A stretch of 37,455 nt of DNA, from contig CANGKZ010000046.1 in assembly GCA_947454705.1 (NCBI GenBank), positions 1 to 37,455 of the forward strand. Reading direction: 5' to 3'. This stretch comes from Verrucomicrobiota bacterium (GTDB taxonomy: Bacteria > Verrucomicrobiota > Verrucomicrobiia > Limisphaerales > UBA9464). The stretch's first letter is position 1; each line of letters begins with the position of its first letter. This document shows positions 1 to 37,455 of this stretch, one piece after another. The translations under genes and the position numbers were made by a program. The notes under the pieces are model-generated. The model did no database searches. It was not told where the DNA came from and saw nothing but the letters and a program-made list of their open reading frames with translations.

Positions 1-1
1 C

Positions 2-43
2 TATGGAGTGCGGCGGGAAGCGTAGCGCCACGCCGCTTTGGTC
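2..43. repeat. Family C palindromic repeat, copy 1
   Basis: This 42-bp unit matches the reverse complement of 37019-37060 at about 40 of 42 positions, compared by eye. Its centre is an almost perfect 14-bp palindrome (GCGTAGCGCCACGC here, with one base off; perfect in the other copy). The ends read GGAGTGCGGC and GCTTTGGTC. No gene covers it. It lies at the extreme left of the window, downstream of rsgA on the opposite strand. Confidence 0.7.
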
Positions 44-127
44 GGCACGCCGCGCCTGAAAGGTTCGCCGGTCGTGGAGGGAATGTGGCCTCGTGGAGGT
101 TGGCGGTCGGTGTGTTTTTTGCTCCGG

Positions 128-175
128 GTTCGAAAGCGGTGTCGACGCTCCGCTCTGCCACCGCACTCCAAAAAA
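128..175 (+). repeat. Family B repeat fragment
   Basis: This is a partial copy of the conserved block that begins TTCGAAAGCGGTGTCGACGC and ends CACCGCACTCCAAA. The same block is found at 19374-19422, 19602-19652 and, reversed, in the two tandem copies at 36731-37455. The GCGGTG and CACCGC ends can pair. Only this block is present, without the second hairpin of full copies, so it looks like a fragment. Together with the family C copy it fills most of the non-coding space between the window edge and the end of rsgA. Confidence 0.7.
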
Positions 176-229
176 GGACGGCGACTTCCGGTTCGCCTTT
201 TGCCTTTTTCCTTCGCCGCGTCCGCGCCG

Positions 230-1294
230 CTAGTCGTTTCGCAACCAGGCTTTGGTTCCAAGAGTGGAACGACGCTTGTTCACGAAATACGCGTGCTGCT
301 TCCGCTCCTCCTTCACCCGACCCAGCTCGCGCTGCAGCTTCGAAAAACTCTCGTAGCGGCCTTCGGTGATCTTTCCCTCGGCCAGCGCCGCGCGAACCGC
401 GCAGTCGGGTTCCTTCTGGTGCATGCAGTCGCGGAACCGGCATTGATCCGCGAATTGCACAATGTCCTGAAACGCGCCTTCCAATCCGTCTCCCGCCACC
501 CACATGTGGAATTCGCGCATCCCCGGCGTGTCCACCACCAGACCGCCCGAGGGCAGCGGAATCAGTTCCCGCCAGGTGGTGGTGTGACGCCCTTTTGAAT
601 CTTCGCGCCGGACTTCCAGCGTGGCCTGGGTGGCTTCGCCGAGGAGACGGTTGATCAGGCTGGATTTCCCCACGCCCGAGGTCCCGATGAAGGCCACCGT
701 GGCGCCCTTCACGCAGTACTCGCGCATTTTTCCAGTGCCCTTGCCGGTCTTGGCGCAGACCGGAATCACCGCCGTCGGCCCGATGGCGGCCTGCACCGCG
801 GCCACTTCCTTTTCCGCTTCTTCACAGAGATCGATCTTGTTCAGCAGCACCACCGGCTTGGCTCCGCCTTCGTGAACCATCACCAGGAATCGCTCGAGCC
901 GACGCAGGTTGAAGGTCGAATCCAGCGCTTGAACCACGAACACCACGTCGAGGTTTGTGGCAATGACCTGCTCCTCGGCTTCGCGTCCCGGGAGTTTGCG
1001 GCTGAGCGTCGTCTGGCGCGGCAGGACCGCGTGGATGAGCATTTGCTCGCCCGGCGCAGGTTGCGTGACCGCGACCCAGTCGCCCACCTTGGGCAGCTTG
1101 GTCTTGTTGCCCTTTTTGAGGTGAAGGCGTCCGGTGATGACCGCGATGCTGTCGCCGTTTTCGCCCACCACGGTGTAGAAATTCTTGTCCTCGGTGGCCA
1201 CCCGCGCGGGCGCCAGACCGGCGACGCGATGGGGCTCGAACGCCTCGGCAAAAGAGGCGTTCCAACCCAGGGTGGCAAGATCAACGGTCGGCAT
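230..1294 (-). CDS. rsgA: Ribosome small subunit-dependent GTPase A
   Basis: This 354-residue protein matches RsgA (YjeQ), the GTPase that acts late in 30S subunit maturation. It has an N-terminal OB-fold region (about 35-115) and a circularly permuted GTPase domain. The G4 motif NKID (152-155) precedes the P-loop GTSGVGKS (204-211) and the G3 motif DTPG (255-258), the order diagnostic of this family. The C-terminal zinc site shows Cys285, Cys290, His292 and Cys298. The open frame continues far upstream, opposite the next gene, but the family's length and N-terminus fit the ATG at 1294 (MPTVDLATLG). The gene is divergent from the asparagine-synthetase-like gene, with 177 bp between starts. 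The end has basic residues, as is common for RsgA. Confidence 0.95.
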   Translation of the reverse strand: MPTVDLATLGWNASFAEAFEPHRVAGLAPARVATEDKNFYTVVGENGDSIAVITGRLHLKKGNKTKLPKVGDWVAVTQPAPGEQMLIHAVLPRQTTLSRKLPGREAEEQVIATNLDVVFVVQALDSTFNLRRLERFLVMVHEGGAKPVVLLNKIDLCEEAEKEVAAVQAAIGPTAVIPVCAKTGKGTGKMREYCVKGATVAFIGTSGVGKSSLINRLLGEATQATLEVRREDSKGRHTTTWRELIPLPSGGLVVDTPGMREFHMWVAGDGLEGAFQDIVQFADQCRFRDCMHQKEPDCAVRAALAEGKITEGRYESFSKLQRELGRVKEERKQHAYFVNKRRSTLGTKAWLRND

Positions 1295-1471
1295 GCGGCG
1301 TCCCGCTGTCTCGCCCAATCCCCTCCCGGGGGCAAGCAAACACTCGGATTCCTTCGGGAACTCAGGCCTGTCTGGTGACCGTTGGAGCCGGTTGCAGATC
1401 GCCACTCCCATCCGGCGTCCGGCCCCGGCCCGCTTGCCGACGGTCCCCGATTTCACCACAGTCCATCTCCA

Positions 1472-2800
1472 ATGCATCCCAACGATGTGTATGTGGAGCG
1501 GGTGGTGGATCTTCTCGACCCCGCGGCGAACCGGATCCTGAACATGACCGTGGAGGAGGCGCGCGAGCGCGTGCTCTCCAGCGATCCGGCGCGCATCGCG
1601 GAGATCGACGGTTCGTTCGCGTTGCTGGCCCGGCGCGGCAAGCACGTGAATCTCGCCCGTTCGCTGGACCGCCCCATGCGATACTTCCTCGCCAAGCGCG
1701 CGGAAGGCCCGGCCCTGATCGTCGCCGATCGCATTGACCGCATCTACGAACAGCTCTGCAAGGAGGGCCTCGGCGACCAGTTCCACCCGAGCTACACCCG
1801 CATGGTGCCGGCGCATTACCTGACCGAGATCCAGCTCATCGGCTGTCCCGATCCGGATCCGACCTACACCCGCTATTTCACTCCGGAACGCGAATCGCTG
1901 CCGGCGGATCTCGATGAAATCGGCCGTCGCTACATCAGCGCCCTGGCCGATGAAATCTCCAAGCAGCTCCAGGCGCTGCCCTCCACCGAACCCATCGGAG
2001 TGGCCTTTTCCGGCGGGGCGGATTCCGGGGCGGTGTTCCTCGTGACCTATCACGTCATGCGCCGGCTCGGCATGAACCCGGCCCGGTTGAAGGCCTTCAC
2101 GCTCAGCTTTGGGGATGGACCGGATTTGGAACAGGCGCGCGCCTTCCTCGGCGGATTGGGGTTGGGCATTTTCCTCGAAGCGATCGAGGCCGATCCCGGC
2201 GAACTGAACGCCGAGGAGACCATCCGACTCATCGAGGATTACAAGCCGCTCGATGTGGAATGCGCCACCATGGGGCTCGCCCTGTGCCGCGGCATCCGGC
2301 GTCGGTATCCGGACTGGAAGCAACTCTGGGACGGCGACGGCGGGGACGAGAACCTCAAGGATTATCCAATCGAGGAAAACCCCGAGCTCACCATCCGAAG
2401 CGTGGTTCACAACCTCATGCTTTACCACGAGGGCTGGGGCGTGGGTCGCATCAAGCACTCGCTCACTTACAGCGGCGGATTGAGCCGCGGGTACGTCCGC
2501 ACGTACGCGCCCGGACGCAAGTTCGGGTTCGAGGGGTTCAGCCCCTTGATGCGTCCGGCGGTGATCGCGGTGTCCGAGGGGATTCCGTTCATCGAATTGA
2601 CCCGGTACGACGTGCCGACGTTGTACTCGTTGAAGGGCGAGGTGATCTCGCGCGGGCTTCGGTCGGTGTTTGGCGTGGAGATGCCGGTGTTCGAGAAGCG
2701 ACGCTTCCAGCACGGGGCGGTTCGCAAGGAAACCCTGCACGCGCGGCTGCCCCACCAGGAAACCACCTATCGACGCCGCTTCCTTTCCCTGTACCAGTAA
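1472..2800 (+). CDS. Asparagine-synthetase-like amidotransferase with degraded glutaminase half
   Basis: This 442-residue protein has the AsnB-type ATP-pyrophosphatase domain in its C-terminal two thirds. The PP-loop SGGADSG lies at 180-186, and a GDGGDE segment near 288-293 corresponds to the family's GE(G/S)xDE motif. The N-terminal 140 residues keep a faint likeness to a class II glutaminase (IDGSFALLARR around 45-55) but lack the catalytic N-terminal Cys, so glutamine hydrolysis in cis is unlikely. It may use free ammonia or another amine, as related amide and beta-lactam synthetases do; the substrate is unknown. The frame opens at 1382, but ATG 1472 (MHPNDVYVER) looks like the natural start. 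A LytTR regulator follows after 88 bp on the same strand. Confidence 0.8.
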   Translation: MHPNDVYVERVVDLLDPAANRILNMTVEEARERVLSSDPARIAEIDGSFALLARRGKHVNLARSLDRPMRYFLAKRAEGPALIVADRIDRIYEQLCKEGLGDQFHPSYTRMVPAHYLTEIQLIGCPDPDPTYTRYFTPERESLPADLDEIGRRYISALADEISKQLQALPSTEPIGVAFSGGADSGAVFLVTYHVMRRLGMNPARLKAFTLSFGDGPDLEQARAFLGGLGLGIFLEAIEADPGELNAEETIRLIEDYKPLDVECATMGLALCRGIRRRYPDWKQLWDGDGGDENLKDYPIEENPELTIRSVVHNLMLYHEGWGVGRIKHSLTYSGGLSRGYVRTYAPGRKFGFEGFSPLMRPAVIAVSEGIPFIELTRYDVPTLYSLKGEVISRGLRSVFGVEMPVFEKRRFQHGAVRKETLHARLPHQETTYRRRFLSLYQ

Positions 2801-2888
2801 CTCGACTTGACGCGCCTCGATTCGACATGGCTATTGATCCCATGAGCGCCGAGTCGGGGGAGTCGGACAGCTCCGGAACCCTCCGAAC

Positions 2889-3665
2889 ATGACCCCGACT
2901 GAACTCCGTGTGCTGCTGGTGGATGACGAGCCCCTGGGCCGTGAACGCATCCGCTCCCTCCTGTCGCGCGAAACCGGCGTGACCGTCATCGGCGAAGCCT
3001 CCGGCGGTGAGGAAGCCGTCGAACTTATCACCCGGCTCAAGCCCGACCTGGTCTTTCTCGACGTCCAAATGCCCGGGCTCACCGGCTTTGGGGTGCTCTC
3101 GCAGCTTGATCCGAAGGCGTTGCCGGCGGTGATTTTCGTCACCGCGCACGATCAATTCGCGCTGAAGGCCTTTGAAGTGCACGCGGTGGATTACCTGCTC
3201 AAGCCGTTTGATCGCGATCGCTTCCAACTCGCGTTGAAGCGCGCCACTGACCGTCTCTCGAGCAAGCAACCCGATGCCCTCTCGGCCCAGCTCAGCGCCA
3301 TGCTCGCGCAGATGCAGCCGGCGCCGATCCCCAAGCTGCCGGATCGCATTCCGGTAAAGACCGCAGGCCGCGTGGTGTTCGTCAACGTGTTGGACATCGA
3401 CTGGGTGGGCTCGGCCGACAACTACGTGGAGCTCCACGTGGGCGATCACACGCATTTGCTCCGGGAAACCATGCAGGCCATGGAGCAGCGGCTGCCGACC
3501 GAGCGTTTTGTCCGCATCAGCCGGACGGCGATCGTGAACACCGAGCGTGTGCGGGAACTCCAACCTCTCTTCCACGGGGAATACTCCGTGACCCTGAAGA
3601 ACGGCACCAAGCTCACGCTGAGCCGGAGCCATCGCGACCAGCTGGCCCGCCTCGGCATCCGCTGA
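2889..3665 (+). CDS. LytTR-family response regulator
   Basis: This 258-residue protein has a receiver domain (about 6-120) and a LytTR DNA-binding domain (about 150-255). The receiver has the acidic pair DD (12-13), phospho-acceptor Asp58 in FLDVQMPG, Thr85 and Lys105, so it should be phosphorylatable. The LytTR part shows the family's VKTAGRVVFVNVLDIDWVGS strand and an RISRTAIVN segment. The usual LytS-type sensor kinase is not adjacent; the only kinase in the window lies 11 kb away and is of another class. It follows the asparagine-synthetase-like gene on the same strand and may share its transcript. Confidence 0.93.
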   Translation: MTPTELRVLLVDDEPLGRERIRSLLSRETGVTVIGEASGGEEAVELITRLKPDLVFLDVQMPGLTGFGVLSQLDPKALPAVIFVTAHDQFALKAFEVHAVDYLLKPFDRDRFQLALKRATDRLSSKQPDALSAQLSAMLAQMQPAPIPKLPDRIPVKTAGRVVFVNVLDIDWVGSADNYVELHVGDHTHLLRETMQAMEQRLPTERFVRISRTAIVNTERVRELQPLFHGEYSVTLKNGTKLTLSRSHRDQLARLGIR

Positions 3666-3712
3666 GCGGGTGGAAGTGGAGAGCAGAAGGGGTGGTTCCT
3701 CGGTTGGTCGAC

Positions 3713-3748
3713 ACGGTCTTCATCCGCGTTCATCAGCGGTTCAAATCT
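3713..3748. repeat. Relic of the CATCCGCG/CATCTGTG repeat (family D type)
   Basis: The intergenic space between the LytTR gene and the transporter holds a TTCATCCGCGTTCATCAGCG-type segment. Similar segments lie at 7197-7236 and at the ends of the family D element at 27852-28052. Only one arm is visible, so this is read as a decayed or solo end. Confidence 0.45.
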
Positions 3749-3828
3749 CCGCGTTCGAGTTCAAATAAGATCTGCAAATCGGAACGAAGGCTTGCGGCGC
3801 AGCGTGGGGACGGCTAATCGCTTCGCCT

Positions 3829-5514
3829 GTGAGTTCTGACCCGAAAGCCGCCGACCGGGACAAGTTCCCGCCGCAGATCAAATACATCGTCGGCAACGAG
3901 GCCTGCGAACGATTCAGCTTCTACGGGATGATCAGCATCCTGCAGCTGTACATCGCCAACCGGCTCGGGGCGGGAATGGATCACGCCACCGAGATCCAGC
4001 ACCTCTTCAAATCGGCCAACTACTTCATGCCCCTCGTTGGCGCATGGATCGCCGATCGGTTCCTCGGCCGCTACCATTCCATCCTCTTCCTCTCGCTCTT
4101 CTACTGCGCCGGCCACCTCATGATGGCCGTGGGCGAGGGCACCATGTGGGGCCTCTACACCGGGCTCGGCCTCATCGCCCTCGGCTCCGGAGGAATCAAG
4201 CCCAGCGTGTCGGCCTTCGTCGGCGACCAGTTCCGACCGCATCAGTCCCACCTCCTGCGCAAGGTGTACGGATGGTTCTACTGGAGTATCAATTTTGGTT
4301 CGTTCTTCTCCTTCCTGCTCATTCCTTGGATTCGCGACCGCGATCCGGCCACCACGACCATCCACGGTTACTCGTGGGCGTTTGGCATTCCCGGCATTTT
4401 CATGGGGCTGGCCACGCTGATCTTCTGGCTGGGGACGCCCCGGTTTGAACGCATCCCTCCCGCGGGCGATTCCCCGGCGCATTTCTTCAAGGCGAGCGGG
4501 ATCACCCTGGCGCTGGTGGCGGTGCTGATTGGCATCGGTTGGGCGTGCAACAAGGCCGGCCTGGGGCCGATGGGTTCTGCACTGGTGTATGCGGTGGCCG
4601 TGGTGCTGGCCGCGATTCCCGCAACGCGAACGCTGCAGCAGCGCCTGGAGTCCGGTCCGGCGGGAAAGTCGGCGGGGCCATTTTCGGTGTCGTGGTACCT
4701 GATCACACGTCGACTCAATCCGCGCGGAACGTCTTTCTACGAGGCCGGCCGTCCGCACCTCTCGCAGCATTGCATCAATGACGCCGCCGCCTTTTTGCGC
4801 GTGTTGAAGGTGCTCGCGTTGATTCCGTTCTTCTGGGCGCTTTGGGATCAGACCAGCTCCACCTGGATCACGCAGGGAACCCTCATGCAGGAGTGGGTCG
4901 TTCCGATTGGCAAAGGCGGTTTTGCCATCGGGGCGGAGCAGATGCAGTCGATGAACGCCCTCATCGTCATGGTCCTCGTGCCGGTGTTTACGCTGGGGAT
5001 TTATCCGTTTCTCGATCAGCTGGGCTGGAAGACCACCCCGGTCCGCCGCATGGCGGTGGGCCTGCTGCTGACCGCGCTTTCGTTCGTTCTGGTGGGACTC
5101 ATCCAGCAGCGGATCGATGCCCTGGCCTTGAGCGGAAAGAAGATGAGTGTCCTGTGGCAGACCATTCCGTACATCGTTCTCACTGCAGGCGAGGTGCTGG
5201 TGTCGGCCACCGGCAATGAGTTCGCCTACACCCACGCGCCCAAGACCATGAAGAGCACCATGACCAGTCTGTGGTTGCTGACCATTTCGGTCGGGAATCT
5301 TCTGGTGGCCTTTTTCACCTGGCTGGCCGGCCGCCTCGGGGGTGCCGCCAAGGACGCCGCCACCTCCCACTCGGCCTCGGCGGGACAGTTCTATCGCTAC
5401 GCCCTCCTGACCTTTGTGGTCTCGCTGGTCTTCCTCTTTGTCGCCAGCCGGTTCCGGGCGAAGAACTACGCCGAGGAAGGCCATGATACCAATCTTGAGC
5501 CATTGACTCCCTGA
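3829..5514 (+). CDS. POT-family proton-dependent oligopeptide transporter
   Basis: This 561-residue inner-membrane protein belongs to the PTR2/POT branch of the major facilitator superfamily, which imports di- and tripeptides with protons. The diagnostic first-helix motif is present (ERFSFYGM at 27-34, preceded by Glu24, giving ExxERF), as is the second signature FYWSINFGS at 150-158. About 12-14 hydrophobic segments are distributed along the protein. The start is GTG 3829; the next in-frame ATG would remove the ExxERF motif. The region around 210-290 forms a long inter-bundle segment. The neighbours give no regulatory hint. The exact peptide or nitrate-type substrate cannot be read from the sequence. 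Confidence 0.93.
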   Translation: MSSDPKAADRDKFPPQIKYIVGNEACERFSFYGMISILQLYIANRLGAGMDHATEIQHLFKSANYFMPLVGAWIADRFLGRYHSILFLSLFYCAGHLMMAVGEGTMWGLYTGLGLIALGSGGIKPSVSAFVGDQFRPHQSHLLRKVYGWFYWSINFGSFFSFLLIPWIRDRDPATTTIHGYSWAFGIPGIFMGLATLIFWLGTPRFERIPPAGDSPAHFFKASGITLALVAVLIGIGWACNKAGLGPMGSALVYAVAVVLAAIPATRTLQQRLESGPAGKSAGPFSVSWYLITRRLNPRGTSFYEAGRPHLSQHCINDAAAFLRVLKVLALIPFFWALWDQTSSTWITQGTLMQEWVVPIGKGGFAIGAEQMQSMNALIVMVLVPVFTLGIYPFLDQLGWKTTPVRRMAVGLLLTALSFVLVGLIQQRIDALALSGKKMSVLWQTIPYIVLTAGEVLVSATGNEFAYTHAPKTMKSTMTSLWLLTISVGNLLVAFFTWLAGRLGGAAKDAATSHSASAGQFYRYALLTFVVSLVFLFVASRFRAKNYAEEGHDTNLEPLTP

Positions 5515-5571
5515 CCCGGCTCGACTCCATTCCCGGTTCATTCCGTAAATCGAATCCGAACCCTCCTACGC

Positions 5572-6300
5572 ATGTACAAAATCAAAGGCGCAGATCAGAA
5601 GGAATACGGCCCGGTGTCTGCGGATCAGATCCGGCAGTGGGTTCGTGAAAACCGGCTGAACCGCTTCTCGCTGGCCGAGTCCACCGAGATCCCGGGATGG
5701 AAGCCCCTGGAATCGATTGCCGAATTTGCCGACCTGTTTGCGTCCACCATCCCGCCTGCGGCTGCCGGCGGGGGCTGGACCTCGCCCACCTCGCAGGCCG
5801 CCCCGATGGCCTCCGGTCGCCCGGCCTTCGGCACGGCCTCTGCAACTCCGGTGATCGATCCGGCCGCGGCCGCGGCGCGGCTCAAGCTTCCGGCGATCAT
5901 CCTGATTGTCTTCGCCGCCCTGGGGCTTCTCATGTCGGCGGCGAGCCCGTTTACAAAGAAACTGACGGTCGAATTCACCATCACGCTGACTGAGAAGATC
6001 TTTGAGCTGATCCAGCAGCCGATGCCAGCCGAGACGCGTGAGAAGCTCGATGCCTCGCGCAATCAGGGCTTCGGACTTTCGGACGGGTTCATGATGGTGA
6101 TGAGCCTTGCCACGAACGCGGTGATGCTCATCGGGGCCTTGAAGATGAAGAACCTGGAGTCCTGGGGATTCGCCCTGGCCGCTGCCATTCTCGTCATGCT
6201 TCCGTGCGGCAGCTGCTGCTGCTGTTTGGGCCTTGGCATCGGCATCTGGGCCGCAGTGCTGTTGAGCAAACCTGAGATCAAAGGCGCTTTCCGCTCCTAG
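5572..6300 (+). CDS. GYF_2-domain membrane protein
   Basis: This 242-residue protein begins with a GYF_2 (DUF4339) domain at about 1-57 (MYKIKGADQKEYGPVSADQI, then the W-V-R-E and I-P-G-W-K-P-L motifs). A low-complexity linker rich in Ala, Pro and Gly follows to about 103. The C-terminal half is membrane embedded, with a helix near 104-127 and two or three more between about 165 and 235. A run of Cys (GSCCCCLG) near 210-217 sits in the last helices. GYF_2 proteins are thought to be protein-interaction or signalling adaptors in the membrane, but no function is established here. The transporter ends 57 bp upstream, and a DUF2752 gene follows 65 bp downstream. Confidence 0.8.
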   Translation: MYKIKGADQKEYGPVSADQIRQWVRENRLNRFSLAESTEIPGWKPLESIAEFADLFASTIPPAAAGGGWTSPTSQAAPMASGRPAFGTASATPVIDPAAAAARLKLPAIILIVFAALGLLMSAASPFTKKLTVEFTITLTEKIFELIQQPMPAETREKLDASRNQGFGLSDGFMMVMSLATNAVMLIGALKMKNLESWGFALAAAILVMLPCGSCCCCLGLGIGIWAAVLLSKPEIKGAFRS

Positions 6301-6365
6301 TTTAGCGTTTTCGTCTGGGGCGGGCGGACTGGCTGCGTGCTGGATCCGTCCCTCCGGTTTGTCCT

Positions 6366-6875
6366 GTGAACACCAGCCTGCGTTCCATTCCGCCGACGGG
6401 GGAGGCGCCGCCGGTGATGGAGTCCCTCGGAGCGCCGGCAAATCCGGCTCCGATTCAGAATTCGAATCCCGATCGCGGCTTGGGACGATTCCCAAACTGT
6501 TCCCCATCCGATCTCTGGATGCTGGTGGGGGGCGCGATGGTTGTTGCGTTGGGCCTTGCGGTGGTGGGTTGGTTTGAGCCGCGGGGGCAGATCTTTTTTC
6601 CGCGCTGCTGGCTGAATGAACACACGGGGCTGTTGTGTCCCGGTTGCGGATCCACGCGGGCGTTGCATGCGCTGCTGCATGGCGATGTCGCATCGGCCTG
6701 GAAGTTGAATCCCCTCGCGGTGCTGTCGGTGCCGGGGGTGACGTGGCTCGCAGTCCGGCACGTGCGCGGCGTCCTGACCGGCCGCTGGTGGCCGAATCCA
6801 TTCAGCCGCGGTTGGATGATCCTGGCCCTCATGGCGGTGCTGATGGTTTTTGGAGTCGCGCGGAATTTCGGTTGA
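6366..6875 (+). CDS. DUF2752 membrane protein
   Basis: This 169-residue protein carries the DUF2752 signature CPGCGSTRALHALLHGD at about 95-111. It is flanked by a helix at about 49-68, one at about 115-135 and one at about 147-165. DUF2752 proteins are small integral membrane proteins of unknown function, often encoded beside GYF_2 or TM2-type proteins, as here. The start is GTG 6366; a GTG-ATG pair at about 6414-6417 is an alternative that would shorten the variable N-terminus. The stop codon TGA (6873-6875) lies inside the GGTTGAGCC leader of the downstream family A repeat. Confidence 0.8.
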   Translation: MNTSLRSIPPTGEAPPVMESLGAPANPAPIQNSNPDRGLGRFPNCSPSDLWMLVGGAMVVALGLAVVGWFEPRGQIFFPRCWLNEHTGLLCPGCGSTRALHALLHGDVASAWKLNPLAVLSVPGVTWLAVRHVRGVLTGRWWPNPFSRGWMILALMAVLMVFGVARNFG

Positions 6876-7080
6876 GCCCGGATGCGGCGGTTGAACGGTT
6901 GAAAAGTTGAAGCGTTGAAGGGGAGGCCGCCGCTACCTCGGGGGGGTGCTCATTGGTTTGGAGTCCCGTTTTCAGACGGTTCAGGGCAGCGTGTCTCGGG
7001 GTATTCTGCCGCTTGATTTTCAACCGTTCGATGGACCCGAGTCCAACAGCCGAGCCGCGTAAACGCGGTACTCCAAACCT
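6870..7080 (-). repeat. Family A element, copy A1 (one arm lost)
   Basis: The left arm has the leader GGTTGAGCCCGGATGCGGCG followed by tandem octamers of the GTTGAANN type. The conserved core is present in reverse orientation relative to copies A2-A4: first GGAGTCCCG with CAGACGG, then CCGCGTAAACGCGG with TACTCC. The other terminal arm is missing, and the sequence after 7080 is unrelated up to the CATCTGCG segment at 7197. This element and the following segment account for the non-coding stretch 6876-7348 upstream of the tRNA. Confidence 0.75.
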
Positions 7081-7196
7081 TTGAGGAAATCCGCCGCAGA
7101 AATCCGGAGTTGCGAGCGAAAAGAACCGCAGCGCAGAGGCTGCTGAGACTCGCCCAGTAGGCGAATGAACGGGAGGCGCATCCGACGTCTCATAGT

Positions 7197-7236
7197 CCTC
7201 TTCATCTGCGTTCATCCGCGTCCATCTGCGGTTCCA
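7197..7236. repeat. Solo CATCTGCGTTCATCCGCG repeat arm
   Basis: This segment (TTCATCTGCGTTCATCCGCG followed by TCCATCTGCGG) resembles one arm of the family D element at 27852-28052 and the relic near 3713. No matching opposite arm is evident nearby. It lies between family A copy A1 and the tRNA gene. Confidence 0.5.
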
Positions 7237-7348
7237 ATCACTCGGGAAGCTGCACTCGGCCCTCGGGTTGGGTGGAACCCGGGAGTGGGGTGGTGACAAA
7301 ATCCTGTTGCGTCGAAGCGGAGGCTTTCGCACCTTGAGCGCCTGCGGT

Positions 7349-7437
7349 GGAGAGATGGCTGAGTGGCTTAAGGCACACGCCTGGAAAGCGTGAGTAGCTA
7401 AACACTACCGGGGGTTCGAATCCCCCTCTCTCCTCCA
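7349..7437 (+). tRNA. tRNA-Ser(GGA)
   Basis: The sequence folds as a class II tRNA. The acceptor arm GGAGAGA (7349-7355) pairs with TCTCTCC (7427-7433). The anticodon stem CACGC (7376-7380) pairs with GCGTG (7388-7392) around the loop CTGGAAA, giving anticodon GGA (7383-7385) for UCC and UCU codons. A long variable arm with stem GTAG/CTAC follows, and the T arm is GGGGG-TTCGAAT-CCCCC. CCA (7435-7437) is encoded. The discriminator base at 7434 reads T, whereas bacterial tRNA-Ser usually has G there. Confidence 0.95.
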
Positions 7438-7444
7438 CTTAACT

Positions 7445-7480
7445 CAACCCGCTGTGTCCCAGCGGGTTGTTTCGTTTTTA
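7445..7480 (+). terminator. Intrinsic terminator of tRNA-Ser
   Basis: CAACCCGCT (7445-7453) pairs perfectly with AGCGGGTTG (7461-7469) across a 7-base loop and is followed by TTTCGTTTTTA. It starts 8 bp after the tRNA 3' end, so it fits a Rho-independent terminator for that transcript. The T-rich tract is on the plus strand only, so it is not expected to stop the converging esterase gene efficiently. Confidence 0.85.
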
Positions 7481-7500
7481 TCGCCCTCGTTGACGGCGTA

Positions 7501-9162
7501 TCAGCGCTGCATCCACAGCCGTTCCAGCAGGGCGTCCATTTTGGGGTCGTGGCGCTTCAGTTCCTCGCGGGTGAAGGGGAAGAAGTCGTTGCGACCGAAG
7601 AAGGCTTCGGTGCATTCGGCAAAGTATTCCTGGGGATTGGTCATCGCGTAGGCGCGTTCGAAGGTGTTCGGACGCCCATTGCCGAGCCAGCGCTCCACCC
7701 GGTCGTAGCCCTTCCCATCCCGGGCCGCTTCAAACGCGGCGCGAACTTCCGGGTGATCAAACCCCAGCACGCGGTCGTGATACCCGTGCGACAGCTCGTG
7801 CAGCATGAAACACGGCATCCGGATCGTCTCCTTTCCGAAGTCCCGGACGTCGGACACCTGCACCCCCTTGACCATCGCCGGATCGCGCCCGTTCTCCCGC
7901 AACCAGTCGGCTCCGGGATGATACTCGGCGTGCCCACCAGTCTTTGAAGGCGGCAGCGTGAACCAAAACGGCACCTCTTGGAGCCGTTGCAGCGCCGGCT
8001 GTGGTACGGTTCGGATGATCTCCCGCAGTTGTTGCTCCAGCAGCGGCCACATTGCTTTGACCTCTTCTGGCTGCTCTTTCAACAGGTCCAACTTCAAGTG
8101 AACCGTCCATCCGAGCAGTCGACGCGTTTCGTAGCCTTCACCGGCCGGACGGGAATGAATCAGCCCGAGCAATCCGTGGCCCAGCGCATCGCCCACCCGG
8201 AGGTAGGTTTCCGCATTTCCGAATTCATGATGCCCGTGGCTCGGATTCGGAGAGTCTTCGGCCCGACGAACAAAGTCGTGAGTCGGAACAAAAACGACGT
8301 TTCCCTGAAAGTCTGATCGATTTGCCGCGGCCGCCTGGGCGCGACGCAGAGCAGCCCACTCGGCCGGGGCATCCACCCACGGCCCGGTGAGTTCGCCGAT
8401 CACCACGGGCAGTGCCGGAGATTGGAATTCGCGTCGGACGTCCTGGATCAGGTTCACGAGGTTCGTCTCGTACTCGGGAATGGCGTGCTTGGGATCCACG
8501 CCGTCGTTCCAACCTTGGTACCACACGAATCCGCTGAGCACGGGCTTCGCGTTTGCGAGCGAGGGAAAGTCCTGCGGCAGCCGGGCAAGGGCTTCCCGGA
8601 TTTCGGCGATCATCCGCAGATAATACGGCCCGGTGTTTCCCGAGCTGGGCGGACGAAAATCTTGGTACAGACTCTTGCCGCCCCAGGCGGTCTTGATGAG
8701 GAGCACCGGCTCTCCGAGGCCGTTCCCCAGCACGTGACCGAGCTGGAGTTCGGGGCCGAAATGATGCGCGTCGCCGTACACCGAGTAGCCGATACCGAGG
8801 CGGCCCTTGAGCAGTGGGGCATTCTCACGCTGGTAGCGGATGAAGACGTTTTCCAGGGTGGTCCACGCCCCTTTGGAATTGCGGAGCCCGTGAAAGCGCG
8901 CCGCCTGGGCTGGGGATCGCAGGAAACTGACGAGGGTGCCGCGTCCCTCGTTGTAGTCCTTGCCATCAAGGTCCACGACGGCCTGTCCCTCCATGTTGGA
9001 CTGTCCGGCGAGAACAATGACGTGAAGTTGTTTCGAATCCGCGGCGTGGCTGTTTGAGGATCCCAGCTGGGTTAGGAGCATCAACCCGGCGATTGCAACC
9101 GCGGTGGGCAGGCGGAAGGCAAAACCGAAACGAAGGGCGGGCAGGGGGACGCGCGGAGTCAT
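7501..9162 (-). CDS. Secreted SASA-type esterase fused to an HExxH metallopeptidase domain
   Basis: This 553-residue protein has a signal peptide (hydrophobic core about 18-34, likely cleavage after SHA near 40). The SASA/SGNH-type carbohydrate esterase domain (about 45-300) has the nucleophile motif GQSNMEG at 53-59 and an HGHHEFGNAETY segment supplying the late catalytic His. After a linker, the C-terminal part is a metallopeptidase-like domain with HELSH at 455-459 and EYFAE at 512-516, the pattern of the anthrax-lethal-factor-like group (HExxH with a downstream Glu in an FAE motif). The esterase part probably removes acetyl groups from glycans outside the cytoplasm; the peptidase target is unknown. 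The gene starts 8 bp after lpxA, so co-transcription is likely though the functions look unrelated. Confidence 0.85.
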   Translation of the reverse strand: MTPRVPLPALRFGFAFRLPTAVAIAGLMLLTQLGSSNSHAADSKQLHVIVLAGQSNMEGQAVVDLDGKDYNEGRGTLVSFLRSPAQAARFHGLRNSKGAWTTLENVFIRYQRENAPLLKGRLGIGYSVYGDAHHFGPELQLGHVLGNGLGEPVLLIKTAWGGKSLYQDFRPPSSGNTGPYYLRMIAEIREALARLPQDFPSLANAKPVLSGFVWYQGWNDGVDPKHAIPEYETNLVNLIQDVRREFQSPALPVVIGELTGPWVDAPAEWAALRRAQAAAANRSDFQGNVVFVPTHDFVRRAEDSPNPSHGHHEFGNAETYLRVGDALGHGLLGLIHSRPAGEGYETRRLLGWTVHLKLDLLKEQPEEVKAMWPLLEQQLREIIRTVPQPALQRLQEVPFWFTLPPSKTGGHAEYHPGADWLRENGRDPAMVKGVQVSDVRDFGKETIRMPCFMLHELSHGYHDRVLGFDHPEVRAAFEAARDGKGYDRVERWLGNGRPNTFERAYAMTNPQEYFAECTEAFFGRNDFFPFTREELKRHDPKMDALLERLWMQR

Positions 9163-9170
9163 GAGAGGGA

Positions 9171-9986
9171 TTATTCCTCGGATGCGTCGTCCGCGGTCTC
9201 GCTGCGGGCGGGGCCCCGGGTGTCGGCGCAGATGCCGCGGCGGCTGGCGCGGATGAAGTCGATCAACTCGGTGACCAGCGGGTCGCCGGCGAATTCCGAT
9301 TCGGTGCGGGCGAGGGCGATCTCACGTCGGAGCGACGACCGGAACAGCACCGCGTATGCGCGCTTGAGACGCAGTCGTTGCTCGGCGTTGACGCCGGCCC
9401 TGCGGAGTCCGATCACGTTGAGACCGCAGATTCCGTTGTCGCCCCGCGCGACGCAAAACGGCGGCAGATCCTTCGAAATCGCCGATCCTCCCTGCATAAG
9501 GCCGAGCCGCCCGATGCGACAAAATTGGTGCACCAGGCAATTCCCGGAAACGAAGGCCCGGTCGGTGAGCACCACGTGACCGGCGAGCAGGGCACCGTTG
9601 GCCAAAATGTTCTGATTCCCGATCACGCAGTTGTGTCCCACGTGGCTGCCCGCCATGAGGAAATTGGAATCCCCCAGCACGGTGTCCTCCTCGAGCTTGT
9701 TGGAGCGGTTGACCGTGACGTGTTCGCGGAAGGTGTTGCCGTTGCCGATGCGGAGGCGGGTGGGGGTGCCGGCGTATTTGAAATCCTGCGGCGCATCGCC
9801 AATGACCGCACCGGTGTGGAAGCGGTTGTCATCGCCGATGGTGGTGTGACCGGTGAGATGCACGTGGGCGCCGACGCGACAGCGGGCACCGAGCACCACG
9901 TGTTCGTCGATCACGGCAAAAGGTCCCACAACGACATCGGGCCCGAGCTTGGCACCAGGGTGGACGATGGCGGCGGGATGAATCAT
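9171..9986 (-). CDS. lpxA: Acyl-ACP--UDP-N-acetylglucosamine O-acyltransferase
   Basis: This 271-residue protein matches LpxA, the cytoplasmic enzyme that transfers an acyl chain from ACP to the 3-OH of UDP-GlcNAc in the first step of lipid A synthesis. It has left-handed beta-helix hexapeptide repeats from the N-terminus (IHPAAIVHPGAKLG) through about residue 185. The expected HxxH pair is at His115 and His118 in GSHVGHNC; the second is the likely general base. The C-terminal helical domain follows (about 195-250), with the family's GLNVIGLRRAG near 190. Length is close to the usual 260-265, with a short acidic tail. It implies an LPS-containing outer membrane, in agreement with the kdsC-lpt genes. 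Confidence 0.96.
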   Translation of the reverse strand: MIHPAAIVHPGAKLGPDVVVGPFAVIDEHVVLGARCRVGAHVHLTGHTTIGDDNRFHTGAVIGDAPQDFKYAGTPTRLRIGNGNTFREHVTVNRSNKLEEDTVLGDSNFLMAGSHVGHNCVIGNQNILANGALLAGHVVLTDRAFVSGNCLVHQFCRIGRLGLMQGGSAISKDLPPFCVARGDNGICGLNVIGLRRAGVNAEQRLRLKRAYAVLFRSSLRREIALARTESEFAGDPLVTELIDFIRASRRGICADTRGPARSETADDASEE

Positions 9987-10052
9987 GTGGGGAGAGGATA
10001 GCCTGCGCGGGCGGCGAAGTGGAAGGGGATGCGGTTCGAAGAATTTAAATGG

Positions 10053-10320
10053 GGTTGAGCCGGGAAACGGCAGTTGAAGGGTTGAAAAGTTGAAGTGTTG
10101 AAGAGGAAAGCGGGTGCTGCTCCGGCGTATGGAGTACCGCGTTTACGCGGCTCTGCTGTTGGACGTTGGAGCGCCGGAAGGTCGAAAATCAACCGTCGGC
10201 ATGCCTCGAGACGCGCCTCCCCGAACCGTCTGAAGACGGGACTCCAAACGAACAGGGAAACCCGCGCGGCAGCGTCGGATTCCCCTTCAACGTTTCAACT
10301 TTTCAACCCTTCAACTGCCT
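10053..10320 (+). repeat. Family A element, copy A2 (complete)
   Basis: A leader (GGTTGAGCCGGGAAACGGCA) precedes a left arm of tandem GTTGAANN octamers from about 10072. The right arm ends at about 10320 and is its reverse complement (TTCAACGTTTCAACTTTTCA and onward). Between them lie TACCGCGTTTACGCGGCTC, which forms a CCGCG-TTTA-CGCGG hairpin, and CCGTCTGAAGACGGGACTCC, which forms a CCGTC-TGAA-GACGG hairpin. Outer GGAGT and ACTCC can also pair. Arm-to-arm length is 252 bp (10069-10320), the same as copy A3. It fills the 373-bp gap between lpxA and radC; no gene is seen in it. Confidence 0.85.
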
Positions 10321-10359
10321 CCCGCCCACCTGCGCGAGACGCGTGGTGGGCGTGCAGCT

Positions 10360-11082
10360 TCAACTGTGAAAATGCCCCAGCTCACGCAGGGAGGCGTAAT
10401 CCCGGGGGCGGTCGGTGGAGGAGCGGCCGATGATGAGATGATCGAGCACTTCGATCTTCAGGAGGTGACCGCAGCGGATCAGATCGCGGGTGACGCGGAT
10501 GTCGGCCTCGCTCGGTTGCGGGTCGCCGCCCGGATGATTGTGCGCGACTACGATTGCGTGCGCGTTGGCGAGGATGGCGGGGCGGAAGACTTCGCGGGGA
10601 TGGACCACCACCGAGTCGAGCACGCCGCGCGAGATCTCCACCACGCGGATCAATCGGCGCCGGGTGGTGAGCAACAGGGCCACGAAATGCTCGCCCTCGT
10701 ACATCGACAGTTCATCGCGCAGCAGCGCTGCAATGGCGGCCGGGGTATCGAGCACCGGCGATTCGCGGCGTTTTTCCGCGGCGAGTCGGGTGGTGAGTTC
10801 GAACGCGGCCTTGAGGGTGACGGCCTTGTCGCGTCCCACGCCGTGCACCTCGACCAATTGCTCCAGCGGGGATCGCGCGAGGGTTTCGAGGCTGCCAAAG
10901 CGTTCGAGCAGACGGTGTCCGATCTCGACGGCAGAAGATCCCTTCAATCCGGTTCGAAGCAGGATGGCGAGCAACTCCCCATTGCTGAGCGCAGGAGCGC
11001 CGCGCTCCACCAAGCGCTCGCGCGGACGATCGGTCAGGGCCATGTCGTGAATCCGCAGGGGCTGGTGTGAGGGCATGGACAT
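10360..11082 (-). CDS. radC: RadC/YeeS-family JAB-domain protein
   Basis: This 240-residue protein matches the RadC family. An N-terminal helix-hairpin-helix-like region (RPRERLVERGAPALSNGELL near 18-37, then the LLRTG motif) is followed by a JAB/MPN metalloprotease-like domain. The JAMM motif is intact (HNHPGGDPQPSEAD: HxH, then Ser and Asp at the usual spacing) near 190-203. The family's role is uncertain; the old link to DNA repair is not well supported. The open frame extends upstream to 11196, but the family N-terminus fits ATG 11082 (or 11076). It is divergent from rsmI with 157 bp between starts. Confidence 0.93.
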   Translation of the reverse strand: MSMPSHQPLRIHDMALTDRPRERLVERGAPALSNGELLAILLRTGLKGSSAVEIGHRLLERFGSLETLARSPLEQLVEVHGVGRDKAVTLKAAFELTTRLAAEKRRESPVLDTPAAIAALLRDELSMYEGEHFVALLLTTRRRLIRVVEISRGVLDSVVVHPREVFRPAILANAHAIVVAHNHPGGDPQPSEADIRVTRDLIRCGHLLKIEVLDHLIIGRSSTDRPRDYASLRELGHFHS

Positions 11083-11239
11083 GCGATGAAGTGTTTTCGA
11101 ATCCGTGAAAATCGGTGCAATCCGTGTCTCACACCGGGTTTGGGGCAGCATGCAACGAGTCTTGGGAATCCGCCAAGATGGGCACACCGCGCACATTTTG
11201 GACGGGTACCGCGCGGGCGGGTGGGGTTAGGCTCATCGC

Positions 11240-12022
11240 GTGGATACACCTGTTGCGCCCCAAGCCTCCCTGCCTCCGTTGACTCCGGGGACGTTGTACC
11301 TGGTGGCGACGCCGATTGGGAATCTGGAGGACATCACGCTCCGTGCGCTGCGCGTGTTGCGGGAGTGCGACGTGGTGGCCGCGGAGGACACGCGTCATAC
11401 GGGCCAGCTGTTGCGTCACTACGGCATCCAGAAGTCGATGGTGAGCTATTTCCGCTTCAACGAGGCGCGTCGGAGCTCGGAGCTGATCGAGCGGTTGAAG
11501 ATGGGCGGCAAGGTCGCGTTGGTGACCGATGCGGGGTCTCCCGGAATCAGCGATCCGGGCGAGCGTGTGGTGGCGGCCGCGGTGGCGGCGGGGTGCCGGG
11601 TGGAACCGGTTCCCGGAGCCTGCGCCATGGTGGCCGGATTGACGGCGAGCGGGTTGCCGACGGAGGAATTCCATTTCGCCGGGTTCCTGCCGCACAAATC
11701 GGGTCAACGCGCGAAACGGCTCGCGGATCTTGCGCAGGTCCCTGGAACGGTCGTGCTGTACGAATCCCCGTTTCGCATTGAACGTCTCGTGGGCGAGCTT
11801 CAGGTGGCGTGCCCGGGTCGTGAAGTGGTGCTGGCGCGGGAGTTGACCAAGCGGTTCGAGGAATGGCTGCGCGGGACCCCGGAATCGCTGGCTGCGATGA
11901 TCACCGCGCGTCCTCGAAAGGGAGAGTTTGTGGTGATGATTGCGCCGAAAGAATTTCAGCGTGGGGACTCGGAGCGATTGGAGCCCGCGGAATCCGGCCA
12001 TTCCGAGGATACGGAGGCGTAA
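11240..12022 (+). CDS. rsmI: 16S rRNA (cytidine(1402)-2'-O)-methyltransferase
   Basis: This 260-residue protein matches RsmI (YraL), which 2'-O-methylates C1402 in the decoding centre of 16S rRNA using S-adenosylmethionine. The tetrapyrrole-methylase fold motifs are clear: LYLVATPIGNLEDITLRAL near 19-37, EDTRHTGQLL, and TDAGSPGISDPGE around 95-107. The substrate-side segment FAGFLPHKSGQR is near 146-157. The start is GTG 11240; the first 17 residues are variable. An atypical acidic tail (EPAESGHSEDTEA) extends the C-terminus. The next gene starts 77 bp downstream on the same strand. Confidence 0.95.
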   Translation: MDTPVAPQASLPPLTPGTLYLVATPIGNLEDITLRALRVLRECDVVAAEDTRHTGQLLRHYGIQKSMVSYFRFNEARRSSELIERLKMGGKVALVTDAGSPGISDPGERVVAAAVAAGCRVEPVPGACAMVAGLTASGLPTEEFHFAGFLPHKSGQRAKRLADLAQVPGTVVLYESPFRIERLVGELQVACPGREVVLARELTKRFEEWLRGTPESLAAMITARPRKGEFVVMIAPKEFQRGDSERLEPAESGHSEDTEA

Positions 12023-12099
12023 CGTTAACGTCTGGTTGTAAAATTCACGCGGCCGTGTGGATTGACGGGACCCCTCAGGCCTTTCATCTTGCGACCGGC

Positions 12100-12861
12100 A
12101 TGAGCTTCGACATTTCCTCGCTATTGTCCGACTGGGATTACCAGCCCGGCCAGGTGGTTGCCCGTCGTTTCAAGGGCAAGGACGGCACCGAAAAGGTGCA
12201 GTTGCGCGTCGATCTCGGCGTCCTGCAGATGAATGTGGAGGGGCGTCCCGACGGCAAGCGTCCGATGGGGCACGAGTCGTGGTTCGACTTCCACAAGGAG
12301 AAGCTCGAGGAGCACCGCGAGAAGAATGCCGGCGATGATTCGGCTTTCGAGCTCGATTCCGAGGCCTGCGCCAAGCTCCAGCAGGAATCCATTCAGTTTC
12401 ACCATCGGTACATCTGCTTTTTCCAACTCGAGGACTACGCCCTGGTGGAGCGCGACTGCGAGCGGAACCTCGAGGTGTTCGAATTCGTGGCCGAGTTCGC
12501 CGCAACCGAGGAGCTTGCCTGGTCGCTGCTCCAGTTTGCGCCGCAGTTGTTGATGATGCGCACGCGGGCCCGCGGCACCAAGTCGGTTCGCCGCCGCCGT
12601 CATCGCGAGGCCATCGCGACGATTGAAGAGGGGATCGAGGAGCTGGAAACCTTCTATCGCGAGAACGGCCGCGAGGATCTGTTGGAGAACAGCGGCGAGA
12701 TCGGATCGCTGCGCCACTGGCTCACCGAGGTGCGCCAGAAGAAGCCGCTCACCGAGCTGGAAAAGCTCCAGCGCGCGCTGGATGAAGCGATCCGGCTGGA
12801 AGATTACGAGCGCGCCGCGAAGGTGCGCGACCAGATGAAGAAGCTGCAGACTTCGGACTGA
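12100..12861 (+). CDS. UVR-motif (UvrB/UvrC) domain protein
   Basis: This 253-residue soluble protein ends with a UVR motif (LEKLQRALDEAIRLEDYERA, then the AKVRDQMKKL segment), about 215-250. Most of the rest is helical and charged. An N-terminal part (about 1-60) has LLSDWDYQPGQVVARRFKGK and VQLRVDLGVLQMNVEGRPDG, a pattern that recurs in Verrucomicrobiota hypothetical proteins. The UVR motif mediates contacts in UvrB and UvrC, and also occurs in McsA-like and other regulators, so a DNA repair role should not be assumed. The frame opens earlier inside rsmI, but ATG 12100 is the first start giving a family-like N-terminus. It lies between rsmI and the YqeY gene. Confidence 0.82.
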   Translation: MSFDISSLLSDWDYQPGQVVARRFKGKDGTEKVQLRVDLGVLQMNVEGRPDGKRPMGHESWFDFHKEKLEEHREKNAGDDSAFELDSEACAKLQQESIQFHHRYICFFQLEDYALVERDCERNLEVFEFVAEFAATEELAWSLLQFAPQLLMMRTRARGTKSVRRRRHREAIATIEEGIEELETFYRENGREDLLENSGEIGSLRHWLTEVRQKKPLTELEKLQRALDEAIRLEDYERAAKVRDQMKKLQTSD

Positions 12862-12899
12862 GAAGCACCTGACTCGATTTTGATTTTCCAATTCCTGAC

Positions 12900-13346
12900 A
12901 TGACCCTCCTCGAAACGATCAACGCGGAACTCAAGGCATCGATGCTCGCCCGGGATGCCGAGCGCACCGGAGCGCTTCGCATGCTGAAGTCCGCGATCGG
13001 CTACGCCCAGATTGAGAAGAAGGTGGAGCCGTTGCCCGACGCCGAGGTGCTGGCCGTGGTTCAGAAGGAGGCGAAGCGCCGCCGGGATTCGATCGAGGAA
13101 TTCGACAAGGGTGGCCGCGCCGAGCTGGCTGACAAGGAACGCGCGGAGCTGAAGGTGCTGGAGGCGTTTCTGCCCAAGGCGCTGAGTCCCGAGGAGCTGG
13201 AGGCGTTGGTGGTCGCGGCCATTGCGGAGACCGGTGCCACGAGCAAGAAGGACATGGGCGTGGTGATGAAGGCCGCGCAGGCGAAGGCGGCTGGACGCGC
13301 CGAGGGGCGGCTGCTCAGCCAGGTGGTGGGTCGTTTGCTGCCTTGA
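12900..13346 (+). CDS. yqeY: GatB/YqeY domain protein
   Basis: This 148-residue protein is a full-length stand-alone YqeY-family protein. It has the family N-terminus (LLETINAELKASMLARDAER), the EEFDKGGRAELADKERAEL segment near 61-79 and the C-terminal KDMGVVMKAAQAKAAGRA region. The family resembles the tail of the GatB amidotransferase subunit and is thought to bind tRNA or assist amidation, but the role of the free form is unproved. The start is ATG 12900. It sits 38 bp after the UVR-motif gene and 83 bp before pgsA. Confidence 0.93.
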   Translation: MTLLETINAELKASMLARDAERTGALRMLKSAIGYAQIEKKVEPLPDAEVLAVVQKEAKRRRDSIEEFDKGGRAELADKERAELKVLEAFLPKALSPEELEALVVAAIAETGATSKKDMGVVMKAAQAKAAGRAEGRLLSQVVGRLLP

Positions 13347-13429
13347 GCGGTGGACCTCATTCCGCCTGACATCATTTTCGGGTCGCACATGCGGACGGAT
13401 GCCGGTATCTCCATGCGGTTCCGTCCGAA

Positions 13430-14020
13430 GTGAATCTCCCCAACAAACTTACCGTCTCGCGATTCGTCCTGACCGCCTTCTTTCTGGTGGTCATGTTCGC
13501 GCGGTTTCCCGGGCATGAGTCTGTGGCGCTGGTGTTGTTCGGGCTCGCCGGGATTACCGATTTCCTCGACGGCCGGATCGCGCGTCAGCGCGGGTTGATT
13601 ACCAATTTTGGAATCCTCATGGATCCGCTGGCGGACAAGATCCTCACCTGCTCGGCGTTCATTGCGTTCGTGGGACGCGGGATCATGCCGGCCTGGATGG
13701 TGGTGATCATTGTGGGCCGCGAGCTCGCGATCACCGGTCTGCGCCTGCTCGCTGCGTCGCAGCAGGTGGTTCTCGCCGCCGAGCGCTTCGGCAAGCACAA
13801 GACCATTTCCCAGATCGTTGCCATTCTCGCCGTGCTCACGGTGCTGAGCTATCCGCAGTGGGGCGTGGCCGGCGAATTTGTGTTCGGTTGGCGGATCGCG
13901 GGCGTGGCCTGGGTGGTGCCCTTCGCGGAACTCTCCAAATGGATTTCGGTGCTGCTCACGCTGTTCAGTGGCGGGATCTACCTGTGGAGAAATCGCGAGC
14001 TGTACCTGAAGGACATGTGA
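13430..14020 (+). CDS. pgsA: CDP-diacylglycerol--glycerol-3-phosphate 3-phosphatidyltransferase
   Basis: This 196-residue inner-membrane enzyme makes phosphatidylglycerophosphate from CDP-diacylglycerol and glycerol-3-phosphate. The CDP-alcohol phosphotransferase motif is complete: DG-x2-AR-x8-G-x3-D-x3-D in DGRIARQRGLI through GILMDPLADK, about 47-71. N-terminal NLPNKLTVSRF is typical of PgsA, and several transmembrane helices are visible. The start is GTG 13430. Its TGA overlaps the GTG of pgpA by 4 bases (GTGA), so the two consecutive steps of phosphatidylglycerol synthesis are translationally coupled. Confidence 0.94.
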   Translation: MNLPNKLTVSRFVLTAFFLVVMFARFPGHESVALVLFGLAGITDFLDGRIARQRGLITNFGILMDPLADKILTCSAFIAFVGRGIMPAWMVVIIVGRELAITGLRLLAASQQVVLAAERFGKHKTISQIVAILAVLTVLSYPQWGVAGEFVFGWRIAGVAWVVPFAELSKWISVLLTLFSGGIYLWRNRELYLKDM

Positions 14021-14562
14021 ACAGGACGGATCTTTCCTCCCGGATCGTGTTGTGGGCCGCGCAGGGTTTTGGCACCGGCCGGATTCCGTGGGCACCCGGC
14101 ACCTGGGGTTCGTTGCTCGGGATTCCGCTGACCTGGGTGCTCCTCCATTACTGCGGACTTGCCGCGGCGTGGATCATCACCGGACTTCTCATTCTGGCGG
14201 CAGTTCCCATTTGTGGTGCGGCAGAACTCATCCTCGGGCGAAGGGACCCCGGCTCTGTGGTGCTGGATGAAATCGCGGTGATGCCCCTCGTGTCACTGCC
14301 CGCAACCACGGCGGTGGTGTTGTTCCAAACCCCGGAGTGGCGCGCTGCCCTGCTGGCCACCTCGGGCAAATGGTACGGATCCGATGTGACGTTTTTCGCG
14401 GTCGGATTCCTGGCGTTCCGTCTCTTCGATATCTGGAAGCCGGGCCCGATTCGGCTGAGTCAGCGCCTCGCCGGAGGATGGGGCGTGGTGGCGGACGATG
14501 TCCTAGCAGCGCTCGCCGCGAGCAGCGTGCCGTTGCTACTGCTCGCCGTGATTCGCCGCTGA
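14017..14562 (+). CDS. pgpA: Phosphatidylglycerophosphatase A
   Basis: This 181-residue membrane protein matches PgpA, which removes the phosphate from phosphatidylglycerophosphate. It has the family motifs GTGRIPWAPGTWGSL (about 19-33), VVLDEIAVMPLV in the middle and FRLFDIWKPGPI near 138-149. The GTG start at 14017 overlaps the pgsA stop, which supports this start over the longer open frame. The gene ends 15 bp before the end of the converging histidine kinase gene. Together with pgsA it covers both dedicated steps from CDP-diacylglycerol to phosphatidylglycerol. Confidence 0.93.
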   Translation: MNRTDLSSRIVLWAAQGFGTGRIPWAPGTWGSLLGIPLTWVLLHYCGLAAAWIITGLLILAAVPICGAAELILGRRDPGSVVLDEIAVMPLVSLPATTAVVLFQTPEWRAALLATSGKWYGSDVTFFAVGFLAFRLFDIWKPGPIRLSQRLAGGWGVVADDVLAALAASSVPLLLLAVIRR

Positions 14563-14577
14563 CGCAGGCCGAGTCGA

Positions 14578-16818
14578 TCAGGCCGCCACGGCCCGGATCG
14601 TCGATGCTTCCTGGAAGGTCTCGCTTCGACGTTCCAAGGATCCTGCTTCGTTCCCGGAATCCGGTTGTGCGGCGAGATGGAAACGAAGCTTGGACAGCAA
14701 CTCCTCGAGTCGCACCGGTTTCGACATGTACTCGTTCATGCCGGCGGCGAGGCAGGCGTCGGCCGCACCGGGCATCACATTCGCGGTGAGGGCGATGATC
14801 GGGATGAACCGAACTCGGTCCGTGCGCGAGCGGATGCGCCGTGTGGCTTCAAATCCGTCGAGATCCGGCATCTGGCAGTCCATCAAAACCAGGTCGTAGG
14901 GAATCTGATCGAGCGCCGCGAGGGCCTCGAGTCCGTTGGCCACCACATCGCAACGGAAGCCCATTTTCTTCAGCAGAATCTGGATGAACTTCTGATTCAC
15001 GATGTTGTCCTCGGCAACCAGGACGCGTGGCATGACCGGACCGATCGCGCTTTCGACTGGGTCCACCGTGGCGCGGAGGTCGGGAGTAATCGCGGGCGCA
15101 CTCGGAGACCGGGTGGGGCGGAGAATGGGAATCAGTGGATCCTGCGGTCGGGCCGCGACGGCCTGAGTCAGGGCGCCAAGAAGGCTGTGCTGACGGACGG
15201 GTTTGACCAGGGTGGCGTTGACGCCCTTGCCGTTGCGCTGGTGGAGATCGGCCTTCTTGCCGGTCGGCGTCATCAGCACGATGCAGGTGGTGCGGAGCAA
15301 TCCCATGGTCTCGGCACGGCGCGCAAGGTCGAGGCCGTGCACGCCCGGGAGTTGGGAATCGACGATGGCGAAATCGTAATGCTGGCCGTGGTCCGCGGCG
15401 GTTTGGAGTTCCTGCAGTGCGGAGTCGCCGTCGGTGAACGAACTCACGCTGAACGCCCAGCCTTCCAGCGTGTGTTGAAGCGAGCGCAGGCTCTTGGCGT
15501 TGGAATCCGCGATGAGCACGCGGCGGGCGCCGAGATGCGCGGCCGGATTGCTGATCGGTGCGCCCGAGCTGCCAAAGCCTTCGGACGGACGGGCGAGCCG
15601 GAGGGTGAACTCAAATTTGGAACCCTTTCCCGGTTCGCTGTGGAGCTGGATCGTGCCGCCCATCAGTTCGATGAGTTTCTTGCTGATGGCGAGTCCGAGT
15701 CCGGTGCCACCGAAGCGGCGGGTGGAGGATGTGTCGCCCTGGGTGAAGGGAGCGAAGAGCGCCCGCTGCGCCTCCTCGGTGATGCCCACGCCGGTGTCGC
15801 GAACGGTGAACACGAGCTCGGCATCGACGTCGCGGATGTCGGAGACCGTCACCTCAATGTCCACTTCGCCGGCGGCGGTGAACTTGATGGCATTGCCTAC
15901 GAGATTCATCAGCACCTGGCGGATGCGGCCCGGATCGCCGCGCAGACGTGCAGGGGCATCGCGGTGAATCAGCGAGATGAGTTCCAGGTTCTTCTCGCCG
16001 GCCCGCGGGGCGAGCAGGTCGAGCACGCCTTCGACGGTTTCGCGCAGGTCGAAATCCACTTCATCGAACTGAAGTTTTCCGGCCTCCACCTTCGAGAAAT
16101 CCAGAATGTCGTTGAGGATGGCCATCAACGATTCACCGCTGCGCTGGACGGTTTCCGCAAAGTCGCGTTGCTCCGGAGTCAGCGGACTGTCGAGCAGCAG
16201 GCTGTTCATGCCCAGCACGCCGTTCATCGGGGTGCGGATCTCGTGACTGATCATCGCGAGAAACTGGGACTTCATTCGCCCCGCCTCGAGGGTCGCCTGG
16301 CGCGCTTTTTCAAGTTCGGCGTGGCTGCGATTCAACTGCTCGGTAAGCAATCGCAGTGTCGCCTGCTGCTGCTCCTCGGCCTGCCGTCGGAGGTTCAGGG
16401 CCTCGAATCCCGATTCCAACTCCCGCTGCTGTGCGTAAAGGATGGCTTGGGTGGGGATGAGTCCGAGGTATTCCCCTTCGGTTCCAATCAGGACCACATC
16501 CTCACATGCGGACCGGCCGCGTCGGGAAAGAGCCCGATGACAGAGCTCCCGAAGCGGAATGTCGCGATGCACGAGGAGGGGTTCTTCGATCAGGCAACTG
16601 GTGATCGGATGCTGCCGATAAAGCGAGAACCCGAAGCGCCCGCCGAGCTTCTCGGCGAGATCCACGCGGCTGCACGTCCCGACCCATCGGCCGTCGTCCA
16701 CCACGGCGATGTAATCCACCCTCCAGTGCAGGAATGCGTAGTGGACCTCCTCACAGGTCGAGGTGGACGGCACGAAATGCGCGTGCACCACCAGTTCGCT
16801 CAAATCGCTGGGATTCAT
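14578..16818 (-). CDS. Soluble CBS-domain hybrid sensor histidine kinase with two receivers
   Basis: This 746-residue protein has, in order: a pair of CBS-like modules (about 8-128; VDYIAVVDDGRWVGT and EYLGLIPTQAILYAQ are the repeat ends), a coiled-coil linker (about 130-185), a HisKA domain with His192 in MISHEIRTPMNG, an HATPase domain (NLVGNAIKFT, DTGVGI, GTGLGLAISKKL), and two receiver domains. The first receiver keeps its acceptor Asp in IVDSQLPG; the second keeps it in LMDCQMPDLDGF. No transmembrane helix or signal peptide is visible, so the input is probably cytoplasmic, perhaps an adenine nucleotide sensed by the CBS pair (inference). No HPt domain or output regulator lies next to it. 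ATG 16818 follows a 215-bp non-coding region. Confidence 0.92.
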   Translation of the reverse strand: MNPSDLSELVVHAHFVPSTSTCEEVHYAFLHWRVDYIAVVDDGRWVGTCSRVDLAEKLGGRFGFSLYRQHPITSCLIEEPLLVHRDIPLRELCHRALSRRGRSACEDVVLIGTEGEYLGLIPTQAILYAQQRELESGFEALNLRRQAEEQQQATLRLLTEQLNRSHAELEKARQATLEAGRMKSQFLAMISHEIRTPMNGVLGMNSLLLDSPLTPEQRDFAETVQRSGESLMAILNDILDFSKVEAGKLQFDEVDFDLRETVEGVLDLLAPRAGEKNLELISLIHRDAPARLRGDPGRIRQVLMNLVGNAIKFTAAGEVDIEVTVSDIRDVDAELVFTVRDTGVGITEEAQRALFAPFTQGDTSSTRRFGGTGLGLAISKKLIELMGGTIQLHSEPGKGSKFEFTLRLARPSEGFGSSGAPISNPAAHLGARRVLIADSNAKSLRSLQHTLEGWAFSVSSFTDGDSALQELQTAADHGQHYDFAIVDSQLPGVHGLDLARRAETMGLLRTTCIVLMTPTGKKADLHQRNGKGVNATLVKPVRQHSLLGALTQAVAARPQDPLIPILRPTRSPSAPAITPDLRATVDPVESAIGPVMPRVLVAEDNIVNQKFIQILLKKMGFRCDVVANGLEALAALDQIPYDLVLMDCQMPDLDGFEATRRIRSRTDRVRFIPIIALTANVMPGAADACLAAGMNEYMSKPVRLEELLSKLRFHLAAQPDSGNEAGSLERRSETFQEASTIRAVAA

Positions 16819-17001
16819 GCTTTTAGTTTTGGGGAACGGATGCCCTCTTCCGCCCCTACGAAGTCCTATCGGACGACTAGAGCGAAAGGATTAGGGGGAT
16901 TTTTCCGCATCCCTAGATGAGCACGGTGGGTTGCTCGCGGGGACGGCCTTTCGGAAGACGCTTACCCCGGGGGGGAAGGCAGCGAACCAGGATTGATGCG
17001 T

Positions 17002-17021
17002 TGCCCGTTGTCTCACGGGCA
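17002..17021. other. Hairpin downstream of the phosphoesterase gene
   Basis: TGCCCGT (17002-17008) pairs perfectly with ACGGGCA (17015-17021) over a 6-base loop. It begins 12 bp beyond the 3' end of the minus-strand phosphoesterase gene. No T-run follows on either strand, so it could be a weak or Rho-assisted terminator or an mRNA 3'-end stabiliser. The rest of 16819-17033 shows no gene; it should hold the kinase promoter. Confidence 0.45.
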
Positions 17022-17033
17022 CCAGCCCAGGGA

Positions 17034-17507
17034 TCAGGCCGGATCGCTCAACGGGTGGAACTCGGCGGTGATGCCGTCGGCGTCGAGGTTTAACACAGCG
17101 ATGCTCCGTTCGAGCTTGAACCGCGGTTTCCCCGAGTAGCCGGGGTTGAAGAAGAGCGTGGATCCGATCGTTTCGCAGAAGGGCTTGTGCGAATGGCCGA
17201 ACACCACGATGTCGGGCTGAATGCGGTTCAGCCGGGCGCCCAGGGTTTCGCCCAGGGAGTGCGGGTTTACGATGTGGTGCAGGAAGATCTTCCGTCCGCC
17301 CAGCTCCAGAATCTCGCTCTCGCGGAAGTCCAGTCCGGCATCGTTGTTGCCCAGCACGGCCGTCACCGGCGCGATGCCCTCCAGATCCATGATCAGGCTC
17401 GGATACCCGATGTCGCCCGCGTGAAGAATGTGATCGACGCCCTCGAACAAAGGGAACACCCGGGGATCCAAGTATCCGTGTGTATCAGAAATGATCCCCA
17501 GTTTCAT
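17034..17507 (-). CDS. YfcE/MJ0936-type metallophosphoesterase
   Basis: This 157-residue protein has all calcineurin-type metal-binding motifs: SDTHG (7-11), HAGDIG near 30-35, GNND near 53-56, a His motif HHIVNPH, and GHSHKPF near 103-109, followed by FFNPGYSGKPR. The size and motif spacing fit the YfcE/YsnB-like family of small phosphodiesterases, whose physiological substrates are poorly defined. The start is ATG 17507. It lies 69 bp after the DUF6580 gene on the same strand. Confidence 0.93.
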   Translation of the reverse strand: MKLGIISDTHGYLDPRVFPLFEGVDHILHAGDIGYPSLIMDLEGIAPVTAVLGNNDAGLDFRESEILELGGRKIFLHHIVNPHSLGETLGARLNRIQPDIVVFGHSHKPFCETIGSTLFFNPGYSGKPRFKLERSIAVLNLDADGITAEFHPLSDPA

Positions 17508-17576
17508 GATGTGGATTCAGGGACGGGGATCGGGATGGGAGGCGGTGGGAGCCGCGGAGCGTGTCCGGACTGGCGC

Positions 17577-18227
17577 TCAGGAGGTGGCTTCCTCGGTTTC
17601 CTGCTCCGCGCCGACGGGGGCAGGGGTGGGGGTGGCTTCGCCCTTTTCCACCGGGGATTCCGCCGGAGCGGACACCCGCCAGGCGGCGCCGAACAGGGCG
17701 GTGAACAATCCGCCGCTGAGCAGGGTGTTGCGGAAGAATTCCCACGTTTCCGGGTAGCCGCCGGTGCCGCGGGTGAGGGCGATCAGCCAGCCGGCAAGCG
17801 TCCGGGTGTACTCTGGATTGCGGAAGGGGTTGAGGAACCACGCCGCGGTGTTGGTGGCGAGGTAGAAGACGAGCGCCCCAAGGATGCCGCCGCCGAGCAG
17901 GCCGGTAAGGCTACGGGTGCCGCGGAAGAAACGGCCGAGGGACCACAACGTGGCGTATCCGACGTAATTGCAGAGCAGGTACAGGACGCCGGTGGCGTTG
18001 AGGACGGAATATCCCTTCACCCATTGGTAATAGGCGTTGAGGGCGAGATCGGAGAGCAGCAGGGCTCCGAGTGGCAGGCGCCAGGTGAGGCGGTCGGGAA
18101 ACAGCGCGCCGGCGCAGAACACCAGCGCATAGACTGCGCTGAAGTTTGGCGGCATGAGGCCAGGCCACCGCGATGCGGCGACCAGCGCCACAAACACAAA
18201 TGGTAGCAACCGGCGAAAACGTTCCAT
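17577..18227 (-). CDS. DUF6580-like integral membrane protein
   Basis: This protein of about 216 residues has five or six hydrophobic helices in the first 180 residues and a Pro/Glu/Thr-rich cytoplasmic-like tail. The N-terminal PPNFSAVYALVFCAGALF and following LPLGALLLSDL resemble DUF6580 proteins, small membrane proteins that look like the S components of ECF vitamin transporters. The aromatic WEFFRNTLLSGGLFTALFG near the end of the membrane part fits the same family. Substrate and partners cannot be inferred; no ECF ATPase is nearby. The start could be GTG 18230 or ATG 18227. Confidence 0.68.
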   Translation of the reverse strand: MERFRRLLPFVFVALVAASRWPGLMPPNFSAVYALVFCAGALFPDRLTWRLPLGALLLSDLALNAYYQWVKGYSVLNATGVLYLLCNYVGYATLWSLGRFFRGTRSLTGLLGGGILGALVFYLATNTAAWFLNPFRNPEYTRTLAGWLIALTRGTGGYPETWEFFRNTLLSGGLFTALFGAAWRVSAPAESPVEKGEATPTPAPVGAEQETEEATS

Positions 18228-18285
18228 CACCCGGCGGGCAGGTTACGGGGGAACAGCTCCGTGGCAAGCCGGGGAAAATGCGTGC

Positions 18286-19092
18286 ATGCTCTCCGGACCG
18301 ATGCTGTTTCCGGTCCTTCATGAAGACGATCAACTGCTGGTGCTGCACAAGCCGGCGGGCCTGGTGTGCCATCCCACCAAGGGCGACGCGTACTCCAGCC
18401 TGATCAGCCGGGTGCGAATCCATCTCGGCGCAGAGCAGGAGCCCCAGATGGTTCATCGGCTCGACCGGGAAACCAGCGGGGTGATGGTGTTTGGCAAAAC
18501 GGCCGAGGCGGCGGCGGAGCTGCGTCGACTGTGGATCGCCGGTCTGGTGACGAAGGAATACCTCGCGCTGGTTCACGGCGCGGTGGCGGAACCCTCGGGG
18601 GTGATCGATGGTCCGCTCGGACGCGACGAGTCGAGCCGGGTGGCGATCAAGGATTGTGTGCGGCCCGATGGGGCCTCGGCGACGACCCGATGGTGGCGCG
18701 TGCGGAATTTTGAGCGGAACGGAGTGGGGTACTCCCTGCTGCGGGTGCGACTCGATACCGGGCGGAAGCATCAAATTCGGATCCACCTCGCGACGTTCGG
18801 GCACCCGCTGGTGGGGGATAAATTGTATGGGGCCTCCGAGGAGCTGTACCTGAAGTTTGTGGAGCGTCGGATGGAACCCGCGGATCGCGAGCAGCTGATG
18901 CTGGCGAGTCAGGCTCTGCATGCGGCGCGGCTGTGGATGCCGTGGGAAGGCGAGGAGCGCGAGTTCGTGTCGTCCCCGGAGCCGCAGTTTCTGGATTTTT
19001 TGGAGGGGCGCCCGGTGGAGTGGCTTGAGGATCCGCACGATCCGCAGCGGCCGTGGGTGGGTGAAGCGGCGGTTGAAGGGTTGAAAAGTTGA
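18286..19092 (+). CDS. RluA-family pseudouridine synthase
   Basis: This 268-residue protein has the RluA-type catalytic motif HRLDRETSGVMVF near 57-69, with the catalytic Asp in HRLDRETSG. It also has KEYLALVHG near 89-97 and RKHQIRIHLATFGHPLVGD near 159-177, all diagnostic of 23S rRNA or tRNA pseudouridine synthases. There is no N-terminal S4 domain. The exact target uridine cannot be assigned from the sequence. ATG 18286 was chosen; the open frame before it does not look coding. The last eight or so codons (from about GAAVEGLKS) and the stop TGA lie inside family A copy A3, so the C-terminus appears to have been remodelled by the repeat. Confidence 0.93.
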   Translation: MLSGPMLFPVLHEDDQLLVLHKPAGLVCHPTKGDAYSSLISRVRIHLGAEQEPQMVHRLDRETSGVMVFGKTAEAAAELRRLWIAGLVTKEYLALVHGAVAEPSGVIDGPLGRDESSRVAIKDCVRPDGASATTRWWRVRNFERNGVGYSLLRVRLDTGRKHQIRIHLATFGHPLVGDKLYGASEELYLKFVERRMEPADREQLMLASQALHAARLWMPWEGEEREFVSSPEPQFLDFLEGRPVEWLEDPHDPQRPWVGEAAVEGLKS

Positions 19093-19320
19093 AGCGTTGA
19101 AGGGGAAAGCGGGGTTTTGCTCAGGCGTTTGGAGTCCCGCCTTTACGCGGCTCTGCTGTTGAACGGGGAAGAAGTCGACGGGTTGGAATTCCGTCGCTCG
19201 GATGACGTATCACGCGCCTACCCGAACCGTCTGAAGACGGGACTCCTAACGAATGAAAAAACCCTCGCGCCAACGTCGGATCCCCCTTCAACAGTTCAAC
19301 TTTTTGACCCTTCAACTGCA
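19069..19320 (+). repeat. Family A element, copy A3 (complete)
   Basis: This 252-bp element has left-arm octamers GTTGAAGG, GTTGAAAA, GTTGAAGC, GTTGAAGG and a right arm that is their reverse complement, ending near 19320. The core keeps GGAGTCCCG with TTTACGCGG (the CCGCG side is CCGCC here, so the first hairpin has one mismatch) and CCGTCTGAAGACGGGACTCC (second hairpin intact). The left arm overlaps the last codons and stop of the pseudouridine synthase gene. With the family B copies and a short tandem repeat it accounts for the 608-bp gap before hprK. Confidence 0.85.
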
Positions 19321-19347
19321 CTTCCTCTCAACCGGGTGATGCGCGAG

Positions 19348-19594
19348 GACCGGTCGGTTTTGATCCCTCGTCCGGTTTCAAAAGCGGTGTCGACGCTGCG
19401 CTCTGCCACCGCACTCCAAACAATGACGGCGCGGTTCAATCGTCAATCTTCCTGCTCCCATCTGATCCGCGTTTTCTCTCCTCTGCGTCTCTGCGGTTGC
19501 TTCCAAGTCTCGGCCTGCGACTTCACACGAGGTCCGCAGACGAATATGGGGCGTGGGTGGAACCACGCCCTCCACCGAGACATGATCTCCGATC
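19348..19594 (+). repeat. Family B composite element, copy B1
   Basis: From left to right it has a GACCGGTCGGT lead, the AAGCGGTGTCGACGC to CACTCCAAA block (19379-19422), a CTCTGCGTCTCTGCGGTT segment, TCACACGAGGTCCGCAGACG, and a hairpin region GGGCGTGGGTGGAACCACGC-CCTCC. The same parts occur in two copies on the minus strand at 36731-37455, with a different order for the CTCTGCG segment, so this is a related but rearranged copy. It is non-coding. Confidence 0.7.
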
Positions 19595-19601
19595 CGCAAG
19601 C

Positions 19602-19652
19602 GCGGTTTCGGTGTCGGTGTCGACGCTACGCTTTGCCACCATTGCTCCAAAG
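19602..19652 (+). repeat. Family B fragment (diverged)
   Basis: A second, more diverged copy of the block GGTGTCGACGCTACGCTTTG-CCACC follows copy B1 by only a few bases and ends in GCTCCAAAGG. It lacks the hairpin half. Confidence 0.55.
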
Positions 19653-19666
19653 GGCCGTAGGTCCCC

Positions 19667-19700
19667 GACTTTGGACTTTGGACTCGGGACTTTGGACTCT
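19667..19700. repeat. Short tandem GACTTTG repeat
   Basis: Four irregular copies of a GGACTTTGGACT-type unit run directly up to the stop codon of hprK (CTA at 19701-19703 on the plus strand). No coding frame or hairpin is evident. It may be a small degenerate array that grew by slippage. Confidence 0.6.
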
Positions 19701-20645
19701 CTAGAGCGGCTTCGCCATCTGCGCCGCGAGGCGGGCGCTGAAGATTTCGGCGGCGTTGTAGCCGGAGATTTTCAGCTTCGTTTGCAGGGCGGCGATTTCG
19801 ACCAGGTTGGCCAGGTCGCGTCCAGGACGTACCGGAATCACCATGCACGGAACCTTCAGTCCGAGAATTTCGGAGGTCATTTGTTCCATGCCGATGCGGT
19901 CCACTTCTTCGACCTTTTCCCACGAGCGTAGGTGTACCAGAAGATCCACCCGCTTCTCGCGTCGAACCGCTCCCACACCGAACATCGCAGCCACATCGAT
20001 CAATCCGATGCCGCGGACTTCAATGAGGTTGCGGCCGATTTCCTTGGCGGTGCCCATGACGTCGTTGCCGTCCTCGACGTGGAGCAGCACGACATCATCC
20101 GCCACGAGGCTGTGTCCGCGCTCCAGAAGGCCCAGCGCGGCTTCGCTTTTTCCGATGCCGCTTTCGCCCTGGATCACCACACCGATGCCCTGGATGTCCA
20201 CCATGCAGCCATGGAGTTGTCCGCGCGGGGCAAACAGATTCTCCAGCGCGATGGTGGCGCGGCTGATGAACTGCATGGTGATCAGCGAGGTGGTGAAGAG
20301 CGGCACGTTGCGGGCTTCCGCGGCTTCGATGAAGGCCTGGCCCGGGTTGATGTCGCGACAGATCACCACGCACGGAATGCGATGGGCGAAGAGTTCGGTG
20401 ATGCGCTGTTGTCGGAGTTCTGGCGTGAGGGACCGGAGGTAGGCGGTCTCCACATTGCCGATCACCTGAACGCGTTTCGGTGCGAAGTACTTGTTGAATC
20501 CGGCCAGCGCCAACCCGGGGCGGTTCACCGTGGATTCACGGATCGGGCGCTTGAGCCCCTCGGCTCCGGCGATGAGTCGCAGACCGAGGTCGGTGGCGTG
20601 CTTGTCGTAGAACGATTTGACCGAGGTGATCGTGGGAGTGGCCAT
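19701..20645 (-). CDS. hprK: HPr kinase/phosphorylase
   Basis: This 314-residue protein matches HprK, which phosphorylates and dephosphorylates a serine of HPr-type proteins. The N-terminal domain (about 1-130) is followed by the kinase domain with His145 in HGCMVDIQG, the P-loop GESGIGKS at 160-167, the VADDVV segment near 181-186 and the signature EVRGIGLIDV at 209-218. The C-terminal IPVRPGRDLANLVEIAA segment is typical. No HPr, EI or EII gene is in the window. The gene follows lptB by 63 bp on the same strand and is probably the last gene of the rho-kdsC-lpt run; in such Gram-negatives the usual partner is an Ntr-type HPr, but that is inference. Confidence 0.94.
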   Translation of the reverse strand: MATPTITSVKSFYDKHATDLGLRLIAGAEGLKRPIRESTVNRPGLALAGFNKYFAPKRVQVIGNVETAYLRSLTPELRQQRITELFAHRIPCVVICRDINPGQAFIEAAEARNVPLFTTSLITMQFISRATIALENLFAPRGQLHGCMVDIQGIGVVIQGESGIGKSEAALGLLERGHSLVADDVVLLHVEDGNDVMGTAKEIGRNLIEVRGIGLIDVAAMFGVGAVRREKRVDLLVHLRSWEKVEEVDRIGMEQMTSEILGLKVPCMVIPVRPGRDLANLVEIAALQTKLKISGYNAAEIFSARLAAQMAKPL

Positions 20646-20708
20646 GGGATTCGTTCGTGTCGCGGATTGGGGACGACGTGGAGTTCCTCCGGTGGCGGGG
20701 CTCCCGCG

Positions 20709-21449
20709 TCAGAGATTGAATTCGGGTCCGAGGTAAATCTCCCGCGCCCGGGGATCCTGCGCCAGAAACTCGGCGGAACCTTCGATCAACACTTCGCCCT
20801 TCACGATGATGTAGCCGCGGTCGATGAGTTTCAGCATCTCGCGGGCGCTGTGGTCGGTGATGAGAATCCCGAGCCCGCGATCGCGCAGGCGGCGGATGAT
20901 TTTCTGAACCTCGTGCACGGCGATGGGATCGATGCCGGCAAAGGGTTCATCGAGCAGCAACACCTTCGGATTGGTGATGAGAGCGCGGGTGATTTCGAGA
21001 CGGCGTTTCTCACCGCCGCTCAACTGATAAGCCCGGCTCTTGGAGAGCGAGGTGAGATCGAGTTCCTCGAGCAGGGAGCGGAGGCGGGTGTCGCGCTCGG
21101 CGGCGTTGCCCTCGCAGGTTTCGAGGATGGCCATGAGGTTTTCCTCGACGGTCAGCTTGCGGAAGACGGACGGCTCCTGCGTGAGGTAGCCAATGCCGAG
21201 TCGCGCGCGCAGGTGCATGGGCAGGCGCGTGATCTCTTGATCCTTGTACTTCACCGCACCTTCGTCGGGCCGGACCTGTCCGACCACCATGTTGAAGCTG
21301 GTCGTTTTTCCAGCGCCGTTGGGGCCGAGGAGTCCGACGATTTCCCCGGCGTTTACATGGATCGAAACGCCGTTCACCACGCGCCTCGCCTTGTAGGCCT
21401 TGGCGAGTTTTTCGACGGTCAGCAGGCGTTCCGGAGCAGGGGAACTCAT
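20709..21449 (-). CDS. lptB: LPS export ABC transporter ATP-binding protein
   Basis: This 246-residue ATPase matches LptB, which powers extraction of LPS from the inner membrane with LptF/LptG. It has Walker A GPNGAGKT (42-49), the Q-loop region YLTQEPSVFRKLTVEEN typical of LptB, signature LSGGEKRR (143-150) and Walker B VLLLDEPFAGIDP (163-175). The C-terminal GEVLIEGSAEFLAQDPRARE segment is the usual LptB end. Its ATG overlaps the lptA stop by 4 bases (ATGA). The permease genes lptF and lptG are not in this window. Confidence 0.96.
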   Translation of the reverse strand: MSSPAPERLLTVEKLAKAYKARRVVNGVSIHVNAGEIVGLLGPNGAGKTTSFNMVVGQVRPDEGAVKYKDQEITRLPMHLRARLGIGYLTQEPSVFRKLTVEENLMAILETCEGNAAERDTRLRSLLEELDLTSLSKSRAYQLSGGEKRRLEITRALITNPKVLLLDEPFAGIDPIAVHEVQKIIRRLRDRGLGILITDHSAREMLKLIDRGYIIVKGEVLIEGSAEFLAQDPRAREIYLGPEFNL

Positions 21450-22081
21450 GGCGTCTTGGCAGGCGCTGCAGTCTTGGCCGGCGAGTTGGTGCTCTTGAAG
21501 ATGTCCTTGATCGCAGTGGCCTTGAAGATCATGAGGAAATCCTTGTCGCCCTTGAACCGGCCGTTGGCGCGATCGAAGACGAAGCGGTTTCCGCGCAGCG
21601 TGTAGTCCTTGGACTCAATTTTGGGCTGAGGTCCGTTTTCCTCACCGGTGAGTTCAATGGTACCCTGCGCCGCATCGAACAAAGCCTGAAACGCGGTGGC
21701 CCGGTTGGTCTCGCCGGTTTTGGATTCGTTCGGATTCGACAGCCCCGGGGTGCTGGCGGTGGTCACCAGCACCACGTTGGTGCGGGCGACGATGCGATCC
21801 GTGATGCGCTTGCCCTTGGCATCGGTGCGCTGGATGACCACGAGGTCCTCACACCAGAGTTCCAGCGTGCCCGGGACGAAAAGATGAACCTTGTCCCAGA
21901 AGTGCCACTGACCGCTCTTGCGATCGATCTCGCCGTGGGCGGCGTCGAGGGATCCTTCATCGGGCTTCAGCTCGACCGCAGGTTCCGCGGCGAGGAGCGC
22001 GACGGCGGAAAGCGGGATCAGGGCGAATCGGAGCAGTTGGGGCAGGAGGCGCATACGGTTCGAGGGACGGCCCGGCGTCAT
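21446..22081 (-). CDS. lptA: LptA/OstA-like periplasmic LPS transport protein
   Basis: This 211-residue protein has an N-terminal signal peptide (hydrophobic FALIPLSAVALLAAE near 18-32) and a body rich in short beta strands. These include FWDKVHLFVPGTLELWCEDL near 62-81 and the later TIELTGEENGPQ and NRFVFDRANGRFKG segments, the pattern of the OstA/LptA domain that bridges LPS across the periplasm. Position supports the call: it lies between an LptC-like gene and lptB, with ATGA overlaps at both ends. ATG 22081 is preferred for that coupling; ATG 22054 is an alternative that would trim nine residues before the signal core. The C-terminus is Pro/Ala/Thr-rich. Confidence 0.8.
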   Translation of the reverse strand: MTPGRPSNRMRLLPQLLRFALIPLSAVALLAAEPAVELKPDEGSLDAAHGEIDRKSGQWHFWDKVHLFVPGTLELWCEDLVVIQRTDAKGKRITDRIVARTNVVLVTTASTPGLSNPNESKTGETNRATAFQALFDAAQGTIELTGEENGPQPKIESKDYTLRGNRFVFDRANGRFKGDKDFLMIFKATAIKDIFKSTNSPAKTAAPAKTP

Positions 22082-22596
22082 TGGAGCGGAGAAAACAACG
22101 AGGTGTGGAAGGTGGCGTGGAGCTGGTTGGAAATCACCAGCCGATCGGCGGCGTGGCTCCAACTGAATCCGACCCCGGAGAGGGAGAATTGTCCGTCCGC
22201 CTGCTTCAGCGTCACCGGGCCGGCGGAATGGACTTCGCGGGAGGTGGTGCTGACCACGCACTGCGGGGCGATGCCCACCCATTCAGCGAGACCAGAATTG
22301 GTATTGAAGGTCTCCAGGGTGAATTGCTCGACCGAGAGTTCGGTGAGGCTCAACGCCCGGTACTGGCTTCCGGAAAAACGGAACACCACGCGTCCGCCTT
22401 CCTGATACGGAAAGCTGAATCCCTTCTGGATCTGATTGGTGGCAATCAGGCGCGATGCGGCCGGGCCGGGGCTTTTGGGGGCGGGACCGGAGGGCTTGGA
22501 GGACGGCGATTGCGCGAGCGCGATGAGCACGCCACAGGACAAAACGCCTGCGAGGGCGAATCGGGCGATCGGGGGTGCAGCCGGGCTCCGTTTCAC
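22078..22596 (-). CDS. lptC: LptC-like LPS transport protein
   Basis: This protein of about 172 residues begins with a positively charged stretch and a hydrophobic segment (RFALAGVLSCGVLIALAQ near 10-27), either an anchor or a signal peptide. A Pro/Ser-rich linker follows, then a beta-rich domain with FRFSGSQYRALSLTELSVEQ, DGQFSLSGVGFSWSHAAD and LVISNQLHATFH. The last motifs resemble LptC, and the gene lies between kdsC and lptA, where LptC is usually encoded. The GTG at 22596 gives the cleanest signal-like start; a TTG at 22662 inside kdsC is the upstream limit. Sequence similarity is modest, so the name rests partly on position. Confidence 0.65.
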   Translation of the reverse strand: MKRSPAAPPIARFALAGVLSCGVLIALAQSPSSKPSGPAPKSPGPAASRLIATNQIQKGFSFPYQEGGRVVFRFSGSQYRALSLTELSVEQFTLETFNTNSGLAEWVGIAPQCVVSTTSREVHSAGPVTLKQADGQFSLSGVGFSWSHAADRLVISNQLHATFHTSLFSPLQ

Positions 22597-22628
22597 GGTG
22601 GTCGCAGTCTTGTCGGGAGCGGCCCGGG

Positions 22629-23159
22629 TTAGGAAGAGAATTTCGCGATGACGCCGTCCCAATGCCCCTGGGCCTTGAGGATCAGGTCCACCACTTCACG
22701 CACCGAACCGTGTCCGCCCGCGGCGGCGGTCACATAATGCGCGAGGGCCCGGGCTTCCTGAATGCCATCGGCGGGAACCGCTGCAAATCCGACCCGGCGA
22801 AGCGCGCCGAGGTCCACCACGTCGTCGCCCATGAACACGGTCTGTTCCCAAGTTACTCCGGCCTTGGCCAAAATGGCGTCAATGGCCTGCACCTTGGGCT
22901 CGGGCGATTGGTGGAGGAAATCCACCTTCAAATCGTTGGCGCGTTCCGTGGTGGCGTGCGAGGGACGGGCCGAGACCCAGCCCACGCGGATGCCGGCGTT
23001 TTGCAGCAGCCGGAGGCCGAGTCCGTCGCGGATGTTGAACCGCTTGAACTCGGCGCCGCCGCCCATGAACACCGACGAATCGGTGAGCACGCCATCGACA
23101 TCGCACAGAAACAACCGCACCCGCTGCAGGCGGGGCAGGAGGGATTCGGGAACCGTCAT
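22629..23159 (-). CDS. kdsC: 3-deoxy-D-manno-octulosonate 8-phosphate phosphatase
   Basis: This 176-residue HAD-type phosphatase matches KdsC, which makes free Kdo for the LPS inner core. The nucleophile motif DVDGVLTD is at 20-27, followed by FNIRDGLGLRLLQNAGI typical of the family. VGWVSARPS is motif II, and MGDDVVDLGALRRVGFAAVP with the GDD acid pair is motif IV. The C-terminal GGHGSVREVVDLIL segment is the family tail. ATG 23159 lies 65 bp downstream of rho. Kdo and lipid A synthesis elsewhere in the window (lpxA) support the role. Confidence 0.94.
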   Translation of the reverse strand: MTVPESLLPRLQRVRLFLCDVDGVLTDSSVFMGGGAEFKRFNIRDGLGLRLLQNAGIRVGWVSARPSHATTERANDLKVDFLHQSPEPKVQAIDAILAKAGVTWEQTVFMGDDVVDLGALRRVGFAAVPADGIQEARALAHYVTAAAGGHGSVREVVDLILKAQGHWDGVIAKFSS

Positions 23160-23224
23160 GCGGGCGGCGGAATCGGGTTTGGAATTGAATCGAACCGACG
23201 CGTTCGTTCGTTCGTTCAGTGGGT

Positions 23225-24994
<1,770 letters not shown>

Positions 24995-25104
24995 AACGGC
25001 AAAAGTGTGATGATTTCCGCACGACGGGAATTCGACTCACCGTGCTCTTAGATCGGATATCGAGACGCGCAAAGCGTTGATCAGCGGCCGACCAGGGGGA
25101 GAGC

Positions 25105-25229
25105 GGGGGGGGGATGACCTCAACCGAGTTGAGGACCCATGCGTGCTGCGAATGGAAAATGACCGCAGACGCGGGCGGCGCAAGGGCATTTTTTCCCGAC
25201 GCTGTGCCGAGATTTGCCTTACGCCGCCC
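25105..25229. other. Structured leader region between the fusion gene and rho
   Basis: The 255-bp gap upstream of rho holds three structures. A run of nine G on the plus strand (25105-25113, C9 in the rho transcript strand) sits next to a perfect hairpin, CCTCAAC-CGA-GTTGAGG (25118-25134). Further up, GGGCGGCGCAAGGGCA (25173-25188) and TGCCTTACGCCGCCC (25215-25229) form a near-perfect long-range stem. They could form an attenuator or autoregulatory leader for rho, or end the converging transcript; this cannot be decided from sequence. Confidence 0.5.
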
Positions 25230-25249
25230 GATGTATCGTTCTGCAACCC

Positions 25250-27397
25250 TTAGGAAGCCAGAGGGAAGCGGCTGGTGAGTGCGCGAACGCGCGTGCGAAC
25301 CGATTCCGCAACCGCAGCATCACCGGGCTTGGCCAGCACTTCGGCGATGAAGTCGGCAATCTGGTTCATCTCCGCCTCGCGCATGCCGCGGGTGGTGACG
25401 GCCGGAGTGCCGAGTCGGATGCCCGAGGCTTCGAACGGCGAACGGGTCTCGAAGGGAATGGTGTTCTTGTTGGTCGTGATGCCGGCCTCGTCGAGCGCGA
25501 GCTGGCATTGCTTGCCGGTGAGGCCGCGGGAGCCCACATCGACGAGCATCAAGTGATTCTCCGTGCCACCGGAAACCAGGCGATATCCGTTGCGCAGCAT
25601 GCCGGCGGCGAGCGCGGCGGCGTTGCGAACGATCTGTTCCTGATACGCCTTGAAGCCGGGCTGAAGCGCTTCGTGGAAGCACACCGCCTTGGCAGCGATC
25701 ACGTGCATCAAGGGTCCGCCCTGGATGCCAGGGAACACCTGCGAATCAATCGCCTTGGCGTATTTCTCCGGGCACAGGATGAGGCCGCCGCGCGGACCCC
25801 GGAGCGTCTTGTGCGTGGTGGTGGTGACGAAATCCGCATACGGCACCGGACTCGGATGCACGCCCGCGGCCACGAGGCCGGCGATGTGGGCGATGTCGGC
25901 CAGCAGCAGGGCGCCGACTTCCTTGGCGATCTCGCCCATGCGCTTGAAATCAATCACGCGCGGATACGCCGAGGCGCCGACGGTGATCATTTTCGGTTTG
26001 TTGACGCGCGCGGCTTCGGCGAGTTGGTCGTAGTCGATCCGCTCGTTGTCCTGGCGGACGCCGTAGTGGACGATTTCGAAGAATTTGCCCGAGAAATTGG
26101 CCTTGTTGCCGTGGGTGAGGTGTCCGCCGTGGGACAGGTCCATGGTCAGGAGGCGGTCGCCGGGCTTCAGCATGGCGAAGTACACGGCCATGTTCGCGCC
26201 GGAGCCGGAATGCGGCTGCACGTTGGCGTGCTCGGCGCCGAAGAGCTGCTTCGCGCGGTCGATGGCCAGCTGCTCCGCCACGTCCACGTGTTCGCATCCG
26301 CCGTACCAGCGCTTGCGCGGATACCCCTCGGCATACTTGTTGGTCAGCAGGCTGCCCTGGGCCTCCATCACCGCGGGACTGGTGAAGTTTTCGGAGGCGA
26401 TCAGTTCGATGTTTTCCTGCTGCCGCGTGCGTTCGCGGGAGATGACTTCAGCGATGGCGGGATCAACGGAGGCGAGTTTCGAGGACATTTCGGATTCGAG
26501 TTTCAAAAGGCGGCGCTCGTGGCGTCCACCGGCAAAGGCTGTGTGAAGAAAGGCATCGACGATGTTTGCCGCCAGCGCCGGGGGAACGAATTTGGCTCCC
26601 AGGCAAAGGATGTTGGCATCGTTGTGTTCCCGGCACAGAACGCCGCCTTCCACGCTGTGGACCACCGCGGCCCGGATGCCAGGAACCTTGTTGGCGGCGA
26701 TGCTGATTCCCACGCCGGTGGAGCAGCACAGGATGCCGAAATCGGCTTCGTCTTGAACGATTCGATGGGCCACCGCCTTGGCGTAATCGGGATAATCGGT
26801 GGATTCGGTGGAATGCGTGCCGCAGTCGAAATAGGGAACACCCAACTGATCGAGCACCAGCTTCAGCGATTCCTTGAGTGCGTATCCGGCGTGGTCGGAG
26901 CCGAGGGCGATGCGCGGAGCGGGATCGCGCTCCTCCTCGCCTTCGCCCTGGACGAAGCGGAGCAGTCCTGGCAGGCCGGCGGCGATTTGATCGCGGCATT
27001 CCACGTAGCCTTCGAGCGGGCCGCCGATGGGGTCGGCGATGTCGCGATCGAGCGGATCCACGGAATCATCGAAATCCCGCAGCAAATGCACCTTCGCGGC
27101 GGCATCGGGATAGAGGTAGATGAGTCCCTCGACGTGGCTGCGGGTGAGACCGAAAATGTAGTCCGCCTCCTGGACGAGCCGGCCGGTGGCCATCTGGGAG
27201 CGGTGCGATGTGATGTCGAGGCCGACATCGCGCATGACCCGCACGGAATGGGCGCTGGGGCCCTGTCCATTGATGGCCCCGATGCCTGCGGAGACCACGC
27301 GCCATCCGGGTTTCCCTTCGAGGGCACGCCGCACCAACGCCTCGGCCATGGGGGACCGGCAGGTGTTTCCCGTGCAGACAAAGAGAAGCGTCTTCAT
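25250..27397 (-). CDS. glyA: Trifunctional fusion: YwlE-type phosphatase, ribose-5-phosphate isomerase B, serine hydroxymethyltransferase
   Basis: One uninterrupted 715-codon frame. Residues 1-150 are a low-molecular-weight phosphatase with CTGNTCRSP (Cys8, Arg14; Thr12 matches Thr11 of B. subtilis YwlE, which favours phospho-arginine) and the acid loop Asp122 in ADPIGG. Residues 161-300 are RpiB: SDHAG (167-171), CSTGVGIS (225-232), [10 protein letters not shown] and [14 protein letters not shown]. Residues 304-715 are GlyA, with PLP-binding Lys530 in [11 protein letters not shown] and IELIASENF near the start. Linkers are short (about 10 and 5 residues). The internal ATG (26488) starts with [11 protein letters not shown], a normal GlyA N-terminus, so separate translation of GlyA may also occur. 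In Bacilli, ywlE, rpiB and glyA are neighbouring genes. The start is ATG 27397. Confidence 0.9.
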
Positions 27398-27592
27398 TCC
27401 AGATTCGTTCGCGTGCCGGGAAAGTGGAATCCAACGCGGTCAGGGTCAACCGTGGAGTGCCATGTTCCTTTTTTGAGCCGTGCGGGGAGCGGGGTCGTTT
27501 TCGATCCTTTGGGCCTGAAATGGGGGTGTTTAGGCCGGTTGTCTGGACGAAATTGAACCCCGGATGGGTGCCTGGGGTCGAGAACGTGGAAA

Positions 27593-27858
27593 GGTTGAAT
27601 CTCGAAACGGCAGTTGAAGGGTCGAAACGTTGAAGCGTTGAAGGGGGAAGCTGCGTTTGGCTCAGGCGTATGGAGTACCGCGTTTACGCGGCTCTGCTGT
27701 TGGACGGGGGATGAAACGAAGGGATTGAAATAAACCGTGCTGATGCCTTCGCACACGCCTCCCCGAACCGCCTGAAGACGGGACTCCAAACGAATGAGAA
27801 AACCGTCGCGGCAGCGTCGGATTCCCCTTCAACGCTTCAACTTTTTAACCCTTCAACC
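27593..27858 (+). repeat. Family A element, copy A4 (complete)
   Basis: The leader GGTTGAATCTCGAAACGGCA is followed by left-arm octamers (with GGTCGAAA as one variant). The core has TACCGCGTTTACGCGGCTC (hairpin intact) and CCGCCTGAAGACGGGACTCC (one mismatch in the second stem). The right arm ends at about 27858. The right end abuts the family D element. The stretch 27398-27592 before it shows no gene and must hold the promoter of the fusion gene. Confidence 0.85.
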
Positions 27859-28052
27859 TAAAAACGGCACTTCAAGAAGAGTTCAACCACAGATGGACAC
27901 GGATAAACACAGATGAAAACGCGCGAAACGGAAGGATTCATGGATCACCCAGAAGGTGAGACCGTTTGAGACCTCTTGAGTCACGCATCTCCCTCTCTAT
28001 CTGTGTGAATCTGTGTTCATCTGTGGTTTCAAATGCCGTTTCTAGGTTCAAC
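27852..28052. repeat. Family D inverted-repeat element
   Basis: This element of about 200 bp has imperfect terminal inverted repeats. The left end reads AACCTAAAAACGGCACTT, then AACCACAGATGGACACGG. The right end, read in reverse complement, gives AACCTAGAAACGGCATTT, then AACCACAGATGAACACAG. The inner 70-80 bp are unique. The outermost bases share the GGTTGAA..GAAACGGCA leader of family A copies. It fills the space up to the fumarase beta gene and carries no gene of its own. Confidence 0.75.
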
Positions 28053-28062
28053 CCACCTCGAC

Positions 28063-28638
28063 TCACAACCTCGCACTCAGCGCAGCTTCGCTCGCGGCGA
28101 AGACTTCGCGGTGCAGCGACTCGCCGTGGGAATCCATCGTAACCACCGCGGGGAAATTCTTCACTTCCAACTCCCAGATCGCCTCGGGGGATCCGAACTT
28201 CTCCAGGAAATACACGCCACGAACCCGCGTCACACACTCGGCCAGCACCTGCGCGGCACCGCCAATCGCGTGCAGGTACACGCATCCGTGTTCCTTGCAT
28301 CCGGCCAGCGTGCGCTCGCCCATGCCGCCCTTGCCGATGACGCCCCGGACCCCGAAGTGCCCGATGATCTCCGCTTGGTACGGCTCTTCGCGGATCGACG
28401 TCGTGGGGCCCGCCGCCGTGCACTGATAGGTGCCGTCGGCCTGCTTCATCATCACCGGTCCGCAGTGATAAATGATGCCGCCGCGGAGATCGACGCCCGG
28501 GGGCAGCTCGCCGCCTTCGTGCAGGTATTTGTGCACCGCGTCACGGCCGGTGAAGATCACGCCGTTGATGTGGACTTCGTCGCCCACCTTGAGCGCGCGG
28601 ATGGCCGACTCGGTGATCGGGGTGTTGAGAGTGGTCAT
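28063..28638 (-). CDS. Class I fumarate hydratase, beta subunit
   Basis: This 191-residue protein matches the C-terminal (beta) half of iron-sulfur class I fumarases, here as a separate subunit. It has the N-terminal LKVGDEVHINGVIFTGRDAV, GGIIYHCGPVM near 53-63, AAGPTTSIREEPY (the substrate-binding GPTTS loop) near 75-87, and GVIGKGGMG near 99-107. The C-terminal EAIWELEVKNFPAVVTMDSH segment is typical. Its ATG (28638) lies 70 bp downstream of the alpha gene's stop on the same strand. The TCA-cycle reaction is fumarate to malate. A tartrate dehydratase or other class I hydro-lyase is less likely given the motif set but not excluded. Confidence 0.9.
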   Translation of the reverse strand: MTTLNTPITESAIRALKVGDEVHINGVIFTGRDAVHKYLHEGGELPPGVDLRGGIIYHCGPVMMKQADGTYQCTAAGPTTSIREEPYQAEIIGHFGVRGVIGKGGMGERTLAGCKEHGCVYLHAIGGAAQVLAECVTRVRGVYFLEKFGSPEAIWELEVKNFPAVVTMDSHGESLHREVFAASEAALSARL

Positions 28639-28708
28639 GGAACAGGCTCCTGCTGGTACGAATGCGGATGCGGAATTGGGATCGGAATCGAAATCGGATT
28701 AGATCAGA

Positions 28709-29587
28709 TCAGTACAACCAGCGTTCGATGCTGCTTGCGGGGTTGAGCACGATGCCCTGGCGGCGGTAGGCCCAGCACATGTAGCTCACGCTGACGAAGT
28801 AGGAGGCCGGCACGCGGTTTGCCGCGCAGATCTTCACGCCGAGCAGCGTGGTCTTGCCGCCGAAACCCATCGGTCCAATGCCCAGTTCGTTGGCCGTCTT
28901 CAGAATGTCCTGCTCCAGGGCGTCGAGCTTCGGATCCGGATTGCGATCATCCAGTTTGCGCAGGAACTGCTGCTTGCTGAATTCGTATCCGGTGGCGCGA
29001 TCGCCGCCGATGCACACGCCGAGGATGCCCGGTCCGCAGCCCTTGCCCTGCGCCTGCAGGACGGCATCGAGGATCACGCGTCGGGATCCTTCGATGTCGC
29101 GATTGGCATGAAGCGATTCCAGCGGGAGGGAGTATTGGGCGCCCACGTTCTCGCAACCGCCCCCCTTGAGGATCAGCCGGACCTCGGTGGTGGCCTCGCG
29201 GTGTTGATGGAAATGCACGACCGGCGCGCCTGGACCAAGATTGGTCCCGTCGTTTTTGCCGGTGATGGAATCGACCGAGTTCTGGCGCAGGTAGCCCTTG
29301 CGGGTGGCTTCCTTGACCGCCTCGCGCGCGGCGGCTTCGCACTCGATCTGGTCGAAGCCGACCGGGCAATCGACGTAGAAGATCACGCTGCCGGTGTCCT
29401 GGCAGATGGGCTGGGACTTCCGCTTGGCGAGCTCGATGTTGCGCTCGATGATCTTCAGGGCGCTTTCGGCGATCGTGCCCTTCTTCTCCTGTTCCAGCGA
29501 GCGGACCAGGGCGGCGTTGACGTCGTCCGGGATTTCGGCGGACGTGCGGCGGATGAGTTCAATCAAGGACTCCAGCAAGGCGGACAT
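28709..29587 (-). CDS. Class I fumarate hydratase, alpha subunit
   Basis: This 292-residue protein matches the catalytic alpha half of two-subunit class I fumarases. It shows PICQDTGSVIFYVD with Cys62, KNDGTNLGPGAPVVHF near 111-126, KGGGCENVGAQYSLP near 141-155, and CGPGILGVCIGGDRATGYEF near 184-203. The conserved Cys residues in these motifs include the expected ligands of the oxygen-sensitive [4Fe-4S] cluster. The C-terminal GPMGFGGKTTLLGVK and ASYFVSVSYMCWAYRRQG segments are also typical. The start ATG 29587 was chosen over upstream frame extensions. It is divergent from the sugar dehydrogenase gene and forms an operon with the beta subunit. Confidence 0.92.
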   Translation of the reverse strand: MSALLESLIELIRRTSAEIPDDVNAALVRSLEQEKKGTIAESALKIIERNIELAKRKSQPICQDTGSVIFYVDCPVGFDQIECEAAAREAVKEATRKGYLRQNSVDSITGKNDGTNLGPGAPVVHFHQHREATTEVRLILKGGGCENVGAQYSLPLESLHANRDIEGSRRVILDAVLQAQGKGCGPGILGVCIGGDRATGYEFSKQQFLRKLDDRNPDPKLDALEQDILKTANELGIGPMGFGGKTTLLGVKICAANRVPASYFVSVSYMCWAYRRQGIVLNPASSIERWLY

Positions 29588-29741
29588 GGTGCGGCGAGAA
29601 TGCGGCTCCGGTTTCGAAGCGTCAAATTGTGACTTGGCATCCCAGAATCCGCATCGGAGGTTGCCGCGCCCCCTCAGATGGGCGGTCGAGCGGCGGGTGA
29701 AGGCGCACCCGGTCGGTCGATCAGAAGCTTTGAACGATGGC

Positions 29742-32399
29742 ATGACAACGACTCCTGAAACTCGACGACTGATGGTTTGGCGTTGGCTCCGGCTGTGCTG
29801 CTGCCTTGGATTGCTTGGCGCGACGCAGGTTGCCTTGGGGGCCGACCGGGTCCCGAACACCACCCTCCGCTTCCCGCCGGCTCCGCCTCAATTGGGGTAC
29901 TCCCTGGTCGATGCCTTCCCGGGAGTGCGCTTCAACGAGCCCGTGGGATTTGCCACGCCGCCGGGCGAGACCAACCGACTGTTCATTGTGGAAAAGGGCG
30001 GCAGCGTGGTGGTGATCACGAATCTCGCCGCCCCGACCCGCACGGTGTTCATGACGTTGCCCGTATTGTCCGACAGCGAATCCGGGCTTCTGGGACTGGC
30101 CTTCCATCCGGGTTACGCCACGAACCGGCTCTTCTTCCTCTCCACCACGCGGAATCTCACCACCGCGCGCGGCACCGGACGTCACCAGGGAATTTCCCGA
30201 TTCCAATGCTCGCCGACGAATCCCAATCAGGGGCTTCCCTCCACAGAGGTTTCGTTGATCCAGCAGTACGACAACGCAGGGAATCATCAGGGGGGCGACA
30301 TTCACTTTGGCCCGGATGGTTATCTCTACGCCTCGGTTGGTGACGAGGGCCCGCAGAACGATGGCGGCAATAATTCGCAGACCATCACCAAGAATTTCTT
30401 CTCGGCCATCCTGCGCATCGATGTGGACAAGCGTCCCGGAAACCTGCTGCCGAACGTGCACGCCTCGGCCACCACGAATTACTTTGTTCCGGCCGACAAT
30501 CCCTGGGTGGGCGCCACGTCGTTCAATGGCGCTGCCGTGGATCCCACCAAGGTTCGCACCGAGTTTTATGCCGTGGGATTCCGCAACCCGTGGCGCATGT
30601 CGTTCGATTCCCTCACCGGCCAGTTGTATGTGGGCGATGTGGGACAGGATGCGTGGGAGTGGGTGGATCTCATCGTGAAGGGTGGGAACTACGGATGGGC
30701 CTATTTCGAGGGATTGCACAAGGGTCCAAAGACCGCCCCGGCGGGATTCACCCGGATCAATCCCATCCATGAATACCCACATGGCAGCGGCACCACGCGC
30801 GGCAATGCGATCATCGGCGGCGTCGTGTATCGCGGCAAACGCTTCTCCCAGCTCTACGGCGCGTACGTGTTTTCCGACAATACCACCGGCAACGTGTGGT
30901 TGATGCGTCCCAACGGCACCAACTACGTGACCTCCCAACGCATCGGCGGCGCGGCGAGTCCGGCGGGGATCGGGGTCGATTCCTCCAACGGCGACGTACT
31001 CATCGCGCAGCTCGGCGGCCAGATTCTGCGTCTTACCTATGACGCTACGCCCGTGGGTGCACCGCTGCCCGCCACGCTCAGTGCGGCGGGGGTGTTCTCG
31101 GATCTGAACTCATTGACCCCGCAGCCGGGTATTCTGCCGTACGAGCTCAACGTCCCGTTCTGGTCCGATGGCGCGATCAAGCGTCGATGGTTTTCGCTTC
31201 CCGATGTCGCTGCGAAGATGGTGTTCAACCGCGAGGGCAACTGGCAGTTCCCCCAGGGTTCGGTGTGGGTGAAGCACTTTGATCTCGAATTGACCAACGG
31301 GGTTCCGGAATCGCGCCGACGCTTGGAGACGCGTGTCATCGTGAAGACCACGAATGACATCTACGGTGTCACCTACCGCTGGGACGATGCGCAGAAGGAG
31401 GCGACGCTGGTTCCGGAAGCGGGACTCGACGAGTCGTTTGTCATTCGCGATGGCGGAACCGTTCGCACCCAGGTGTGGCATTATCCGTCGCGATCGGAAT
31501 GTCTGACCTGCCACACGTCGGCCGGTGGATGGGCTCTGGGATTCAGCACAGCGCAGTTGAACCGCGATGTGAATTCCGGGACGGGCGTCGAGAACCAGAT
31601 TCAGTCGTTGAGCCGGGCAGGGTATTTCACCGAGCCGGTCTCGGGGCTGAACACGCTGCGGGCCCTCGTGCCCGCGGCGGACACGTCTGCGAGTGTGGAA
31701 TCACGCGTCCGCTCCTACCTCGCCGCGAACTGCTCGCAATGCCATCAGCCCGGCGGTCCCACCCCGGCTGCATTCGACACCCGGATCAGCACTCCCACGC
31801 GCCTTGCCGGACTGATTCGCGGCACACTCAGCGCCTCGGGTTCGGATTCGTCCCGACGCGTCCTCGTTCCGGGCGCGCCGGAATTGTCCGTGATGCTCGA
31901 AAAGATTTCGAAGCGTGGACCGGGCCAGATGCCGCCGATTGGATCGACGGTCATCGATGCCAGCGCCGTCCAGTTGCTCACCGAGTGGATTCGCGGCGAG
32001 TCGACGGCGTTCCGTGAGATTTCGGAATGGCAGACCTCGGTGTTTGGCGACGCGGCAATTCCCAGCGCGGCGCTCGGATTTGATGCCGACCAGGATGGCG
32101 CCAACAACGAACTCGAATTCCTGACCGGCACCGATCCGAAGAATCCGAACGACGTCTGGCGCGTTTCAGCGCGGCTCGGCGCGTCGGGAGTTCAGATCCG
32201 GTTCTCGCAGATCGCGGGTCGTGGATTCGAAGTCCAGGTCTCGTCCGATTTGAAGAATCCCGCGTCGTGGCAGCCGCTGGATGTGCCGTCAAACCGCCCG
32301 GCCTTCTCCGCCGTCACGCACGACGCGGTGGTCGAGGATCCTGCGAGCTCGAGCACGAGTGGCCCGCGCTTCTACCGCGTCCGCGTCTTTGAACCGTGA
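29742..32399 (+). CDS. Secreted PQQ-type sugar dehydrogenase fused to a diheme cytochrome domain and Ca-binding tail
   Basis: This 885-residue protein starts with a signal peptide (WLRLCCCLGLLGATQVALGA near 14-33). Residues about 40-430 are a GSDH/sorbosone-dehydrogenase beta-propeller (PVGFATPPGETNRLFIVEKG, SGLLGLAFHPGYATNRLFFL and a GDVGQDAWEWVDLI segment). Residues about 460-755 match the SO_2930-type diheme cytochrome family (PYELNVPFWSDGAIKRRWF near 468-486), with haem motifs CLTCH (587-591) and CSQCH (664-668). A thrombospondin-3-like Asp-rich segment (DADQDGANNELEFLTGTDP, about 781-799) and a beta-sandwich-like end follow. Substrate oxidation and electron transfer outside the cytoplasm are inferred. 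The last 28 bases overlap the converging oxyR gene. Confidence 0.88.
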   Translation: MTTTPETRRLMVWRWLRLCCCLGLLGATQVALGADRVPNTTLRFPPAPPQLGYSLVDAFPGVRFNEPVGFATPPGETNRLFIVEKGGSVVVITNLAAPTRTVFMTLPVLSDSESGLLGLAFHPGYATNRLFFLSTTRNLTTARGTGRHQGISRFQCSPTNPNQGLPSTEVSLIQQYDNAGNHQGGDIHFGPDGYLYASVGDEGPQNDGGNNSQTITKNFFSAILRIDVDKRPGNLLPNVHASATTNYFVPADNPWVGATSFNGAAVDPTKVRTEFYAVGFRNPWRMSFDSLTGQLYVGDVGQDAWEWVDLIVKGGNYGWAYFEGLHKGPKTAPAGFTRINPIHEYPHGSGTTRGNAIIGGVVYRGKRFSQLYGAYVFSDNTTGNVWLMRPNGTNYVTSQRIGGAASPAGIGVDSSNGDVLIAQLGGQILRLTYDATPVGAPLPATLSAAGVFSDLNSLTPQPGILPYELNVPFWSDGAIKRRWFSLPDVAAKMVFNREGNWQFPQGSVWVKHFDLELTNGVPESRRRLETRVIVKTTNDIYGVTYRWDDAQKEATLVPEAGLDESFVIRDGGTVRTQVWHYPSRSECLTCHTSAGGWALGFSTAQLNRDVNSGTGVENQIQSLSRAGYFTEPVSGLNTLRALVPAADTSASVESRVRSYLAANCSQCHQPGGPTPAAFDTRISTPTRLAGLIRGTLSASGSDSSRRVLVPGAPELSVMLEKISKRGPGQMPPIGSTVIDASAVQLLTEWIRGESTAFREISEWQTSVFGDAAIPSAALGFDADQDGANNELEFLTGTDPKNPNDVWRVSARLGASGVQIRFSQIAGRGFEVQVSSDLKNPASWQPLDVPSNRPAFSAVTHDAVVEDPASSSTSGPRFYRVRVFEP

Positions 32400-33304
32400 G
32401 CCGCAGGGTGTGGGCTCTGGCGCGGGTGTTGCGCGTCGTGAAATGCCTGGAGGAGCTCGCGCGCGGCGCGCCCGGGCGCGCGTGAGCGAAGCCACAGCGC
32501 CTGGATGCGCCGCGTGGGTTTCGGCTTCTCCAGCGACCGGTACACAATCCCCGCGCCCGCCGCACTCGAGGTGGCCATCGCCGGAATCAATGAAATGCCC
32601 AGCCCCTCGCGGACCAGCGACTGGATGGTTTCAAGCTGGGCGCTCCGAAAGCTCACGGCCGGTTTCAGATCACGACTCGCACAAAAGTTCAGCACCTGAT
32701 CTCCGAGGCAGTGCCCTTCCTTGAGCACGATCAAGCGCTCGGTTCCCAGGTCGCCCGCGGCGATGGATCCTTTTTGACACAGCCGATGCCGCGCGGGCAG
32801 GGCGAGGAGGAGTTCCTCGGTGAGAATGGGTTCGGAAGCGAGGCGTACGTCGGTAATCGGATCGCTGGCCAACGCAAGATCCAGCTGGGCCGTCGTCAGG
32901 AGCTCAATCAGCCGCTCCGTGGTGTCCTCCCGGACCTCGACTACCACCCCGGGAAACTTCTGGGTGAACGCCGCAAGCACCGGCGGCAGCAGGTAGGGCG
33001 CGATGGTGGGAAGGATGCCCAGTGAAACCGCCCCCCGGAGAAGTCCGCGGGATTCCCCCGCCTCGTGCAGTGCGGCCTCCACTTCCGACAGAATCGCCAC
33101 GGCCCGCGGCAGGAATACCTCCCCGTGCGCGGTGAGACGCGACGAACGCTTCATCCGGTCCACCAGCCGCTCCCCAAGTTCATCCTCCAGCTTCTGGATC
33201 TGCTGGCTCAGGGACGGCTGCGACACATGGCATTCCGCCGCAGCCCGCGTGAAATTGCCGGTGCGGGCCACCGCCACGAAGTATCGGAGTTGATGGAGTT
33301 CCAT
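32372..33304 (-). CDS. oxyR: OxyR-type LysR peroxide sensor
   Basis: This 310-residue LysR regulator has an N-terminal winged helix ([20 protein letters not shown] with the [12 protein letters not shown] recognition helix) and a regulatory domain. Cys199 and Cys208 in [13 protein letters not shown] have the same numbering and spacing as the redox pair of E. coli OxyR, so peroxide sensing by disulfide formation is likely. The TTAQLDLAL and GISLIPA segments also match. It is divergent from the catalase gene with 91 bp between starts, and a matching OxyR operator overlaps its own start. The Arg-rich C-terminal tail overlaps the converging dehydrogenase gene by 28 bp. Confidence 0.93.
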
Positions 33305-33339
33305 AGGCAGAAACTATCAAACGCATCGGAAACCGATAT
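33303..33339. promoter_or_regulatory. OxyR operator between oxyR and the catalase gene
   Basis: The sequence fits the extended OxyR consensus ATAG-N7-CTAT-N7-ATAG-N7-CTAT. Here it reads ATAG (33303-33306), CTAT (33314-33317), ATCG (33325-33328) and ATAT (33336-33339), all spaced by exactly 7 bases. The first two half-sites match perfectly and the other two at three of four positions. The site overlaps the oxyR start codon (33302-33304) and ends 56 bp before the catalase ATG, so it could both repress oxyR and activate the catalase promoter. Confidence 0.8.
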
Positions 33340-33395
33340 TTCAACAATGCATTCCAAACGGCTTGGATGGGGAAAACAGAAGCACGCAACACGCC

Positions 33396-34877
33396 ATGAA
33401 CAATCCTCTGCTCCACCTCACCACGACCGGTGGCAATCCGATCGCCGACAACCAGAACTCCCTGACCGCCGGTCCGCGCGGACCGCTTTTGATGCAGGAC
33501 TACCAGCTGCTGGAAAAGCTGGCGCACCAGAACCGGGAGCGGATCCCCGAGCGCACCGTTCACGCCAAGGGCTCGGGGGCCTACGGAACGCTGACCATCA
33601 CCCACGACATCACGCGATTCAGTCGGGCTGCGGTGTTTGCCCGGGTGGGATCGAAGACTGACTGCTTCCTGCGCTTTTCCACCGTGGCCGGGGAACGCGG
33701 AGCGGCCGACGCGGAGCGCGATGTGCGCGGATTCGCCATCAAGTTCTACACCCAGGAGGGCAACTGGGACCTCGTGGGCAACAACACGCCGGTGTTCTTC
33801 ATTCGCGATCCGTACAAGTTTCCTGATTTCATCCACACGCAAAAGCGGCATCCCAAGACCAACCTCCGCAGCAACACCGCAGCGTGGGATTTCTGGTCGC
33901 TCTCACCCGAGTCGCTGCACCAGGTCACCATCCTGATGTCCGACCGCGGGCTTCCCCGGAGCTACCGTCATGTCAACGGATACGGCAGTCACACCTACAG
34001 CCTGATCAATGCCGAGGGCGAACGCTTCTGGGTGAAGTTCCATTTTAAAACTCTGCAGGGGCATCAGCACTGGACCAATTCCGAGGCGGAACAGGTGGTG
34101 GCGCGCGACCGCGAGAGTTCGCAGCGCGACATGTTTGAGGCCATCGAACGTGGCGATTTTCCCAAGTGGCGGTTCTGCATTCAGGTGATGCCGGAGAAGG
34201 ATGCAGTGTCGTACCGGTGGAATCCCTTCGACCTGACCAAGGTGTGGCCGCACGCCGACTATCCGTTGATCGAGGTGGGAATCCTCGAGCTGAACTGCAA
34301 TCCCGAGAACTACCACGCCGAGGTGGAGCAGGCCTCGTTCAGTCCCTCGAACATCGTTCCTGGCATCAGCTTCTCGCCCGACCGGGTGCTCCAGGCGCGG
34401 ATCTTTGCCTATGCCGATGCGCATCGGTATCGCGTGGGCACACACTACGAGCATCTGCCGGTGAATCGCCCCAAGTCGCCGGTACGCACCTACCACATGG
34501 ATGGTCCGATGCGCTCCGACTCACCGGCGGGTGGGAATGCGTACTACGAGCCGAACAGCTTTGGCGGCCCGGTGCAGCGGCCGGAGGTGACGGAACCCGC
34601 GCTCGCGCTGTATGGCGATGCGGACCGGTACGATCACCGGGCCGAGGCCGACGACTACACGCAGCCCGGCAATCTGTTCCGGATGTTCAATGCCGAGCAG
34701 AAACAGCGGCTCTTTGGGAACATTGCCGCATCGATGGCAGGAGTTCCTGAATTCATCGTCCAGCGCCAGCTCGAACACTTTCACCGCGCCGATCCAGAAT
34801 ATGCCGTCGGAGTGGCAAAGGCTTTGGGCGTGAGCTGGAGTTCGCCGGCTCAGCGCCGGGAGGCTGTGGAAGGTTGA
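33396..34877 (+). CDS. Monofunctional haem catalase
   Basis: This 493-residue protein is a small-subunit haem catalase that splits hydrogen peroxide. The distal His56 lies in [12 protein letters not shown], the active-site Asn in [15 protein letters not shown] near 125-139, and the proximal haem Tyr in [13 protein letters not shown] in the C-terminal half. Immediately after the last it has HLPVN, as in clade-3-like catalases. ATG 33396 was chosen over an upstream TTG. The gene is controlled from an OxyR operator and is followed by an ankyrin-repeat gene, a pairing also seen with katB-ankB in Pseudomonas and katA with an ankyrin protein in Campylobacter. The final Glu-Gly and stop lie in a family A end. 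Confidence 0.95.
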
Positions 34878-34899
34878 AACGTTGAAGAGTTGAAGAGGG
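34871..34899 (+). repeat. Family A solo arm, copy A5
   Basis: Only the left octamer arm is present (GGTTGAAACGTTGAAGAGTT, then GAAGAGGG). It contains the stop codon of the catalase gene (TGA inside GGTTGA) and leads into the spacer before the ankyrin gene. No core or right arm is seen. Confidence 0.7.
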
Positions 34900-34979
34900 T
34901 TCGAGGTGCGGCTGTGGGGCCGGTTTGCCGCCCCGAAGTCTCTCTCGAATTCGCGATCGCCCCGAAATGGAGCCACTCC

Positions 34980-35504
34980 ATGAACTTTGAACTCACCCCG
35001 GCGGAAGAGCAGCGCTACGCCGAACTGCAGCAACTGGCCCTGGACTTTGCCCGGCGTGGATCTGTCGGCGAACTGACATCCATGCTCGATCACGGACTTC
35101 CCGTGAACCTGTCGGACCTCAAGGGGAACTCCCTCCTCATGCTGGCGTGCTATCACGGGCAGGAAGAACTGGTTCGCGACCTGGTGTCGCGCGGTGCCCG
35201 CGTGGATGAGCAAAACCACCGCGGGCAAACCCCGCTGGGAGGCGCAGCCTTCAAGGGCTACGCGGGTATTGTTCGGCTGCTGCTGGAGGCCGGCGCTGAT
35301 GCCCGGGCAGACCAGGGCAACGGGGCAACCCCGGTGATGTTCGCCGCGATGTTCGGTCGGACGGAAGTGGTGGAAATCCTGCGTCGGCATGCCTCCGCCG
35401 GAGCCGGACGCGATCGCTTCGGCGCCATCGCCGCGGCGCTGGCCCAAGTCACCGCGATGATTCGGAGGCTGATTCCGCGGGGTGCCGTTCAGCGCGGACG
35501 ATGA
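34980..35504 (+). CDS. Ankyrin-repeat protein of the catalase-partner type
   Basis: This 174-residue soluble protein has an N-terminal helix (LTPAEEQRYAELQQLALDFA), then about three ankyrin repeats at roughly 47-79, 80-112 and 113-141 (KGNSLLMLACYHGQEELVRD, RGQTPLGGAAFKGYAGIVRL, NGATPVMFAAMFGRTEVVEI). A basic tail (RRLIPRGAVQRGR) follows. Short ankyrin proteins encoded next to catalases support full catalase activity, in Campylobacter through haem delivery and in Pseudomonas (AnkB) by an undefined route. The same role is likely here but is inferred from context. GGAG at about 34970 is a plausible ribosome site for ATG 34980. Confidence 0.85.
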   Translation: MNFELTPAEEQRYAELQQLALDFARRGSVGELTSMLDHGLPVNLSDLKGNSLLMLACYHGQEELVRDLVSRGARVDEQNHRGQTPLGGAAFKGYAGIVRLLLEAGADARADQGNGATPVMFAAMFGRTEVVEILRRHASAGAGRDRFGAIAAALAQVTAMIRRLIPRGAVQRGR

Positions 35505-35584
35505 GGCACGTGGATTCGCCCAAAGCCTGCTGTTTTTCCGTTCATCCGGAGGTTCAAGAGAAGTTCGGGGACCGAAACTTGAGT

Positions 35585-36355
35585 TCAGTCTGCAGCAACG
35601 GGCTCGCGTTGGTGCGATAGGTGACGGGGCATGAGCCACGCGATGAGAAGGGCGAGGGGGATCTTGTAGATGGCCCCACTTGCAAACATGAGCAGCTGGT
35701 TTTCGAGGGATTCGAATCCATAGCTGTGCCGATTGGCCATTCCGTAGCGAGACGTCCAAAGGCTGGCCAGTTGAAGAACTCCGCCAAGGAGGGTGACGAC
35801 GAGCACAAAGCGGGTGCGGTCTGACAGCCAACGCGATGCCTTCTCCAATTGAGGTGACCCTTTTCCCTTCGCCAGAAGAACGGCTCCGCCCATCAGAAGA
35901 ATCCAGAAGACAAGATGGGTTCCGATCATGATCAAGTTTCTGGCCGTATTCAGCGATTGCCCTTGGTTTGCGTCCCATGGAATTGGCCCCAGGACCGCAA
36001 ACGTCAGTTGAGTGGCAGAGCTCGAAATGGAACTCCAGAATTGGGTCACCAGACACCCGATGGCCATCCACAACACGCGCCGCCCCCAGACCTCCGCCGG
36101 GTTGATCTGTTGGAATTCAGTGCCGATGGCTTTCGGTTCGCCGAGACGCTGGGCGGCGATTTGGTACGCCTCCTGAGCGGACAATCCCTTGGACCGCAAG
36201 TCGTCGATCGAGGTGCGCAGGTGCTCTTCGAGTTCTGCGAGTCCGTCCGAGGATACGGAAGGCTCTCCGGCGAGGCGTTGACGCCACTGCTGGATCGCGG
36301 ACTCCAGGGCAAAGCCGGAGTTCAAGCCCGGGCCGGTGCGGAGGTGGGATTCCAT
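35585..36355 (-). CDS. Membrane protein with N-terminal permease-prefix (HAAS-like) helical domain
   Basis: This 256-residue protein has an N-terminal helical domain (about 15-85; WRQRLAGEPSVSSDGLAELE and LSAQEAYQIAAQRLGEPKAI). Such permease-prefix or HAAS-type domains are often encoded beside PadR regulators. Four hydrophobic segments follow (about 95-125, 140-165, 180-200 and 220-245). It lacks the FtsX/MacB permease part that often follows this domain. ATG 36355 lies inside the end of the PadR gene (34-bp overlap), so the two are translationally coupled. It converges with the ankyrin gene across 80 bp. A membrane partner or target of the PadR regulator is the most reasonable guess. Confidence 0.75.
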   Translation of the reverse strand: MESHLRTGPGLNSGFALESAIQQWRQRLAGEPSVSSDGLAELEEHLRTSIDDLRSKGLSAQEAYQIAAQRLGEPKAIGTEFQQINPAEVWGRRVLWMAIGCLVTQFWSSISSSATQLTFAVLGPIPWDANQGQSLNTARNLIMIGTHLVFWILLMGGAVLLAKGKGSPQLEKASRWLSDRTRFVLVVTLLGGVLQLASLWTSRYGMANRHSYGFESLENQLLMFASGAIYKIPLALLIAWLMPRHLSHQREPVAAD

Positions 36356-36666
36356 AATTTGATCAGGGTGTTGTGAATGGTGAGCCAGTTGGCCTTCTCC
36401 TCGGTGAGTGCTTTGCCGCCCTTGGTGGTTAGCCGGTAGTATTTTCGCTCCCGGCCGCTCTCCGACTTCCGCCAGTCCGCGACAATCAACTTGTCCCGTT
36501 CCAGCCGGTGGAGCACCGGATACAGCATGCCCTCGGTCCATTGCACCTCTTCGCCCGAAAGCTCCCGGACCCGCTGGATGATGGCGTATCCGTAACTCTC
36601 CCCCTCGGCCAGAATCGAAAGCACCAACGGGGTCGATGACGCAGCAATCAAATCTCGTGGCAGCAC
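36322..36666 (-). CDS. PadR-family transcriptional regulator
   Basis: This protein of about 114 residues is a short PadR repressor. It has the family opening LPRDLIAASSTPLVLSILAE, SYGYAIIQRVRELS for the helix-turn-helix, EGMLYPVLHRLERDKL for the recognition helix and wing, and a GRERKYYRLTTKGGKALTEE wing segment. GTG 36666 gives the typical N-terminus; the frame upstream runs into repeat DNA and is not coding-like. Its ligand is unknown. It overlaps and presumably controls the downstream membrane-protein gene, a common PadR pair. Confidence 0.9.
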   Translation of the reverse strand: MLPRDLIAASSTPLVLSILAEGESYGYAIIQRVRELSGEEVQWTEGMLYPVLHRLERDKLIVADWRKSESGRERKYYRLTTKGGKALTEEKANWLTIHNTLIKLWNPTSAPARA

Positions 36667-36730
36667 GAAATGACTAATACCTAGAGCACTGAGGTATGCA
36701 AGCGGTAAGACGGGAATTGGGAACCAAGGG

Positions 36731-37008
36731 TCGAAGATCGAAGATCGTGTCTCGATGGAGGGCGTGGTTCCACCCACGCCCTAGATCCGTTTGCGGACCC
36801 CGTGTGAAGTAGCAGCGGATAGAAGGCACTGAGGGTAAAGGATGGCGCCGCGCGATTTTGGAGTGCGGTGGCAGAGCGGAGCGTCGACACCGCTTTCGAA
36901 ACCGTCGGTGGTGATAGACCGACCGGTGCCATCGCAATCGCCGTGAAAGCACATCCCCGAAATCTCTCTGCGTCTCCGCGCCTCTGCGGTTCATTTATCG
37001 TGTTGCGC
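36731..37008 (-). repeat. Family B composite element, tandem copy B2
   Basis: This copy has, on the minus strand, a CTCTGCGTCTC-type lead, ACCGGTCGGT, the AAGCGGTGTCGACGC to CACTCCAAA block, GGTCCGCAAACGG and a perfect hairpin. On the plus strand the hairpin is AGGGCGTGG (36759-36767) pairing with CCACGCCCT (36774-36782) over loop TTCCAC. The unit from 36754 to 37008 recurs at 37201-37455 with about 8 mismatches in 255 bp and no indels (447-bp period). It is non-coding; the small frames here are shadows. Confidence 0.85.
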
Positions 37009-37018
37009 GGTGGGCGTT

Positions 37019-37060
37019 GACCAAAGCGGCGTGGCGCCACGCTTCCCGCCGCACTCCAAA
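37019..37060. repeat. Family C palindromic repeat, copy 2
   Basis: This 42-bp unit carries the perfect 14-bp palindrome GCGTGGCGCCACGC (37029-37042). It matches the reverse complement of window positions 2-43. It lies in the spacer between the tandem family B copies B2 and B3. Confidence 0.75.
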
Positions 37061-37177
37061 ATCGTGCGGGTGAACTGGGTTGCGATCAGGCAACCCCAAT
37101 TAGACGGCGGATGCCTTTCCGCGTCCGTATGATCCGCCTCGTCCCCTCGGCGGCTACGGGGAAGGGGAAATCGCAGA

Positions 37178-37455
37178 TCGAAGATCGGAGATCGCGTCTC
37201 GATGGAGGGCTTGGTTCCACCCAAGCCCTAGATTCGTTTGCGGACCCCGTGTGGAGTAGCAGCGGATAGAATGCGCTGAGGGTAAAGGATGGCGCCGTGC
37301 GATTTTGGAGTGCGGTGGCAGAGCGAAGCGTCGACACCGCTTTCGAAACCGTCGGTGGTGATAGACCGACCGGTGCCATCGCAATCGCCGTGAAAGCACA
37401 TCCCCGAAATCTCTCTGCGTCTCCGCGCCTCTGCGGTTCATTTATCGTGTTGCGC
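37178..37455 (-). repeat. Family B composite element, tandem copy B3 (runs to window edge)
   Basis: This is the direct repeat of copy B2 at a constant 447-bp offset, cut at the window edge. The hairpin is AGGGCTTGG (37206-37214) with CCAAGCCCT (37221-37229) and the same loop TTCCAC. Both stem positions have changed together relative to B2 (G-C to T-A), so pairing is preserved. The repeat may continue beyond the window. Confidence 0.85.

Follow-up and report, generated by a model that had tools for sequence, protein, structure and literature searches.

A dispersed hairpin family with constant tag and loop in a Verrucomicrobiota genome, best read as orphan repeats of the REPIN/BIME type

Two hairpins at the right end of the window (the whole stretch of DNA analysed here, 37,455 bp, which is an entire contig, G000:C46) belong to a dispersed repeat family that is best read as orphan repeats of the REPIN/BIME type. 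This reading draws on 101 dispersed copies, a border at the tag, covarying stems, doublets of two hairpin types (A and B), the fold of a 184-base doublet and the absence of the repeat at a sister locus. The family is probably a non-autonomous element of the REP/REPIN type, whose tag and single-stranded DNA hairpin would be processed by a putative trans-acting enzyme of the HUH type. Feature coordinates are given in Table 1.

Table 1. Positions of the hairpins and repeat modules in the window.
Feature	Position	Strand	Remarks
B-type hairpin, copy 1	36755..36782	+	tag ATGGA; fourth pair from loop G-C; loop TTCCAC; DNA and RNA fold z ~-3
B-type hairpin, copy 2	37202..37229	+	tag ATGGA; fourth pair from loop T-A; loop TTCCAC
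B-type hairpin, third copy	19550..19575	-	tag GTGGA; G-C form
B end module (hairpin and ~33 conserved downstream bases)	36755..36815	+	68 copies found by downstream flank alone
First 447-bp unit, mosaic of several dispersed repeat modules	36712..37158	+	spacing 447; parts match at least 89 stretches of own genome
Second unit, ended at base 297 by contig end	37159..37455	+	94% identity over 297 bp; final 129 bases the same as in unit 1
Second dispersed module of the unit (TTTGGAGTGCGGTGGCAGAGC...)	36857..36904	+	other-strand matches at 123-183 and 19371-19431
Inverted counterpart of the window-start module (4-43)	37019..37058	+	98% complementary
Partial matches to the 447-bp unit at contig start	4..206	-	inverted matches within the window

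The initial annotation had described the right end of the window as a tandem 447-bp repeat in which two of about eight mismatches fall on one base pair of a hairpin stem. Realignment of 36754-37008 with 37201-37455 reproduced the eight mismatches in 255 ungapped bases and confirmed that two of them (36764 G/37211 T and 36777 C/37224 A) are partners of a single stem pair. If eight substitutions were scattered at random over 255 bases, the probability that two of them become partners in the 9-bp stem would be ~0.008, or ~0.003 if they must also remain complementary (calculated post hoc). The repeat extends further to the left, up to 36712/37159, with 18 mismatches over the full overlap, and all eight of the mismatches just mentioned lie before 36880. 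Since the contig start also matches the repeat and the last 129 bases are those of unit 1, the right end of the contig is read as an assembly break inside the repeat. These 129 bases may be one edge of the assembly graph shared with the first unit and are still compatible with a duplication in the assembly, whereas the part carrying the T-A stem differs from unit 1 and was assembled separately; the eight mismatches rule out assembly duplication for this part. Comparison of eight contig-end stretches for joining the contig further returned the family at ~75-93% identity and no exact shared end.

The two units are composite. Parts of the 447-bp unit match at least 89 stretches of the same genome (40 of 267 first-look candidates were scored); many of these matches begin at unit base 45, which is the tag, and several stop near unit base 104. 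The unit's second module also has short matches in loci of two sister genomes (L292 in G007, L293 in G006). A further mosaic module, the segment AACCGCAGAGGCGCGGAGACGCAGAG (one strand), lies at 36960-36996 and 37407-37443 and is common to the unit and the interior of longer doublets on other contigs (C15, C4, C53, C64). The unit as a whole is best read as a BIME-like mosaic that carries a solitary B end in tandem. The window also holds an unrelated repeat family in four places (6870-7085, 10053-10319, 19052-19316 and 27593-27858), with inverted ends of ~34-40 bases (GGTTGAAGGGTTGAAAAGTTGAAG... and its complement) resembling those of a miniature inverted-repeat element.

A third hairpin of the G-C form, placed by the initial annotation near 19549-19572, is real. 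All B ends in the window are solitary, all three hairpins appear intergenic, and the two tandem copies carry A as the first tag base (ATGG, not GTGG). Folding of copy 2 gave z = -3.80 as DNA and -3.06 as RNA. That the repeat is a private feature of the tandem pair was not borne out. The pattern GTGGAGG N4 GGTTCCACC N4 CC, in which three stem pairs are unconstrained on both sides, found 101 exact-anchor copies dispersed over the own genome and none with the reversed control. The same pattern had 24 matches in the sister species G006 and none in 37 other relatives, and six of the seven genus members had no copy of the family hairpin.

Copies were also collected independently of the hairpin pattern by the 33-base downstream flank alone, which recovered 68 of them from fetched stretches of the own genome (one without a hairpin) and none when 20 of the 62 stretches were shuffled; the set is nonetheless partly hairpin-dependent, as the stretches had been fetched earlier by searches with the 447-bp unit or the hairpin. 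Among these copies constancy is 94-100% in the columns of the tag, the loop and most of the stem, and it falls to 78, 71 and 46% over the three bases that precede the tag on its 5' side. This drop marks a sharp border of the element at the tag. The tag GTGGA is present in 61 of the 67 flank-anchored copies, and the loop TTCCAC likewise in 61.

The pair that differs between the tandem units, fourth counting from the loop, is never mismatched in the same 67 copies: 46 have G-C and 21 have T-A. Six other stem pairs are Watson-Crick in 63-67 of the copies. Across 25 distinct hairpins 92% of the stem cells pair in register, as against 31-56% when the partner strand is shifted by 1-3 bases. The third pair from the loop behaves differently (T-A 38, G.A 26, T.G 1, C-G 1, C.A 1). 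The initial annotation had held that stem mismatches as frequent as loop changes would speak against maintenance, and by that rule the third pair fails: it is not Watson-Crick in 28 copies, while the loop deviates from TTCCAC in 6, so that the stem is not uniformly kept. Maintenance of the hairpin as a structure is thus supported in the main, by the covarying fourth pair and the in-register pairing, but not for every pair. Likewise, the two coordinated changes are real stem partners but need not be two point mutations within the tandem pair: as 21 copies with a T-A stem exist, conversion by another copy is no less likely a source. A weak tree built from 57 non-stem columns requires at least 11 changes between the G-C and T-A states (13-21 in 200 shuffles), and because copies may convert and recombine, the 11 changes are not a count of independent compensatory events.

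The hairpins of the own genome are frequently arranged in doublets. Among 119 hairpins in the fetched stretches (up to two anchor mismatches allowed), 29 neighbouring doublets have their tags pointing outward, 22 further neighbour pairs face each other (gaps of 37-41 bases in 12, 80-81 in five, 9-10 in three and more than 650 in two) and 11 have the same orientation; many copies, including those of the window, are solitary. In 26 of the 29 doublets an A-type hairpin, with the stem GGGCGCGG/CCGCGCCC, is combined with a B-type hairpin, and these fall into two homologous sets of 20 and 6. The hairpins of A-B doublets are 131-167 or 281-364 bases apart, with inverted ends of ~28 bases. All 26 doublets start with GTGG and 25 end with CCAC, positions at which the search tolerated few changes, and their flanks are unlike each other except among members of arrays. 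One doublet of 184 bases forms a single long hairpin when folded as single-stranded DNA (-54.9 kcal/mol, z = -6.18), and none of 200 shuffled sequences folded as well. Arrays occur at C33:50310-50680 (period ~172 bases), C6:11202-11830 (~222), C15:1754-2524 (~372), C53:20321-20783 (~372) and C30:38770-40571 (154-245).

The same tag and loop recur in other genomes on different stems. A scan of GTDB genomes with the hairpin pattern returned at least 83 stretches, and 80 listed loci were analysed. Among the matches listed, many are from a Candidatus Sumerlaeia MAG and several from a Lentisphaerae MAG and the sister VK_bin-2510; Pontiellaceae, Pelagicoccus, Verrucomicrobiales, Kiritimatiellae, Eisenbacteria and Deltaproteobacteria records contribute one or two listed loci each. 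These carrier names are record titles, to which MAG contamination may contribute. The stems found elsewhere (e.g. GGTCGGG/CCCGACC, GGACGGG/CCCGTCC, GGACAGG/CCTGTCC and GGATGCC/GGCATCC) are mostly paired around an unchanged tag and loop. Over the listed loci, 55 distinct stems from 210 copies, including six chance-like single matches, have on average 4.82 of six pairs (shuffled 3.17, maximum 3.65), and 40 distinct stems (72 copies) that lie outside the fetch pattern have 4.83 of six Watson-Crick pairs (shuffled 2.75, maximum 3.42). After TGGAG and a perfect stem of at least six pairs, the loop is TTCCAC in 73 of 76 hairpins in the own genome and in 74 of 92 in Sumerlaeia; the reversed tag gave one hairpin in each. 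The loci behind the 40-stem and loop counts had been selected because they contain one or more such hairpins or, in the case of some own-genome stretches, the unit. In the Candidatus Sumerlaeia SKW40 loci (L172, L207, L224, L230 and others) the hairpin often stands in direct tandem with a ~44-base period and short spacers; L207 has 63 hairpins in part of the locus, and the own genome has inverted doublets instead.

Distribution of the family is patchy. Within the phylum TGGAGG N6 TTCCAC N6 CC occurs in 11 of 387 genomes, 103 times in the own genome and 9, 6, 4, 3 and 2 times in five others; the five genomes with a single match are not counted as carriers, as they do not exceed the reversed control (13 matches in 12 of 387 genomes). 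Six single matches on genome contigs (L159, L190, L195, L206, L214, L219), with two to four of six pairs, were taken as chance, and carriage by viruses was likewise dismissed, as the three viral-contig matches have a chance-like 3, 4 and 3 of six Watson-Crick stem pairs.

A sister genome, G001, offers a comparison at the locus itself. The repeat of the window occupies the annotated upstream side of a gene for a PadR-type regulator (36325-36669, minus strand). G001 has a PadR protein that is 97% identical, and its upstream side is free of the repeat: the locus aligns ungapped with 35592-36729 (1138 bp, 81%), where the alignment ends, and no family hairpin is present in the fetched G001 PadR locus. 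The window repeat is therefore absent there. The right flank lies beyond the contig, and an insertion with both flanks and a matching empty site was accordingly not obtained. The sister loci L292 (G007) and L293 (G006) have no paired family hairpin; L293 has one loose text match.

REP elements are usually taken to require RAYT transposases. Y1_Tnp matches were present in all 19 genomes of the first search among relatives, with one in the own genome (L063, G000:C26:62346-62693), a 198-aa open frame near a GTAG-tagged GTAGACCCAGGCCT hairpin that is rare in this genome (one exact copy, five within two mismatches). As its locus holds this different hairpin, the gene was rejected as the cognate enzyme. 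None of the 62 fetched Y1 loci from own, related and carrier genomes, a subset of the Y1 places listed, has a hairpin of the family (L239, L243 and L245 have loose text matches that are not hairpins of the family), and 12 of them have a perfect GTAG-tagged hairpin. At L062, L079, L238, L250, L256 and L274 GTAG-tagged hairpins surround the Y1 gene, in most cases in several copies. The GTAG loci of genus members and other carriers are REP-RAYT-like, and with Y1 genes beside GTAG-tagged hairpins in the same genus and in the own genome, a REP-RAYT system occurs in this clade. No Y1 match was found in the carriers G053 (98% complete, nine copies of the hairpin), G066 (96%, four copies) and G197 (91%, three copies), nor in G045. 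MAG gaps are often located in repeats, and a cognate gene may therefore be missed in any one genome. No recurrent transposase-like gene stands beside the hairpins either, the ORF clusters of 80 loci having at most six members and looking ordinary by eye.

By analogy with known REP systems, the hairpin would be one end (B) of an element, with a 5' GTGG tag followed by the stem-loop, and the fuller element would be an inverted doublet of an A and a B hairpin with the tags at its outer ends. In the single-stranded state a putative HUH-type enzyme would bind tag and hairpin, reading the constant tag and loop and accepting almost any sequence in a mostly paired stem. Cleavage near the tag and strand transfer would disperse the doublets, and recombination among copies would build arrays and exchange stem types. 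The choice left by the initial annotation between an RNA and a processed DNA structure is thus narrowed, as we infer, to processed single-stranded DNA of the REP type. Against this reading stand the lack of a cognate transposase at the fetched Y1 loci, the mismatches at the third pair, the ATGG tags of the two tandem copies and the lack of an empty site with two flanks. A wider claim seems doubtful to us, namely that a REP-like class extends over several bacterial phyla in which GTGGAG and TTCCAC are recognised almost irrespective of the stem, and that it is mobilised by an enzyme other than the resident Y1 (RAYT), perhaps through pairing of tag and loop within or between hairpins. TCCAC of the loop does complement the GTGGA tag; tag and loop are both constant, however, so covariation is uninformative on such pairing.

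It is unlikely that the hairpin acts as RNA, for instance in protecting mRNA ends, limiting read-through or binding a protein via the TTCCAC loop, with selection keeping the pairing. The stable RNA fold (z = -3.1 on both tandem copies), the covarying stems with their constant loop and the position of the window copies between genes, upstream of the PadR gene, would all fit such a role. By eye, however, no T-run follows the stems, which continue into TAGATCCG and TAGATTCG, so the hairpin is no plain intrinsic terminator; Rfam covariance models over the window returned one tRNA at the gathering score and nothing else, so that a known RNA family was rejected; and inverted doublets with outward tags, the border at the tag, arrays and a patchy high copy number resemble a mobile repeat. 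Doublets with inverted ends of ~28 bases, and carriers without a Y1 gene, would also suit a miniature inverted-repeat element of a non-HUH (e.g. DDE) transposase, with the hairpin ends as terminal inverted repeats and double-stranded transfer. We consider this improbable: each end is itself a hairpin with a covarying stem, which would be superfluous at a double-stranded end, the doublet flanks show no evident target duplication by eye, and the ORFs beside the hairpins at the 80 loci form no recurrent transposase-like cluster, as judged by eye. Very unlikely, in our view, is a non-mobile origin, in which local duplication and gene conversion would spread an enzyme-less hairpin and the paired change in the window would be a conversion tract. 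The T-A copies could indeed serve as donors, stem type is partly clustered on the weak tree (11 changes versus 13-21 when shuffled) and arrays have several periods, but sharp-ended doublets at unlike flanks, 101 copies versus none in six of seven genus members and the absence at the sister locus all call for dispersal.

Preferring the REP-type reading, we note that a high-copy family of REP anatomy with near-complete carriers lacking a Y1 match turns the movement of orphan REPs into a testable question. The substrate is defined by its tag and loop, and carriers that have Y1 genes can be compared with those that lack them. The many natural stems that surround one fixed tag and loop also offer a ready data set on how such an enzyme reads its substrate.

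REPs are characterised by a GT(A/G)G tag with a palindrome, and REPINs as close inverted doublets of these (PMC3686654). REPs are also almost exclusively intergenic, as the three copies of the window appear to be. With GTGGA in 61 of 67 copies, a variable palindrome directly downstream, 101 copies against a control of zero and inverted doublets, the family is REP- and REPIN-like by sequence; it departs from REP-RAYT systems, in which the same hairpin flanks the Y1 gene, at the Y1 loci searched. A search of openly accessible literature found no report on the family, and six exact hairpin sequences had no match there. Among the closest known systems are the GTGG REPs and REPINs of the Pseudomonas fluorescens complex, which share a GTGG tag directly before a short hairpin, high copy number and inverted doublets with related ends; those REPs flank their own RAYT genes, and their loops are of the kind of TT (PMC3686654, PMC3116915). 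The present family has a constant TTCCAC loop, asymmetric A and B ends and longer doublets, spaced more widely than the "close" doublets mentioned in PMC3686654, and no adjoining RAYT gene was found. BIMEs, mosaics of alternating REPs, resemble it in their regularly spaced hairpins of alternating orientation, additional modules and arrays, and differ in tag, loop and modules from the family and its 447-bp unit (PMC2817692). GTAG repeats abound in Opitutus terrae, a verrucomicrobium (PMC3733652). CGTC-tagged REPs, which seem to lack a dedicated transposase (PMC3733652), are likewise high-copy tagged palindromes without a cognate enzyme, the tag here being GTGG. Tagged perfect hairpins near Y1 genes are also found at the GTAG REP-RAYT loci of genus members and other carriers, with a GTAG tag and other loops. 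TnpA-REP proteins differ in how far they read tag, loop or bulge, and in the Marinomonas system a GTGG-tagged substrate is cut at CA, less well, and at CC (PMC8266576). Set beside these systems, the constant TTCCAC loop, the asymmetry of A and B ends and the stems that change between genomes are the family's own traits.
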